Of a DNA stretch of 64,000 nt, positions 1-64,000 are shown piece by piece. The stretch lies in the NCBI RefSeq assembly GCF_005484585.1, contig NZ_CP039435.1:372001-436000 (forward strand), written 5' to 3'. Under the pieces are notes generated by a model, which was not told where the DNA came from, made no database searches, and saw nothing but the letters and a program-made list of their open reading frames with translations. Origin of the DNA: Brevundimonas sp. SGAir0440. GTDB taxonomy: Bacteria; Pseudomonadota; Alphaproteobacteria; Caulobacterales; Caulobacteraceae. The position numbers and the translations under genes were made by a program. The first letter of the stretch is position 1; every line of letters begins with the position of its first letter.

Positions 1-205
1 TGACAGGGGTTAGGCCGGTGCTTAAGTCCCGCCTGCGCCCAAGTCGAGGGGTTTTGATCGTCTGCGCGGCCCTTCGCGCGCGCCTGATGCGGCGCTCCGG
101 GGCTGCGATCGGTCAGGGCCACTCTCACGGCGTCCGTATCGCCGCCCCTCACGGGATTTCAGAGCCGCTCAGCTCGCAGACGCTCGACCGCTTACCGGAT
201 CCAAT

Positions 206-3055
206 ATGCTCGGCTTCGCCAAGAAACTTTTCGGCTCTTCCAACGACCGCAAGGTCAAGGCCTTCCAGGACCACGCCCAGCGCATCAATGCGCTGGAGCC
301 CAAGTTCGCCGCCCTGTCCGACGACGAACTGCGGATGATGACCGACGCCTTCCGCGATCGGCTGGCGAACGGCGAGACACTGGACAAGATCCTGCCCGAA
401 GCCTTCGCCGTCGTGCGCGAAGCCTCCAAGCGCGTGCTTGGTCAGCGTCAGTACGACGTTCAGCTGGCCGGCGGCATGATCCTGCATGAAGGCGGCATCG
501 CCGAGATGCGGACCGGCGAAGGCAAGACCCTGGTCGCCGTGGCGCCGGTCTATCTGAACGCCCTGCCCGGCAAGGGCGTGCACGTCATCACCGTCAACGA
601 CTACCTGGCCCGCCGCGACGCCGAGACGATGGGCAAGGTCTATCGCTTCCTGGGTCTTGAGGTCGGCGTCATCGTCAACGGCCTCAGCCAGGGCCAGCGC
701 CAGCAGGCCTATAACGCCGACGTCACCTACGGCACAAACAATGAGTTCGGCTTCGACTATCTGCGCGACAATCTGGTTTATGACCGGCGCGAGATGGTGC
801 AGCGTCCGCACAACTTCGCCATCGTCGACGAGGTCGACTCCATCCTGATCGACGAGGCGCGCACGCCTCTGATCATCTCGGGCCCGACCGAGGACCGTTC
901 GGATCTCTACAAGGTGCTGGACGGCCTGATCAAAGACCTGATCAAGGACAAGGACACCTTCGAGCTCGACGAGAAGCAAAAGCAGGTCCTGCTGACCGAG
1001 CTGGGCTCCGAGCGGATGGAAGAGGCCCTGGAGGCCGGCGGTCACTTCGCCGCCGACACCACCGGCCTGTACGACGCCGCCAACATCAGCCTGGTCCACC
1101 ACGCCAACCAGGCCCTGCGCGCCAACACCCTGTATCAGCGCGACAAGGACTATATCATCAAGGGCGGCGAGATCGTCCTGATCGACGAATTCACCGGCCG
1201 CATGATGACCGGCCGCCGCCTGTCCGAAGGTCTGCACCAAGCCATCGAGGCCAAGGAAGACGTCAAGATCCAGCCCGAGAACCAGACCCTGGCCTCGGTG
1301 ACGATCCAGAACTACTTCCGCCTGTATGAAAAGCTGTCGGGCATGACCGGCACGGCCGCGACCGAGGCCCAGGAGTTCGGCGACATCTACAAGATGGACG
1401 TGCTGGAGGTGCCGACGAACCGGCCGATCCAGCGCAAGGACTATGACGACGAGGTCTATCGGACCCACGCCGAGAAGAACCAAGCCATCGCGCGCCAGAT
1501 CGCCGAATGCCACCTCGCCGGGCAGCCGATCCTGGTCGGCACCGTGTCGATCGAGCGTTCGGAACAGCTGTCGGACCTGCTGAACCGCTTCGAGTACAAG
1601 GTCGAGACCTCGCGCACGCTGAAGCCGGAATATGCGGGCAAGGCCAAAGAAGCCGAGAAGATCGGCGACGCCGCCTATAACATCACCTACGAGACCAAGC
1701 TGCGCGGCATTCCGCACAGTGTCCTGAACGCGCGTCAGCACGAACAGGAGGCCTATATCGTCGCCGACGCCGGCCTGCCGGGCGCTGTGACCATCGCCAC
1801 CAACATGGCCGGCCGCGGCACCGACATTCAACTCGGGGGCAACCTCGAGATGAAGATGCAGAAGTGGCTGCTGGAACAGCGCAACATGGCCGTTGAGGTC
1901 ACGCCGGAAATGGAAGCGGCCAAGGAGGCCGAGTTCAAGGCCGAGATCGCCGTCCAGAAAGAAAAGGCTCTGGCCGCCGGCGGCCTGTTCGTTCTGGGCA
2001 CCGAGCGCCACGAAAGCCGCCGCATCGACAACCAGCTGCGCGGCCGCACCGGCCGTCAGGGAGACCCCGGCACCTCGAAATTCTACCTGTCCTGCGAGGA
2101 CGACCTGCTGCGCATCTTCGCCGGCGACCGCCTCGACTCGATCATGAAGACCTTTGGCGTGGCGGAGGGCGAGGCGATCACCCACCCCTGGCTGAACCGC
2201 GCCATCGAAACCGCCCAGAAGCGCGTCGAGACCCGCAACTACGACATCCGCAAGAACCTGCTGAAATACGACGACGTCGTAAACGATCAGCGCAAGGCCG
2301 TGTTCGAGCAGCGCCAGGAGTTCATGGACTCCGAGGATCTGTCCGAACTGGTCGGCGACTTCCGCCGCGACGTCGTGTCCGACCTGGTCGAACGCTACAT
2401 GCCGCCCAAGGCCTATGCCGAGCAGTGGGACATCGACGGCCTGGACGAAAAGGTCCGCTCGACCCTGGGTCTTGAGCTGCCGCTGCACGACTGGGCCGCC
2501 GAGGAAGGCGTGTCGAACGAGGAGATCGAGGAGCGGCTGCTGGCCGCCGCCGATGCGCGCGCCGCCGAACGTCTGGAGATGATCGGGGCCGAACAGACGC
2601 GCGGTCTGGAAAAGCAGTTCATGCTGCAGATGATCGACATGCAGTGGCGCGAGCACCTGGTCCATCTGGACCACCTGCGCGGCGTCATCGGCCTGCGCGG
2701 CTATGGCCAGCGCGACCCGCTGAACGAATACAAGACCGAAGCCTTCTCGCTGTTCGAGAACCTGCTCTACGACCTGCGCCATAACGTGACCCGCTGGCTG
2801 ATGACGGTCGAGTTCCGCTTCCAGGCGCCGCCCGAACTGCCCGAGTTCCAGGAAATCCACCTGAACCCCGGCACCGGCGAGAACGAGATGGCCAATCCGT
2901 CGGCCCAGAACCCCGAAGGCACGCTGATCGGCGACGACCGTTCCAAACTGCCCGTCGAGGCTCTGCCGCCCGGCTGGGAAATGACCGGCCGTAACTCCCC
3001 CTGCCCCTGTGGCTCGGGCCGCAAGTTCAAACACTGCCACGGGGCGCTGGTTTAA
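206..3055 (+). CDS. secA: Protein translocase ATPase subunit SecA
   Basis: SecA is the ATPase motor that pushes unfolded preproteins through the SecYEG channel of the inner membrane. The 949-residue product has full family length. The Walker A segment MRTGEGKT lies near residue 105 and the DEAD-type Walker B IVDEVDS near residue 208. Helicase-type motifs such as [14 protein letters not shown] and [10 protein letters not shown] follow in the second nucleotide-binding fold. The C-terminus carries the zinc-binding SecB-docking motif [14 protein letters not shown], so the protein is intact. The start at [10 protein letters not shown] is the standard SecA N-terminus. The SecB chaperone gene lies about 10 kb downstream. 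The 205 bases in front hold no supportable gene and probably contain the promoter. Confidence 0.98.
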
Positions 3056-3072
3056 GAGGCAGCTTACGCGCG

Positions 3073-3112
3073 GCGCTCTCGCTCGCCGCGCTTCGGCTCG
3101 CTGCTTGAGCGC
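3073..3112 (-). repeat. REP-like nested hairpin, divergent copy 1 of 7
   Basis: The outer arms GCGCT and AGCGC pair across 40 bases. The conserved unpaired TGCTTG segment is present on the plus strand. The inner hairpin differs from the other copies: only GCCG and CGGC pair on the minus strand. It sits in the 83-base gap between secA and the next gene. It is the least canonical family member, and I include it because of the TGCTTGAG block flanked by paired arms. Confidence 0.5.
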
Positions 3113-3138
3113 TGGGTGAGATGTCCTAAAGAAGAGGG

Positions 3139-4299
3139 ATGACCTACAAGTCCCTCTTCTCCCGCGCCCTGTCGGCGGCGCCCGGTCGGCTGCATTTCGC
3201 CGCGCATAGCCATCACCTGTGGCCTGACGCCAGTTTCGAGGCGCAGCAGCAGACCTGGCTCGACGCCAATCTGCATGCCGACCACAAGTGGGACCTCGTC
3301 TTCGGCCAGGTGATCCCCGAGGCCCAAGCCCATGTCGCGGCCGAACTGGGACTGCCCTCGCCCGACAGCATCGTCTTTTCGTCCAACACCCACGACTTCG
3401 TGCTGCGCCTGTTTTCGGGCGTGGAGACCAGGCCGGTTCGCATTCTGGCGACCGACGGCGAATTCCACTCCTTCCGTCGTCAGGCGGAACGGTGGGAAGA
3501 GGTCGGGGCGGCGGTGGTCACGCGCGTTCCGCTGGCGCCCTTCGAGACCTTCGCCGATCGCTTCGTCGCCGAGGCGTCCAGGGGCGGTTACGACTGGATC
3601 GTGGTCAGCCAGGTCTTCTTCCGCACCGGCGGCCTGTTCGACCGGATCGAGGAGCTCGCCGCCCTGGCGAGACCCGAAGGCCCTTGGGTGCTGATCGACG
3701 GCTATCACGGCTTCATGGCGACCCCGACCGACCTGTCGGCGGTGGCCGACCGGGTCTTCTATGTCTCCGGCGGCTACAAATACGCCATGTCTGGCGAGGG
3801 CGTCTGCTTCCTGCACGCCCCGCCCGGCTTCTGCCCGCGTCCTGTCGTCACCGGCTGGTTCGCGGAGTTCGGCGACCTGTCGGGTCCGCCCGGCGGCGTG
3901 CAGTATCGCAGCGACGGCGGTCGCTTCTGGGGCGCCACCTTCGACTGCACGCCGCTGTATCGTTTCAACGCCGTGCGCCGACTGCTGGATCAGCAGGGGC
4001 TCGACACCGCCGCCATCGCCGCCCATGCGCGCGATCTGGCGACCAGGTTCCAGCAGGCCGTTCAGGGTGGACAGGCCGGGGTGTTGTCTCAGGCCGAAAT
4101 CCTCAATCCCGTCGAGGGCGACGCGCCGCGCGCCCGTTTCCTCGCTTTGCGTCATCCCGACGCCCAGGCCTGGTGCGCCGGTCTGCGGGCGGCGAACATC
4201 GTCACCGATGTGCGCGAGGACGTCATCCGCTTCGGCTTCGGCCTGTATCAGGACGCCGAGGACGTCGATCGCCTGATCGCGGCCTGCCGAACGCTCTGA
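3139..4299 (+). CDS. Kynureninase-like class V PLP-dependent aminotransferase/lyase
   Basis: This is a fold-type I PLP enzyme of the aminotransferase class V superfamily, 386 residues, the usual length. The Schiff-base lysine is most likely in SGGYKYAMSGEG (near residue 216). It is preceded by the cofactor-contacting aspartate in VLIDGYHGF and a YVSGG strand. The N-terminal segment LHFAAHSHHLWPDA resembles kynureninases, but no tryptophan-degradation genes are nearby, so the substrate is unknown. It ends directly against the stop of the opposite-strand gene (4299/4300). An 83-base gap with a repeat separates it from secA, so it may be transcribed alone. A cysteine-desulfurase-like role is the alternative, but no typical catalytic-loop cysteine was recognised. 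Confidence 0.85.
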   Translation: MTYKSLFSRALSAAPGRLHFAAHSHHLWPDASFEAQQQTWLDANLHADHKWDLVFGQVIPEAQAHVAAELGLPSPDSIVFSSNTHDFVLRLFSGVETRPVRILATDGEFHSFRRQAERWEEVGAAVVTRVPLAPFETFADRFVAEASRGGYDWIVVSQVFFRTGGLFDRIEELAALARPEGPWVLIDGYHGFMATPTDLSAVADRVFYVSGGYKYAMSGEGVCFLHAPPGFCPRPVVTGWFAEFGDLSGPPGGVQYRSDGGRFWGATFDCTPLYRFNAVRRLLDQQGLDTAAIAAHARDLATRFQQAVQGGQAGVLSQAEILNPVEGDAPRARFLALRHPDAQAWCAGLRAANIVTDVREDVIRFGFGLYQDAEDVDRLIAACRTL

Positions 4300-5196
4300 T
4301 CAATAGAAGGTCGTGTCGTCCTGCTTGCTGGGCGCCGGGGCCATGCGCGGCGACGGCGCCGGTCGGTTCGTTGCGGGCGGGGTCGCCGGGCGGGCTTCAG
4401 GCGAGGACGGCGTCGGCGTGGTCCCGCTCGCCGGCGCATTGACCGGAGGGATCGCCGGCAGGTCCGGATAGGGCATGGCCGAAGGGCGGGCGTCCTGCGC
4501 CGGCGCCGCTTCTTCGGGCGCGATCGGTCCCGTGTCGGACTGGCCCAACCGGTCGGGCGCGCCGACATCGTCGCGGATGAAGGCCCAGGCCTGCCGGTCC
4601 GAGCAGCCGCAGGCCTTCAGGAAGCCCTGCTTGTCGCGCCACAGGATCAGCGGATAGCTGATGTCGACGCCGGACTCCTTGAGCAGCTGGCTCAGCCGTT
4701 CGTTGAAGCGACGTCCGGCCTCGACCACGGCGGTGCGCGCCAGATTGCCGTCCGCCTGCGGTACGCCTGCGGCGGTCCAGCTGTTGGCCGGCGTCGCCAT
4801 CCAGCGCTGATAAAGCGGCCAGTCCCGAGTCAGCCACAGCTCGGCGACCGTCGCCCGCTCCGCCGCCGTCGATTGCGCCGCACCCTCCAGATCGGGGCGG
4901 GCGAACAGGATGTAGCGGGTCTCGATCCCCGCCGCCTTCAGCTTGGGCGCCTCGTCGCGCGCGTAACGCAGGGCCGAGGCGCTGTCGCGATAGGTGACGA
5001 TGTACAGGGCCTGCCCCCCGCTGCCGTCCGACACCCAGGACGCCTCGTCCAGCAGTTGCTGCACCTCGGCCTGATTGCGGCTGATCGTGACCGGCTGGAA
5101 CCGCGAATAGAAGTTCCAATAGGCCCAGTATCCGGCGCCGGCGAGCAGCAGGCCGACCACGGCCGCCACGATCGAACCCATCAAAAAGCGACGCAT
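4300..5196 (-). CDS. Membrane-anchored protein with thioredoxin-like domain and Pro/Ala/Thr-rich tail
   Basis: The 298-residue product starts at MRRFLMGSIVAAV. An upstream in-frame extension has low-quality composition and was rejected. One N-terminal transmembrane helix (about residues 5-27) is followed by a periplasmic domain. Its strands YIVTYRDSASAL, ETRYILFARPDL and ISYPLILWRDKQGFLKACG suggest a thioredoxin-like fold comparable to the C-terminal half of DsbC/DsbG. The cysteines lie in KACGCSDRQAW, not in a classic CxxC, so redox activity is doubtful. The last ~70 residues are rich in Pro, Ala and Thr and look disordered. No family name is recognised with certainty. It is divergent from the glutamate dehydrogenase gene. 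Confidence 0.75.
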   Translation of the reverse strand: MRRFLMGSIVAAVVGLLLAGAGYWAYWNFYSRFQPVTISRNQAEVQQLLDEASWVSDGSGGQALYIVTYRDSASALRYARDEAPKLKAAGIETRYILFARPDLEGAAQSTAAERATVAELWLTRDWPLYQRWMATPANSWTAAGVPQADGNLARTAVVEAGRRFNERLSQLLKESGVDISYPLILWRDKQGFLKACGCSDRQAWAFIRDDVGAPDRLGQSDTGPIAPEEAAPAQDARPSAMPYPDLPAIPPVNAPASGTTPTPSSPEARPATPPATNRPAPSPRMAPAPSKQDDTTFY

Positions 5197-5438
5197 GTAA
5201 TCGGGTGCTCCAGCTTCACCGTTGACCCCTCCTAACGCATAGCATCGGAATCCGTTGTCGCGGCCTTCGGATCGACCATCCGGGGCGCCAAAATGTCGCG
5301 AAAGATTCCGCCCGATCCGCTCTTGAACGGCGCAGGCGGCTTCCCATTTCCGATTTCGACGCTGCGGGACACTCCCCTCCGAACCGCAGCGAAGCGAAGC
5401 TGGCGCCCTCCCCTCCCCTCCAGGCGCCGCTCGCGCAG

Positions 5439-5470
5439 GCCGCCGGACTCCCCCAGTCCGGCGGCTTTCT
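5439..5470 (+). terminator. Orphan intrinsic terminator in the gdh leader
   Basis: A perfect 11-bp stem (GCCGCCGGACT with its complement) closes a five-C loop and is followed by TTTCTGCTTT on the plus strand. No plus-strand gene ends just upstream, because the neighbouring gene runs the other way. It would therefore end a leader RNA or small RNA initiated within 5200-5430. The T tract is interrupted, so strength is uncertain. Confidence 0.55.
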
Positions 5471-5500
5471 GCTTTGTGGCGCTGCACAATAATTCCAACC

Positions 5501-5513
5501 TGATCACTGATCA
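5501..5513. promoter_or_regulatory. Candidate operator TGATCA-C-TGATCA upstream of gdh
   Basis: Two TGATCA hexamers separated by one base form a 13-bp near-perfect dyad about 120 bases before the gdh start, in a locally AT-richer stretch. The arrangement resembles a dimeric repressor or activator site. No regulator is encoded nearby, and the function is an inference. Confidence 0.35.
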
Positions 5514-5633
5514 TTACAATGAACGGTCTCCGGGGGCTTCCCGAGCGACCGGACCTGGCCTAGTCAGCGGGGGTGGCGCCCCGTCGCGCCGCATCCCTTG
5601 CGGCCCTGCCGCGTCGTTCGAGACTGCTCGTCC

Positions 5634-8600
5634 ATGACCGCCCACGATCTGCGCCAACCCGTTCAGCCGATCACCAAGGCCGCGCTGGAGGCGGCTTTCG
5701 CCAAGATCGTGGGGACCGGGCCCGGCGCAGTCGAACAGACCTATCTGACCCAGGCGCACGAAGACTATTCCGCCGATGAGACGCCCGAGCTCAGCGGCGA
5801 GGATCTGGCCGCCCTGCTCGCCGCCTCCTGGACCGCCGCCAAGGCCTATCCGACCGACGCGGCCGCTCCCGCCATCACCGTCGGCCCGCTGCACGGCGCG
5901 TCGGACAAGGTGCTGGATTACGATCTGGTGCGCATCGTCCAGTCCGACGCGCCCTTCCTGGTCGACAGCGTCATGGGCGCCCTGGCCGAGGCCGCCGTGT
6001 CCGTGCGCGCGCTGTTTCACCCGGTGGTCGAGCTGGACGGCCGCCGCCTGTCGATCATCATGCTGGTCATCGACAGCGTGCCGCAGGAGCGCCGCGACGC
6101 CCTGGGCGAAGGCCTGGCCCAGAGCCTGTCGGACGTCCACGCCGCCGTCGCCGATCACGACGCCATGACGTCTTTGATGCGCCAGGCCGTGCAGCGTCTG
6201 GAAGAGACCCCGCCCCCGGTCGATCCCGCCGTCCTGGCCGAGAACATCGCCTTCCTGAAATGGCTGAAGAGCGACCATTTCGTCTTCCTGGGCGCGCGCG
6301 ACTACGACTATCCGCTGAACGCCGACGGCGACTATGAGGCCGAGGCGCCGCTGGGCCTGTCCACCGACGGCCTGGGCATTCTGGCCGATCCCGAGCGCAC
6401 CGTGCTGCGCCGCGCGTCGGAACCCGCCGTCCTAACGCGCCAGATGCGCCGTCAGCTGGACCTGAGCGAACCGGTGACGGTGGCCAAGGCCAACGCCCGC
6501 TCGCGCGTCCACCGCCGCGCCTACATGGACTATGTCGGGGTCAAGCGTTACGGCCCGGACGGCAAGGCGACGGGCGAGACCCGTTTCGTCGGCCTGTTCA
6601 CGTCGGAAGCCTACGACCAGCTGACGACCGAGGTGCCGCTGCTGCGTCGCAAGGTGGCCAACGCCTTGGCTCGCGCCGACAAGGCGCCCGGCAGCCACAA
6701 CGAAAAACGCCTCAAGAACATCCTTGAGAATTATCCGCGCGACGAGCTGTTCCAGGTCAGCGAGGACGAGCTGCTGTCCATCGCCCTGGGCATCCTTCAC
6801 CTCTACGACCGGCCGCGCATCCGTCTGTTCTCGCGCCAGGATCCGTTCGACCGCTTCGTCTCGGTCCTGTGCTTCATTCCGCGCGAGAAGTTCGACTCCG
6901 CCGTGCGCGAACGCATCGGCCAGATCATCGCCCGCGCCTGGGGCGGCCGCATCTCGGCCTGGTATCCGGAGCTGTCCGACGCGCCCCTGGTGCGCATCCA
7001 CTACATCATCGGCGTCGAGCCCGGCGCCCACCCGATCCCGGACGCCGCCCAACTGGAAGCCGACGTCGCCGAGGCTGGTCGCGGCTGGGTCGATCGTTTC
7101 GAAGGCGCCCTGCGCCGCTCGGGCGTCGAGGAAGTCGCCGTCGGTCCGCTCAGCGCCCAGTGGGCCAAGGCGTTCGGCGCCGCCTATCGCGATCGCTATG
7201 ACGCCGACGAGGCCGCGACCGACCTGCAATACGTAAACCGGCTGAACGAGACCGGTCTGCCTGGCGAAGGCAAGGCCGTCGCCGTGCGCGCCTTCCGCAC
7301 GCCGGACGACAGCCGACTGCAGTTCCGCTTCAAACTCTATCGTCGCGGCCCGGCCGTGCCCCTGTCCGACGTCCTGCCGATCCTGGCCGATATGGGTCTG
7401 AAGACGTTGGAGGAATACGGCTATCCGATCCGTCCGATGGGCGAGGAGGAGATCCACGTCCACGAGTTCCTGATGGAGGATCCGCGTGGCGAGGCGCTGG
7501 TCTTCGATGACGTGAAGGGCCCGTTCGAGGACGCCTTCGCCGCCGTCTGGACCGGCCGCAATGAAAGCGACGGCTTCAACCGTCTGGTGATCGAACTGGG
7601 CGTGGAATGGCGCGACGCCGCCCTGATCCGCACCCTGGCCCACTATCGCCAGCAGACGGGCCTCGACCCTTCCCAGACGGTGCAGGAAGAGGCCCTGCGC
7701 GAATATCCCGACGTGGCGCGCGCGCTTCTGTCGCTGTTCAAGGCCAAGTTCGCGCCTGAAGGGGGCTCGGCCGACGACCGCGCGCCGGCCGTCGCCGAGC
7801 TGGACGCCAAGATCGTCACCCTGCTGCAGGACGTGAAGAGCCTGGATCACGACCGGGCCCTGCGCCGCATCGCCGCCCTGATCGGCGCGATCAAGCGCAC
7901 CAACTATTTCCAGCTGGACGCCGACGGTCAGCCCAAGCCGCACATCTCGATCAAGATCGCCTCGCGCGAGTTGGACGACCTGCCGCTGCCCAAACCCTAT
8001 CGCGAAATCTTCGTCTGGGCGCCGCATGTCGAGGGCGTGCACCTGCGCTTTGGTCCCGTCGCGCGCGGTGGTCTGCGCTGGTCGGACCGTCGCGACGACT
8101 TCCGCACCGAGGTCCTGGGCCTGGTCAAGGCGCAGCAGGTCAAGAACGCCGTCATCGTGCCGGTCGGCTCCAAGGGCGGCTTCTATCCCAAGCAACTGCC
8201 GCGCACGACGGACCGCGAGGCCATCCAGGGCGAGGCCATCCGCGCCTATCGCACCTTCCTGTCCGGCCTTCTGGACATCACCGACAATATCGCCGCCGAC
8301 GGTTCGGTGACCCATCCGGCCAATGTCATCGCCTGGGAGGGCGACGACCCCTATCTGGTCGTGGCCGCTGACAAGGGCACGGCGACCTTTTCCGACATCG
8401 CCAACGGCGTCTCGGCCTCCTACGGCTTCTGGTTGGGCGACGCCTTCGCCTCGGGCGGCTCCATCGGCTATGACCACAAGGCCATGGGCATCACCGCGCG
8501 CGGCGCCTGGGAGGCGGTCAAGCGCCACTTCCGCGAGATGGGCAAGGACATCCAGACCCAGCCCTTCACCATGGTCGGCGTCGGCGACATGTCCGGCGAC

Positions 8601-10490
8601 GTCTTCGGCAACGGCGTCCTTCTGTCCAAGGCGACGCGTCTGGTCGCCGCCTTCGATCACCGCGACATCTTCATTGATCCGAACCCGGATCATGTGACCA
8701 GCTGGGTCGAGCGCAAGCGTCTGTTCGACCTGCCGCGCTCGTCCTGGCAGGACTATGACAAGGCCCTGATCTCGGAAGGCGGCGGCGTCTTCTCGCGCTC
8801 GGCCAAGTCGATCCAGCTGACGCCGCAGATCAAGGCGGCCCTGGACATCGCCGAGGACGAACTAGACCCCGTCAGCCTGATCCGCGCCATCCTGAAGGCG
8901 CCGGTCGAACTGCTCTATCTGGGCGGCATCGGCACCTATGTGAAATCGGCGGCCGAAACCGACGCCCAGGTCGGGGACAAGGGCACCGACGCGCTGCGCA
9001 TCAACGCCGACGAACTGCGGGTCAAGGTGGTGGGCGAGGGCGCAAACCTGGGCTTCACCCAGGCCGGGCGCATCGCCTTCGGTCAGGCCGGCGGCCGCAT
9101 CAACACCGACGCCATCGACAACTCCGCCGGGGTCGACACCTCCGACCACGAGGTCAACATCAAGATCCTGGTCGGCTCGGCCGTGACCAACGGCGTCCTG
9201 CCGGCCGAGGAGCGCACGCCGCTGCTGGCCTCCATGACCGACGAGGTCGGCCTCAAGGTGCTGGCCCACAACTACGATCAGACCCTGGCCCTGACCCTGC
9301 AACAGGCCGAAGGCGTCGGCGCCCTGGACGCCCAGCAGCGGTTCATGCAGAGCCTGTCGGCACGCGGAAAGCTGGACCGCAAGGTCGAGGGCCTGCCCAA
9401 CGACGCTCGCGTCAAGGAGCTGATGACGGCGGGCATCCCGCTGGCCCGGCCGGAGCTGGCCGTCCTGATGGCCTACGCCAAGCTGGAGCTGTCGGACGAC
9501 ATCGTCGCCTCCCAGGCGCCCGAGGATCCCTTCTTCGAACAGATCCTGGTCCGCTACTTCCCCGAGGCCCTGGCCCGGTTCGAGCCGGAGATGAAGAGCC
9601 ACCGTCTGCGACGCGAGATCATCGCCACCGTCATGGCCAATGAAGTCGTCAACATGTGCGGCCCGACCTTCCCCGACCGCCTGCGCGGCTCGGCGGAATG
9701 CGACACCACCGCCCTGATCATCGCCTTCGAGGCCGCGCGCCGCGTCTTCCGTCTGGACGAGGCGTGGGACGCCGTGTCGGCCCTGGACCTGAAGATCTCG
9801 GCCGAGGCCCAGATCGCCCTCTATCAGGAGATCGCTGTCGTCCTGCGTCGTCAGACCTTCTGGCTGGCCCGCCGCGCCAAGGGCGGTCTGTCGGTCCAGG
9901 CCCTGATCGACCGCTACCGCCCGATCGCCGACGCCTTGCAGGCCGAGGGCGCGCCCGTCCTGTCGCGCTTCGAACAGGGGCGTCTGGATGCGCGCGTCAA
10001 ACGTTTCGCCGACCACGGCGCGCCTGAGGATCTGACCCGCAGCATCGCCATCATGCGCCCCCTCGTCGCCGCCTCCGACATCGGGGACCTGGCGCAGGAG
10101 GCGAACTGGCCGGTCGCGGCCATGGCGCGCCTGTATCACCAGGTCGGGGCCGCCTTCGACTTCGATCGTCTGCGCGCCGCCGCCGGCTCCATTCCGTCTG
10201 CGGATCATTTCGATCGTCTCGCCGTCCGTCGTCTGATCGAGGACCTGATGAACGAGCAGGCGGCCCTGACCCGCGCCGTCGCCCGCGCCTCCGATCCGTC
10301 GGTCGGCGTCAGCGAGGACGCGGCCGAGGCCGCCGTGGACGCCTGGATCGGCTCCAAACAGGCGACGGTCGAGGGCGTGCGCGCTTCGGTGGACGAGATC
10401 GAACAGTCCGGCTCGGGCTGGACCTTCGCCAAACTGACCATCGCCAACGCCACGATCCGCGATCTGGCGACGGCGGCGGTGAATAGTTAG
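5634..10490 (+). CDS. gdhB: NAD-specific glutamate dehydrogenase, large (~180 kDa) class
   Basis: This is a 1,618-residue member of the large NAD-dependent glutamate dehydrogenase class. It deaminates glutamate to 2-oxoglutarate and ammonium, feeding carbon to the TCA cycle. A long N-terminal region with ACT-like segments (for example FLVDSVMGALAEAAVSVRAL) precedes the catalytic core. In the core, FGPVARGGLRWSDRR and KNAVIVPVGSKGGF (near residue 845) carry substrate- and catalysis-linked residues. The nucleotide-binding part includes GVGDMSGDVFGNG. The C-terminal extension typical of the class is present. The start MTAHDLRQPV was preferred to one 12 codons upstream. A REP-like hairpin begins two bases after the stop codon. 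The symbol follows the name used for this class and is less certain than the function. Confidence 0.95.
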   Translation: MTAHDLRQPVQPITKAALEAAFAKIVGTGPGAVEQTYLTQAHEDYSADETPELSGEDLAALLAASWTAAKAYPTDAAAPAITVGPLHGASDKVLDYDLVRIVQSDAPFLVDSVMGALAEAAVSVRALFHPVVELDGRRLSIIMLVIDSVPQERRDALGEGLAQSLSDVHAAVADHDAMTSLMRQAVQRLEETPPPVDPAVLAENIAFLKWLKSDHFVFLGARDYDYPLNADGDYEAEAPLGLSTDGLGILADPERTVLRRASEPAVLTRQMRRQLDLSEPVTVAKANARSRVHRRAYMDYVGVKRYGPDGKATGETRFVGLFTSEAYDQLTTEVPLLRRKVANALARADKAPGSHNEKRLKNILENYPRDELFQVSEDELLSIALGILHLYDRPRIRLFSRQDPFDRFVSVLCFIPREKFDSAVRERIGQIIARAWGGRISAWYPELSDAPLVRIHYIIGVEPGAHPIPDAAQLEADVAEAGRGWVDRFEGALRRSGVEEVAVGPLSAQWAKAFGAAYRDRYDADEAATDLQYVNRLNETGLPGEGKAVAVRAFRTPDDSRLQFRFKLYRRGPAVPLSDVLPILADMGLKTLEEYGYPIRPMGEEEIHVHEFLMEDPRGEALVFDDVKGPFEDAFAAVWTGRNESDGFNRLVIELGVEWRDAALIRTLAHYRQQTGLDPSQTVQEEALREYPDVARALLSLFKAKFAPEGGSADDRAPAVAELDAKIVTLLQDVKSLDHDRALRRIAALIGAIKRTNYFQLDADGQPKPHISIKIASRELDDLPLPKPYREIFVWAPHVEGVHLRFGPVARGGLRWSDRRDDFRTEVLGLVKAQQVKNAVIVPVGSKGGFYPKQLPRTTDREAIQGEAIRAYRTFLSGLLDITDNIAADGSVTHPANVIAWEGDDPYLVVAADKGTATFSDIANGVSASYGFWLGDAFASGGSIGYDHKAMGITARGAWEAVKRHFREMGKDIQTQPFTMVGVGDMSGDVFGNGVLLSKATRLVAAFDHRDIFIDPNPDHVTSWVERKRLFDLPRSSWQDYDKALISEGGGVFSRSAKSIQLTPQIKAALDIAEDELDPVSLIRAILKAPVELLYLGGIGTYVKSAAETDAQVGDKGTDALRINADELRVKVVGEGANLGFTQAGRIAFGQAGGRINTDAIDNSAGVDTSDHEVNIKILVGSAVTNGVLPAEERTPLLASMTDEVGLKVLAHNYDQTLALTLQQAEGVGALDAQQRFMQSLSARGKLDRKVEGLPNDARVKELMTAGIPLARPELAVLMAYAKLELSDDIVASQAPEDPFFEQILVRYFPEALARFEPEMKSHRLRREIIATVMANEVVNMCGPTFPDRLRGSAECDTTALIIAFEAARRVFRLDEAWDAVSALDLKISAEAQIALYQEIAVVLRRQTFWLARRAKGGLSVQALIDRYRPIADALQAEGAPVLSRFEQGRLDARVKRFADHGAPEDLTRSIAIMRPLVAASDIGDLAQEANWPVAAMARLYHQVGAAFDFDRLRAAAGSIPSADHFDRLAVRRLIEDLMNEQAALTRAVARASDPSVGVSEDAAEAAVDAWIGSKQATVEGVRASVDEIEQSGSGWTFAKLTIANATIRDLATAAVNS

Positions 10491-10491
10491 T

Positions 10492-10523
10492 CGTGCTATC
10501 GGCCGTCGGCCTGCTTGAGCACG
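10492..10523 (-). repeat. REP-like nested hairpin, copy 2 of 7
   Basis: Outer arms CGTGCT/AGCACG (6 bp) enclose an inner GGCC-GTC-GGCC hairpin. Unpaired TGCTTG and ATC segments sit at the positions conserved in the family. It begins two bases after the gdh stop codon, where it could act as an mRNA 3' stabiliser or a terminator without a T tract. Confidence 0.7.
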
Positions 10524-10588
10524 TGATCGCTTGACGAAGCCGTCGTCGCACGGCCTCTTCAGCCGCTGATCAGGCTGGGGAGGCCGCA

Positions 10589-11056
10589 ATGCCGAGAAAG
10601 TTCCTCGTCGTCGTCGACGATAGTCCGGAGTTCGAGGCCGCCCTGCGGTTCGCCTCGCGCCGGGCGAAATCGACGGGCGGGCGCGTGGTCATGCTGCGCG
10701 TCCTGCCGACCGACAGCGACGCCCACTGGTCGGGCGTGCGCGAGGAAATCGAACGCCAGCAGCGCCAGGAGGCGGAAATCCTCCTGAACCGCCTGGGCGA
10801 GGAGGCGCAAACCCGTTCCGGCGCCGCGCCGGTCTTCCTGATCGAAAAGGGCGAGGCCCAGGCCGCGATCAAGAAGGTCGTCGCCGCCGATGCTGAGATC
10901 AAGATCCTGGTCCTGGCCGCCGGAACCAGCTCGCGCGGCCCCGGCCCGCTGGTCTCGGCCATCATCAAACAGGGCGCGCAGATCGGCGGCCGCAAACTGC
11001 CTGTCACCATCGTCCCCGGCGAACTGACCGAAGACGAGATCGAAGACCTGGCCTAG
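10589..11056 (+). CDS. Universal stress protein (UspA family)
   Basis: The 155-residue product has the single-domain length of the UspA family. The N-terminal strand and helix FLVVVDDSPEFEAALRFA carry the acidic residue expected at the nucleotide site. The end of the domain, LVLAAGTSSRGPGPLVSAI, is a loose match to the G-2x-G-9x-G(S/T) ATP-binding signature. ATP binding is therefore possible but not certain. The long charged helix near residues 50-70 (EEIERQQRQEAEILLNRL) is typical of proteobacterial members of this type. The gene is 98 bases after gdh, with a REP-like repeat between, and is convergent with mltA. Confidence 0.85.
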   Translation: MPRKFLVVVDDSPEFEAALRFASRRAKSTGGRVVMLRVLPTDSDAHWSGVREEIERQQRQEAEILLNRLGEEAQTRSGAAPVFLIEKGEAQAAIKKVVAADAEIKILVLAAGTSSRGPGPLVSAIIKQGAQIGGRKLPVTIVPGELTEDEIEDLA

Positions 11057-11068
11057 CCGGGCAGGGAT

Positions 11069-12184
11069 CTAACCCTTCGGGACCAGGCGCCACATCCGCA
11101 AGGGATGGCGCACGGTCCCGGCCTCGGCCCCCGCGCGGTCCCCGCGACCCATATAGAGGTCGGCGCGCACCGGTCCGCGAATGGCCGACCCGGTATCCAG
11201 CGCCATGGCCAGACCGCGGTAGCTGGCCGTGGCGCCGCGCAGATTACCGCCGTCGGCCTCCAGCCAGACCAGTTCGCCATAGCGCCAATGGGCCGGATCG
11301 ACCGCGATGGCCCGCCGCTCGGTCAGGGGCACGCCCGCCGCCCCCGCCGGATGGCCGTCATCGTCGGGGTCCAGCCGGAAGAAGATGTAGCGCGGGTTCA
11401 GCGCCATGACCGCCTGCGCCTCATAGCCCCTATGGCTGGCCAGCCAGTCCCGGATCGCATCGCCGGAGGTGCCGTTCTGCGGCAACAGCCCCTGCTGCGC
11501 CATCGGTCGGGCGATGCCCACGAACGGCTTGCCGTTGTCGGCGGCATAGGCGGCGCGGCCGCGCGTGCCGTCCTCGAACGTCAGATAGCCCGACCCCTGG
11601 ATCTGCAGAAAGAACAGGTCCTCGGCCCGCATCCAGGCCAGGGCCTGCTCGGGCCGAGCGGCGGATTCGATATAGGCCCGGTCGCCTGCGGCGCGGGGAT
11701 TGGCGGGCTTGGGCAGGACGGGGGCCGAGAACTCGGCGTCCGGCCGTCGCCGCGCCGGATATTCGGGCGCGAAATAGGAGGTCAGCAGCCCCGGTCGCCC
11801 GTCCGGCGTCTGGGCCGGGATCGCGCTGAAGCTGGCCTCGAAGAAGGCGCGCGCCTGTGACGGCGTGATCGCCATCGTCGTCGCCATAGCCTTGGCGCGT
11901 CCGCAGACCCGGCGTGCGGCCTCGTCACGCGCCGCGCCGCACCCGTCCACATAGGCCCGGAAGGCTGCCAGGTGATCCTCTTGGCTCCAGCCCGGCAGCA
12001 CGGCGGGGCTCAGGGCGTCGGACGGCGCGGGAGGCGGGGTCGGATTGGGCGAGGGCGTATAGGGAACCGGCCCCGTCTGCGGCCCCGTCGCGCCCGTCGG
12101 CGTCATCGGCCCGGTCGAACAGGCGGCGACCGCCAGGGCGGCCGTCAGCGTCGCCAGTCCGCCCGACCGGCCGCGAACCGCCAT
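11069..12184 (-). CDS. mltA: Membrane-bound lytic murein transglycosylase A
   Basis: MltA cleaves the glycan strands of peptidoglycan, making 1,6-anhydromuramyl ends, from the inner face of the outer membrane. The 371-residue product starts with a lipoprotein signal whose lipobox is LAVAACS (Cys about residue 22). The MltA domain follows, with LLTSYFAPEYPARR and FFLQIQGSGYLTFEDG. The C-terminal 3D domain ends in RGLAMALDTGSAIRG, whose Asp corresponds to the catalytic aspartate of the family. The start codon overlaps the stop of the Tim44-like gene by one base (TGATG), so the two are probably translated from one message. Confidence 0.93.
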   Translation of the reverse strand: MAVRGRSGGLATLTAALAVAACSTGPMTPTGATGPQTGPVPYTPSPNPTPPPAPSDALSPAVLPGWSQEDHLAAFRAYVDGCGAARDEAARRVCGRAKAMATTMAITPSQARAFFEASFSAIPAQTPDGRPGLLTSYFAPEYPARRRPDAEFSAPVLPKPANPRAAGDRAYIESAARPEQALAWMRAEDLFFLQIQGSGYLTFEDGTRGRAAYAADNGKPFVGIARPMAQQGLLPQNGTSGDAIRDWLASHRGYEAQAVMALNPRYIFFRLDPDDDGHPAGAAGVPLTERRAIAVDPAHWRYGELVWLEADGGNLRGATASYRGLAMALDTGSAIRGPVRADLYMGRGDRAGAEAGTVRHPLRMWRLVPKG

Positions 12185-12822
12185 CAGGCGTTGGCCGGCT
12201 CGACGCGCGCCAGGACCCAGTTCGGGTCCGTCGCGCCCAGGGTGCGTTCGAAAGTCCAGTGTTCGGCCGTGCGGCGTTCCTCCACCAGCGGCTCGCCCGT
12301 CGTCGCGTCCGACGTTTCGCCCGAAGCCTTGGTCACCCGACTGCGCAGTTCGGCAAGGAAGCGGACCTTGGCCACGGCCTTGTCGCCCTCGGCGACCGCG
12401 CCTTCCAGATCGGCCCGGGGCGGATACAGGAACTCGACGGTCTCGGTCTCGCCGCGCGTCTCCCGCGCCGCGATGCCGGTCTCGAATGAGGCGAAGACGT
12501 TCGGCGTCAGCAGCGGCTTCAGTGCGGCCCGGTCGCCGGCGGCGTAGCCGCGCACGATGGTCTCATAGGCCTGACGCGCCCCGTCAAGGAAACGGGCCGG
12601 GTCGAACGCCGGATCGCGCGCCTTCAGGCTGGCGATGGAGGCCAGGGTCGCCGGGTCGATCGCCGCGACCTTGGGCGTCTCGGCCTGGGCCGGGCCGGGC
12701 GGCGCGATCTTGGCGTCTTCCTGCGGCTGACGGCCCACCCGCTTGCCCAGCACATTGTAGAGCTGGAACAGCACGAAGGCTGCGATGAAGGCGAAGACGA
12801 CGACCTGGAACTGAACCGGCAT
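12184..12822 (-). CDS. Tim44/TimA-like membrane-anchored adaptor protein
   Basis: The 212-residue product has one N-terminal transmembrane helix (VVVFAFIAAFVLFQLYNVLG). It is followed by a Pro/Ala linker and a Tim44-like C-terminal domain (ASFETGIAARETRGETETVEFL, then HWTFERTLGATDPNWVLARVE). The domain is named for the mitochondrial import motor subunit. Bacterial homologues are inner-membrane proteins of unclear role. I chose the ATG giving MPVQFQ over a TTG two codons upstream. The gene is divergent from secB, an order recalled from other Alphaproteobacteria, and lies 5' of mltA in a probable two-gene operon. That context hints at envelope or export work. Confidence 0.85.
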   Translation of the reverse strand: MPVQFQVVVFAFIAAFVLFQLYNVLGKRVGRQPQEDAKIAPPGPAQAETPKVAAIDPATLASIASLKARDPAFDPARFLDGARQAYETIVRGYAAGDRAALKPLLTPNVFASFETGIAARETRGETETVEFLYPPRADLEGAVAEGDKAVAKVRFLAELRSRVTKASGETSDATTGEPLVEERRTAEHWTFERTLGATDPNWVLARVEPANA

Positions 12823-13020
12823 GTTCAAGAGGAGATTCCTGTAGCGAACGACGAGTGCGCCAAACCCTTAGTCTGGCGTGATTACGGGCTCATATAGGGT
12901 GAGGCAAGGCGAAGCGCGCCCCCAATCGCGCGCGCGACGTTGCGGCCAAGCGTCCCGGCATGGTAGTCGCGGCGCCTCATTCCGGCCTCATCGGCCCCAA
13001 ACTGCGCCAAAGACCGTTTC

Positions 13021-13533
13021 ATGACCGACGCCGCTCCTCCCGCCGAACAGCCCCAACAAGGCGACGCCCAGCAGGGCCAGCCCGCCGGTCCCGGCTTCCG
13101 CATCCTGGCGCAATACGTCCGCGACTTCTCGTTCGAGAACCCGCGCGCCCCGGAATCCCTGCGCATCGACGGCAAGCCCGCGATCGACCTCGGCGTCGAA
13201 ATGGCCGCCCAGGGCCGCCCCGACGGCCTGTTCGAACTGGACCTCAAGCTGTCGATCAAGGCGACGCACGAGAACCAGCCCGTCTTCCACGTCGAACTGG
13301 TCTATGGCGGCCTGTTCCAGCTGGCCAACGTTCCGGAGCAGGACATCGAGCCCCTGCTGCTGATCGAATGCCCGCGCTACCTGTTCCCGTTCGCACGCGA
13401 GATCATCTCGGGCGCCACGGCCGACGGCGGCTTCTATCCCCCGTTCCAGCTGGACCCCATCGACTTCGCCGCCATCTACATCGCGCGCCAGCAACAGATC
13501 GCCCAGCAGCCGGTCGAAACCGGCCAGGCCTAA
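13021..13533 (+). CDS. secB: Protein-export chaperone SecB
   Basis: SecB holds preproteins unfolded in the cytoplasm and hands them to SecA. At 170 residues it is about normal for alphaproteobacterial SecB. The core is recognisable from [14 protein letters not shown], the [12 protein letters not shown] strand, [16 protein letters not shown] and [16 protein letters not shown]. The first ~25 residues are Pro/Gln/Ala-rich and probably disordered. SecA at the left end of the window keeps the C-terminal zinc motif that SecB binds, so the pair is complete. The gene is transcribed away from the Tim44-like gene across a 198-base divergent promoter region, and a transporter gene follows seven bases after its stop. 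Confidence 0.96.
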
Positions 13534-13540
13534 GCGCGAC

Positions 13541-14491
13541 ATGGTCGCCGCCGCGCGGCCTTCGCCTGACCCATCGAAAGCCGCGGGCGAGGACGTCGTC
13601 CGCGGCATTCTTCTGCGCATCGCCGCCGCCGGCTGTTTCTCGATCATGACGGCGACGTTGAAGCTGGCGTCGCAGGATGGCGTGGCGGCGCCGGAAATGC
13701 TGTTCTACCGCGCCTTCTTCGGCCTTCCGGTCGTTGTGGCCTGGGTGCTGACCCAGCCGGGCGGCCTGTCGGCCCTGTCGACGCGCCGCCCCCTGGCTCA
13801 TCTGGGACGCAGCGCCCTGGGCGTCGCGGCCATTCTGTGCCTGTTCCAGACGCTGACGCTGCTGCCGCTCGCCGACGCGACGACGCTCAGCTTCACCGCT
13901 CCGATCTTCGCCACCATCCTGTCCTTCTTCGTGCTGAAGGAGGCGGTCGGTCCGCGCCGCTGGGCTGCCGTCGCGGTCGGCTTCATCGGCGTGATCGTCG
14001 TCATGCGGCCGGGCGTCGGCCATTCGGTCCTGCCGCTAGCGGGCGTGGCCTTCGCCCTGATCGGGGCGGTGCTGACGGCCGGCGTGACCATCACCCTGCG
14101 CCAGTTGCGCGACACAGAGCACGTCGCCGCCATCGTCTTCTGGTTCTTCGTTGCCTGCTCGGTCGTGGGGGCGATCCTGCTGCCCTTCGTCGGCCATTGG
14201 CACGCGCTCGGCACCTTCGGACTGCTGGTCGGATCGGGCGTCGCCGGCGGCCTGGCCCAACTGTTCATGACCGCCTCGCTGCAAAAGGCTCCGGTCGCCG
14301 TGGTCGCGCCCTTCGACTATCTCCAGATCGTCGGCGCCATCGTCTTCGGCTGGTGGCTGATGGCCGCGACGCCCACCCTCACCACCCTGGCCGGCGCCGC
14401 CCTGATCGCCAGCAGCGGCCTCTACACCGCCTGGCGCGAACACATCCGCCGCAAGGCCAGCCTGATCCAGCCTACCGCGCCGCTGGTTTAG
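13541..14491 (+). CDS. DMT-superfamily permease (EamA/RhaT type)
   Basis: The 316-residue integral membrane protein has about ten hydrophobic helices arranged as two EamA repeats, the drug/metabolite transporter layout. The first repeat includes AGCFSIMTATLKLAS, EMLFYRAFFGLPVVVAWVL and a typical end-of-repeat FFVLKEAVGPRRWAAVAVGFIGVIVVM. The second ends in GALIASSGLYTAWREH-like sequence. Substrates of this group (amino acids, nucleotides, toxic metabolites) cannot be read from sequence. The gene starts seven bases after secB and may share its message. The ~20-residue N-terminus before the first helix is cytoplasmic and Ala/Pro-rich. Confidence 0.88.
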   Translation: MVAAARPSPDPSKAAGEDVVRGILLRIAAAGCFSIMTATLKLASQDGVAAPEMLFYRAFFGLPVVVAWVLTQPGGLSALSTRRPLAHLGRSALGVAAILCLFQTLTLLPLADATTLSFTAPIFATILSFFVLKEAVGPRRWAAVAVGFIGVIVVMRPGVGHSVLPLAGVAFALIGAVLTAGVTITLRQLRDTEHVAAIVFWFFVACSVVGAILLPFVGHWHALGTFGLLVGSGVAGGLAQLFMTASLQKAPVAVVAPFDYLQIVGAIVFGWWLMAATPTLTTLAGAALIASSGLYTAWREHIRRKASLIQPTAPLV

Positions 14492-14495
14492 GGCG

Positions 14496-14951
14496 TCAGC
14501 GTCCCGTCGATCCGAAACCGCCCGTCCCGCGTGCGGTTTCGTCCAGCGTCTCGACCTCGACCCAGTCCGCTCGCTCATGCCGGGCGATCACCAGCTGGGC
14601 GATGCGTTCGCCGCGGCGGATGACGAAGGGTTCGGCGCCGATATTGGCCAGGATCACGCCGCACTCGCCGCGATAGTCGCTGTCGATCGTGCCCGGCGCA
14701 TTGGGGCAGATGATGCCGTGTTTCAACGCCAGTCCCGAGCGCGCCCGCACCTGGGCCTCATACCCCATCGGCAGGGCGATCTTCAGACCCGTCGGCACCA
14801 GGGCCCGCTGACCCGGCGCCAGGGTCATCGGCTGATCCTCGGGCACGGCGGCGCGCAGGTCCATGCCCGCCGACCCGGCGGTTTCGTAGGCGGGCAGGGG
14901 CAGACCCTCGGAATGCGGCAGGCGCAGGATCTGGATCGGGGTCTCGGTCAT
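14496..14951 (-). CDS. dut: Deoxyuridine 5'-triphosphate nucleotidohydrolase
   Basis: dUTPase hydrolyses dUTP to dUMP and pyrophosphate. This keeps uracil out of DNA and supplies thymidylate synthesis. The 151-residue product shows all five motifs of the trimeric class in order: [42 protein letters not shown] and the C-terminal [11 protein letters not shown] that closes over the active site. Its ATG overlaps the stop of coaBC by four bases (ATGA). The coaBC-dut pairing is common in bacteria and suggests a shared transcript. It is convergent with the DMT permease, only four bases from its stop. Confidence 0.97.
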
Positions 14952-16177
14952 TGGGCGGCCCTGAAATGGTCGGCGATGCGGGCGGCGACGGCCCGGGCGA
15001 TGGTGGTCTTGGACTGGCGCGGCCAGGTCTCGGTCCGATCGGCGGTGACCAGCAGCACGGCGTTGCCGTCCGATCCGAACACGTCGTCGGATACGTCATT
15101 GCCAAGGATCCAGTCGCAGCCCTTTCGCGACAGCTTGGCGCGCGCATTGGCCTCCAGGTCCGTCGTCTCGGCGGCGAAGCCGATGACCAGGGCCGGGCGG
15201 TTCGGACCGGGCGCGGCGACGCCCGCCAGAATGTCGGGGTTTTCGATCAGGGCCAGGGTCGGCGGGCCGCCCGGTCCCTTCTTGATCTTGCCGCCGGCGA
15301 TGGTGTCGACGCGCCAGTCGGCGACTGCCGCCGACAGCACGGCGATGTCGGCGGGAAGGGCGCTCTGCGTCGCCGCCTGCATCTCAAGCGCGCTCTCCAC
15401 ATCGATCCGCGTCACGCCGGTCGGGGCGGCCAACGCCGTCGGCCCCGACACCAGCGTCACCTCGGCCCCCAGCTCGGCCAGGGCGGCGGCGATGGCGTAG
15501 CCCTGTTTGCCGCTGGAGCGATTGGTCAGGCCCCGCACCGGATCGATCGGTTCGAACGTCGGCCCGGCCGTGACCACGGCCTTGCGTCCTTGGAGCGGTC
15601 GCCCCGCCGCACCCGCCAGCAGGCCTTCAATGGCCTCCAGGATCGCGGCGGGTTCCGCCATGCGCCCCGGCCCGTATTCGCCGCAGGCCATCTCGCCGTC
15701 GTCCGGCCCCACCACCGCGACGCCGTGAAAGCCCGGAAAGGCCTTCAACCGCTCCATATTGGCCTGGACCGCCGGATGCTCCCACATCCGCACATTCATC
15801 GCCGGCGCCAGCAGCACCCGCTTGTCCGTCGCGATCAAGGTCGTCGAGGCCAGGTCGTCGGCCAGCCCGTTTGCAGCCTTGGCGATCAGTCCCGCCGTCG
15901 CCGGCGCCACCACCACCAGATCGGCCCATCGCGACAGCTCGATATGGCCCATGCTGGTCTCGTCGTCGGGGTGGAACAGGCCCGACCGCACCGGATGCCC
16001 GCTCAGCGCCGCCAGCGATAGGGGCGTCACGAACTCGGCGCCGGATTCCGTCAGGATCACCCGCGTCTGCCCGCCCGCCTTGGCGATCAGTCGTACCAGC
16101 TCCAGCGCCTTATAGGCCGCGATGCCGCCGCCCACGATCAGCAGGATCTTGCGGTTCGAAAGGGGGCGATTGTCCAT
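14948..16177 (-). CDS. coaBC: Bifunctional phosphopantothenoylcysteine decarboxylase/synthetase
   Basis: CoaBC carries out two steps of coenzyme A synthesis: CTP-dependent joining of cysteine to 4'-phosphopantothenate, and FMN-dependent decarboxylation. The 409-residue product has an N-terminal flavodoxin-like CoaC domain with [16 protein letters not shown], the active-site His in [11 protein letters not shown], the [10 protein letters not shown] motif and the Cys in [15 protein letters not shown]-terminal CoaB domain follows, with [20 protein letters not shown] and the conserved lysines in GKIKKGPG. I use the ATG at [10 protein letters not shown]; a GTG two codons upstream is also possible. 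It is divergent from a lipoprotein gene, and a LexA-type box sits between them. Confidence 0.96.
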
Positions 16178-16217
16178 GCGCACGGTCTAGCCGCCGCGCG
16201 TGACGCCGTCGAGACGA

Positions 16218-16232
16218 GAACATTGCACGAAC
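16218..16232. promoter_or_regulatory. LexA/SOS box candidate, GAAC-N7-GAAC
   Basis: GAACATTGCACGAAC is, read on the minus strand, a perfect match to the direct-repeat GTTC-N7-GTTC operator known for LexA in Alphaproteobacteria. It lies 40 bases from the coaBC start and 47 bases from the lipoprotein start, a sensible place to control either. Two half-sites give only eight fixed bases, so chance occurrence in 64 kb is not negligible. The intergenic position raises the likelihood. Confidence 0.5.
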
Positions 16233-16279
16233 AATAAAGTTGTGCTTTCGTCGCGCGCAGCGGGTATCTGGAGGGAAGA

Positions 16280-16792
16280 ATGAGAACGCTGACGAGGGGA
16301 GGGGCCGCGCTGGTCCTGTGCGGACTGGTGGGGCTTGCCGGCTGCGACAACAGTTCGGCGGTCGAGACACGGGATCGGACGGCGAGCGCCGAACCCGTCG
16401 CCCTGACCTCCATGCCGGCGACCGGCGAAGAGGCCGCCGCGCCGCAGGAAAAGCCGGTCCTGACCGCCAACCGGCGCGAGACCGTCGACGCCAAGATCGC
16501 GCGTCTTTACGACCGCAACGGCGCAGACTTCGGCGCGCGCTCAGCCGAGGATTATCTGACGAAGGTCACGGCTTTCACGACAAAGCCTCCGCGCGACGCC
16601 GAGACCGTCAAGCGGCCCAATGGCGACACCCTGATCTATCAGGCCTCGACCAACACCTTCGCCGTCGTGGCCCGCAACGGGTCGCCCCGCACCATGTTCA
16701 AGCCGACGACGGGCGCCGACTACTGGGCCGAGCAGAAGGCGGCGGCGCCCACCTTCGGTCAGCGGCGACAATCGACGGGCGCGGCGGGCTGA
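16280..16792 (+). CDS. Small lipoprotein with a domain resembling polymorphic-toxin C-termini
   Basis: The 170-residue product has a signal peptide with lipobox LVGLAGC (Cys about residue 22), so it should be lipid-anchored. A Thr/Ala/Glu-rich spacer follows. From about residue 72, the pattern NGADFGARSAEDYLTKVTAF, then RPNGDTLIYQASTNTFAVV and GSPRTMFKP, resembles a domain I recall at the C-termini of some contact-dependent or polymorphic toxins and in stand-alone alphaproteobacterial proteins. No separate immunity gene is seen beside it. A good ribosome site (GGAGGGA) precedes the ATG. A LexA-type box 47 bases upstream suggests DNA-damage control. The domain assignment is recalled similarity, not a search result. 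Confidence 0.75.
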   Translation: MRTLTRGGAALVLCGLVGLAGCDNSSAVETRDRTASAEPVALTSMPATGEEAAAPQEKPVLTANRRETVDAKIARLYDRNGADFGARSAEDYLTKVTAFTTKPPRDAETVKRPNGDTLIYQASTNTFAVVARNGSPRTMFKPTTGADYWAEQKAAAPTFGQRRQSTGAAG

Positions 16793-16827
16793 TATAGAGG
16801 GCGGGTTCCACCAAGGATCTCGCCCCC

Positions 16828-17697
16828 ATGTCCGATACGGCCGAACCCAAGACCCCGCTGCTGAAGACCGCCCTGATCTATGATTTCGACGGCACCCTGG
16901 CGCGCGGCAATATGCAGGAGGTGTCCTTCATCCCCTCCGTCGGCATGGGCATCGGCGCCTTCTGGGACGAGGCCGAGCGCCTGACCAAGGACGCCGACGG
17001 GGACGGCATCCTGATGTACATGCAGCTGATGCTGCACCACGCGCGTCAGAACGGCGCCCCGGTGACGCGCGAGACCCTGCGCCAGCACGGCGAGGCGGTG
17101 GCTCTGTTCGAGGGGCTGAAGGATCTCAGCTGGTTCGACCGGATGAACGCCTTCGGGGCCAAATACGGGCTGGAGATCGAGCATTACATCATCTCCGCCG
17201 GGCTGGAGGAGATGATCGACGGCACGCCGATCCGCCCCGCCCTGACCCACGTCTTCGCCTCCCATTACGTCTATGACGACAAGGGCGAGGCCGCCTGGCC
17301 GGCGGTCGGCGTCAACTACACCACCAAGACCCAGTATCTTTTCCGCATCAACAAGGGCGTGAAGAACCACTGGGAGCACGAACGCATCAACCACTTCATC
17401 CCCGACGACGAGCGGGCCGTGCCGTTTGATCGGATGATCTTCATCGGCGATGGCGACACCGACGTGCCGACCATGAAGATGATGCACACCAAGGGCGGCT
17501 TCTCGATCGCCGTCTATGATCCGCGCTCGAACGAGCGGGATCAGAAGAAGGTCTATTCCCTGATTTCGGAGGACCGGGTGAACTTCGTCGCCGCCGCCGA
17601 CTATCGCGAGGGATCGGCCCTGGACCTGATCGTCAAGGGGCTGGTGGGCCGCATCGCCATCAACGCCGGCTCCATGCCCGCCGACACGGCGGAGTAA
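16828..17697 (+). CDS. HAD-superfamily hydrolase (phosphoserine-phosphatase-like)
   Basis: The 289-residue product has HAD motif I as LIYDFDGTLARGN (nucleophile Asp near residue 19) and the metal-binding motif IV as FIGDGDTDVPTMKMM. A conserved SAGLEEMIDG region provides motif II. The long insert after motif I is a helical C1-type cap, as in phosphoserine phosphatase relatives. The natural substrate is not evident. There is no signal peptide, so it is cytoplasmic. It starts 35 bases after the lipoprotein gene, but the in-between sequence does not show whether they share a promoter. It is convergent with the PilZ gene. Confidence 0.85.
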   Translation: MSDTAEPKTPLLKTALIYDFDGTLARGNMQEVSFIPSVGMGIGAFWDEAERLTKDADGDGILMYMQLMLHHARQNGAPVTRETLRQHGEAVALFEGLKDLSWFDRMNAFGAKYGLEIEHYIISAGLEEMIDGTPIRPALTHVFASHYVYDDKGEAAWPAVGVNYTTKTQYLFRINKGVKNHWEHERINHFIPDDERAVPFDRMIFIGDGDTDVPTMKMMHTKGGFSIAVYDPRSNERDQKKVYSLISEDRVNFVAAADYREGSALDLIVKGLVGRIAINAGSMPADTAE

Positions 17698-17706
17698 TCA
17701 GGCTGA

Positions 17707-18054
17707 TCAGCGCCCGCCGGCCCTCAGCCAGGCGTCGCGCGCGGAGATCAGCCTCGCCGGCGCCAGGCCTCTCAGCGACTTCGCCCCAGTCTGCCTCAGC
17801 CCGGCCTCCTGCCCGCGCTGCCAGACGACGGTGGCGGGATAGGCGACGCCCGCAGCCACATCGACCACCACCACCTCGCGCGGCAAGGCCCCGCCCCGGT
17901 CCAGCCGCAGCTTCATCCCCGCGTCCGACAGATCGACGATCAGACACGCCGTCTCCAGGCCAGGCGCGCAGACGACGCCGCGCGCATTGGCCGGCCGGCG
18001 CACGCCCGTGCGGCGGTCGGGCTCGACGGCTGGCTTGGATCCAAACAGGCTCAT
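17707..18054 (-). CDS. PilZ-domain protein, predicted c-di-GMP receptor
   Basis: The 115-residue single-domain protein starts at MSLFGSKPAV; an ATG five codons upstream is less likely. It keeps both halves of the PilZ c-di-GMP signature: the RxxxR box in RRTGVRRPANARG and the D/N-x-S-x-x-G box in IVDLSDAGMKL. A tryptophan in ATVVWQRGQEAGL occupies the position usual for the third conserved strand. Stand-alone PilZ proteins act as adaptors that change motility, stalk or envelope functions when c-di-GMP is high; the target here is unknown. It lies 24 bases downstream of the kinase gene, so it could be the last gene of that transcript. Confidence 0.85.
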   Translation of the reverse strand: MSLFGSKPAVEPDRRTGVRRPANARGVVCAPGLETACLIVDLSDAGMKLRLDRGGALPREVVVVDVAAGVAYPATVVWQRGQEAGLRQTGAKSLRGLAPARLISARDAWLRAGGR

Positions 18055-18078
18055 GGTCCGATAACGCACGGATGCCGC

Positions 18079-18891
18079 TCAGGCGCCAAGGCCGCCTTCA
18101 AGACTGCGAACGCCGCGCTCCCGGTCCAGGGCGACGATCAGGTCCGCCTCCACGCCGCCGGCCATCATATGCCGGCTCAGGCGCTCATAATGCTGGATGA
18201 AGACCGCCAGGGCCGCGCGTCGCTCGGACGATACGGCGTCCTGCCCCATCAATCCCGCCTCCTGCTCGCAGCGCCAGTCCAGCACCACATCGAACCCCGG
18301 CGCTTTCAGAAAGATCAGGGCGTCCAGCCGCGCGCGCAGGCGGGCATAGGGCTGACCTAGCGCATCATTGACCGCCCTGCGCCATTCGGCCCCGACGTCC
18401 TGCCGGGCCTCCAGGGCGTTGATCGGCGCAACCAGGTCCCCCTCGGCCTGCGGCGTCGCGCCCAGGCACCATCCCTCCAGAACGATGAACCGCGGCCGAC
18501 CCTTCACGACAGGCCAGTCCGCCTCGCCCGCCCGGTCGTCGGCCAACTTGTCGAACCGCGGCAGAGGCGTCAGGTCGTCCGGCCCCGCCCCCTGCAACCG
18601 ATCCAGCAGACGGTTCAGAAGGCCCAGATCATGCGTCCCTGGCGGCCCGCGCGTGGCGAACAGCGGATGGACTCGCGCCGCCATCGCCGCCCGCTCCGCC
18701 TTCGTCAGATAGACGTCGTCCAGCGACAGGGTCGCCCCGCCGAACCGTTCGCCGACGGCCTTGGCCAAAGTGGATTTTCCCGAACCCTGCGATCCCGCAA
18801 TCCCCAGTATCGGCGGACGGTCCCGGCCCATAGCCTCGGCGCGCTGCTCGATCCATCGGCCGATCCTGTCGATCAGCCGCGCGTCGATCAT
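18079..18891 (-). CDS. P-loop kinase, glycerate-kinase-like
   Basis: The 270-residue cytoplasmic protein has a Walker A motif, GIAGSQGSGKSTLAKAVG (near residue 32). A Walker B-like strand IVLEGWCLGATPQAE and LSLDDVYLTKAERA match the uridine-kinase/phosphoribulokinase group that includes D-glycerate 3-kinase. The helical segment ADWPVVKGRPRF before Walker B is usual for that subgroup. No glycerate pathway gene is adjacent, so the exact substrate is inferred only from the family. Its stop is separated by one base from the start region of the ferredoxin gene reading in the same direction, so the two are probably co-transcribed. Confidence 0.78.
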   Translation of the reverse strand: MIDARLIDRIGRWIEQRAEAMGRDRPPILGIAGSQGSGKSTLAKAVGERFGGATLSLDDVYLTKAERAAMAARVHPLFATRGPPGTHDLGLLNRLLDRLQGAGPDDLTPLPRFDKLADDRAGEADWPVVKGRPRFIVLEGWCLGATPQAEGDLVAPINALEARQDVGAEWRRAVNDALGQPYARLRARLDALIFLKAPGFDVVLDWRCEQEAGLMGQDAVSSERRAALAVFIQHYERLSRHMMAGGVEADLIVALDRERGVRSLEGGLGA

Positions 18892-18892
18892 T

Positions 18893-19222
<330 letters not shown>

Positions 19223-19266
19223 TTAAACGAGGCGGCGCCGGAGGCAAGGCCCACGGCGCCGGATAC

Positions 19267-20061
19267 TCAGGCCGCCTTCTTGCGGCTCGGCGCGACCATC
19301 AGCTTCTTGGTCTCGGCGATGGCCTTTGCCGGGTTCAGACCCTTGGGGCAGACCTGGGCGCAGTTCATGATCGTGTGGCAGCGATACAGTTTGAACGGGT
19401 CTTCCAGGTCGTCCAGACGCTTCTGGGTCGCGTCGTCGCGGCTGTCGGAGATCCAGCGATAGGATTGCAGCAGCGCCGCCGGGCCCAGGTACTCTTCCTG
19501 ATTCCACCAGTAGCTGGGGCACGAGGTCGAGCAGCAGGCGCACAGGATGCATTCGTACAGGCCGTCCAGCTTCTCGCGCTCGGCCGGGGTCTGCAGACGT
19601 TCCTTCTCGGGGTCCGGCTCGTCCGATTGCAGATACGGCTGGATCGAGTCGTACTGGGCGTAGAACAGGCTCAAATCCGTCACCAGGTCCTTGACCACCG
19701 GCTGGTGGGGCAGGGGGGAGATGGTGATGGTGTTGGACGCGCACTCGTCCCAGCCCTTGGTGCAGGCCAGGGCGTTGCGCCCGTCAATATTCATCGAGCA
19801 CGAGCCGCAGATGCCCTCGCGGCACGAGCGCCGGAACGACAGGGTCGGATCGATGGTGTTCTTGATGTGGATCAGGGCGTCCAGCAACATCGGGCCGTGG
19901 TCGCCGGTCGGCACCTCATAGGTGTCCCAGCGCGGATCGGCGTCGGTTTCCGGATCGTAGCGATAGACCTTGTAGGTCTTCACGTCCTTGGATCCCGGCG
20001 CGGCCTTGTGGACCTTGCCGGTCGTCGGCTTGGAGCCTCGGGGGAGAGTCAGCTGGACCAT
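19267..20061 (-). CDS. sdhB: Succinate dehydrogenase iron-sulfur subunit
   Basis: SdhB carries electrons from the flavin of SdhA to ubiquinone through three clusters. The 264-residue product has the 2Fe-2S site [15 protein letters not shown], the 4Fe-4S site [16 protein letters not shown] and the 3Fe-4S site [17 protein letters not shown], so all ligand groups are present. The tail SRKKAA is basic. It starts one base after sdhA ends, which suggests tightly coupled translation. It is the last sdh gene in the order C-D-A-B and acts at the inner membrane in complex II. Confidence 0.98.
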
Positions 20062-20062
20062 C

Positions 20063-21847
20063 TTAGTAAACCCGCGTCTTCGGTTCGATATACGCGATGT
20101 CGTCGGACATGGTGTAGTTGTGGACCGGACGATAATCGATCTGGACCTGCTCGCCCGGACGCTTCCACGCCAGGGTGTGCTTCATCCAATTGACGTCGTC
20201 GCGATCGGGATAATCTTCGCGGGCGTGGGCGCCGCGCGATTCCGTGCGGTTCAGACCGCCCTCGATCGTCACTAGCGCCTGGGCGATCAGATTGTCGTAC
20301 TCCAGCGTCTCGACCAGGTCCGTATTCCAGATCAGGCCGCGATCGGTGGTCTTGATGTCGGCGCCGGCCGCCTCGATGGCGCGCAGCTTGTCGGTGCCCT
20401 GTTGCAGGGTCTCGCCGGTGCGGAACACCGCCGCATCGGCCTGCATCGCGCGCTGCATCGACAGACGCAGCTCGGCGGTCGGGGTCAAGCCGTCGGCGTA
20501 GCGGAAGCGGTCCAGGCGGGCCAGGTGCTGGTCGGTCTGGGCCTTGGAGGCCGACGGCACGGCCGAGGCCTTGTCGACGACTTCACCGCAGCGCAGGCCG
20601 ACGGCGCGGCCGAACACCACCAGGTCGGTCAGGGAGTTGGAGCCCAGGCGGTTGGCGCCATGCACCGAAACGCACGCCGCCTCGCCTACGGCCATCAGGC
20701 CCGGCACCACGCTGTCGGGGTTGCCGTCGCGCAGCGTCAGGACTTCGCCGTGATAGTTCGTGGGGATGCCGCCCATGTTGTAGTGGACGGTCGGCAGGAC
20801 CGGGATCGGCTCCTTGGTCACATCCACGCCGGCGAAGATCTTGGCGCTTTCGGAAATGCCCGGCAGGCGCTGGTGCAGAATCTTCGGATCCAGGTGATCC
20901 AGGTGCAGGAAGATGTGGTCCTTGTTCGGACCCACGCCGCGACCCTCGCGGATTTCGATGGTCATGGAGCGCGAGACCATGTCGCGCGGGGCCAGGTCCT
21001 TCACGGTCGGCGCATAGCGCTCCATGAAGCGCTCGCCTTCCGAGTTGGTCAGATAGCCGCCCTCGCCGCGTGCGCCCTCGGTGATCAGGCAGCCGGCGCC
21101 ATAGATGCCGGTCGGGTGGAACTGCACGAACTCCATGTCCTGCAACGGCAGGCCGGCGCGCAGCACCATCGCATTGCCGTCGCCGGTGCAGGTGTGGGCC
21201 GAGGTGGCGCTGAAGTAGGCGCGGCCGTATCCGCCGGTCGCCAGAACCACCATCTTGGCGCGGAACTGGTGAAGCTGACCGTTGTCGAGTTGCAGGGCCG
21301 TCACGCCGGTGCAGGCGCCGTCCTGCATTATCAGGTCCAGCGCGAAATATTCGACGAAGAACTTCACCTCGCGGCGCACCGACTGGCCGTACAGGGTGTG
21401 CAGGATGGCGTGGCCGGTGCGGTCGGCGGCGGCGCAGGTGCGCTGCACCGGGCCTTCGCCGAAGTTGCGGGTCATGCCGCCGAAGGCGCGCTGATAGATC
21501 TTGCCTTCTTCGGTGCGGCTGAAGGGCACGCCCCAGTGTTCCAGCTCATAGACGGCCTTGGGCGCGTTACGGACCAGATATTCGATCGAGTCCTGGTCGC
21601 CCAGCCAGTCCGACCCCTTGACGGTGTCGTACATGTGCCACTGCCAGCTGTCCTCGCCCATGTTGCCGAGCGAGGCGGAGATGCCGCCCTGGGCCGCGAC
21701 GGTGTGCGAGCGGGTGGGGAAGACCTTGGTCACGCAGGCGACCTTCAGCCCCTGCTGGGCGGCGCCGAGCGCGGCGCGAAGGCCCGAGCCCCCGGCGCCG
21801 ACGACGACGACGTCGTATTCGTGATCGATCAGTTCGTAAGCGGCCAT
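20063..21847 (-). CDS. sdhA: Succinate dehydrogenase flavoprotein subunit
   Basis: SdhA oxidises succinate to fumarate and passes electrons to SdhB. The 594-residue product has the FAD Rossmann motif [15 protein letters not shown] near the N-terminus. The covalent-flavin histidine is in [39 protein letters not shown] and [18 protein letters not shown] are also present, along with the conserved C-terminal [17 protein letters not shown] region. Nothing is missing. It lies seven bases downstream of sdhD and one base before sdhB, within a single operon. Confidence 0.98.
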
Positions 21848-21854
21848 CAGTTCA

Positions 21855-22259
21855 TCAGGCTCCGAAACCAGCGGGCAGCGGCGCCGAGCCCAGCGCCAGC
21901 CGCACGATGAAGAAGACGCTGGCGGCGGCCAGCAGCAGGAAGACGACGTTCAGCAGCAGGACCAGAAGGCCGCGCGTTCCGACGTTGGGCACGTAGTCTT
22001 CCAGAACGACTTTCCAGGCCAGGCTGACGTAGCCGAAGAAGATCACCGCGGTGATGGCCATCAGGGCGGCGTTCAGCGGATTGGCGAACCACGCCATCGC
22101 CGCGTCATAGCCGGCGCCCGCGAGGGTGAAGCCGGTCGAGGCGACCCAAAGGCCCAGCGGCAGCAGGGCCACCAGCAGGATCCGCTCGATCAGCCATTCG
22201 CCGGCGCCGTGACGCTCGGAAACCTTGACGTTGTTCTTGAATTTTGCGGCGCCGCTCAC
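21855..22259 (-). CDS. sdhD: Succinate dehydrogenase membrane anchor subunit D
   Basis: This small hydrophobic subunit helps bind haem b and ubiquinone and anchors SdhAB. I place the start at a GTG ([10 protein letters not shown]) that overlaps the sdhC stop as GTGA and has a strong GGGAGGG site in front, giving 134 residues. The longer reading has an Arg-rich extension without family support. Three membrane helices are visible: [40 protein letters not shown] and [22 protein letters not shown]. The gene is recognised mainly by position, size and topology, because this subunit is poorly conserved. Confidence 0.9.
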
Positions 22260-22720
22260 AGCGAAACCCTCCCGGTGGCGAACAGCACGACCCAGAACAG
22301 CACGGCCAGCGGGATCGGCCCCCACACCGCGATGTTCGACAGGGCGGTCGCCGACTTCACCGTCAGTCCGTTGCCGGTGTCGTTATAGGTGTGGCGCGCG
22401 CCGTTCAGGATGAAGGAGAACAGCACGACCGTCAGACCGAAGAAGACCAGCAGGCCCAGCGGCGATCCGGCCAGATCGAGCGCGCTCTGGAACGCCTCGG
22501 GCCCGAACGCCAGCGCGCCCAGCCAGGCCAGGACGAACAGCACGCCGACCGTGGCGGCGATGATCGTCGCGCGGAACAGGATCGAGGCCGCCATGGTGAC
22601 GTGCCAGCGCCAGACGCCCATGTGGGGCGACAGCGGCGCGATATGTCCGTTCGGTTGAGTGACGAAGCGACCCGTCCGGTCGCTTGAGGCGCCACCCGGC
22701 GTCGGGTTGGGCTGGTTCAT
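22256..22720 (-). CDS. sdhC: Succinate dehydrogenase cytochrome b556 subunit
   Basis: SdhC provides haem ligation and part of the quinone site of complex II. From the ATG at MNQPNPTPGG it is 154 residues; a TTG five codons upstream is the alternative. SPHMGVWRWHVTMAASILFR matches the N-terminal signature region. NGARHTYNDTG carries the haem-ligand histidine. Three transmembrane helices follow the usual pattern. In the signature S-x2-HR-x-[ST] the histidine is replaced by phenylalanine (SILFRAT), while Ser and Arg are kept. It is the first gene of the sdh operon, divergent from a secreted protein gene. Confidence 0.93.
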   Translation of the reverse strand: MNQPNPTPGGASSDRTGRFVTQPNGHIAPLSPHMGVWRWHVTMAASILFRATIIAATVGVLFVLAWLGALAFGPEAFQSALDLAGSPLGLLVFFGLTVVLFSFILNGARHTYNDTGNGLTVKSATALSNIAVWGPIPLAVLFWVVLFATGRVSL

Positions 22721-22869
22721 GCGAATGGTTCTCAAAAGCGAATGAATTCAATCGCCGTGTGCGGTTGCGAAGGCTTTTGTGACCCTGTGGGGCCGGTGTC
22801 AACGCACAGACCCCCAGATCGACGGATTGTGCGGTTTACGTCGGTTCCATCACGACGGATCACGTTTGC

Positions 22870-22884
22870 GTTCCGTAAGCGTTC
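22870..22884 (+). promoter_or_regulatory. Second GTTC-N7-GTTC site
   Basis: GTTCCGTAAGCGTTC matches the alphaproteobacterial LexA half-site pattern exactly. It ends 12 bases before the ATG of the 22897 gene, which would place it over the transcript start or ribosome site. The GC-rich spacer is less typical than that of the 16218 site, so chance is a serious alternative. Confidence 0.3.
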
Positions 22885-22896
22885 GACGGCTAGGCG

Positions 22897-23520
22897 ATGC
22901 GGCGGGCGATTTGGCAGGGTGGGCTCATGTTGCTGCTCGCCCTGATGTCCGCCGTCGCACTGGAGCCCGCCATCCAGACGACAGGGCTTCTGGACGCGAC
23001 GCCTGAAACCTATCGTGCGCCGGCCGTCCGCCCCTATCAGCCGCCGTCCCGTTTCGGGCGCGAAACGGCCGAGGGGGACGGCGAGATCGACCTGCATCGC
23101 CGCCCTCTGACGGCCCCCGTCGGGGTCGACGACTACGCCGGCGACTATGAGTTCAGTCCCTCCGACAGCCAGACGACCTATGATCAAGGCGTGGCCCAGG
23201 CTGCGATCGACGCCGAAGCCGCGATGGGGCCGCTCGATGGTCGCTGGCGCATCGCCCAGCCGGACGGAACACCCTTGCTGTCGCTGTCCCTCACCGACCG
23301 GGGCGAGGGCCGTCGGGTCGAGGGAGCCTGGCGAAGTCTGGACGCGCCGGCCGGGATCGACCGAATGGGCTTCGCCGGCCCGGTCTCGACCCAGGGCGAG
23401 GTCGTCGTCATTCCCCTATCCGAGGGCGAACTGCATCTGCATCCGGCGTTGAATGGCTGGGCCGGCGAATGGATCCGGGACGGCCGCGCCCGTCCCGTCA
23501 CGGCGACCCGTTCAGGCTGA
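22897..23520 (+). CDS. Secreted protein of unknown function
   Basis: The 207-residue product begins with a Sec signal (RRAIWQGG, then hydrophobic LMLLLALMSAVAL), probably cleaved around residue 25. The mature part is acidic, with no cysteine motif or recognisable domain. It contains the segments VDDYAGDYEFSPSDSQTTYD, a possible β-rich middle DGRWRIAQPDGTPLLSLSL and a final GWAGEWIRDGRARPV. The alternation of hydrophobic and polar residues suggests a compact β-barrel or lipocalin-like fold, but this is only an impression. It is transcribed away from sdhC across a short promoter region, and a pirin gene follows 37 bases after its stop. Confidence 0.75.
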   Translation: MRRAIWQGGLMLLLALMSAVALEPAIQTTGLLDATPETYRAPAVRPYQPPSRFGRETAEGDGEIDLHRRPLTAPVGVDDYAGDYEFSPSDSQTTYDQGVAQAAIDAEAAMGPLDGRWRIAQPDGTPLLSLSLTDRGEGRRVEGAWRSLDAPAGIDRMGFAGPVSTQGEVVVIPLSEGELHLHPALNGWAGEWIRDGRARPVTATRSG

Positions 23521-23557
23521 TCTCGCCAGCATCTATCCGCCACCCTATATGTAGCGG

Positions 23558-24418
23558 ATGACCCAGCCCCGTTCCGTTCTTCGCCTGCACCCCGCCCATC
23601 GCGACGACATCGGCGACCTGACCACCCGCCGTCCGGTGCCCGGTCCCGGCGTGGACCAGATCGATCCCTTCCTGTTCCTGAACCATCACGGGCCCCAGAC
23701 CTATGCGCCGGGCAACGCCGGGCTGCCGTTCGGCCCGCACCCGCATCGGGGCTTCGAGACCGTCACCTTCATTCTGGACGGCGAGCTCGCCCACAACGAT
23801 TCCGGCGGCGGCGAGAGCATCATCAAGGCGGGCGGCATCCAGTGGATGACCGCCGGCTCCGGCCTGATCCACGCCGAACTGTCGCCGGCCGCCTTCAAGC
23901 GCGACGGCGGGCCGATGGAAATCCTGCAGCTGTGGGTCAACCTGCCCTCGCGGCTGAAGATGACCAGGCCGGACTATGTGGGCCTGCAGAAATCCGACAT
24001 CCCGACCTTCACCACCGAGGCCGGCGTCACGGTCGAGCCGGTCTCCGGCGACTGGCTGGGCGTGAAGGCGCCGATCCAGTCCCTGATCGACATCCATCTG
24101 GCCGTCGTCCGCCTGCCCGCCGGCGCGACGTTCGAGACGCCCGTCGCCCCCGGCCGCAACGTCTTCCTTTATGGGATCAAAGGCGAGATCGCCGTCGCCG
24201 GAACGCCCGTGCCCCAATGGAACCTCGCCGCCCTGTCCGACGGCGATGCGGTCCAGATCACGGCGACCACCGACGCCGTGGTGCTGCTGGGCCACGCCGA
24301 TCCCATCGGCGAGCCGGTCTTCAGCCACGGCCCCTTCGTCATGAACACCCGCGACGAGATCATCCAGGCGATCCAGGACTACCAGTCCGGCAAGTTCGGC
24401 CCGCCGCCGAAGGTGTGA
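23558..24418 (+). CDS. Pirin family protein (cupin)
   Basis: The 286-residue bicupin of the pirin family has the metal-binding motif FGPHPHRGFETVTF (two histidines of the iron site) near residue 58. The other ligands are in MTAGSGLIHAE. VPGPGVDQIDPFLFLNHH is a typical N-terminal block, and GHADPIGEPVFSHGPFVMN ends the C-terminal cupin. Bacterial pirins have been linked to quercetin dioxygenase activity or to control of central metabolism; which applies here is not clear. The protein lacks a signal peptide. It is followed by a palindromic element and then alaS. Confidence 0.92.
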   Translation: MTQPRSVLRLHPAHRDDIGDLTTRRPVPGPGVDQIDPFLFLNHHGPQTYAPGNAGLPFGPHPHRGFETVTFILDGELAHNDSGGGESIIKAGGIQWMTAGSGLIHAELSPAAFKRDGGPMEILQLWVNLPSRLKMTRPDYVGLQKSDIPTFTTEAGVTVEPVSGDWLGVKAPIQSLIDIHLAVVRLPAGATFETPVAPGRNVFLYGIKGEIAVAGTPVPQWNLAALSDGDAVQITATTDAVVLLGHADPIGEPVFSHGPFVMNTRDEIIQAIQDYQSGKFGPPPKV

Positions 24419-24431
24419 GGCGGGCGCTCCC

Positions 24432-24581
24432 GTCTCCTCCCTGCTTTGCGGGGAGGTGGCGCGGCGCTTCTTCAGCGCCGTGACGGAGAGGCTCTTCGGA
24501 GCGTCACCGATCAAGGGCCTTAAGGCGGCCTCAACCCTCCACCGTTGCGCGGTCCCCCTCCCCGCAAAGCGGGGAGGAGAC
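24432..24581. repeat. 150-bp palindromic element with 25-bp inverted ends
   Basis: The first 25 bases (from GTCTCCTCCCTGCTTTGCGG) and the last 25 are inverted repeats with one mismatch, and each end is itself a hairpin (GCTTTGC core). The interior contains further short palindromes, for example GGCGC around 24463-24479 and GGCC around 24515-24530. No reading frame of interest is inside. Its structure resembles a MITE or compound REP unit. It occupies most of the 271-base gap between pirin and alaS; the remaining sequence near 24640-24689 is left for the alaS promoter. Confidence 0.7.
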
Positions 24582-24689
24582 ATCGTCTTCTCTGGCGCGC
24601 GCGCCTCTCCCCGCGCAGATGATGCGCTCCCCGCCAAAACCCTATATGACGCCGGTTCCTAGCGACCGCCCCAGCCGAAGACACGCCGA

Positions 24690-27335
24690 ATGCCCAGCCT
24701 GAACGAGATCCGCGCCACCTACCTCGACTATTTCGCGGCGGACGGCCACGCCAAGGTCCATTCGGCGCCGCTGGTGCCGCAGAACGATCCGAGCCTGCTT
24801 TTCGTCAACGCGGGCATGGTGCCGTTCAAGGACTATTTCACCGGCGCCGCCAAGCCGCCCTATCCGCGCGCGACCAGCTCGCAGAAATGCGTGCGCGCCG
24901 GGGGCAAGCACAACGATCTTGACAACGTCGGCTATACCGCCCGCCACCTGACCTTCTTCGAGATGCTGGGCAATTTCTCCTTCGGCGACTACTTCAAGGA
25001 GCACGCCATCGAGAAGGCGTGGAACCTGGTGACCCAGGACTTCGACCTGGACCCCAAACGCCTACTGGTCACCGTCTATATCGATGACGACGAGGCCGCC
25101 GCGATCTGGAAGAAGGTCACCGGCTTCTCCGACGACAAGATCATCCGCATCGCCGGCTCGGACAACTTCTGGGCCATGGGCGACTCGGGCCCCTGCGGCC
25201 CCTGCACCGAAATCTTCTGGGATCACGGCGACAAGATCGCCGGCGGCCCTCCCGGTTCGCCGGATGAGGACGGCGACCGCTACGTCGAGATCTGGAACAA
25301 CGTCTTCATGCAGTATGAGAAGGAGAACGATCAGATCGTTCGCAACCTTCCCAAGCCCAGCGTGGACACCGGCATGGGTCTGGAGCGGATGACCACCGTG
25401 CTCCAGGGCGTGCATTCGGTCTATGAGACCGACCTGTTCAAGACCCTGATCGCCGCGTCCGAAGACGCCACCTCGACCAAGTCGGACGGCGATCAGGCCG
25501 CCAGCCACCGCGTCATCGCCGACCACCTGCGCTCGTCGTCCTTCCTGATCGCCGACGGCGTCACCCCGTCGAACGAAGGCCGGGGCTATGTGCTGCGCCG
25601 CATCATGCGCCGCGCCATGCGCCACGCCCACCTGCTGGGCGCCGCCGATCCCCTGATGCACCGTCTGGTCCCGACGCTGGTGGCCCAGATGGGCGACGCC
25701 TATCCCGAACTGGCTCGCGCCCAGCCCTTCATCGAGGACACGCTGAAGCAGGAAGAGGTCCGCTTCCGCACCACGCTCGGCCGCGGCATGGCCCTGTTCG
25801 ACACGGCGGTTCAGGGCTTCCGTCCCGGCGATATGCTGGACGGCCAGACGGCCTTCACCCTGTCCGACACCTACGGCTTCCCGCTGGACCTGACCCAGGA
25901 CGAGGCCCGTCGTCGCGGCTTCTCGGTCAATGTCGACGGCTTCGAGGCCGCCATGGCCGAGCAGCGCCAGCGGTCGCGCGAGAACTGGAAGGGCTCGGGC
26001 CAGACCGCCAACACCAACGAATGGCTGGCGATCCGCGACCGGATGGGGCCGACCGTCTTCACCGGCTACGACAATATCGAAGGCTCGGGCGAGGTCCTGG
26101 CCATCATGAACGCCGGCGCGCCGGTCGAGACGGCCGAGGCGGGCGACATCGTCGAAGTCTTGTTCGACACCACCCCCTTCTATGCCGAAAGCGGCGGCCA
26201 GGCCGGCGATCACGGAACCCTGGAATGGCCGGGTGGAGAGGCCGAGGTCATCGATGTGCGCAAACACGCCGGCGACCTGCACGTCCTGGTGGCCCAGGTC
26301 ACGGCCGGCAAGCTGGAGATCGGAACCCGCGCCGCCCAGCTGGTGGACGCCGAGAAGCGCCGCACCAGCCGCGCCAACCACTCCGCCGCCCACCTGCTGC
26401 ACACGGCGCTGAAGAATGTGCTCGGCCCCGCAGTCGCCCAGAAGGGTCAACTGGTCGATGCCGAGCGCGCCCGCTTCGACTTCAGCCACGGCGCCCCGCT
26501 CACCGAGGCTGAATTGTCGGCCATCGAGACCGAGGTCAATGCCGTCATCCGCCAGAACGTCCCGGCGGAAACGAAACTGATGGCCCCGCAGGAGGCGATC
26601 GAGGCCGGCGCCATCGCCCTGTTCGGCGAGAAGTACGGCGACGAGGTCCGCGTCCTGACGCTGGGCCGCTCGCTGGTCAGCGACAACGCCCCCTATTCGG
26701 TCGAACTGTGCGGCGGCACCCACGTCGCCCGCACCGGCGACATCGCCCTGTTCAAGATCGTGCAGGAAACCGGCGTCGCCGCCGGGGTGCGCCGCATCGA
26801 GGCCCTGACCGGCGAAGCCGCGCGTCAGTATCTGCTGGCCCAGGCCGGCGTCGCCCGTTCGCTGGCCCAGAGCTTCAAGGTCCAGACCGCCGACGTCCCC
26901 GCCCGCGTCGACAGCCTGACCGCCTCGGTCAAGACGCTGGAGAAACAGGTCGCCGAGCTGAAGAAGCAGCTCGCCCTGGGCGGCGGCTCGGGCGCGTCGT
27001 CCGCGCCAGAGGAGATCAACGGCGTCAAGCTGATGGCCCGCGTGCTGGACGGTGTGGACGGCAAGGGTCTGCGCGGCGTCGCTGAGGACTTCAGAAAACA
27101 GGTCCAAACCGGCGTCGTCGCCCTGATCGGCGTCACCGAGGGCAAGGCGGCGGTCACCGTCGCCGTGACCTCCGACCTGACCGACCGCGTCAACGCCGCC
27201 GACCTGGCCCGCGCCGCCGTCATCGCCATGGGCGGCCAGGGCGCCGGCGGCAAGCCCGACTTCGCCCAAGGCGGCGCCCCCGACGGCTCCAAGGCCGAAG
27301 ACGGTCTGACGGCGGTTCGCGCGGCGCTGGCGTAA
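24690..27335 (+). CDS. alaS: Alanyl-tRNA synthetase
   Basis: AlaRS charges tRNA-Ala and edits mis-charged Ser and Gly. The 881-residue product has the class II catalytic domain with FVNAGMVPFKDYF and GGKHNDLDNVGYTARHLTFFEMLGN-type sequence (motif 1/2 region). The tRNA-recognition domain follows. The editing domain metal site is in NHSAAHLLHTAL and ELCGGTHVARTG. A C-terminal coiled-coil (TASVKTLEKQVAELKKQL) leads to the C-Ala domain ending around residue 860. The protein is complete. The ATG at MPSLNEIRATYLDYF is the canonical start. Confidence 0.98.
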   Translation: MPSLNEIRATYLDYFAADGHAKVHSAPLVPQNDPSLLFVNAGMVPFKDYFTGAAKPPYPRATSSQKCVRAGGKHNDLDNVGYTARHLTFFEMLGNFSFGDYFKEHAIEKAWNLVTQDFDLDPKRLLVTVYIDDDEAAAIWKKVTGFSDDKIIRIAGSDNFWAMGDSGPCGPCTEIFWDHGDKIAGGPPGSPDEDGDRYVEIWNNVFMQYEKENDQIVRNLPKPSVDTGMGLERMTTVLQGVHSVYETDLFKTLIAASEDATSTKSDGDQAASHRVIADHLRSSSFLIADGVTPSNEGRGYVLRRIMRRAMRHAHLLGAADPLMHRLVPTLVAQMGDAYPELARAQPFIEDTLKQEEVRFRTTLGRGMALFDTAVQGFRPGDMLDGQTAFTLSDTYGFPLDLTQDEARRRGFSVNVDGFEAAMAEQRQRSRENWKGSGQTANTNEWLAIRDRMGPTVFTGYDNIEGSGEVLAIMNAGAPVETAEAGDIVEVLFDTTPFYAESGGQAGDHGTLEWPGGEAEVIDVRKHAGDLHVLVAQVTAGKLEIGTRAAQLVDAEKRRTSRANHSAAHLLHTALKNVLGPAVAQKGQLVDAERARFDFSHGAPLTEAELSAIETEVNAVIRQNVPAETKLMAPQEAIEAGAIALFGEKYGDEVRVLTLGRSLVSDNAPYSVELCGGTHVARTGDIALFKIVQETGVAAGVRRIEALTGEAARQYLLAQAGVARSLAQSFKVQTADVPARVDSLTASVKTLEKQVAELKKQLALGGGSGASSAPEEINGVKLMARVLDGVDGKGLRGVAEDFRKQVQTGVVALIGVTEGKAAVTVAVTSDLTDRVNAADLARAAVIAMGGQGAGGKPDFAQGGAPDGSKAEDGLTAVRAALA

Positions 27336-27717
27336 AATACGATGCCCTTCTCCCGTTGGGAGAAGGTGGCCCGCAGGGCCGGATGAGGGTCGGTCGGCGG
27401 GCCATGGCGCACCAGCCGACCCTCACCCTTTCGCGCAAGTACGATCGCTGCGCGCTCGTGCGCTTAAACCCTCTCCTAATGGGAGAGGGTAATCCATCGC
27501 AATTTCGAACCTGACAGCCTTGCAACTCAGCGGCTTAGACGGCCGCAGCGTCCGCTTCCTGAGCATGCCGTAGGGACGGCCTATACTCTGCGCTCACCAC
27601 AGAGGAGGCCGCGCACCCAAGACAAAGTGCACCAATTGCACTCATTTTCTGATCGACGCCCCGCCGTCCAATCAGACGAATTAGACACTTTAGACGGTGT
27701 TTTTGTCCCCGACCGTC
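27336..27717. other. 382-base gap after alaS, convergent with a DUF2939 gene; no gene seen
   Basis: The first half is taken by a set of hairpins (27346-27490). The second half, about 27590-27717, is less GC-rich than its surroundings and holds no supportable reading frame. It contains a small palindrome AGTGCA-CCAAT-TGCACT (27626-27642) and a direct repeat TTAGAC-ACT-TTAGAC near 27684. Both flanking genes end into this gap, so promoters are not required, and the repeats are unexplained. Confidence 0.5.
27346..27490. repeat. Cluster of three palindromes (CCTTCTCCC type)
   Basis: Three hairpins follow each other. CCTTCTCCC-GTT-GGGAGAAGG spans 27346-27366. GAGGGTCGG and CCGACCCTC pair across 27385-27424. 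ACCCTCTCC-TAATG-GGAGAGGGT spans 27468-27490. The first and last are near-inverse of each other at the ends, so the whole may be one mobile palindromic unit. It lies after the alaS stop and may also help to end alaS transcription. Confidence 0.6.
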
Positions 27718-28272
27718 TCAACCCATCGGGTCGGGCGTCAGATCGACCCCGGCCAGCTTCCAGGTGAAGGGCGTCCGGCGTTCCATGATCAGCACCAGCG
27801 CATCGTCCGGCCGATCGTCGCGCGTCAGGGTGACGGCGAAGGTGTTGAGGCCGCGATAGGCCCAGGATTGGCGGATCTTGTCCTTGTCCACGGCCGGGGT
27901 GTCGTCAGCGGGCACGGGCCGTTCCGGCTCGGGCGTCTCGCCGGAGCGGACCATGGCGGCGATGCCTTGCGGCGTGACGAAGTTGTCGACCGCGCCTTCG
28001 ACCAGCGACGGGGCCAGCAGCATGCCCAGCGCCGCCAGGCCGGTGTCGCCCTTGGTCCGGTTGCGGATTTCCAGGGCCGCGCGCGCGTTCAGCTCGCTCT
28101 TCAGGCTGGTGCGGAACGCCGGGAAGTCCACCTGCCGCTCCAGCCCGGCCGCATCCCCGGTCCGCGCGGCCCGCACCAGCGCCTGGGCGGCGATGAAGGG
28201 CGAAACGAACAGGGCGACGACCACGCCGACGACGACGGCGATCAGGGCTCCGGTGATGATCTTGCGGCTCAT
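27718..28272 (-). CDS. DUF2939-family membrane-anchored protein, second of two
   Basis: The product is 184 residues from MSRKIITGALIAVVVG. The ATG has GGAGAC in front, and a longer upstream reading was rejected. One N-terminal transmembrane helix (ITGALIAVVVGVVVALFVSPF) is followed by the DUF2939 pattern of a short Ala/Arg helix (AAQALVRAARTGDAAGLERQVDF) and SLKSELNARAA. The end, RTPFTWKLAGVDLTPDPMG, matches the sister gene's RGPFEWQLVHIGLPDG. The function of the family is not established. It lies 50 bases downstream of its paralogue on the same strand and ends about 380 bases from alaS. Confidence 0.82.
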   Translation of the reverse strand: MSRKIITGALIAVVVGVVVALFVSPFIAAQALVRAARTGDAAGLERQVDFPAFRTSLKSELNARAALEIRNRTKGDTGLAALGMLLAPSLVEGAVDNFVTPQGIAAMVRSGETPEPERPVPADDTPAVDKDKIRQSWAYRGLNTFAVTLTRDDRPDDALVLIMERRTPFTWKLAGVDLTPDPMG

Positions 28273-28322
28273 GTCGTCTCCTTGGAAAGCCAACGCGGGC
28301 TGGGCGGCGTCGGTTGCCGGGT

Positions 28323-28922
28323 TTATCGCGGGGTGACGGTGACGGCCGGGGCCGTCCCGTCGGGCAGGCCGATGTGAACCAGCTGCCACTCGAACGGCCC
28401 GCGCCGTTCGAAGGTGAACAGGGTGCGCGACCCGCCCTGATCCGTCACCGCCATCCGCGCCCGGTTGACGCTCCAGTAGGCGGGGTTGGGCCAGGGCTTG
28501 CGGCTGCGCTCCGAGGCCGGCGCTATCCCCGCTGAGGTGCGCTGGCTGGCGTATCGGCCCTCGCCCTTCAGCAAGGCGCTGAGGGCGGCGGGCGTCAGAT
28601 AGGCGTCGACGTCCGGCTGGCGCAGGATCGGGTTCTGCTCGATCTGACGCCGGAAGGCGCCGATGGGGTCTTCCAGGAAGGACGGCGCGGGCGCCATCGC
28701 CTCGGGCCGTCCCGCCAGCTGCGGCCGCAACGACTGGCGCACCGCGTTGAAGTCGATCAGCCGCGCCAGCCCCGCCACGTCGTTCGCCTCGGCCGCCGAC
28801 CGAATGGCGAAGAAGGCCACCGCGGGCGCCGCGAAGAAGGACAGCACCGCCACGACAACCGCTGCCAGCACCAGGTTTCCGAACAGCCGCTTCACGAACG
28901 CATCCTCATTACCGCCGATCAT
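28323..28922 (-). CDS. DUF2939-family membrane-anchored protein, first of two
   Basis: The product is 199 residues from MIGGNEDAFVKRLFGN. A downstream GTG (VKRLFGN) is also possible. A single N-terminal helix (LVLAAVVVAVLSFFAAPAVAFF) is followed by IRSAAEANDVAGLARLIDFNAVRQSL, the hallmark of DUF2939, a Pro-rich middle with YLTPAALSALLKGEG and a β-rich end. It and the next gene clearly arose by duplication: helix, spacing and C-terminal FTF/W...L pattern correspond. Their sequences have diverged widely, so they may do different jobs. The icd terminator stands just upstream, so this pair should have its own promoter. Confidence 0.82.
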   Translation of the reverse strand: MIGGNEDAFVKRLFGNLVLAAVVVAVLSFFAAPAVAFFAIRSAAEANDVAGLARLIDFNAVRQSLRPQLAGRPEAMAPAPSFLEDPIGAFRRQIEQNPILRQPDVDAYLTPAALSALLKGEGRYASQRTSAGIAPASERSRKPWPNPAYWSVNRARMAVTDQGGSRTLFTFERRGPFEWQLVHIGLPDGTAPAVTVTPR

Positions 28923-28947
28923 GCACGCCCCGGCCCTTCGCACAACG

Positions 28948-28978
28948 AAAAGCCCCGCCGGAGCGATCCGACGGGGCT
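28948..28978 (-). terminator. Intrinsic terminator downstream of icd
   Basis: On the minus strand a 12-bp stem (AGCCCCGTCGGA pairing with TCCGGCGGGGCT, one mismatch) has a GCGA-type loop and is followed by TTTT. It lies about 125 bases after the icd stop and before the DUF2939 pair, so it should end the icd message. Confidence 0.85.
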
Positions 28979-28987
28979 GATTGTTCT

Positions 28988-29019
28988 CGTCCTACCGCCC
29001 TTCGGGCTGCTTGAGGACG
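28988..29019 (-). repeat. REP-like nested hairpin, copy 3 of 7
   Basis: Outer arms CGTCCT/AGGACG (6 bp) enclose an inner GCCC-TTC-GGGC hairpin with conserved ACC and TGCTTG unpaired segments. It sits between icd and its terminator and abuts the next palindromic unit at 29019. Confidence 0.75.
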
Positions 29020-29067
29020 TCTCCTCCCCCATCGGGGGAGGGGGACCGCGAAGCGGTGGAGGGGGCT
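29019..29067. repeat. Half-unit of the GGGGAG compound palindrome
   Basis: CTCCCCCATCGGGGGAG is followed by a second hairpin ACCGC-GAA-GCGGT and a G-run. This is the same order as in one end of the elements at 24432-24581 and 53771-53906. No matching inverted end is seen before icd, so this looks like a solo or decayed copy. Confidence 0.55.
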
Positions 29068-29102
29068 AGACGCCTCGTGGCGTTCCGGCTCCCCCCTTGT
29101 CC

Positions 29103-30323
29103 TCAGCCCACGTCCGGCAGGGCGGTCTTCAGGTTCTCGGCGACCTTGTCGAGGAAGCCTTCGGTGGTCAGCCAGCCCTGTTGGTCGCCGACCAGCAGCG
29201 CTAGGTCCTTGGTCATGAAGCCGGCCTCGACGGTGTCCACGACCACCTTCTCCAGGGTGTCGGCGAACTGGTCCAGGGCGGCGTTGCCGTCCAGCTTGGC
29301 GCGGTGCTTGAAGCCGCGCGTCCAGGCGAAGATCGACGCGATCGAGTTGGTCGAGGTGGCCTCGCCCTTCTGATGTTGGCGATAGTGGCGCGTCACGGTG
29401 CCGTGGGCGGCTTCCGTCTCCAGCACCTTGCCGTCCGGCGTCATCAGGACCGAGGTCATCAGGCCCAACGAGCCGAAGCCCTGCGCCACGACGTCGGACT
29501 GCACGTCGCCGTCGTAGTTCTTGCACGCCCAGACGAAGCCGCCCGACCACTTCATCGCGGCCGCAACCATGTCGTCGATCAGGCGGTGCTCATAGGTCAG
29601 GCCGCGCGCCTTGAACTCGGCGGCGTAGTGTTCATCGAACACTTCCTGGAATAGGTCCTTGAAGCGGCCGTCGTAGGCTTTCAGGATCGTGTTCTTGGTC
29701 GACAGATAGACCGGGTAGTTGCGCTGCAGGCCATAGGCGAACGAGGCGTGGGCGAACTCGCGGATGGAGGCGTCCTGGTTGTACATGGCCATGGCCACAC
29801 CAGCGCCCGGCGCCTTGTAGACCTCGTGCTCGATCACTTCGCCGTCCTCGCCGACGAACTTGATCGTCAGGGTACCGGGGCCGGGCATCAGGAAGTCGGT
29901 GGCCTTGTACTGGTCGCCGAAGGCGTGACGGCCGACGACGATCGGCTGGGTCCAGCCCGGAACCAGGCGCGGCACGTTCGAGCAGATGATCGGCTCGCGG
30001 AACACCACGCCGCCCAGGATGTTGCGGATGGTGCCGTTCGGCGACTTCCACATCTTCTTCAGGCCGAACTCCTGCACGCGGGCTTCGTCCGGGGTGATGG
30101 TGGCGCACTTCACGCCGACGCCGTGCTTCTGGATCGCGTGGGCCGCGTCGATCGTCACCTGGTCATCGGTGGCGTCGCGGTGTTCCATGCCCAGGTCGTA
30201 GTAGTCCAGCTCGAGATCCAGGAACGGGAAGACCAGCTTGTCCTTGATCATCTGCCAGATGATGCGGGTCATTTCGTCGCCGTCGATGTCGACGATGGGG
30301 TTTTCGACCTTGATCTTGGCCAT
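29103..30323 (-). CDS. icd: Isocitrate dehydrogenase, NADP-dependent (eukaryotic-type dimer)
   Basis: This enzyme converts isocitrate to 2-oxoglutarate and CO2 with NADP, in the TCA cycle. The 406-residue product is of the shorter, eukaryote-like class: [25 protein letters not shown] at the start, the substrate-site [47 protein letters not shown] with the metal-binding aspartates, and [12 protein letters not shown] for the cofactor. It has no kinase/phosphatase-regulated loop of the E. coli type. It is transcribed alone, with a strong terminator beyond its stop. Confidence 0.97.
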
Positions 30324-30488
30324 GCGTGCGGTCCGCCTGTGACTGTGGGGAAGGGAATGTCGTGGCGGCGGTATAGCGAGGCCGCGCGCCCGCGCAAACC
30401 CCGCCGCCCGTCGTCACCGCCCGGAATAACGCAGATCGTTCCTGAACCCTTTGCCGCCCCCGGACTTCTCTTGAACCCAGCAACAGAG

Positions 30489-30668
30489 ATGGACGGCAGG
30501 ATGACGGAGGAAGAGCGCCAGCTGGTGGATCGCTGGATCGTCACCTTCTGCGAGGCGCCGCCCGTGATCGATGCGGAACTGATGCGCAGGCTGATCGCTG
30601 AACAGGAAGCGACACAGCAGGAAGCACAATCATGTCAGAAAAGACGTTCAAGGCCGGCGACAAGGTGA
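30489..30668 (+). CDS. Small hypothetical ORF upstream of the HVA1-family gene
   Basis: This 59-codon frame reads MDGRMTEEERQLVDRW at its start and ends in an Arg-rich tail that overlaps the next gene by 37 bases in another frame. The first ~45 residues look protein-like: acidic helix TEEERQLVDRWIVTF, then VIDAELMRRLIAEQEATQQ. The rest is composition-driven. No homologue is recognised. A later ATG four codons in is a possible start. It could be a translated leader or a real small protein of the operon that follows. Confidence 0.4.
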   Translation: MDGRMTEEERQLVDRWIVTFCEAPPVIDAELMRRLIAEQEATQQEAQSCQKRRSRPATR

Positions 30669-30844
30669 AGTGGGACCACAGCCAGGGCACCACGACCGGC
30701 AAGGTGTTCAAGAAGGTCACCTCGGAGACCAAGATCAAGGGCCACAAGGTTGCGGCCTCCAAGGATAATCCGGAGTATATCGTCGAGAGCGCCAAGACCG
30801 GCGCACGCGCGGCGCACAAGCCGTCGGAGTTGAAGAAGGCATGA
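30632..30844 (+). CDS. DUF2945 / HVA1-family small protein (Tudor-like)
   Basis: The 70-residue basic protein has the complete HVA1/DUF2945 pattern: FKAGDKVKWDHSQGTTTGKV, TSETKIKGHKVAASKDNPEY and a final SAKTGARAAHKPSELKKA. The fold is a small β-barrel of the SH3/Tudor type. The family was named after a hypervirulence-associated fungal protein, and its bacterial role is unknown; nucleic-acid or protein-peptide binding is a guess. Its stop overlaps the start of the DUF1176 gene by four bases (ATGA), so the two are translationally coupled. Confidence 0.85.
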   Translation: MSEKTFKAGDKVKWDHSQGTTTGKVFKKVTSETKIKGHKVAASKDNPEYIVESAKTGARAAHKPSELKKA

Positions 30845-31989
30845 CCCTGAACGGCCTGTGGCGCGGCGTCGCCCTTTCGGCCCTTGTCCTGTCTGCGCTG
30901 TCCATCGCTGGATGCGGAGACAAGGATGCGGGCAAGACGCCTGCCGCGACCCAGGCCGCCCGTAAGGCCGCGCCGGCCGCCGCTGCGCCGGTGCTGCAGA
31001 TCCGCCCTGAAACCAAGACTTTCCGGGATTGGAGCGCCACCTGCGGCAACGACGGGACATGCTGGGCCTTCGGCTTTGCGCCAGAGTTCGCAGCCGGTTG
31101 GGTCCGTATCACCCTGGCGCCCGGCCCTGACGCCCAGCCGCAGATCCTCTTCGGCTATTGGCCCGACGGCGAGGCCAAGGGCGCCGGCTCCCTCAGCCTG
31201 ACCATCGACGGCCGCGCCTATCCGGCCGTGCTCGGCGAGGCGAGCGACGCCGAAGCGCCCGTTGGTGAAATCCGCGACGGCGCCCGCACCGCCCTCGACG
31301 CCCTGGCCCAGGGCAAGGTCATGATCATTCGCGGCGCCTCGACCCAGGAGGTGTCGCTGCACGGCGCCGCCGCCGCCCTGTTGTGGATCGACGAGAAGCA
31401 GGGACGTCTGGATACGCCCACCGCCCTGATCCGACGCGGCGACCGTCCGGCCGCCCTGGTGCCGATCGCGCCGTCGCTGCCGACGGTGACGTCCGCTCCG
31501 GCCGTCGATCAGGCCGGGTTTGGCGATCAAAATCAGCGCCTGCCCGCTGCGCTGCGCGCTCGCACCGAGGTCGGCGATTGCCTCAAGGAATCCGCCACGC
31601 CCGACATCAGCGACATGGTCATGTCCGCTCGTCTGGACGCCCGCACCGAGCTGTGGGCTGTGCCCTGCGGCGCCGGCGCCTACAACCTGACGCACAACTG
31701 GTATCTGACCGGCCCAGGCGGTCGCGATCCGCGACCTGCTGTCCTCGCCGGATCGGAAGGGTCGGGATCCGATCCGGTCATGCCCGACAACGCGACCATC
31801 AACGGCGCCTATGATCCCAAGACCCGCACCCTGTCGGCCTTCGCCAAGGCGCGCGGCATCGGCGACTGCGGCGCGGCGCAGACCTGGGCCTGGACGGGGC
31901 AGGGCTTCGCCCTGACGCAGGAAAGCGTGATGGGCGAATGCGCCGGCGTGCCGTCCGACCTGTGGCCTGTCACCTGGCGCACGCGGTGA
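30841..31989 (+). CDS. DUF1176-family lipoprotein
   Basis: The 382-residue product starts with a lipoprotein signal (LSALSIAGC, Cys about residue 28) and an Ala/Pro spacer. The two-part DUF1176 region follows: FRDWSATCGNDGTCWAFGF, SLTIDGRAYPAVLGEASDAE and GASTQEVSLHGAAAALLWIDEKQGRL. In the second half come CGAGAYNLTHNWYL and DCGAAQTWAWTGQGFALTQESVMGEC. At least six cysteines in the mature part could form disulfides. The function of the family is not known. It is coupled to the HVA1 gene upstream (ATGA overlap) and to the flavoprotein gene downstream (GTGA overlap). Confidence 0.85.
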   Translation: MTLNGLWRGVALSALVLSALSIAGCGDKDAGKTPAATQAARKAAPAAAAPVLQIRPETKTFRDWSATCGNDGTCWAFGFAPEFAAGWVRITLAPGPDAQPQILFGYWPDGEAKGAGSLSLTIDGRAYPAVLGEASDAEAPVGEIRDGARTALDALAQGKVMIIRGASTQEVSLHGAAAALLWIDEKQGRLDTPTALIRRGDRPAALVPIAPSLPTVTSAPAVDQAGFGDQNQRLPAALRARTEVGDCLKESATPDISDMVMSARLDARTELWAVPCGAGAYNLTHNWYLTGPGGRDPRPAVLAGSEGSGSDPVMPDNATINGAYDPKTRTLSAFAKARGIGDCGAAQTWAWTGQGFALTQESVMGECAGVPSDLWPVTWRTR

Positions 31990-32894
31990 CCGATCCGGAG
32001 GTTCTGATCATTGGCGCCGGCCCGGCCGGCCTGACGGCGGCGACGTATCTGGGTCGCTTTCGGCGGCGGACGCTGGTGGTGGATGGCGGCGCGCCCCGCG
32101 CCTGCTGGATCCCGCTCAGTCACAATATGCCGGGCTTCCCCGCCGGCGTCACTGGCGCGGACATCCTCAAGCGGATGCGCGAACAGGCCGAGGAGTATGG
32201 CGCGGTCGTCGAACCGGGTCGCGTCCAGCGGCTGACCCAGGACGGCAACGTCTTTATCGCCGAGATCGATGGCCGCACCATCCGCGCCCGCGCCGTCCTG
32301 TTGGCGACCGGCGTCGTCGATCACCATCCGGATCTGCCGGGCGTCGAGGACGCGGTGCGCAAGGCGCTGGTCCGCATCTGTCCCATCTGCGACGGCTATG
32401 AGGCGACCGACAAGGCTGTCGCCATCATCGGGCAGAGCGACAAGGGCGCGCGCGAGGCCGCCTTCATGCGCACCTATTCCGACCGTGTGACCCTGATCCA
32501 TATCGGCGCGCCTGACGCGCTCAGTCGGCGCGACGAACTGGAACGGCTGGGCGTCGAACTGATCCTGGCGCCGCTGGACGCAATCGACATCGAGGGCGAC
32601 AGGGTCACGGCGCTGAGCTACGCCGGCCAAAGTCGCGCCTTCGACCTGGTCTATTCGGCGCTGGGCACATCGCCGAACGCCGACCTGGCCCGAGCGCTGG
32701 GCGCGCGTCTGGCCGACGATGGCCGGCTGGAGGTCGATCTGCACCAGGCCACCAGCGTGCCGGGCCTGTATGCCGCCGGCGACGTGGTGCGCGGCCTCAA
32801 CCAGATCGCGGTCGCAACCGCCGAGGCCGCCGTCGCCGCCACCGACATCCACAACCGCCTGCGCCAAGCCGACGGCCTGACCGTCGCCGACTAG
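31986..32894 (+). CDS. Thioredoxin-reductase-like FAD oxidoreductase
   Basis: The 302-residue product is read from a GTG (VTDPEVLIIGAGPAG) that overlaps the DUF1176 stop as GTGA; a longer reading from an upstream ATG was rejected. The FAD motif IIGAGPAGLTAATYLGRF and the YAAGDVVRGLNQIAVA motif near the C-terminus are intact. The thiol pair is in CPICDGYE, not the CATC of classical thioredoxin reductase. The NAD(P) site reads IIGQSDKGAREAAF, a departure from GxGxxG. It therefore belongs to the broader thioredoxin-reductase-like group and its partner is uncertain. It ends tail-to-tail with the DUF885 gene, and the two stops share a CTAG. Confidence 0.88.
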   Translation: MTDPEVLIIGAGPAGLTAATYLGRFRRRTLVVDGGAPRACWIPLSHNMPGFPAGVTGADILKRMREQAEEYGAVVEPGRVQRLTQDGNVFIAEIDGRTIRARAVLLATGVVDHHPDLPGVEDAVRKALVRICPICDGYEATDKAVAIIGQSDKGAREAAFMRTYSDRVTLIHIGAPDALSRRDELERLGVELILAPLDAIDIEGDRVTALSYAGQSRAFDLVYSALGTSPNADLARALGARLADDGRLEVDLHQATSVPGLYAAGDVVRGLNQIAVATAEAAVAATDIHNRLRQADGLTVAD

Positions 32895-34723
32895 GCCTGG
32901 GTCGCGACCCAGCCGTCGACGATCCGTTCCAGCACCGACAGGGGCACGCCGCCGGCGGCGAGGGCGGTGTCATGGAAGCCCTTGATGTCGAATCTGGTCC
33001 CCAGCGCGGTCTTGGCCTTTTCGCGCAGGCGGACCCATTCGTTGTGACCGACCTTGTAGGCGCAGGCCTGGCCCGGCCAGCCGCAATAGCGTTCGACCTC
33101 GGACGTCGCCGCGCCCTCCTGATCGCCATAGGCCTCCATCATGTAGCGGATGCCCTCTTCGCGGCTCCAGCCCTTGGAATGGATGCCGGTGTCGACGACC
33201 AAGCGCGCGGCGCGGAACATCAGCGATTGCAGGTAGCCGATCTGACCGACCGGGTCGTTCTCATAGGCGCCCAGTTCGTCGGCCAGCTGTTCGGCGTACA
33301 GCCCCCAGCCCTCGACGTAGGACGAGAAGCCCAGCAGGTTCATCAGCAGCGGCGCCGACTCGCTCTCCTGCTGCAGGCTGATCTGCAAGTGGTGGCCCGG
33401 CGTCGCCTCATGATAGGTCAGGGTCGGCAGGGTCCAGGACGGCCATTCCGCCGTGTCCTTCAGATTGATCCAGTAGATGCCGGGCCGCGTCCCATCCAGG
33501 CTGGGCGAGTTGTAATAGCCCATCGGCGCGCCGGCCTCGATCTCGGGCGGGACGCGCTTGATCTCGACCTTGGCCTTGGGCAGGCGGCCGAAGGCGTTGG
33601 GCAGACGGGCCTGCATGTCGGCCATCTGGGCGTTCAGCTTGGCGATCAGCTCGGCCTTGCCGGCGTCGGTGTTGGCGTAGGCGTATTTGGGATCGTCCCC
33701 CAGGGCCTTGATCCGTTCGGCGACCGAACCCTGTGTCAGGCCTTGCGCCTTCAGCAGGACATCGGCGCGCGCCGTCAGATCCGCCATCTGTTCCACGCCG
33801 GTGCGGTGGATCTCGTCGGCGGTCAGCCGGGTCGTGGTGATGTAGCGCAGGCTGTTGGCGTAATACTGCTCGCCCTGCGGCAGGCGGCGCACCGAGGCCT
33901 CGTGCACGGCGTTCGGTTGGGCGGCCTTGAGTACGGCGTTCTGGGCGGCCAGGGCCGGATAGACCCGCTCGGTCACAAGCCGTTCGACCTGGACGCCCCA
34001 GTCGCCGGTCAGGCCCTTGGCGCGGGCGCGGTCGACAACCGACTGGGTCAGGGGCGAGGTCGCCGTCGGCGTCGCCAGGACGCCGTCCTGCTGGCGGATG
34101 GCCTTGGCCAGGATGAAGTCGGGTGGGATGACGCCCAGCGCATAGTCTTCCTTCAATCGATCCGTCTCGGCCAGCAGCACGTCAGCGAAGACGTTGACGC
34201 GGGCGACATAGGCGTCGGCGTCGGCGGCCGTCTCGATCGTGTGCTGGTTGGCCAGGAAGTCGGGCGTGGACTGATAGGCGCCGCCCTGCTGGCTGACGCG
34301 GTACGGATTGGGCCAGCCGCCCTGGCCGTAAGGGATGTCGTAGGTGGCGATCACCCCGTCCAGATTCTGGGTCAGGCTGTCGTAGTAGTTGGCGTTGCGC
34401 GCATCGAGTTTGGAGCGGTCGATGCGGGACAGGTCGGCGTGTTGGCGACGGGTGAAGGCGCGCTGGTCTTCTTCCTCGGCGCGGGTCGGAACCGTCAGCC
34501 TGGACTTGGCGGCGGCGCGGTCGCCCTTGTCTAGGCCGAACATGGTGACGACCTCCGGGCTCTTGTCCAGCGTCTGCTCGAACGTGGCGTCCATGAAGGT
34601 CTTCAGCTGGGCGGCGGCGTCGCCCTGAGACGCCCCGGCCTGACGCGCGAAGGCGGGGCCGCCCACGGCGACGAGACCAGCGCCCAAGGCGGCGGACTGA
34701 AGAAGACGACGACGATCGAACAT
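32891..34723 (-). CDS. DUF885-family protein with Tat signal, predicted metallopeptidase-like
   Basis: The 610-residue product starts at MFDRRRLLQSAALGAGLVA, a twin-arginine signal with a cleavage site near ARQA. The mature DUF885 domain includes DAYVARVNVFADVLLAE and GVIPPDFILAKAIRQQ. The strongest motif, LTYHEATPGHHLQISLQQE (about residue 435), has the HExxxxHH look of a zinc site. The family is annotated only as DUF885, and peptidase activity is inferred from that motif. It acts in the periplasm or at the cell surface. Upstream extension to 34813 has no family support. Confidence 0.85.
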   Translation of the reverse strand: MFDRRRLLQSAALGAGLVAVGGPAFARQAGASQGDAAAQLKTFMDATFEQTLDKSPEVVTMFGLDKGDRAAAKSRLTVPTRAEEEDQRAFTRRQHADLSRIDRSKLDARNANYYDSLTQNLDGVIATYDIPYGQGGWPNPYRVSQQGGAYQSTPDFLANQHTIETAADADAYVARVNVFADVLLAETDRLKEDYALGVIPPDFILAKAIRQQDGVLATPTATSPLTQSVVDRARAKGLTGDWGVQVERLVTERVYPALAAQNAVLKAAQPNAVHEASVRRLPQGEQYYANSLRYITTTRLTADEIHRTGVEQMADLTARADVLLKAQGLTQGSVAERIKALGDDPKYAYANTDAGKAELIAKLNAQMADMQARLPNAFGRLPKAKVEIKRVPPEIEAGAPMGYYNSPSLDGTRPGIYWINLKDTAEWPSWTLPTLTYHEATPGHHLQISLQQESESAPLLMNLLGFSSYVEGWGLYAEQLADELGAYENDPVGQIGYLQSLMFRAARLVVDTGIHSKGWSREEGIRYMMEAYGDQEGAATSEVERYCGWPGQACAYKVGHNEWVRLREKAKTALGTRFDIKGFHDTALAAGGVPLSVLERIVDGWVATQA

Positions 34724-34815
34724 GGAACGGCCCCTCGAAACTGGATGCGGCAATGGAAACCGCATGGGCCGAAGCGGCAAGTAAAATCGCGGACAGCCGT
34801 TGCGCGGACCCAAAG

Positions 34816-34846
34816 AAAAAGGCCCAGCGGATTGCTCCGCCGGGCC
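34816..34846 (-). terminator. Intrinsic terminator downstream of pnp
   Basis: On the minus strand GGCCCGGCGGA and TCCGCTGGGCC pair with a small loop and are followed by TTTTTC. It lies 28 bases after the pnp stop and should end the rpsO-pnp transcript. Confidence 0.85.
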
Positions 34847-34873
34847 CTCTTTCAGTCTCGCTACCAGAGTCGC

Positions 34874-37105
34874 TTAGTCGCGACGACGACGTCCGCGATC
34901 GCCGCCGCGATCACCGTCACGCTTGGGACGACCGCCGGTGTCTTCCGACAGTGGGGCCTCGCCGCGCTCGGCGCGCTCGGCGTTGATCTTGTCCGTCAGA
35001 TCTTCGCCGGTTTCCTGATCGACGACCTTCATCGACAGCTTGGTCTTGCCGCGATCGTCGAAGCCCAGGAACTTGACCTTGACCTCTTGGCCTTCCGACA
35101 GGACGTCGGCCGGGTTGGCGACGCGTTCCAGAGCGATCTGGGACACGTGGACCAGACCGTCCTTGGCGCCGAAGAAGTTCACGAAGGCGCCGAAGTCGAC
35201 GACCTTCACGACCTTGCCGGAGTAGATGGTTCCGACTTCCGGCTCGGAGGCGATGGACTGGATCCAGGCCTTGGCGGCGTCGATCTTCTCCTGGTCGTTG
35301 GCGGCGATCTTGATGGTGCCGTCGTCGCCGATGTCGATCTTGGCGCCGGTCTTTTCGACGATCTCGCGGATGACCTTGCCGCCCGAACCGATGACTTCAC
35401 GGATCTTGTCGACGGGGATCTTGACCGTTTCGATCTTGGGCGCGTGTTCGCCCAGTTCGGCGCGCGGCGCATCCATAGCCTTGGACATCTCGTCCAAGAT
35501 GTGAAGGCGACCAGCCGAAGCCTGGGTCAGGGCCTGCTGCATGATCTCCTTGGTGATGCCGGCGACCTTGATGTCCATCTGAAGGCTGGTGATGCCTTCC
35601 GACGTGCCGGCGACCTTGAAGTCCATGTCGCCCAGGTGGTCTTCGTCACCCAGAATGTCCGACAGGATGGCGAACTCGCCCGACGGCTCCAGGATCAGGC
35701 CCATGGCGATGCCCGAGACCGGACGGACCAGCGGCACGCCGGCGTCCATCAGGGCCAGCGACGAACCGCAGACCGTGGCCATCGAGGACGAGCCGTTCGA
35801 CTCGGTAATTTCGGAGACCAGGCGGATGGTGTAGGGGAAGTCTTCCTTGGTCGGCAGCATCGGACGGATCGCGCGCCAGGCCAGTTTGCCGTGACCGATC
35901 TCGCGACGGCCGGGCGAACCCATGCGGCCTGCTTCACCCACCGAATAGGGGGGGAAGTTGTAGTGCAGCAGGAAGTTCTCTTTGTAGGTGCCCTGCAGGC
36001 TGTCGATGTACTGTTCGTCCTCGCCGGTGCCGAGGGTGGCGACGACCAGGGCCTGGGTTTCCCCACGCGTGAACAGGGCCGAACCGTGGGTGCGCGGCAG
36101 GACGCCGACTTCCGACACGATGGCGCGGACCTTGTCGAGGGCGCGGCCGTCGACGCGGTGCGCGTTCTCGATGATGTCGCGACGCAGGACCTCGGCTTCG
36201 CACTCCTTGAAGGCGGCCGAGAACTTGGAGCCGTCGACGCCGTCGGGGTTCTCGTCGGTCTTCACCAGCTTGGCGGCGGCGGCCTTCTTGGCGGCGTCGA
36301 CGCCCGAACGGCGCTCGTATTTGCCGGCGTGGGTGTAGGCGGTCTTGATGTCTTCGCCGACCAGCGACTTGATCGAGGCGACGACGTCGGAGTGATCTTC
36401 GGCCTGGAAGTCGAAGGGCTCCTTGGCGGCGTGTTCGGCCAGTTCGATGATGGCGTCGATCACCGGCTGCATGCCCGCATGCGCGAACATCAGGGCCTCG
36501 AGCATCTTCTCTTCCGACAGCTCCTTGGCTTCGGATTCGACCATCATCAGGGCGTCTTGCGTGCCGGCGACCACCAGGTCGAGGTCCGAGGACGGCATCT
36601 GGTCGATGGCCGGGTTCAGCAACAGCTCGCCGTCGATCAGGCCGACGCGCGCGGCGCCGATGGGGCCCATGAAGGGCACGCCCGAAATGGTCAGGGCGGC
36701 CGAGGCGGCGACCATGCCCAGAACGTCGGGGTCGTTTTCCATGTCGTGCTGCAGCACGGTCACGACGACCTGGGTCTCGTTCTTGAAGCCCTTGACGAAC
36801 AGCGGGCGGATCGGACGGTCGATCAGGCGGGAAACCAGGGTTTCCTTCTCGGACGGACGGCCTTCACGCTTGAAGTAGCCGCCCGGAATCTTGCCGGCGG
36901 CGAAGGTCTTTTCCTGATAGTTGACCGTCAGGGGGAAGAAATCCAGGCCGGGCTTGGGCGCGCGGCCATAGACGACGGTGGCCAGAACCACGGTCTCGCC
37001 GTAGGTCGCCAGCACGGCGCCGTCGGCCTGGCGGGCGATGCGGCCCGTTTCCAGGGTCAGCGGGCGGCCGGCCCAGTCGATCGTCTTGCGTTTGATGTCG
37101 AACAT
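34874..37105 (-). CDS. pnp: Polyribonucleotide nucleotidyltransferase (PNPase)
   Basis: PNPase degrades RNA phosphorolytically from the 3' end and is a partner of the RNA degradosome. The 743-residue product has two RNase PH-like domains. [22 protein letters not shown] lies in the first, and [22 protein letters not shown] in the active second. A KH domain ([20 protein letters not shown]) and an S1 domain ([20 protein letters not shown]) follow. The C-terminus is an Arg/Gly/Asp-rich tail ([12 protein letters not shown]), probably disordered. It is the last gene of the rbfA-truB-rpsO-pnp group, with a long hairpin-bearing leader. Confidence 0.98.
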
Positions 37106-37403
37106 ATTTCGTCTTTCGTATCCCGGACGGCGTATTCCGTGCGGGGTCCCATCATGGGGCGGATGCGTCGGCGTTCAGTCCTTCGATCCAGAGGCCGCCG
37201 CGCCATCGCGACGACCGGGAGAGGACCGTCATGGCCCTCGCAGCTGCGCCGGTAAGTCCTGCGGCGCACAGGTCGTATTTTTGTAGTCACGCTTCCCGGG
37301 CGGCCAACCGGCAGCCACTTGGCCTGGAAGCGCTTAGTTGCACAACGAGGCGCGGACGTGACCGCCCGCGCCTCGAAAGCGTATTCTACACTGTTCCGAC
37401 GCC
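37106..37403. other. 298-base rpsO-pnp intergenic region (pnp leader)
   Basis: No gene is visible. On the minus strand a 9-bp hairpin (37347-37374) lies 30 bases after the rpsO stop. Farther on, an AT-rich patch with TACAAAAATACG stands about 170 bases before pnp, followed by a GC-rich leader. In other bacteria the equivalent gap holds the rpsO terminator and an RNase III-processed stem that controls pnp. The layout here would fit, but the sequences are different. Confidence 0.55.
37347..37374 (-). ncRNA. Hairpin after rpsO, possible attenuator or RNase III site
   Basis: GAGGCGCGG pairs with CCGCGCCTC around a 10-base loop on the minus strand. No T tract follows, so this is not a classic terminator. 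It could be a processing stem in the rpsO-pnp transcript. Confidence 0.4.
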
Positions 37404-37673
37404 TTAGCGGCGCAGGCCCAGTTTGGAGATGAGCGCCTGGTAGCGACCGGCGTCGACCTTGTTCAGGTGGTCGAGCAGGCGGCGACGTTGCGACACCATC
37501 TTCAGAAGGCCACGACGCGAGTGGTTGTCCTTCTTGTGGGTCTTGAAGTGTTCGGTGAGGTTGGCGATGCGTTCCGACAGGATCGCGACCTGAACCTCGG
37601 CCGAGCCGGTGTCGCCGGCGGAGCGGGCGTTATCGGCGATGATTTCGTGCTTGCGTTCAGCAGTAACCGACAT
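37404..37673 (-). CDS. rpsO: 30S ribosomal protein S15
   Basis: S15 binds the central domain of 16S rRNA early in 30S assembly. The 89-residue product has normal length and motifs: [37 protein letters not shown]-like sequence across residues 20-55 (helices 1 and 2 with the HxxD...RR signature). [12 protein letters not shown] is followed by a final ISKLGLRR. It lies between truB and pnp. A REP-like hairpin is in the 73-base gap upstream. Confidence 0.98.
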
Positions 37674-37690
37674 CGTAGTTCTCCCTTGGT

Positions 37691-37721
37691 GGCCTACCGC
37701 GCTTTCGCGCTACTTGAGGCC
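37691..37721 (-). repeat. REP-like nested hairpin, copy 4 of 7
   Basis: Outer arms GGCCT/AGGCC enclose an inner GCGC-TTTC-GCGC hairpin with unpaired ACC and TACTTG segments. It lies between truB and rpsO, inside a co-transcribed group, so it would appear in the mRNA between the two genes. Confidence 0.8.
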
Positions 37722-37746
37722 GGGTTGGAGTCTCCTGATCAGGCGA

Positions 37747-38679
37747 TCAGGAAAGATTGAAAACGCGGTCGGGTTCTAGCCGGCCGGCCCGCAACTGACA
37801 CAGCGCGACGAGGGTCTGGCCCTGAAAGGCTGAAACCGTGCGCGAACCGCCGGTAAGACGATCCTTTAGGGTTTCCACCTGGCGGGGGAGCAGAACGATC
37901 GGGCGTCCCTGCCGAAGCGAGAAGGCGTCCTGTTCGTTCACGGCCAGTTCCGGGATGTCGTCCAGAGCGGTCGCGACGGCAAGCAAGCCTTCCGAGGCGG
38001 CGCCCCTATGCACCATTTCCTCCAGAGAATCCAGAGTGACGGCGTTTTGGGTGCTGAACGGCCCGACGCGCTCGCGTCTCAGGGCGCTGACATGACCCTC
38101 GGCGCCGAGGGCTGCGGCCAGGTCGCGGGCCAGCGAGCGGACATAGACGCCCTTGCCGGTGCGGATGGTCAGTTCGACGTGGTCGGCGTCGGGCGCATCC
38201 GTCACCTCGGCCGAATGGATGGTGACGCGGCGGGCCTGAAGCTCGAACTCCACCCCGTCGCGGGCCAGGTCATAGGCGCGGGCGCCGTCCACCTTGATCG
38301 CGGAAAAGCGCGGCGGCGTCTGGTCGATCTCGCCGACGAAGGCGGGCAGGGCGGCCTTCACCTGATCCACCGTGGGGCGCACGTCGGAGCGGCCGATGAT
38401 TTCGCCCTCGCGGTCCACGCTGTCGGTCGAGACCCCCCAGTTGATGGTGAAGCGATAGACCTTCTGGGCGTCCATCATCATCGGCACGGTCTTGGTCGCC
38501 TCGCCCAGCGCGATGGGCAGGATGCCGCTGGCCAGGGGGTCCAGCGTTCCGGCGTGACCGGCCTTCTGGGCGTTGAACAGGCGACGGATGCGGCTGACGG
38601 CCTCGGTCGATCCCATCTCGAACGGCTTGTCCAGACAGACCCAGCCGTCGACGATGTCGCCCTTCTTCTTGCGGGCCAT
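37747..38679 (-). CDS. truB: tRNA pseudouridine(55) synthase
   Basis: TruB makes pseudouridine 55 in the T loop of nearly all tRNAs. The 310-residue product has the catalytic aspartate in [20 protein letters not shown] (near residue 44) and the conserved [16 protein letters not shown] strand. The [20 protein letters not shown] segment binds the tRNA. The C-terminus ends in a short PUA-like part. The stop lies 73 bases from rpsO. Upstream, two REP-like hairpins fill the 82-base gap to rbfA. Confidence 0.97.
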
Positions 38680-38686
38680 TATGCTT

Positions 38687-38716
38687 GGCCTACCGCGCTT
38701 CGCGCTACTTGAGGCC
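38687..38716 (-). repeat. REP-like nested hairpin, copy 5 of 7
   Basis: This copy matches the family best: arms GGCCT/AGGCC, inner GCGC-TTC-GCGC, unpaired ACC and TACTTG. It starts eight bases before the truB start codon on the coding strand's upstream side, so the ribosome site of truB must lie within or next to it. Confidence 0.82.
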
Positions 38717-38724
38717 CGAACGCT

Positions 38725-38756
38725 CGGCCGGTGGCGCGTCGCGCTACTTGAGGCCG
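38725..38756 (-). repeat. REP-like nested hairpin, copy 6 of 7
   Basis: Outer arms CGGCC/GGCCG enclose an inner GCGC-GTC-GCGC hairpin with the TACTTGA segment. The ACC side is replaced by GGTG. It is in direct tandem with copy 5 (eight bases apart) between truB and rbfA. Confidence 0.7.
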
Positions 38757-38761
38757 GAGGA

Positions 38762-39217
38762 TCACTGATCGCCCTCGTCTTCGTCGCGGCGCTCCAGGTC
38801 GGCGCGGACGCGGGGGTCGTCGAACAGGCGGTCGATGTGGCTGGCGGCGTCGAAGCTTTCGTCGTGGCGGAAGCGCAGATCGGGGGTGAATTTCATGTCC
38901 AACCGGCGGCCCAGCTGGCCGCGCAGGAACTTGGCGTGGGCGTTCAGCGCCTTGATGATCTCGCTCTCGTGTCCGGCCGTCGGCGCGGTCTCGACGCCGG
39001 CGCCCAGCGGCTCGACGAAACAGGTGGCGTGTTTGAGGTCGGGCGACAGCCGCACCTCGGTCACTGTCACGGAAACGCCGACCAAGGCCGGGTCGTGGAT
39101 ATCCTCTTCGCGCAGGATGTCGACCAGGGCGTGACGGATCAGCTCGCCGGCGCGCAATTGGCGCTGGCTGGGTCCGGCGGGGCCGGAGGCGTTGCGGGTG
39201 TGTTGCTTGTGGGCCAT
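38762..39217 (-). CDS. rbfA: Ribosome-binding factor A
   Basis: RbfA assists late maturation of the 30S subunit and 16S rRNA 5' end processing. From [12 protein letters not shown], which has GGAGAGG in front, it is 151 residues; a 70-codon upstream extension was rejected. The KH-like core is clear: [44 protein letters not shown] and the end [27 protein letters not shown]. The acidic tail [10 protein letters not shown] is typical. infB, normally just upstream in bacteria, is not here; a DUF2459 gene lies there instead. Confidence 0.96.
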
Positions 39218-39282
39218 CGGCCTCTCCTTCTTGTTCGCCTGGTGGGGATCGGACCCGGCCGGATAGGCGAAAGTCGGGCGGT

Positions 39283-39966
39283 CTAGTCCCGCAGCGGGGG
39301 TCTGTCCAGTTTTCGCGCCCGTTCGGTGGCCCGAACCGAGCGCATCACCTCGCCCGAGGTGATCGCCGGAACCGGCCGGACCGCCACGCCGCCGGCGTTC
39401 AGCACGCCGGCCGTCCAGTGATTGCACAGATGCAGGATGGAGAAGGTCTCGCGGCTGGCGAAGAAGCGCGCGTCGTCGTCGGGTCGCAGGGCTGCGATGC
39501 GCGGCCGCCCGTTCGACAGATCGAGCGAGGCCTCGACCCGCGCGGCCAGACGCTCGAACCGGGCGCGGCTCAGGGTCAGGGCGGCGCTGTCTTCGCCATA
39601 GGCCAGCCGCGGATCCTCTCGACGAGGGGCCAGCATCAGCACCGATCGATTGCCGGGATGCAGGAAGGCGCGCGCCCCGTCAGGCAGCCGATCCGAAATC
39701 GGGCGCTGATCGACGTAGAATTTCGCATCGCCCCAGCCGATCAGAATCCAGTCGCCGGGCACCAAAGTCTCAACTGCATGGGCTAGAGGACCGCCGCGGC
39801 GTTCCAGTGCGGCGCGCGGGACGGCGATATCGGTGTGAAAGCCGTTGTCGAGCACCTGAATGACGACAGGATCCGTCGCCCTACGATCCTCCGCGCCGGG
39901 CCGGGTCCAGGTCAGAAGCGCGGCGACCAGTCCGGCCAGCGCCGCCAGCACCAAGGCTCGCATCAT
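39283..39966 (-). CDS. DUF2459 / TIGR02117-type protein
   Basis: The 227-residue product begins MMRALVLAALAGLVAALLTW, a signal or anchor helix. The DUF2459 domain starts at IQVLDNGFHTDIAVPRAAL and continues with DWILIGWGDAKFYVDQRP, RSVLMLAPRRED and FSILHLCNHWTAGVLNAGG. The histidine and cysteine in these motifs recall the NlpC/P60-like papain fold, but no activity is established. Some relatives lie near polyhydroxyalkanoate genes; none is here. The ATG overlaps the stop of the upstream gene by four bases (ATGA). Confidence 0.85.
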   Translation of the reverse strand: MMRALVLAALAGLVAALLTWTRPGAEDRRATDPVVIQVLDNGFHTDIAVPRAALERRGGPLAHAVETLVPGDWILIGWGDAKFYVDQRPISDRLPDGARAFLHPGNRSVLMLAPRREDPRLAYGEDSAALTLSRARFERLAARVEASLDLSNGRPRIAALRPDDDARFFASRETFSILHLCNHWTAGVLNAGGVAVRPVPAITSGEVMRSVRATERARKLDRPPLRD

Positions 39967-40514
39967 CGGCTGAGGTCCAGGACGGCGCACAGGCGGTCGT
40001 CGGCCAAGAGGGCGCCCGGCGGCGGCCCCTGGCGCACCGGCATCAGGACGAAGCCATCGCGCCGCACGGCCAGGGCCAGCCATCCGACGGCATGTCCGGC
40101 GCACAGCCGCGTGTCTTCGTCACCGGTGACGCGCCGCACCTCGATCTGGGCCGTCGGCGGCACGGCCATGGCCTCGGTGAAACTTTTGGAGACGCTGGCC
40201 GGCTGATCCGCCTGAACCAACCGATGCGGCGCCGAGGTCAGGCGGCCCCCCTTGGTCGTGCTCAGCGCGCCGCCGTCAACGTCGAGCGCCATGGCGGAAT
40301 TGGTCGCGGCGTAGCGCCCGGAAAGCACGACCTCCCCGACCTCGACCTGTCCGGACGCGCGAGGTCTAACCGGGGCGTCGATCGGTGCGATCAGGCGGTT
40401 CAGGGCCGGTTCGACCACCAGGGCGCCCAGCATGAACAGAGCAAAGGCGCCCGCGCCGACCGCCGCGATCCATTTCAGCGATGGGACGCCGTATGGCGGG
40501 GCGGTCGCGTTCAT
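39963..40514 (-). CDS. Membrane-anchored protein of unknown function
   Basis: The 183-residue product has one N-terminal transmembrane helix (WIAAVGAGAFALFMLGALVV). A periplasmic β-rich domain follows, with VEVGEVVLSGRYAATNSAMAL, VRRVTGDEDTRLCAGHAVGWLALAV and a final RLCAVLDLSR. Two cysteines could pair. No family is recognised. It is translationally coupled to the DUF2459 gene by an ATGA overlap, which suggests that the two envelope proteins work together. It has its own upstream gap of 54 bases after lolA. Confidence 0.72.
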   Translation of the reverse strand: MNATAPPYGVPSLKWIAAVGAGAFALFMLGALVVEPALNRLIAPIDAPVRPRASGQVEVGEVVLSGRYAATNSAMALDVDGGALSTTKGGRLTSAPHRLVQADQPASVSKSFTEAMAVPPTAQIEVRRVTGDEDTRLCAGHAVGWLALAVRRDGFVLMPVRQGPPPGALLADDRLCAVLDLSR

Positions 40515-40568
40515 GCGGCCAGTCTAGGGGAACAGGGGTTGAGGAATGGTCACCCGCCCCCGAAAGCC

Positions 40569-41252
40569 CTAGTTGCGGCCGGGACGACGGGTCGGATCGC
40601 TGAGCTGGAATAGGCGCGCCGACAGGCCGGACGCTGGTTGCAGCGAGGTCAGCTGGGTCCGGGTGCGGGCGCCCTGCGGATCGGTGATAGTCCACTCTTG
40701 CAAACGCATCGGATTGCCGGCGAAGGCCAGCACGACCTGACCGTCATTCGGGCGGTTGGAATCCCGCGCCGTGATGGCGAAGGCGCCCGAGGCCATCCGC
40801 GTCACGCGCTCGATACGCACGCCCTGATCCAGCCGCACATTGCGCGCCAGGAAGGTCGACAGCGGGGTGCGACCCAGCGGCACCTGCTGGAAGCTGTTCA
40901 GGCGCGGGTCGTAGCGTTTGACGTTATAGCCGTCCGACACCACCAGCAGACCGGCCGGGTTGGTGTATTCGAAGCGCATCTTGCCCGGACGCTGCAGATA
41001 GAAGCGGCCCTGGCGCGTCTGACCGTTCGGGCCCGTTTCGGTGAAGGTCCCTTGCGCCGAGGTCAGGGCCTGCAGATAGCCCTGCGCCTGTTGCACCACG
41101 GCGCGATCCTCGGCCGACAGGTTGGACTGGGCGTGGGCGGCGTCGAAGGCGCCCAGCGCGATCAGGCCGGTCGTCAGGCCGGCGCCCAGCAGCAGGCTGC
41201 GGCGGTGCAGGTCGGGGGTGGCGATAGCCACGGTCTTGGCGCGCGAGGTCAT
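40569..41252 (-). CDS. lolA: Outer-membrane lipoprotein carrier protein LolA
   Basis: LolA ferries lipoproteins across the periplasm to the outer membrane. The 227-residue product has the LolA fold pattern: VVQQAQGYLQALTSAQGTF, GKMRFEYTNPAGLLVVSDGYNVKRYDPRLNSF split by a turn, and LARNVRLDQGVRIERV. The signal peptide is unusual: LHRRSLLLGAGLTTGLIALG carries a twin-arginine-like motif before the hydrophobic stretch and cleaves near AHAQ. A Sec route is still possible. It lies between ftsK and the coupled unknowns; in many Alphaproteobacteria lolA follows ftsK, and both lie on this strand. Confidence 0.92.
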   Translation of the reverse strand: MTSRAKTVAIATPDLHRRSLLLGAGLTTGLIALGAFDAAHAQSNLSAEDRAVVQQAQGYLQALTSAQGTFTETGPNGQTRQGRFYLQRPGKMRFEYTNPAGLLVVSDGYNVKRYDPRLNSFQQVPLGRTPLSTFLARNVRLDQGVRIERVTRMASGAFAITARDSNRPNDGQVVLAFAGNPMRLQEWTITDPQGARTRTQLTSLQPASGLSARLFQLSDPTRRPGRN

Positions 41253-41439
41253 GAAGTTCGTCTCCCGTTCGGGATGGTTGTCGATCCTGCCGTCTTGCCC
41301 GATCGGCTTGGCGTCGGAATGACGCGAGCCTGACCATATTCCGGCGCTGCGATGAAGCCCTGTTCATCGAAATGCTGAAGCTTGGACGCGATAGCGGGTC
41401 AGACAACGGCTCCGAGCCGCAGCCGTTCCTCGATTTTCG

Positions 41440-43851
41440 TCACACCATCGGCGGCGGGCCGGCCAGGACGTCGCGCTTGCCGGCGTGGTTGGCGGGGCTG
41501 ACTACGCCTTCCTGCTCCATCCGCTCGATCAGGGAGGCGGCGCGGTTGTAGCCGATCTGGAGCCGACGCTGGACGTAGCTGGTCGAGGCCTTGCGGTCGC
41601 GGGTGACCACGGCGACGGCGCGGTCGTACAGGTCGTCGCCCGAGCCTCCGGCGCCGCCTTCGTCATAGCCGTTGTCGCCATCGCCGTCCGGTTCGTCGGT
41701 GATCAGATCCAGATAGTCGGGCTCGGCCTGGGCCTTCAGGTGTTTGCAGACGTCCTCGACTTCCTTGTCGTCGACGAACGGGCCGTGCAGGCGCGTGATC
41801 CGCCCGCCGCCGGCCATGTAGAGCATGTCGCCCTGGCCCAGCAGCTGTTCGCCGCCCTGTTCGCCCAGGATGGTGCGGCTGTCGATCTTGGACGTGACCT
41901 GGAAGGAGATCCGGGTCGGGAAGTTGGCCTTGATGGTGCCGGTGATCACGTCGACCGACGGGCGTTGCGTCGCCATGATCAGGTGGATGCCGGCGGCGCG
42001 GGCCATCTGGGCCAGACGCTGAACCGCGCCCTCGACGTCCTTGCCGGCGACCAGCATCAGGTCGGCCATTTCGTCCATGACGACGACGAGGAAAGGCAGG
42101 GGCTCGGGGCGGATCTTCTCGGACTCATAGACCGGGCGGCCCTGGTCGTCGAAGCCGGTCTGGACCGTGCGTTCGAAATGCTCGCCCTTGGCCTGGGCTT
42201 CACGGGCGCGCTCGTTGTAGCTGGCGATGTTGCGCACCCCCAGCTTGGACATGCGGCGATAACGATCCTCCATTTCACGCACTGTCCATTTCAGGGCGAC
42301 GACGGCCTTCTTCGGATCGGTCACGACCGGCGCCAGCAGGTGCGGGATGCCGTCATAGACCGACAGCTCCAGCATCTTGGGGTCGATCATGATGAAGCGG
42401 CATTCGGCCGGGCTGTGGCGATACAGGATCGACAGGATCATGGCGTTGACCCCCACCGACTTGCCCGAGCCGGTGGTGCCGGCGATCAGCAGGTGCGGCA
42501 TACGCGCCAGGTCGGCGACATAGGGTTCGCCGCCGATAGTCTCGCCAAGCGCCAGGGGCAAGAGATGCCCCTTCTTGTCGTATTCGGCGCTGGCCAGAAG
42601 GTCGCGCAGATAGACGGTCTCGCGCTTGGCGTTCGGCAGTTCGATGCCGATGGCGTTACGGCCCTGGACCACGGAAATGCGGCAGGCGCGGGCGGACATC
42701 GACCGGGCGATATCGTCGGCCAGGGCGACCACGCGGCCGTGCTTCACGCCTGGCGCAGGCACCAATTCGTACAGTGTCACGACAGGGCCGGGACGGATCT
42801 GGTCGATCACGCCGCGCACGCCGAACTCCTGCAGCACGCCTTCCAGCATCTTGGCGTTCTGCTTCAGAGACTCCTCGTCGACCGAGGCGGTGCGCTGACC
42901 GGGTTTGCTCAATATGCCCAGCGGCGGCAGGTCGAAATCACCCTCGGGTCGAGTGAAGTCGAAGGCCTGCTGGTCCACGTCATCCTTGCGGGCCTTGGGC
43001 GCCTTGACCGCAGCGACGCGCGGCTCGACCGGGCGGGCGGCCGAGGGGCGGGGCGCGGGCTGGACGGCGTCGTCCTCCCACGGCGGCAGGTCGTCATAGG
43101 CGGTCTGAGGCGGCTCTTCGGCATAGGTCGGGGCCAGCGGCGCCTCTTCCGGTGGGGCGGCGCGGGGCGCTCGGGCCTTGGCGGGCGCCTTGTCGCGGGC
43201 GGCCTGGGGCTTTGGCTGAGGCGGCGCGGGTGCGCGCAACGACTTGCCCCAGTGCAGGGCGTCTAGGAAATCCATGGCGCGCAGGCCGATGGCGAAGCCG
43301 ACCAGCCACAGCCCTGCGACCAGGAAGACGAGACCCGCAATGATGCGGCCGCCGGGAATATGCAGGGCGCCGAGGCCGCGCGCCGCCAGGCCTGTCACCG
43401 CATCGCCCCACAGACCGCCCAGACCGGCGGCGAGCGGCCAGGCGGCGGGCGCGGCCAGGGCGGCGAGCGCGCTGGACAGCAGCAGCACCCCGCCGGTCGC
43501 GGCCAGGGCTTTCAACGGCGTGGGCTTGAGCCTTTGCTGGATCGTATCGCCAACCGCGCGCGCCAGGCCGAAGGCGACCAGCAGCAGTGCGGCGGGCCAG
43601 GCCGCAAGGCCCAACGATTGCATGAACAGATCGGCGAACAGAGCCCCGTTCGCCCCCAGCCAGTTGGTCGTCGGCAGACTGGAGGCGGCGTTCAGACTGG
43701 CGTCCGCCGGATTCCACGACACCAGGGCGATCAGCAGCAGGGTCGCCAGCAGTGCCTGCAACACCCCCCTGAACCGCACCACGAAGGGCGCGTCCCACAG
43801 GATGCGGGCGCTGATCCAGGCCTGACGGCCGATGACGAGGGCGGTGGACAT
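41440..43851 (-). CDS. ftsK: DNA translocase FtsK
   Basis: FtsK pumps chromosome termini through the division septum and activates XerCD at dif. From [14 protein letters not shown] it is 803 residues; a 50-codon extension upstream is composition-driven. The N-terminal domain has four membrane helices. A Pro/Ala-rich linker (about residues 195-300) leads to the motor, with the Walker [13 protein letters not shown] (near residue 460) and the Walker [16 protein letters not shown]. The C-terminal winged-helix γ domain ([24 protein letters not shown] split) reads KOPS. It is divergent from the UbiH-type gene. Confidence 0.96.
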
Positions 43852-43906
43852 GAAGGGTCGAACCTTCCGGCGGCTGACGTTCGACGCCTTTGTCGCATCC
43901 ACAGGG

Positions 43907-43921
43907 TTAAGGGGCTGTTTA
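43907..43921 (+). promoter_or_regulatory. CtrA-like motif between ftsK and the UbiH-type gene
   Basis: TTAA-GGGGCTG-TTTA differs by one base from the TTAA-N7-TTAA core bound by the cell-cycle regulator CtrA in Caulobacter. It stands about 55 bases upstream of ftsK and 70 bases upstream of the UbiH gene. One mismatch and short half-sites make this tentative. Confidence 0.25.
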
Positions 43922-43990
43922 CCAGCTTGGCCTTGGCGATGGACAAACCGACCTCTGGACCTTTGGCCGCGACGGCGCGACAAGCCTTCC

Positions 43991-45247
43991 ATGGCTGACA
44001 CCGAACGCTACGACATCGTCATCGCCGGCGCGGGGCTGACCGGGGCGGCGTTCGCCCTGGCGGCGGCGCAAGGCGGGTTGAAGGTCGTGATGATCGATCC
44101 GCAGCCGTTCAGCGACCAGTTGGCGCCGACCTTCGACGGGCGTTCGACCGCCGTCGCCTTTTCGACTTTCCGTATGCTGGACGCGCTTGGTCTGGGCGAA
44201 ACCCTGCGTCCCCACGCCTGCCGGATGGACCATATTCTGGTGACGGACGGGCGTCGGCCGGGCGCGGCCAGCCGGCCCGCCTCGCCCGCCTTCCTGCGCT
44301 TCGACGCCGATGAGATCGGCGGCCGCACCGGCGGCGAGCCCTTGGGCTATATGGTCGAGAACCGCCGCATCCGTGCGGCCCTGGCCGAGGCGGTGACGCG
44401 CGGGGGGACCGCGGTGCGGGCTCCGGCGACCGTCGCCGGCGTCGCGACCGATGCGGGCAAGGCGACCGTGACCCTGGCCGATGGATCGATCCTGATCGCG
44501 CCTCTGGTCGTCGGCGCTGAGGGGCGAGGCTCGACCGTGCGCCGCGCGGCCGGGATCGAAACCGTCGGCTGGGGTTATGGACAGAGCGGCGTGGTGGCCA
44601 CGGTGCGGCTGGGTCGCGACCACGGCAATGTCGCCCACGAATATTTCCTCCCCAGCGGCCCCTTCGCCATTCTGCCCCTGACGGATCAGCGCGCCAGCCT
44701 GGTCTGGACCGAGACGACGCGGCGGGGCGAGGCGCTGCGCGACGCCTCGGACGCAGCCTTCCACGCCCATCTGATGCGGCGGTTCGGGGAGTTTCTTGAT
44801 GGAGCGGCGGTCGAGGGGCCGCGCTTCGTCTATCCGCTGTCGCTGAGCCTGGCCGAGAAACTGGTCGCGCCGCGCATCGCCCTGATCGGGGACGCCGCGC
44901 ACGGCGTTCACCCCGTTGCAGGCCAGGGTCTGAACATGGGGCTGAAGGATGCGGCGGCTCTGGCCGAGGTGCTGGCCGAAGCCGCACGTCTGGGCGAGGA
45001 CATCGGGTCGGAAACCGTTCTGGAGCGCTATGCGCGGTGGCGCCGGTTCGACAATGCGGCCCTGGCGGCGGGCTTCGACGCCTTCGTGCGTCTGTTCTCG
45101 AACGACATCGCGCCGGTGCGTCTGGCGCGCGACCTGGGCATGGCGGCGGTCAATCGCATCGGTCCCCTGCGTCGCGCCTTCATGCAGGAGGCGGGCGGCG
45201 CGACAGGCGACTTGCCTCGCCTGCTGCGTGGGGAGGCCGTCGTTTAG
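43991..45247 (+). CDS. UbiH/UbiF/VisC-family FAD-dependent hydroxylase
   Basis: The 418-residue product starts at [15 protein letters not shown], the expected start of a Rossmann FAD domain. The three flavin motifs are present: [21 protein letters not shown], the DG-type motif [17 protein letters not shown] and [24 protein letters not shown]. The last is the signature of the ubiquinone-biosynthesis hydroxylases (UbiH, UbiI, UbiF, UbiL). It should hydroxylate the ring during ubiquinone synthesis; which carbon cannot be read from sequence. Its stop overlaps the stop of the convergent SirB1-like gene by four bases (TTAG). Confidence 0.9.
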
Positions 45248-46059
45248 TTCAACTGCATCCGCACGCGCTCGAAGGTCGTGAACCGCCGCGCCTCCTCGAC
45301 GCCGTCCAGACCCTGAGCGCGCGCCAGGGCCTGCAGCGAGCCGGCGAGCGCTCCCTGTTTCTCGCGCGCCGAGGCGACATCGAGCCACGGCCGGTGGTCC
45401 TCGGGGTCCAGCAGGGCGCGACGCAGGGCCGACCGCTCGGCGCCCTCATAATCCCGACCGCGAATGGCGCGGCTGAACAGCACGTTCTGCAGCCGGATCA
45501 GCGACTGACGATCCGTCACCGGCGCCATCAGAAGATCCAGCCTATCCGCGACGTGCGGCATCAGACCGGCGCGAAGGGCGCGCCGGGTCAGTTCGCTGGG
45601 CAGGATCAGCCGACCCTGGCTGAACGGGTCCAGGGCGACGGGTCCCTCCGGCGTTTCGACGCGAACCATGAAATGGCCGGGAAAATCGACGCCGGCCGCC
45701 GTAATGCCGGCCGCGCGCGCCGCGTGCAGATAGAAGACCGCCAGCACGGCGGACAGGCCGCGCCGCCGCTCGGCGACCGCGATGATGTCGGTGTTGTCGG
45801 GATGGTCGTAATGGATCAGGTCCCCGTTCAGCCGCAGGTCGGCGCACAGGGTTTCGGCCAAGGCCTCGTCGGGACCTTCGCCGCCGATCCGCTCCTTCAG
45901 CCGCTCGCAGGCGTTGCGGGCCAGGGCGCGCACAGGCTCGGGATCACGCAACGGGTGGTCATGGATGGCGCAGGCGATCGCCGCCTCCAGCAAGGGAAAG
46001 GCGTCGTCTTCGGCCTGACCGGCGGCGGTCAGGACGGCCTCGGCCTCCTCGCGCGTCAT
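45244..46059 (-). CDS. SirB1-family protein (transglutaminase-like, TPR)
   Basis: The 271-residue product has the SirB1 pattern. A transglutaminase-like domain includes DNTDIIAVAERRRGLSAVLAVFYLHAARAAG and VDFPGHFMVRVETPEG, where the conserved PGHF carries the histidine. The position usually filled by the catalytic cysteine is not evident, so enzyme activity is doubtful. A C-terminal tetratricopeptide-like helical part follows (RDYEGAERSALRRALLDPED). It belongs to the leftward chain dapF-maeB-rsmI-yraN and ends tail-to-tail with the hydroxylase. Confidence 0.85.
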   Translation of the reverse strand: MTREEAEAVLTAAGQAEDDAFPLLEAAIACAIHDHPLRDPEPVRALARNACERLKERIGGEGPDEALAETLCADLRLNGDLIHYDHPDNTDIIAVAERRRGLSAVLAVFYLHAARAAGITAAGVDFPGHFMVRVETPEGPVALDPFSQGRLILPSELTRRALRAGLMPHVADRLDLLMAPVTDRQSLIRLQNVLFSRAIRGRDYEGAERSALRRALLDPEDHRPWLDVASAREKQGALAGSLQALARAQGLDGVEEARRFTTFERVRMQLN

Positions 46060-46071
46060 GCGATCCCCTCG

Positions 46072-46482
46072 TCAGCGCCTCTCGACGCCGCGAAGATGAC
46101 GTGGAACGCGCCAGGGAGCCAGCGCCACCATATCAATTCTCAATTCCAGACGTTGCAGGCCCGGCCGATTGCGCCGGATCGCCTCGCCCGCTGCGACCAG
46201 TCGATCGTACTGGACCGGCTTCAGCGCCAGCAGGGCCGCCTCCATCGTCGCGCGGCGCTTGACCTCTACGACCGCCAGCACCGGACCGCGACAGACCAGC
46301 AGGTCGATCTCGCCGGCCCGGCTCTTCAGACGGAACCCCAGCACGCGATAGCCGCGCAGGATCAGCCAGAAGGCTGCGATCCATTCGGCGGCGTGACCGG
46401 ATTGGAACGCCGTCCCGCCCTTCGCCTGACGCCACGCCGCCTTTGGGCGACGGACCGGCGCGGGACGAGACAGGCGTTTCAC
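46072..46482 (-). CDS. yraN: YraN/UPF0102-family nuclease-fold protein
   Basis: The 136-residue product starts at a GTG (VKRLSRPAP) overlapping the rsmI stop as GTGA. The longer reading has an Arg-rich artefact N-terminus. The PD-(D/E)xK-like core is RLKSRAGEIDLLVCRGPVLAVVEVKRR, with Glu, Asp and ExK in the expected order. AAEWIAAFWLILRGYRVL is the typical first helix. The family resembles Holliday-junction resolvases; its biological role is unsettled. The rsmI-yraN pairing is widely conserved, which supports the call. Confidence 0.9.
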   Translation of the reverse strand: MKRLSRPAPVRRPKAAWRQAKGGTAFQSGHAAEWIAAFWLILRGYRVLGFRLKSRAGEIDLLVCRGPVLAVVEVKRRATMEAALLALKPVQYDRLVAAGEAIRRNRPGLQRLELRIDMVALAPWRVPRHLRGVERR

Positions 46483-47347
46483 TTGCCCTTCAGCTCCAGC
46501 GCCCGGCGATACAGGGTCTTTCGGTTCAGCCCCAGGGCCTTGGCCACCTCGGAGGCGGCGTCGCCGGTCGATAAGGTCCGAAGCGCGTCGATCAGGGCGG
46601 CGTCCGCGTCGGCCTCGGTCGCCTCGACCTCTTCGCCGGGGCCGACGACGACGACGATCTCGCCCTTGGGACTGTCCAGACGCGGATCGACGGCCAAGTC
46701 GTCCAGCGTCCCGCGCACGCACTCTTCATAGAGTTTGGTCAGTTCGCGGGCGACGGCGGCGGGGCGCGGCCCCAGCACGGCGGCCATGTCGGTCAAACTG
46801 TCTTTCAGGCGCGGTCCGCTTTCGAAGAAAACCAGGGTCTGGCGCTGGCTCTTCAAGGCTTCCAGTGCGGCGGTGCGTCCGGACGTCTTGGGCGGCAGGA
46901 AGCCGGCGAACAGCACCCGGTCGGCGGGCAGGCCAGCGATACACAGGGCGGCCAACAGACTCGAGGCGCCGGGGATCGGATGGACGGGCAGGCCTTCGGC
47001 GATCACCGCGCGGGCGACGACGAAGCCGGGGTCGCTGACCAACGGCGTGCCCGCGTCCGACACCAGGGCCACGACTTGCCCCTCGCGCAACCGTTCGATC
47101 GCCTGTTCGGCCGCGCGGCCGGACGCATGGTCGTCGCAGCGTTCCAGCTTCGCCTTCAGCCCATAGGCGCTCAGCAGTTTGGCAGTGACGCGGGTGTCCT
47201 CGGCCAGCACCAGATCGGCGGCGGCCAGCACGTCCAGCGCCCTCAGCGTCATGTCGCGCAGATTCCCGATCGGGGTGGCGACCAGATAGAGGCCCGGCTC
47301 AACCCGCCGGGGCGGCGGGGCGGCGGGGGGAAAGGGCGAGGGTTCGC

Positions 47348-47351
<4 letters not shown>
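46479..47351 (-). CDS. rsmI: 16S rRNA (cytidine-1402-2'-O)-methyltransferase
   Basis: RsmI methylates the ribose of C1402 in the decoding centre using S-adenosylmethionine. The 290-residue product has GLYLVATPIGNLRDMTLRAL, VLAEDTRVTAKLLSAYG, LVSDAGTPLVSDPGF and PIPGASSLLAALCIAGLPADR, the classical tetrapyrrole-methylase-fold motifs. A C-terminal helix-turn-helix (AASEVAKALGLNRKTLYRRA) is present, as in many homologues. No ATG precedes the fold. The start is a TTG overlapping the maeB stop as TTGA, so its translation probably depends on maeB. Confidence 0.95.
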
Positions 47352-49678
<2,327 letters not shown>

Positions 49679-49811
49679 CGGTCGTCCAGGGCGTCGGCGT
49701 GGCTGTAACCGTTCGTGTCCTAGAGGCTGGGACGGGCCGCGCCAACCCTTTACGCGGAGGAAGCCTGAGCAATCGGTCCCGAGCTTGACCTGCGCGTCAG
49801 CGTCAACGCCG

Positions 49812-50642
49812 TCAGAACGACAGCACGCCCGTCCGTTCGATCTCGACCGGTCCGGTCATCAGGACGTGATCGGTCGCGGCATCCCAGTCGATGACCAGTT
49901 CGCCGCCATCGACGACGACCGTCGCCTTGCGTTCGGTCAGGCCGCGCCGCGCGGTGGCGACCAGGGCGGCGCAGGCGCCGGTGCCGCAGGCTTTGGTCAG
50001 GCCGGCCCCCCGCTCCCAGACCCGCAGGCGGATGTGATCGCGGTCCAGGACGTTTGCGAAGCCGACATTGACCCCTTGCGGGAACAGCGGGTGATGCTCG
50101 ACCAGCGAGCCGGATCCCGTGACGAAGCCGTCGTCCTGGCAGTCGGTGAAGAAGACCACGTGCGGATTGCCCATGGAGACGGCGCCGGGCGTATGCAGGA
50201 TCGGCGCGTCGATCGGCCCGACCTGAAGCTCTATCCCGCGCGTGTCCATTTCTTCGGCCAGCGGCACCTGGGTCCAGTCCAGGCGAGGCTTGCCCATGTC
50301 CACGGTCACGCGGTGGTCGCCGGCGCGGGTGGCGGTGGTCGGGCCGCCCGCCGTATCGATGACGACGCGCTCTGATCCGTTCGCCTGCATCAACAGCCAG
50401 CCGACGCAGCGGAGGGCGTTGCCGCAGGTCTCCACCATCGATCCATCGGCGTTCCACACCCGCATGAAGGCGTCGGCCGTGTCTGACGGTTCGATGGCGA
50501 TCAGCTGGTCGAAGCCCTCGCCCGTCTGCCGGTCGCCCAGCGCACGAATCTGGTCCTCGCCGGGAGCGAACGGCTGTTCCAGCGCATTGACGACGACGAA
50601 GTCATTGCCGGCGCCGTTCATCTTGACGAAAGGACGGGTCAT
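49812..50642 (-). CDS. dapF: Diaminopimelate epimerase
   Basis: DapF interconverts LL- and meso-diaminopimelate, for lysine and peptidoglycan synthesis. I start at MTRPFVKMNGAGNDFVVV, giving 276 residues; a longer reading adds 24 unsupported codons. The two catalytic cysteines are in MVETCGNALRCVG (near residue 77) and LTKACGTGACAAL (near residue 224), both intact. Between them are VDMGKPRLDW and SMGNPHVVFFTD. It is divergent from the potassium channel gene, with 40 bases between the starts, and heads the leftward chain to maeB. Confidence 0.96.
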   Translation of the reverse strand: MTRPFVKMNGAGNDFVVVNALEQPFAPGEDQIRALGDRQTGEGFDQLIAIEPSDTADAFMRVWNADGSMVETCGNALRCVGWLLMQANGSERVVIDTAGGPTTATRAGDHRVTVDMGKPRLDWTQVPLAEEMDTRGIELQVGPIDAPILHTPGAVSMGNPHVVFFTDCQDDGFVTGSGSLVEHHPLFPQGVNVGFANVLDRDHIRLRVWERGAGLTKACGTGACAALVATARRGLTERKATVVVDGGELVIDWDAATDHVLMTGPVEIERTGVLSF

Positions 50643-50682
50643 CCAGGCCATATAGGCCCAACCCAGCGTCGCGGAAACCAGC

Positions 50683-51477
50683 GTGTCCCAGACCGAAACC
50701 GACCCCAAGGACAACGGCCTGCGACTGCGCGCCCGGCTGCGCTACCTGTATCATGGCAGTCAGCCGGCGGCGGTGAAGTTCCGCTTGACCGTCATTGTGA
50801 TCGACCTGGCGATCATCGGCTTTTTCCTTGCCGCGCCCATCCTGAAGAACATGGGCTGGGCCTTCTATGCGCTGGACTATTTCATCGCCGCTATCCTGGC
50901 CCTGGACCTGGCCGCGCGAGCCTATGCCTATGCCAACATCAAGGACTGGCTGAAGCGGCCGATCGTCTGGGTCGACCTGTTCGTGCTGGCGACCCTGCTG
51001 TTTCCGGCCTGGCTGTTCAACCTCGGCTTCCTGCGGATGTTGCGGTTGTGGACCCTGCTGAATTCGGACTTCTTCTGGCGCACCGTGGGGGCGCGGTTCG
51101 ACGATACGCGGGTCGAAGGCATCGCGCGGGCCCTGGCCAATCTGATCACCTTCGTCTTCGTGGCGACCGGCTTCGTCTATGCGACCTTCAGGGGGCATGA
51201 CGGCATCGCCGGCTATGTGGATGCGCTGTATTTTACAGTGGCTACTCTGACGACGACTGGATTTGGCGACGTCACCCTGCCCGGGCCGTGGGGGCGCTTG
51301 CTGTCCATCGCTGTCATGCTGGTCGGCATCACCCTGTTCCTGCGCCTGGCGCAGGCCCTGATCCGACCGCACAAGGTGCATTTCCCGTGCGACCGCTGCG
51401 GCCTGCAGAACCACGACCTCGACGCCGTCCACTGCAAGGCGTGCGGCAAGCTGCTCTGCATTCCCGACGAGGGTTGA
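50683..51477 (+). CDS. Potassium channel family protein with C-terminal zinc ribbon
   Basis: The 264-residue product starts at a GTG (VSQTETDPKDNG). It has six hydrophobic helices, including VIVIDLAIIGFFLAAPIL, YALDYFIAAILALDLAARA and a last helix LLSIAVMLVGITLFLRLAQAL. Between the last two, the pore loop FTVATLTTTGFGDVTLPG carries the T-x-G-F-G-D potassium filter (near residue 188). The S4 segment LRMLRLWTLLN has only two arginines, so voltage sensing is weak or absent. After the last helix CDRCGLQNHDLDAVHCKACGKLLC has two CxxC pairs spaced as a zinc ribbon, unusual for a channel tail. Confidence 0.85.
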   Translation: MSQTETDPKDNGLRLRARLRYLYHGSQPAAVKFRLTVIVIDLAIIGFFLAAPILKNMGWAFYALDYFIAAILALDLAARAYAYANIKDWLKRPIVWVDLFVLATLLFPAWLFNLGFLRMLRLWTLLNSDFFWRTVGARFDDTRVEGIARALANLITFVFVATGFVYATFRGHDGIAGYVDALYFTVATLTTTGFGDVTLPGPWGRLLSIAVMLVGITLFLRLAQALIRPHKVHFPCDRCGLQNHDLDAVHCKACGKLLCIPDEG

Positions 51478-51577
51478 GGCGGCGCGTCCCGCTGGTGTGA
51501 CAAAACGGTAAGGTCGCACGGCTTGCCGCACGGGAAGGCGTCGTTAAGGTGCCGGCTTCGTTTTCGGGGACCTGTCC

Positions 51578-53764
51578 ATGATCCGTGCTTCCGCCGTCGC
51601 GCTTGCGACGCTTCTCGCCTCCACCAGCCTGACCTCGGTATCCATGGCCCAGACCCCCGCCTCCTCTCCCGCTCCAGCCTCTGGCGGCTTCGCGACCAGC
51701 GACGCGACCGACCCCTATCTGTGGCTCGAAGAGGTCGAGGGCGAGCGGGCGATGGAGTGGGTCAAGGCCCACAACGAACGCACCTTCGCCGTCCTGCAGG
51801 GCGATCCCCGCTACGAAACCCTGCATCAGCAGGCGCTGGAGATCGTCCAGGCCCAGGACCGCATCCCGTCGCCCGGCTTCACCCACGACGGCCATATCGA
51901 CAACTTCTGGCAGGACGCCCAGCATGTGCGCGGGCTGTGGCGCCGCACGACGCTGGACAGCTATCGCACCGCCACGCCCGAGTGGCAGACCATCCTAGAC
52001 ATCGACGCCCTGGCGGCGGCCGAGGGCCAGAACTGGGTCTACAAGGGCTCGACCTGCCTTCAGCCCGAAGAGCGCTACTGCCTGATCAGCCTGTCGAACG
52101 GCGGCAAGGACGCGGTGACCCTGCGCGAGTTCGACACGGTCGAGCGCAAGTTCGTCGACGGCGGCATCACCCTGCCGGAATCCAAGGGCGGCGCATCCTG
52201 GATCGACAAGGACACCCTGCTGATCTCGCGCGACTTCGGTCCCGGCACCCTGACCAACTCGGGCTATCCGATGGTGGTCAAGCGGATGAAGCGCGGTCAG
52301 ACGCCCGACCAGGCCGAGACCCTGTTCACCGGCCAGCCGACCGACGTTTCGGTGTCCGGCTATACGCTTCGCGACGCCGACGGGGCGGTGAAGGCGACGT
52401 TGATCAACCGTTCGGTAGACTTCTATTCGTCCGAGACCTGGCGGCTGGGCGACGACGGCGCCCTGACCCAGCTTCAACTGCCGCCCAAGTCCGACATCAC
52501 CGGCCTGGTTCAGGGGCAGCTTCTGGTGTCGCTGAAACAGGACTGGACCGCGCCGTCGGGTCAGGATTTGAAGACCGGCGACCTGATCGCCTGGCCGCTC
52601 GAGGCCTGGCTGGCCAATCAGGCGACGCCGGCCCAGCTGGTGCTGCGTCCCACCGAGCGTCAGGCCATCGAGGGTGTCAACGTCACGCGCAACCGGCTGG
52701 TCGTCGCCCTGTACGACAATGTGCGCGGCTCGGTGCGGGTCTACACGCCCGGCCCAGAAGGGCGTGGCGGCGAATGGGCGCACACGACGCTGGACCTGCC
52801 CCAGAACGTCTCGGTCGGCGTCGGTTCGGCCTCGGAGAAGGACGACAAGGTCTTCGTCAGCGTCACTGGCTATCTGAACCCATCCAGCCTGTGGCTGGCC
52901 GATGCGGCGACCGGCGCGGTCGATCAGGTCAAGTCGATGCCGGCCAAGTTCGACGCTGCCGGCATGACGGTCGAACAGCACGAGGCCCGTTCGGCCGACG
53001 GGACTATGATCCCCTATTTCGTGGTGCATAAGGCGGACATGCCGCTGGACGGCTCCAACCCCACGCTGCTGTACGGCTACGGCGGGTTCGAAAGCTCGCT
53101 GCTGCCCGGCTATTCGGCGACGGTCGGCAAGCTGTGGCTGGAGCGGGGCGGCGTCTATGTCATCGCCAATACGCGCGGCGGCGGCGAGTTCGGACCCCGC
53201 TGGCACGAGGCAGCCCTTGAACAGAACCGCCAGCGCGCGCATGAGGATTTCCAGGCCGTGGCCCTGGACCTGATCGCCCGCGACATCACCAGCCAGCCCA
53301 AGCTGGGCATAATGGGCGGTTCGCAAGGCGGGCTGTTCATGGGCGCGATGCTGACCCAGCGACCCGACCTGATCAACGCCGCGGTCATTCAGGTGCCGCT
53401 GTTCGACATGCTGCGCTTCCACAAGCTTCTCGCCGGCGCCTCGTGGATCGGCGAATACGGCAACCCCGACATCCCCGAGCAGCGCGCCTGGATCGAGCAG
53501 TATTCGCCGTATCAGAACCTGCGCGCGGGCCAGCCCTACCCCGAGGTCTTCATCCATACCTCGACCAAGGACGACCGCGTCCATCCGGGCCATGCCCGCA
53601 AGGCGGCGGCGCGGCTGGAGGAACTGGGCTATCCGGTTCTGTTCTACGAAAACGTCGACGGCGGCCACGCGGCCGGGGCCAACTTGCGCGAAACCGCGCG
53701 TCGCCTGGCGCTGGAATACACCTATCTGTCGCGCCGTCTGATGGACACGCCGGCGCAGGAATAG
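51578..53764 (+). CDS. S9A-type prolyl oligopeptidase, secreted (first of two)
   Basis: The 728-residue product has a Sec signal (SAVALATLLASTSLTSVSMAQ). A propeller domain begins DPYLWLEEVEGERAMEWVKAHN. The C-terminal α/β-hydrolase has nucleophile Ser in LGIMGGSQGGLFMGAML (near residue 580), Asp in STKDDRVHPGHARKAAARL and His in NVDGGHAAGAN. Such enzymes cleave after proline in short peptides; this one should be periplasmic. Its mature domain parallels the second gene (DRIPSP.., WRRTTLDSYRTATPEW) closely, pointing to tandem duplication. It is preceded by a 100-base gap after the channel gene. Confidence 0.92.
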   Translation: MIRASAVALATLLASTSLTSVSMAQTPASSPAPASGGFATSDATDPYLWLEEVEGERAMEWVKAHNERTFAVLQGDPRYETLHQQALEIVQAQDRIPSPGFTHDGHIDNFWQDAQHVRGLWRRTTLDSYRTATPEWQTILDIDALAAAEGQNWVYKGSTCLQPEERYCLISLSNGGKDAVTLREFDTVERKFVDGGITLPESKGGASWIDKDTLLISRDFGPGTLTNSGYPMVVKRMKRGQTPDQAETLFTGQPTDVSVSGYTLRDADGAVKATLINRSVDFYSSETWRLGDDGALTQLQLPPKSDITGLVQGQLLVSLKQDWTAPSGQDLKTGDLIAWPLEAWLANQATPAQLVLRPTERQAIEGVNVTRNRLVVALYDNVRGSVRVYTPGPEGRGGEWAHTTLDLPQNVSVGVGSASEKDDKVFVSVTGYLNPSSLWLADAATGAVDQVKSMPAKFDAAGMTVEQHEARSADGTMIPYFVVHKADMPLDGSNPTLLYGYGGFESSLLPGYSATVGKLWLERGGVYVIANTRGGGEFGPRWHEAALEQNRQRAHEDFQAVALDLIARDITSQPKLGIMGGSQGGLFMGAMLTQRPDLINAAVIQVPLFDMLRFHKLLAGASWIGEYGNPDIPEQRAWIEQYSPYQNLRAGQPYPEVFIHTSTKDDRVHPGHARKAAARLEELGYPVLFYENVDGGHAAGANLRETARRLALEYTYLSRRLMDTPAQE

Positions 53765-53770
53765 CACTCA

Positions 53771-53906
53771 ATCCTTCCCCGTGAGCGCTTGCGAACGGGG
53801 GAGGGGGACCACGACGTGGTGCAGGGGGCGACCCCGCGCACCGTGTCTGGTTCCGCCCCTCCACCGCCTGACGGCGGTTCCCCTCCCCCGCGACGCGGGG
53901 GAGGAT
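53771..53906. repeat. 136-bp palindromic element with inverted ends between the S9 genes
   Basis: The left end ATCCTTCCCC...GGGGGAGGGGGACC and the right end, read in reverse, ATCCTCCCCC...GGGGGAGGGGAACC, correspond with several mismatches. Each end is a hairpin followed by a second hairpin ACC/GGT and a G-run, as in the element at 24432-24581. It fills most of the 163-base gap between the two peptidase genes and does not contain a reading frame of interest. Confidence 0.62.
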
Positions 53907-53927
53907 CAGATTTGCGGAGTTCAAGCC

Positions 53928-56165
53928 ATGCGTCACCTGATCCTGTCCGCCGCCATCCCGGCCCTTCTGCTGGCCGCCTGCGCGAGCACGCCGAACATGG
54001 ACGAATATTTCGCCCCCAAACCTGTCGCGACCGGCGGCGACGGAATCGTGGTCTCGACCAACAACAGACCTCCGCCCCATTTCCCCCGCGATCTGACCCC
54101 GGCGGGCGTTGCGGCGGCGGACGATCATCTGGCGCTGGAGCAGGTGGACGGGGCCGAGGCCATGGCCTTCGTCGCCGAGGAAAACCGCAAGTCTCTGGCC
54201 GCCCTGACCGGCGATCCGCGCTACGAGACTTTCCGCGCCGAGGCCCAGGCGATCCTGACGGCCACCGACCGCATCCCCAGCCCATCCTTCCTGGGCGACG
54301 GCATCGGCAACTTCTGGCAGGACGCGACCAATCCCAAGGGCGTCTGGCGTCGCACGACGCTGGCCAGCTACCGCACCGCGACGCCGCAGTGGGAGACGCT
54401 GCTGGACATCGACGCCCTGTCCAAGGCCGAGGGCAAGGACTGGGTGTTCAAGGGCGCCGACTGCCTGGCGCCGGACGACACACGCTGCCTGATCAATCTG
54501 TCCGACGGCGGCAAGGACGCGGTGGTCGTGCGCGAGTTCGACCTGACCACCAAACGGTTTGTCGATGCGGGTTTCAGTCTGCCCGAGGGCAAGCACCGCA
54601 TCGAATGGCTGGACCGCGACACGCTTCTGGTCGCCACCGACTTCGGCGCCGGAACCATGACCGAGTCCGGCTATCCCTTCATCGTCAAGACGCTGAAGCG
54701 CGGCCAGGGCCTGACCCAGGCGACCGAGGTCTATCGCGGCGACCAGGGCGACGGCGGCTACGGCGTCAGCCCGGCCGTCTATCGCGACAAGGACGGCAAG
54801 GTGACCGCCGTCATCATCACCCGCCCGCTGGACACCTTCCGCTCCGAGACGTGGATGATGGCCCACGACGGTTCCACCCAAAAGCTGGGCTTGCCGGATC
54901 GGGTCAGCGTCTTCGGCGCGCAGGGAGACCTGTTGATCGTCTCCAACGACGAGGCCTGGACCATCAACGGCATCGCCTACAAGCCCGGTTCGCTGCTTTC
55001 GATCCCGCTGAACAGTCTGCGGACCGACCGCGACGATCTGAGCATCAGCAATCAGGCCTATCTGATCTATGAACCGGCCGCGCGCCAATCTTTGGGTGGC
55101 GTGCGAGTTCTGGACCGCCAGGTCGCCGCGTCTCTGTCCGACAATGTGGCCGGGCGGTTGGCGATCTTCGAGAACCGGGGCGAGTTCGGCTGGCGGCGTC
55201 AGGACGTCACCGTGCCCCAGAACATCGCCGTCGGTCTGGGCGATTCCTCCAAGTCGAAGGGCGAGGTCTTCGTGTCGACCCAGGGATTCCTGACGCCCCC
55301 GACTTTGAGCCTGACTTCAGTCGGTTCGACCGCCCTGACAGAGCTGAAATCCGCTCCGGCCAAGTTCGACGCATCGACCCATGTGGTGGAGCAGTTCGAG
55401 GCGACCTCGACTGACGGGACCAAGATCCCCTATTTCGTCACCCGCCCGCGCGACATGAAGCTGGACGGGTCGAACCCGACCGTCATGCTGGGATACGGCG
55501 GTTTCCAAGTCAGCCTGAACCCGGCCTACAAGCCCGAGATGGGCAAGCTGTGGCTGGAGCGGGGCGGGGTCTTCGTCCAGGCCAACATCCGTGGTGGCGG
55601 CGAGTTCGGTCCCGACTGGCACCAGGCGGCGCTGGACGGGAACCGCCAGAAGGCCTTTGACGATTTCGCCGCCGTGGCGCGCGATCTGGAACAGCGCGGG
55701 ATCACCAGCCCGCGTCGCCTGGGCATCTATGGCCGGTCGAACGGCGGGGTCCTGACCTCGGTGTCGATCACCCAGCACCCGGAGCTGTTCAACGCGGCGG
55801 TGATCGAGAGCCCGCTGGTGGACATGCTGCGCTATCACGAACTGCCGGCCGGGGCGTCGTGGATCGGCGAATACGGCGACCCGCGCATCCCGGAAGAAGC
55901 CGCATGGATCGCCAAATATTCCGCCTATCAGCAGCTCCGTCCGGGCCAACCCTATCCGCGCGTCTATCTGACCACCAATACGCGCGACGACCGGGTCCAT
56001 CCGGGCCATGCGCGCAAGTTCGCCGCGCGCCTGGGCGATATGGGCTATGACCACCTCTATTATGAGGACACGGCCGGCGGCCACTCCAACGACGCCGACC
56101 CGGTCGCCAACGCCCGTCGCTGGGCCCGCCATTATGTCTATCTGTCGCAACAGCTGATGGATTGA
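53928..56165 (+). CDS. S9A-type prolyl oligopeptidase lipoprotein (second of two)
   Basis: The 745-residue product begins MRHLILSAAIPALLLAAC, a lipoprotein signal with Cys at residue 18, so this paralogue is lipid-anchored while its neighbour is soluble. The S9 hydrolase triad is intact: Ser in YGRSNGGVL (near residue 603), Asp in TRDDRVHPGHARKFAARL and His in DTAGGHSNDAD. The N-terminal spacer (residues 19-50) is Pro/Ser-rich. Upstream reading to 53781 runs through the palindromic element and was rejected. It is 22 bases from that element and 68 bases before a DUF1223 gene. Confidence 0.92.
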   Translation: MRHLILSAAIPALLLAACASTPNMDEYFAPKPVATGGDGIVVSTNNRPPPHFPRDLTPAGVAAADDHLALEQVDGAEAMAFVAEENRKSLAALTGDPRYETFRAEAQAILTATDRIPSPSFLGDGIGNFWQDATNPKGVWRRTTLASYRTATPQWETLLDIDALSKAEGKDWVFKGADCLAPDDTRCLINLSDGGKDAVVVREFDLTTKRFVDAGFSLPEGKHRIEWLDRDTLLVATDFGAGTMTESGYPFIVKTLKRGQGLTQATEVYRGDQGDGGYGVSPAVYRDKDGKVTAVIITRPLDTFRSETWMMAHDGSTQKLGLPDRVSVFGAQGDLLIVSNDEAWTINGIAYKPGSLLSIPLNSLRTDRDDLSISNQAYLIYEPAARQSLGGVRVLDRQVAASLSDNVAGRLAIFENRGEFGWRRQDVTVPQNIAVGLGDSSKSKGEVFVSTQGFLTPPTLSLTSVGSTALTELKSAPAKFDASTHVVEQFEATSTDGTKIPYFVTRPRDMKLDGSNPTVMLGYGGFQVSLNPAYKPEMGKLWLERGGVFVQANIRGGGEFGPDWHQAALDGNRQKAFDDFAAVARDLEQRGITSPRRLGIYGRSNGGVLTSVSITQHPELFNAAVIESPLVDMLRYHELPAGASWIGEYGDPRIPEEAAWIAKYSAYQQLRPGQPYPRVYLTTNTRDDRVHPGHARKFAARLGDMGYDHLYYEDTAGGHSNDADPVANARRWARHYVYLSQQLMD

Positions 56166-56233
56166 ATGAAGCGGAGAGAGCCTCACGCGAATATGAGGCG
56201 CTCCTTGGCAGCCGAAGGATTAAGAACGACGGC

Positions 56234-56989
56234 ATGAACACCAAGGGCTGGATCATCGCGGGCACGGTCATGGCGGGCGCCCTCATGTCCGTCGCCTCGG
56301 CGGCCCAGCCGGCGGCGGGGCGGCCGCCGCTCGCGCCGCGTCATGCGACGGCGAGCGGCCCGCCGGTGGTCGTCGAACTGTTTACCGCCCAGGGATGCGG
56401 CGGCTGCATCGAAGCCAATGCGGCGGTGGAGAAGGCGGCGGCCCAGCCGGGCGTGATCGCCCTGACCTATGGCGTCGACTACTGGGATTACCTCGGCTGG
56501 ACCGACACCTTCGCCCGGCCCGAGTTCGTCCAGCGCCAGCGCGCCTATCGCGCCGCCCTGCGCCAGCGCGGCGTCTCGACGCCGCAGGTCGTGATCGACG
56601 GCCGACGTCAGGTGTCGGGCGCCCGCAGCGTCGAGCTTGAAACCGCCATCGGTCAGGAGGCGGTGCGTCAGGCCTGGCCTCCGGAGATCGAGTTCCGCGA
56701 GAACGGAACCGGCGTCGGCGTCGGTTCCGGCCGCGCGCCGGTCGGCGGCGCCGAGGTGGTGGCGGTGACCTATACGCCCGGCCCTCAGGTGGTCGAGGTC
56801 CGTCAGGGCGAGAACCGGGGTCAGGCCGTGCGACACATGAACGTCGTGCGCGGCCTGACGCGCCTTGGCGAATGGCGCGGCCGCCCGATGCTTTACGCCC
56901 TGCCGTCCGCCCGCCCCGGCGAGGCCGTGGCGGTGCTGGTGCAAGGCAAGACGGACAAGCGTATCCTAGGCGCCGCCGTCAGGGATTGA
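56234..56989 (+). CDS. DUF1223-family secreted protein
   Basis: The 251-residue product has a Sec signal (WIIAGTVMAGALMSVASAA). The DUF1223 thioredoxin-like domain has a thiol motif, ELFTAQGCGGCIEANAAVE (CGGC) near residue 60. VDYWDYLGWTDTFARPEFVQRQRAY follows, and VSTPQVVIDGRRQVSGAR carries the cis-proline-like turn. Such proteins are periplasmic and probably redox-active, with function not settled. An ATG at 56162 would add 24 residues before the signal and is unlikely. Its stop overlaps the next gene's ATG by one base (TGATG). Confidence 0.88.
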   Translation: MNTKGWIIAGTVMAGALMSVASAAQPAAGRPPLAPRHATASGPPVVVELFTAQGCGGCIEANAAVEKAAAQPGVIALTYGVDYWDYLGWTDTFARPEFVQRQRAYRAALRQRGVSTPQVVIDGRRQVSGARSVELETAIGQEAVRQAWPPEIEFRENGTGVGVGSGRAPVGGAEVVAVTYTPGPQVVEVRQGENRGQAVRHMNVVRGLTRLGEWRGRPMLYALPSARPGEAVAVLVQGKTDKRILGAAVRD

Positions 56990-57675
56990 TGTCTAGGCTT
57001 ATGACGCTCGATCTTGCGGCGTTTCAGGATTTGGGCGCCCACCGTTTTCAAGGCGCGGTTTCGGATGACCTCGAGACTCTGTTCACGATCCTCGCTGACC
57101 TTCCATCTGATCGCGCGGGCGTGCGCCTACGCGGCATTGATCGACTAAGCCAATATTTAGCGCCAGACGGACGGATAGGGGCCGTCGCCGCCGAGGTGCT
57201 CGGCGATGCCAGCCGTCCCGTCCGGGCTATTCTTTTCGACAAGACGGCTGAAACCAATTGGTCGCTGGATTGGCACCAAGACCGCACGATCTGCGTCGAG
57301 CGGCGTGTCGCCGTCGATGGATATGGTCCCTGGTCCATGAAGGCGGGAATGCAGCATGTCGCTCCGCCTTTCGATCTGCTTGCGCGTATGGTGACCGTGA
57401 GAGTGCATCTGGATGATGTCTCCGTAGAGAATGCACCGCTCCTCATCGCTCCGGGTTCTCATCGTTATGGCCGGGTTGCGATCGACGATGTCCCTGAGGT
57501 CGTTCGACAGTGCGGCGTTCAGGTCTGCCTCGCCAAGGCCGGCGATATCTGGCTGTACGCAACGCCGATTTTGCACGCTTCAGACGCCGCAGCCCGTCCC
57601 ACGCGACGGCGTGTTCTTCAGATCGACTATGCGGCCGAAGAGCTTCCTGGCGATCTGGAATGGCTGGGCGTCTGA
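56989..57675 (+). CDS. Phytanoyl-CoA dioxygenase (PhyH)-family protein, atypical codons
   Basis: The 228-residue product shows the Fe(II)/2-oxoglutarate dioxygenase pattern: the HxD motif in DWHQDRTICV (about residue 96), a long middle with MQHVAPPFDLLARMVTVRVHLDDV, and the distal His in TPILHASDAA with the co-substrate Arg in TRRRVLQIDY. PhyH relatives hydroxylate many small molecules, and the substrate here is unknown. Codon usage is unlike its neighbours: CTA, TTA and ATA appear together around 57145-57178 and the sequence is less GC-rich, so recent acquisition is likely. A start at 57001 is possible. Confidence 0.8.
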   Translation: MSRLMTLDLAAFQDLGAHRFQGAVSDDLETLFTILADLPSDRAGVRLRGIDRLSQYLAPDGRIGAVAAEVLGDASRPVRAILFDKTAETNWSLDWHQDRTICVERRVAVDGYGPWSMKAGMQHVAPPFDLLARMVTVRVHLDDVSVENAPLLIAPGSHRYGRVAIDDVPEVVRQCGVQVCLAKAGDIWLYATPILHASDAAARPTRRRVLQIDYAAEELPGDLEWLGV

Positions 57676-57676
57676 C

Positions 57677-58753
57677 CTAAGCGCCCGCCTTCTTTGCAAA
57701 GCCCCAGGCCGCGTCACTGAGCGGACCGACCTGGGCGGCCATAGTCTTGGCGTGGGCGCTGGCGGCGGTGCCGTCGCGGACCCGGCCGGCGATGCCCTGA
57801 CAGATGGCGGCCAGGCGGAACAGGTTGTAGGCGTAGAGCCAGTCGAGATTGGCGGGCCGCATTCCCGTCGCGGCGGCGTAGCGTTCGACGGTCTCATCCA
57901 CGGACGGAATGCCCAAAGCCTCCAGATCGGCGCCGGCGAGGCCGTTGCGCAGCGAGGCCGGAATCGCCCAAGCGATCAGCAGATAGGAGAAGTCGGCCAT
58001 CGGATCGCCCAGGGTCGACAGCTCCCAATCCAGCACGGCGCGAACCTCTGCTCGGTCCGGCGCCAGGATCATGTTGTCGAGACGAAAGTCGCCGTGGACG
58101 ATGCGGCTGGGTCCCTCGGCCGGGAGGCTTTCGGGCAGGAAGGCGATCAGCCGATCCATCGCCGGAACCGGCTCGGTCTCCGACGCATGATACTGTTTGG
58201 TCCAGCGGCCGACCTGACGCGCGAAATAGTTGCCGGCCTTGCCGTAGTCGCCCAAGCCGATGGCGGACGGATCGAAGGCGTGCAGCCGGGCCAGCGTGTC
58301 CGTCTGAGCTTCATAGACGGCGCGCCGCTCCACGGGCGTCAGGCCGGGCAGTTTCAAATCCCAGAAGATCCGACCCTCGACCTTATCCATCACATAGAAG
58401 ATCGAGCCGATGACGGTTTCGTCCAGGCATAGGGCATGAGGCTTAGCGACTGGGAAGCCTTGTGCGGCCAAGGCCGAGATGACCTGAAACTCGCGGTCGA
58501 CGGCGTGGGCGCTGGGCAGCAGGACGCCGGGCGGTTTGCGCCGCAGCACATAGGCGGCCGAGGGCGTCACCAGATCATAGGTCGGGTTCGACTGGCCGCC
58601 CTTGAACTGGCGCACCGTCAGCGGGCCGGCGTATCCCGAGACGTGGGCGCGCATCCAGACGTCCAGCGCCGCCTCGTCCAGGCGATAACGTGGATCGACC
58701 TCGCGCGTGCCGGAAAAGGCGCTCTGGGCGTCCAGCGGGGCGGCGTCGGTCAT
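57677..58753 (-). CDS. APH-family phosphotransferase, acyl-CoA-dehydrogenase-associated type
   Basis: The 358-residue product is an aminoglycoside-phosphotransferase-fold enzyme: RQFKGGQSNPTYDLV at the nucleotide loop, YVLRRKPPG with the conserved lysine/arginine strand, the catalytic loop IVHGDFRLDNMILAPD (HGDxxxxN) and VLDWELSTLGDPMADFSYL with the metal-binding Asp. This subgroup (ACAD10/11-like) often lies beside fatty-acid oxidation genes. A MaoC-type hydratase is 3 kb away, but no dehydrogenase. It is convergent with the PhyH-like gene (one base between stops) and 37 bases after glpK on the same strand. Confidence 0.88.
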   Translation of the reverse strand: MTDAAPLDAQSAFSGTREVDPRYRLDEAALDVWMRAHVSGYAGPLTVRQFKGGQSNPTYDLVTPSAAYVLRRKPPGVLLPSAHAVDREFQVISALAAQGFPVAKPHALCLDETVIGSIFYVMDKVEGRIFWDLKLPGLTPVERRAVYEAQTDTLARLHAFDPSAIGLGDYGKAGNYFARQVGRWTKQYHASETEPVPAMDRLIAFLPESLPAEGPSRIVHGDFRLDNMILAPDRAEVRAVLDWELSTLGDPMADFSYLLIAWAIPASLRNGLAGADLEALGIPSVDETVERYAAATGMRPANLDWLYAYNLFRLAAICQGIAGRVRDGTAASAHAKTMAAQVGPLSDAAWGFAKKAGA

Positions 58754-58790
58754 GCGGCGGTCCTCGTCGTTTCCTTGAGCCTTCCGGATC

Positions 58791-60320
58791 TCACGCCCGG
58801 TCCGGCGCGGCGATGATGGCGGCCTTCACGGCCCGACGCCAGCCGGAAAGCAGACGCTCGCGCTCGTCCGCCTTCATGCGCGGTTTCCAGCAGGCGGGCG
58901 CTTCAGCGGGTCGCGCCTCCAGATCGGGCAGCAGTCCGACGCCCAGGGCCGCCAAGCGCGCGGCGCCCAGAGCCGTCATCTCCTGGAAGGCCGGACGCTC
59001 CACCTCCACCTCGCAGATGTCGGCGACGAACTGCATGGCGAAACTGTTGGCGGTGACACCACCGTCCACCTTCAGCGTCTTCAGAGGCGGCGCGCCGTCG
59101 GCGGCCAGGGCATCGAGCAGGTCACGCGTCTGATAGGCCAGGGCTTCCAGCGCGGCGCGCACGAAATGCGCCGGACCGGAATCCCGTGTCAGCCCGACGA
59201 TGGTTCCCCTCGCTTCCGGCTCCCACCATGGCGCACCCAGACCGGTGAAGCCCGGAACCATGTAGATCCCGCCGTTGTCCCTGAGGGTCTGCGCCATCGC
59301 CTCCGACTGGCGCGACTCCGAGATCAGCCCGACCCCGTCCCTCAGCCACTGGATCGCCGAGCCGGCCGAGAAGATCGACCCTTCCAGCGCATAGGCGGTC
59401 TGGCCGCCGGCCTGATAGCCGAGCGTGCCCAATAGGCGCCGGGTTGAGGCCACCGGCTCCACGCCCACATTGGCGACCAGAAAGGCGCCGGTGCCATAAG
59501 TAATCTTGGCGTCCCCGGCCTTCAGCGCCCCGTGCCCGACAAGAGCCGCCTGCTGGTCCCCTGCTGATCCGGCGATGGGTAGCGGTTGGCCGAACAGCGC
59601 CGGATCGCTCTCGCCGATTACACCCGCGCAAGGGACGATGTCGGGCAGGGCTTCGCGCGGGATGTCGAACAAGGCGCATAGGTCGTCACGCCACTCGACG
59701 CAACTCAGATCCATCAGAGACGTGCGGGAAGCGTTGGTCGCGTCGGTGGCGTGGACCCGGCCGCCGGTCAGTTTCCAGATCAGCCAGGCGTCGATCGTGC
59801 CCAGCTTGACCTCGCCCTTCGCCGCCCGCTCGCGCGATCCGGGCACAGCATCCAGGAGCCAGGCGAACTTGGTCGCCGAGAAATAGGGATCGAGGATCAG
59901 GCCGGTCGCGGTCTGGACCCTCGGCTCGTGGCCCTGGGCAGTCAGGCGTGCGGTGACGTCGGCGGTGCGGCGATCCTGCCAGACGATGGCGCGATGCAGA
60001 GGCTCGCCGGTCGCCGCGTCCCAGATCACGGCCGTTTCCCGCTGATTGGTGATGCCGATGGCGTTGAAGCGGGCAACGCCGCCGGCCTTGCGCACCACCT
60101 CGCGACAGGTCTGGAGCGTTGCGGCCCAAATTTCGGCGGCGTCATGTTCGACCCAGCCGGACTTCGGGAAATGCTGGGCCAGCTCGATCTGGCTGACTGC
60201 GACGGGCCTCAGGTCCCCTTCTTCTTCGCCTACCGCGCTTCGCGCTGCCTGAGGCGCGACCTCGAAGGCGATGGCGCGGGTCGAGGTCGTGCCCTGGTCG
60301 ATGGCAAGGATCAGGCTCAT
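58791..60320 (-). CDS. glpK: Glycerol kinase with a repeat-derived N-terminal insert
   Basis: GlpK phosphorylates glycerol to glycerol 3-phosphate. The 509-residue product has the ATP site LAIDQGTTSTRAIAF, GWVEHDAAEIW, WQDRRTADV and the C-terminal VDGGVTANSFAMQFVAD. Between residues 20 and 37 (after AIAF, before RPVAVSQ) there are about 14 residues that other GlpKs lack. Ten of them, APQAARSAVG at 22-31, are encoded by a copy of the REP-like repeat. The reading frame is open and the rest is intact, so the kinase may work. It lies 37 bases 5' of the phosphotransferase gene; a transporter (glpF) is not seen. Confidence 0.94.
   Translation of the reverse strand: MSLILAIDQGTTSTRAIAFEVAPQAARSAVGEEEGDLRPVAVSQIELAQHFPKSGWVEHDAAEIWAATLQTCREVVRKAGGVARFNAIGITNQRETAVIWDAATGEPLHRAIVWQDRRTADVTARLTAQGHEPRVQTATGLILDPYFSATKFAWLLDAVPGSRERAAKGEVKLGTIDAWLIWKLTGGRVHATDATNASRTSLMDLSCVEWRDDLCALFDIPREALPDIVPCAGVIGESDPALFGQPLPIAGSAGDQQAALVGHGALKAGDAKITYGTGAFLVANVGVEPVASTRRLLGTLGYQAGGQTAYALEGSIFSAGSAIQWLRDGVGLISESRQSEAMAQTLRDNGGIYMVPGFTGLGAPWWEPEARGTIVGLTRDSGPAHFVRAALEALAYQTRDLLDALAADGAPPLKTLKVDGGVTANSFAMQFVADICEVEVERPAFQEMTALGAARLAALGVGLLPDLEARPAEAPACWKPRMKADERERLLSGWRRAVKAAIIAAPDRA
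60227..60256 (-). repeat. REP-like nested hairpin inside glpK, copy 7 of 7
   Basis: Outer arms CGCCT/AGGCG enclose an inner GCGC-TTC-GCGC hairpin with unpaired ACC and TGCCTG, one change from the family consensus. It is read in frame as ten codons of glpK, where other glycerol kinases have only a short turn. It is the only copy inside a gene. Confidence 0.8.
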
Positions 60321-60357
60321 GGTTCTCTCCCGGCTGCGTCTTGGGTAAGGGGAGCAT

Positions 60358-61338
60358 ATGACGACGCACCTGCCCAGCTATGAAGGCGTCCTCGACGCCG
60401 CCCGCCAGATCGACGGGGTGGCCGTCCGCACGCCCCTGCTCGAAAGCCCGGCTCTGAACGCGGTTGTCGGCGGGCGGGTTCTGATGAAGGCGGAAAGCCT
60501 GCAACGCGCCGGAGCCTTCAAATTTCGCGGGGCCTACAACCGAATCAGCCGACTGACCGAAGAGGAGAAGGCGCGCGGCGTCGTCGCCTTCTCATCCGGC
60601 AACCATGCGCAGGGCGTCGCCGCTGCCGCCGCCATGGTCGGGGCGCCGGCGATCATCGTCATGCCTTCGGATTCGCCGAAGGTGAAGGTCGAAGGCGTGA
60701 TCGACTTCGGCGGCGAGGTGCGCTTCTACGACCGCTGGACCGAAAGCCGCGAGGCGATCGGCGCGGCCATCGCCACCGAGCGCGGGTCGATCCTGGTTCC
60801 ACCGTTCGATGATCCCTTCATCATCGAGGGCCAGGGGACGACGGCGCTGGAAATGCTGGATCAGGCGGATGCGCCGTTCGACCAGCTCTTGTGCGGGGCG
60901 TCCGGAGGCGGATTGATGGCCGGGATCAATCTGGTCATGGCCGAACGCAGTCCCGCGACGCAGGTGTTCGTGGTCGAGCCCGAAGCCTTCGACGACACCG
61001 CGCGATCGCTGGCGGCCGGGGAGCGGGTCGGTCACCCGCAAGGCGCGCCGTCGATCTGCGACGCCCTGATGTCGCCGATGCCGGGCGTGCTGACCTGGCC
61101 GATCAATCGACGGCTGGCGGGGGCGATCACTGTCTCGGATGCCGACGTCGCGGAAGCGATGCGTTTCGCGTTCCGCCATCTCAAGATCGTCCTCGAACCC
61201 GGCGGCGCCGTCTCGCTCGCGGCCCTGCTTGTCGGAAAGATCGAGACGACAGGACGGACGACGGCCATTGTGCTTTCAGGCGGCAACGTCGATCCGACGC
61301 TATACGCCGAGATCATCGAGGGGCGCTTCGGCGGCTGA
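60358..61338 (+). CDS. Threonine/serine dehydratase-like PLP enzyme
   Basis: The 326-residue fold-type II enzyme has its Schiff-base lysine in SLQRAGAFKFRGAYN (near residue 55), the substrate loop SSGNHAQGVA and the phosphate-binding loop GASGGGLMAG. The C-terminal regulatory ACT domain of biosynthetic IlvA is absent, so it fits the short group: catabolic threonine dehydratase, serine/threonine dehydratase or serine racemase. AIVLSGGNVDPTLYAEI closes the fold. It is divergent from glpK with a 37-base gap and 62 bases ahead of the MaoC gene on the same strand. Confidence 0.88.
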   Translation: MTTHLPSYEGVLDAARQIDGVAVRTPLLESPALNAVVGGRVLMKAESLQRAGAFKFRGAYNRISRLTEEEKARGVVAFSSGNHAQGVAAAAAMVGAPAIIVMPSDSPKVKVEGVIDFGGEVRFYDRWTESREAIGAAIATERGSILVPPFDDPFIIEGQGTTALEMLDQADAPFDQLLCGASGGGLMAGINLVMAERSPATQVFVVEPEAFDDTARSLAAGERVGHPQGAPSICDALMSPMPGVLTWPINRRLAGAITVSDADVAEAMRFAFRHLKIVLEPGGAVSLAALLVGKIETTGRTTAIVLSGGNVDPTLYAEIIEGRFGG

Positions 61339-61399
61339 GGTCTTTCATTCGTGACAAGGGTCGGCCAACCTCGCCTCACAGGCACAGAGGAAACGCACG

Positions 61400-61867
61400 A
61401 TGACCAAGACGAGTGAGCTACCGGGACTGATCGGCCAGGAGGTCGGGGTGTCGAAATGGTTCGATGTCACTCAGGCCCGGATCGACGCTTTCGCCGATTG
61501 CACCGAGGATCGTCAGTTCATCCATGTCGATCCCGAAGCGGCCAAAGCCACGCCGTTCGGCGGAACAATCGCGCATGGCTTCCTGACCCTGAGCCTGGCT
61601 TCGGCCATGAGCTATGACGCCGTGGCCCCGCTGGAGGGCGTCGTGATGGGCGTGAACTACGGCTTCGACAAGCTGCGGTTCTTGGCGCCGGTGCCGGCAG
61701 GGTCACGCGTTCGCGGTCGTTTCAAACTCATGTCCGCCGACGACAAGGGCGGGGGACGCTGGTTGCTGAAGCACGAACTGACGGTCGAGATCGACGGGGC
61801 CGACAAGCCGGCGCTGATTGCCGAGTGGCTCGGGATGCAGATGGTCGATCCAAAAATCGAGCCGTGA
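61400..61867 (+). CDS. MaoC-family (R)-specific enoyl-CoA hydratase
   Basis: The 155-residue hot-dog-fold protein adds water to the double bond of acyl-CoAs in fatty-acid or polyhydroxyalkanoate metabolism. The catalytic Asp/His dyad lies in FADCTEDRQFIHVDPEAAK and TPFGGTIAHGFLTLSLASAM (near residues 43-72), as in (R)-hydratases. A C-terminal VNYGFDKLRFLAPVPAGSRVR strand completes the fold. There is no signal or membrane segment. It follows the dehydratase-like gene after 62 bases and may share its transcript. Downstream is a 233-base gap before ompA. Confidence 0.9.
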   Translation: MTKTSELPGLIGQEVGVSKWFDVTQARIDAFADCTEDRQFIHVDPEAAKATPFGGTIAHGFLTLSLASAMSYDAVAPLEGVVMGVNYGFDKLRFLAPVPAGSRVRGRFKLMSADDKGGGRWLLKHELTVEIDGADKPALIAEWLGMQMVDPKIEP

Positions 61868-62100
61868 CGCTCGCATAGGTTATAGTGTCGCGCCGTCGTG
61901 GATTGTGACGCGCCGAAGGCTGCACATTAACTATTCTGTGCCTTGACGCCAAATTCATATGTATCATCAAGGCCACGGTCTCGCCTCTGCTGATCGATAC
62001 CGTCACGTTTCCGCCTCGACCTCATACGGCAAGGCTGGTAAGACCCGCGTAGGCGGTAGACCCGCCCCCTACTATAACAGAGGCGGAGGGATACCCCCCT
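61868..62100 (+). promoter_or_regulatory. Upstream region of the OmpA gene
   Basis: There is no gene here. An AT-richer stretch around 61921-61967 (TTAACTATTC, TTGACG at 61943, TATCAT at 61962) should hold the promoter, but the spacing of TTGACG and TATCAT (13 bases) is short for a σ70 pair. A GC-rich leader follows, with repeated GGCGG and CCGCC blocks. The ribosome site GGAGGG ends 10 bases before the ATG and could pair with the C-run after it. Confidence 0.45.
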
Positions 62101-63264
62101 ATGCGTATGAAGACTTTCGTGCTGGCCTCCAGCGCAGCGGCCGCCCTGGCCCTGTCGGCTGGCGCTGCGTCGGCGGAACCCAATGGCTGGTACGGCGCCA
62201 TCGATGCCGGTTATCAATGGATCGACGAGATCAACGCTGAATCGTCCACGACCGGCGCCAACTGGAACTGGGAAGTGAACGACGGCTGGGCGGCGTTTGC
62301 TCGCCTCGGCTACCGCTTCAACCCGAACTGGCGCGTTGAACTGGAAGGCGGCTACCGCTCGGGCGACATCGGCACCGTGCGCGCTGTCTCGGGCACGCAA
62401 GGCCTGTGCAACCTGACCCCGGCGACGGGCGGCTGCTTCTCGCCCGAAGGCGACATCGAATCCGCCACCCTGATGGCCAACGTCATCTATGACTTCGGCT
62501 TCGAATACTGGGGCGTTCGTCCGTTCGTCGGCCTCGGCGCCGGTGTGAACCGCGTCGACACCAACACGATCGGCGCTCTGCGCGCCAACCGTGCCGCCAC
62601 CTTCGCCGTCGATGACACCTCGACCAAGTTCGCCGCTCAGGCGATCGCCGGTCTGGCTTGGGCCGTGGGCGACCGCGCCAACATCGACCTGACCTACCGC
62701 TACCTGACGGGCGACGCCAACTTCGCCTCGACGACGGCCGGTACGGGCGTGGGCGCCACGCAGTTCGGCGAATGGGATGGCGACTACGACCAGTCGCACA
62801 CCGTGACCCTGGGTCTGCGCTACAGCTTCGGTGCGGAAGACGCTCCGCCGCCGCCGCCTCCGCCGCCTCCGCCCCCGCCGCCGCCTCCTCCGCCCCCGCC
62901 GCCCCCGCCGCCGGTCGCGCAGACCCCGGTCGCTCGCCAGTTCGTCGTCTACTTCGACTGGGATCGCTCGGACCTGACCGCGGAAGCCCGCTCGGTGGTG
63001 ACGCAGGCCGCCAACTACGCCAAGTCGGGTCGTCCGACGCGCGTCCTGATCGTCGGCTACACCGACACCTCGGGTTCGGCCGCCTATAACCTGGGTCTGT
63101 CCAACCGTCGTTCGCGCACCGTCGCGGACGCCCTGGTGGCTCAAGGCGTCAACGGCGGCGTGATCGCCCTGGACGGCAAGGGCGAAACCAACCTGGCCAA
63201 GCCGACCGCCGACGGTGTGCGCGAACCGCTCAACCGCCGCGCGACCATCGACATCAACTTCTAA
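62101..63264 (+). CDS. ompA: Major outer-membrane protein, OmpA family, with polyproline linker
   Basis: The 387-residue product has a Sec signal cleaved at ASA|EP (residue 25). An eight-stranded β-barrel domain (YGAIDAGYQWIDEI to TLGLRYSFGAED) spans the outer membrane. A run of 23 prolines (residues 249-271) joins it to a C-terminal OmpA peptidoglycan-binding domain with YFDWDRSDLTAEARSVV and GYTDTSGSAAYNLGLSNRRS. NRRATIDINF ends the domain. It should anchor the outer membrane to the wall. A strong terminator lies downstream, and a good ribosome site is in front. Abundance is inferred from those signals. Confidence 0.95.
   Translation: MRMKTFVLASSAAAALALSAGAASAEPNGWYGAIDAGYQWIDEINAESSTTGANWNWEVNDGWAAFARLGYRFNPNWRVELEGGYRSGDIGTVRAVSGTQGLCNLTPATGGCFSPEGDIESATLMANVIYDFGFEYWGVRPFVGLGAGVNRVDTNTIGALRANRAATFAVDDTSTKFAAQAIAGLAWAVGDRANIDLTYRYLTGDANFASTTAGTGVGATQFGEWDGDYDQSHTVTLGLRYSFGAEDAPPPPPPPPPPPPPPPPPPPPPPPVAQTPVARQFVVYFDWDRSDLTAEARSVVTQAANYAKSGRPTRVLIVGYTDTSGSAAYNLGLSNRRSRTVADALVAQGVNGGVIALDGKGETNLAKPTADGVREPLNRRATIDINF
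62845..62913 (+). repeat. Polyproline-coding tract, 23 codons
   Basis: Twenty-three successive proline codons, using CCG, CCT and CCC irregularly, encode the linker of the OmpA protein. The mixed codons argue against recent slippage, although the length may vary among strains. A run this long normally needs EF-P to be translated. Confidence 0.95.
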
Positions 63265-63328
63265 GACTTTCAGGAGCCGATCTGGTTCGTCCGGATCGGC
63301 TTCAACCTTCGAAGTTGTCGAAAGACAG

Positions 63329-63360
63329 AACGCCGCTTCCGCAAGGAGGCGGCGTTTTTC
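63329..63360 (+). terminator. Intrinsic terminator downstream of ompA
   Basis: AACGCCGCTTCC pairs with GGAGGCGGCGTT (one G-T pair) around a GCAA loop and is followed by TTTTTC. It lies 65 bases after the ompA stop. A second, weaker hairpin AGCCGATC/GATCGGCT stands between at 63275-63302. Confidence 0.9.
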
Positions 63361-63401
63361 TTTGCGTCATCTCAGCTTCTGGATGCTGCGTCCACGCAGA
63401 G

Positions 63402-63430
63402 AAAAAGGGCGACGCCTCGCGACGCCGCCC
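63402..63430 (-). terminator. Intrinsic terminator downstream of the second OmpA-like gene
   Basis: On the minus strand GGGCGGCGTC and GGCGTCGCCC form a 10-bp stem (two G-T pairs) around GCGA, followed by TTTTTC. It is 26 bases after the stop of the 63456 gene. Confidence 0.9.
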
Positions 63431-63455
63431 TCAAGCATTCTGATTTCGACGCCGA

Positions 63456-64000
63456 TCAGCCGGTGAACGGCCGGATCAGGATTTCGACGCGGCGGTTCTG
63501 CGCCTTGCCTTCGGCGGTGGCGTTCGAGGCCACCGGGTTACGCGAGCTATTACCGGCGACGTAGAGGCGTTGGGCCAGAACGCCACGGCGCACCAGTTCA
63601 GAGGCGACGCTGCTGGCGCGGCGCTCCGACAGGGGCTGGTTGATCGCGTCACCGCCTGAAGAGTCGGTGTGGCCGATCACGTCCACCGTCGACTGGTCAT
63701 ACTGCTGCAGAACGCGGGCGACATCGTCCAGCACCGGTAGGAAGCGCGGATCGATGGACGACTGGTTCGTGGCGAAGGTCACGTCCGACGGCATGCGCAG
63801 TACAAGCAGGTCGCCCTGACGCGCCACGCCGACACCGGAGCCGGACAGTTCGGCTTCCATCGCGCGTTGCTGACGATCCATATATTGGCCGACGGCGGCG
63901 CCGCCCAGCGCGCCGATGCCGGCGCCGATCAGAGCATTCTTGCGGCCCTGTTCGCCGTTCGAGGTGTTGGTCAGATAGCCGAGAACCGCGCCGCCCAGCG
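63456..64000 (-). CDS. OmpA-family protein with N-terminal glycine zipper, truncated by window edge
   Basis: The reading frame continues past the right edge. An internal ATG at 63881 is not the true start, because 39 codons before it are in frame and fit the family. That part (LGGAVLGYLTNTSNGEQGRK, then ALIGAGIGALGGAAVGQYMD) is a glycine-zipper membrane segment. The C-terminal OmpA domain has VTFATNQSSIDPRFLPVLDD, VIGHTDSSGGDAINQPLSERRA and KAQNRRVEILIRPF. The protein resembles the YiaD/Pal-like small OmpA proteins that link outer membrane and peptidoglycan. A lipoprotein signal is likely but lies beyond the window. It is convergent with ompA. Confidence 0.88.
   Translation of the reverse strand, partial: LGGAVLGYLTNTSNGEQGRKNALIGAGIGALGGAAVGQYMDRQQRAMEAELSGSGVGVARQGDLLVLRMPSDVTFATNQSSIDPRFLPVLDDVARVLQQYDQSTVDVIGHTDSSGGDAINQPLSERRASSVASELVRRGVLAQRLYVAGNSSRNPVASNATAEGKAQNRRVEILIRPFTG

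Follow-up and report, generated by a model that had tools for sequence, protein, structure and literature searches.

The question raised by this locus is whether ten codons of the glycerol kinase gene glpK are a palindromic repeat that has become coding sequence. The analysed stretch (hereafter, the window) comprises 64,000 nucleotides of a 3.15-Mb Brevundimonas chromosome. The glpK product scores 623.5 bits against TIGR01311 (cut-off 590.35), which identifies it as a glycerol kinase, and its nearest named relative is GlpK of B. vesicularis S00192, with 96% identity. The original prediction was that residues 22-31 are a REP-like copy, that about 14 residues are extra compared with E. coli-type glycerol kinases, and that the repeat came to be translated in a surface turn. 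The features discussed below are listed in Table 1.

Table 1. Positions in the window of glpK, its internal repeat, and extragenic copies of the same family
Feature	Position	Strand	Remarks
glpK, glycerol kinase (host gene)	58791..60320	minus	509 aa; TIGR01311 score over cut-off
30-nt palindromic REP-like element in glpK	60227..60256	minus	outer 5-bp stem; inner 4-bp stem GCGC-GAA-GCGC; reads APQAARSAVG
A-rich tail of the element, AAGAAGAAGG	60217..60226	minus	part of EEEG; A-rich positions 29-37 in 82 copies
Extragenic copy, same family as glpK repeat	38687..38716	minus	directly upstream of truB
Extragenic copy, same family as glpK repeat	28989..29018	minus	inner stem GCCC-GAA-GGGC

The repeat family has the core CCTCAAGYAGCNCGAAGNGCGGTAGG, which is matched 27 times in the genome of this strain (up to three mismatches), whereas a reversed control pattern yields no matches across the same genome. 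Pairs (-2..2)/(23..27) and (9..12)/(16..19) are maintained with double changes in a set of 82 unique copies drawn from three genomes. Such changes are many and far above shuffles at pairs (-1,26), (0,25) and (11,17), with a smaller excess at (-2,27), and pairing ends at -3/28; the palindrome is therefore 30 nt long. On this covariation, an outer stem of 5 bp and an inner stem of 4 bp are separated by a 6/3 internal loop, the inner stem is closed by a GAA loop, and an A-rich tail occupies positions 29-37. The structure is drawn from covariation rather than from the single-strand folding energies of single copies, whose z-scores of -0.8 to -2.7 do not decide it. In glpK, the core lies at 60229-60254 (minus), with one mismatch to CCTCAAGNAGCNCGAAGNGCGGTAGG, and the predicted stretch 60227-60256 coincides exactly with the 30 nt of the palindrome, which on the coding strand makes up the codons for residues 22-31 (APQAARSAVG). 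The A-rich tail accounts for most of EEEG, and similar A-rich tails are found in glpK of related strains.

At up to two mismatches, the family occurs in 54 of the 73 sampled Brevundimonas genomes, and no match was found in the 226 genomes that represent 21 other Caulobacteraceae genera. No match in the window was obtained with Rfam at the gathering score, blastn of a plasmid collection did not find the element, and no description of the family turned up in a literature search. This Brevundimonas repeat family looks new.

A copy located upstream of a mis-called glpK start was ruled out. D8 and G10-S13, the invariant residues of the phosphate loop, lie on the amino-terminal side of the repeat, which is therefore truly internal to the gene. 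At the position of the insert, solved glycerol kinases are shorter by 14 residues, in agreement with the predicted excess, and the nearest repeat-free relatives are shorter by 11 residues (33 nt). In an AlphaFold2 model built on an alignment of 34 relatives (mean pLDDT 90), residues 25-33 have pLDDT below 50 and are flanked by strands 13-21 and 38-46; the insert is accordingly modelled as a floppy turn that joins beta strands 2 and 3, and translation of the repeat copy should yield a flexible loop. In pairwise comparisons within the clade of this strain, 34 of the codon differences in the insert are replacing and 26 are silent, compared to 320 and 1594, respectively, in the rest of the gene; the insert is thus under relaxed constraint. 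Near-neutral tolerance is the simplest reading of these data.

Additional G/A/S-rich residues without recognisable repeat DNA occupy the same turn in glpK of sister lineages (L041, L042, L043 and L046). These could be either decayed repeats or unrelated insertions.

Across Brevundimonas, occupancy of the site was scored by reading the sequences (for example, locus L051 was scored as occupied and L115 as lacking the repeat). The insert is present in seven genomes with GlpK 96-100% identical, and three loci at 97% protein identity (L036, L037 and L039) carry the empty allele FEIREQ[ND]L[RG]PVAVSQ. Because these three very close relatives lack the insert, the repeat must have entered an already existing gene. 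The claim that a repeat became coding sequence in a surface turn is borne out by the empty sites in sister genomes together with the low-confidence loop in the model. The junction in the lineage of this strain is not clean, as some 9 nt of the allele without the insert fail to align. Overall, 16 out of 110 glpK genes from Brevundimonas have the repeat at this position, with identical orientation and reading frame in every case. Most relatives have no insert and those that bear it show recognisable repeat DNA; an insert shared by all relatives with unrelated nucleotide sequence, the pattern that would speak against the original prediction, was not seen.

Three hairpin subtypes occupy the site: GCGC-GAA-GCGC in the clade of this strain and in L051; GGGC-GAA-GCCC in one clade (L058, L060, L066, L082 and L088); and GCGC-AAG-GCGC in L080. 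Two tandem copies are present in L082 and three in L122. The GGGC-GAA-GCCC subtype is so rare (12 exact copies in 131 genomes, 5 of these in glpK) that the five glpK copies very probably share common descent. Parsimony on the glpK tree required 13 changes for repeat presence, whereas shuffled labels required 15.3 on average, and presence is thus barely related to the gene tree. Two empty alleles in the clade of this strain, L036 and L039, are identical (0% differing sites) over the interval -60 to +200 relative to the insertion site, but differ by 5.5-9% farther upstream and 5-6% farther downstream; the identical stretch between diverged flanks is a clear tract of allele exchange by recombination. 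We infer at least three insertions at the glpK site, followed by exchange and loss, although, given the common orientation and frame, there could have been fewer independent insertions.

We consider it very probable that a Brevundimonas-specific REP-like mobile unit was inserted in-frame into the glpK beta2-beta3 turn, where it is near-neutral ballast, and that the alleles were spread by recombination. The mobile unit would be about 36-42 nt long, that is, the 30-nt palindrome with its A-rich tail, and would insert in-frame into the codons of the glycerol kinase beta2-beta3 hairpin turn. The element appears to be open in four of its six frames, so that an insertion with a length that is a multiple of three may often be survivable, and because the turn tolerates extra residues, the glpK insert would be close to neutral. 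Occupied and empty alleles would then pass between species by homologous recombination, and where the insert was lost, this may in most lineages have been either by deletion or by replacement with an empty allele. The profile PF01797 (Y1 transposases, including RAYTs) has no match in the genome of this strain and is lacking in 127 of 131 Brevundimonas genomes; in the absence of a Y1 transposase, the element may move in trans or via host repair.

An unlikely alternative is that the repeat entered glpK once, long ago, in the common ancestor of Brevundimonas, that most lineages have since lost it while a few retained it, and that the hairpin subtypes arose by divergence at the site itself. This would account for the identical codon position, frame and orientation of all copies and for the five copies of the rare GGGC-GAA-GCCC stem in one clade, where common descent is likely. 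However, one gain on the glpK tree would require 28 losses, the site is occupied by three hairpin subtypes, and two copies from the clade of this strain (L033 and L035) are still identical to the genome consensus, which suggests a young insertion.

In a survey of about 160 copies from six genomes, clear internal in-frame copies were identified in only one other host gene besides glpK. Genomes G033 and G109 encode a TIGR00275 FAD flavoprotein with an internal in-frame copy, which is read as ASSSPKGDRP, in a frame other than that used in glpK. Flavoproteins of this family with an in-frame copy are also encoded in G009, G012, G036, G055, G059, G083, G103, G106, G129 and G130, among others (loci with the in-frame repeat include L251, L288, L322-L325, L327, L337-L340 and L343). 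Comparison of VVKGGGT-ASSSPKGDRPQA-SFAEAMLF in G059 with VVKGGGTSFAEAMLF in G043 reveals a clean empty site. The flavoprotein of the strain analysed here (L302) has no recognisable repeat at that site. Separately, three tandem copies at G003:C1:1905087-1905190 (L349) appear to lengthen the carboxy end of a putative open frame on the opposite strand.

That only two host genes contain clear internal copies, each at one site in many species, might indicate selection on the site or on the extra loop, either because the kinase is adjusted in its activity or assembly by the insert or because the DNA at this turn is targeted preferentially. This explanation appears improbable given that the insert has an elevated level of replacing substitutions, that close relatives have glpK without it, and that turn length also varies via non-repeat residues (L041-L043), as mere tolerance predicts. 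Also improbable is a true hot spot at the beta2-beta3 turn, with repeated independent insertion of the palindrome by some machinery and the loop kept for changing the enzyme. Chance likeness of the glpK codons to the repeat can be dismissed: GC-rich codons may look palindromic, but the copy is one mismatch away from a family pattern whose reversed control has no match genome-wide, and relatives with an empty site exist.

The preferred reading, in-frame insertion of a mobile palindrome, has parallels in known repeat systems. REPs of the GTAG and CGTC super-families are palindromes of 20-40 bp that are mostly extragenic, although some lie wholly within ORFs, and a single gene can contain two or more of them; in one reported case, different REPs occupy about the same recB site in two Xanthomonas species (Di Nocera et al. 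2013, PMC3733652). According to the account given in PMC10969869 (citing Ogata et al. 2000, 2002), Rickettsia palindromic elements (RPE) are repeats of about 150 bp found in-frame in unrelated metabolic genes. The original prediction likened the glpK insert to these elements and held such insertions to be uncommon outside Rickettsia. The likeness stands insofar as the Brevundimonas copies, too, are in-frame in protein genes, glpK and the TIGR00275 flavoprotein, but the supposed rarity is contradicted by the REPs wholly within ORFs of several species outside Rickettsia (PMC3733652). Occupation of the glpK site in several Brevundimonas lineages, the tandem copies and the second host gene go beyond the original prediction.

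The glpK repeat resembles GTAG and CGTC REPs in being a small, dispersed, mostly extragenic palindrome that is sometimes located inside genes, and with 27 copies and covarying stems it conforms to the broad definition of REPs (many dispersed, mostly extragenic palindromes of 20-40 bp). It differs from both super-families by the 5+4-bp stem broken by the 6/3 internal loop, the GAA triloop and the A-rich tail, and has neither a GTAG nor a CGTC end tag. Instead of the conserved unpaired GTAG at the stem-loop end, positions 21-24 read G/A/T-T-A-G, are half paired and leave no tag outside the stem, and the RAYT (Y1) transposase typical of the GTAG super-family was not detected in the genome of this strain. 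Likewise, no CGTC, TGTC or CCTC tags were found outside the stem of the element, and the broken stem and 3-nt loop do not correspond to the 8-9 bp stem and 4-5 nt loop of the CGTC super-family. Compared by description only, the repeat differs from RPEs in length (about 40 nt vs about 150 bp), in its Brevundimonas host and in its few target genes. By analogy, the glpK repeat appears to work like GTAG/CGTC REPs and RPEs, and we would file it with neither super-family nor as an RPE. The insertion is a well-documented new case of a known kind, REPs within genes, and the repeat family itself looks new.

At one codon position, Brevundimonas offers a natural series of alleles that are empty or hold a single, double or triple copy, each bordered by close relatives, which lets the turning of a selfish palindrome into protein be watched; no comparable series was found in the published examples consulted. 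Because Brevundimonas includes cultured strains, tolerance of the insert is directly testable.

Many extragenic copies are located within about 20 nt upstream of likely start codons (38687-38716 in the window; L003, L006, L009, L018 and L024), with the A-rich tail at the position expected for a ribosome-binding site, and a leader function of these start-proximal copies is possible. Open frames that contain a copy ahead of truB, ileS and further genes were rejected as not coding, the likely gene starts being downstream of the copy. The element also forms tandem arrays, with 7 copies at a 38-nt period (G011:C1:618884-619137), 12 copies at a 40-nt period (G011:C1:667828-668293) and, directly upstream of truB, 5 copies at a 42-nt period (G109:C1:2188794-2188987); such regular arrays could pass for CRISPR arrays.

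A second, apparently unrelated palindromic family, of the CCCTCCACCG..GCGGTCCCCCTCCCC type, is represented in the window at 24432-24581, 29033-29066 and 53796-53829. Two pairs of direct repeats of about 190-200 nt (51938-52135/54345-54542 and 53354-53541/55770-55957), each with 2.4 kb spacing and 74-79% identical, suggest tandem paralogous genes.
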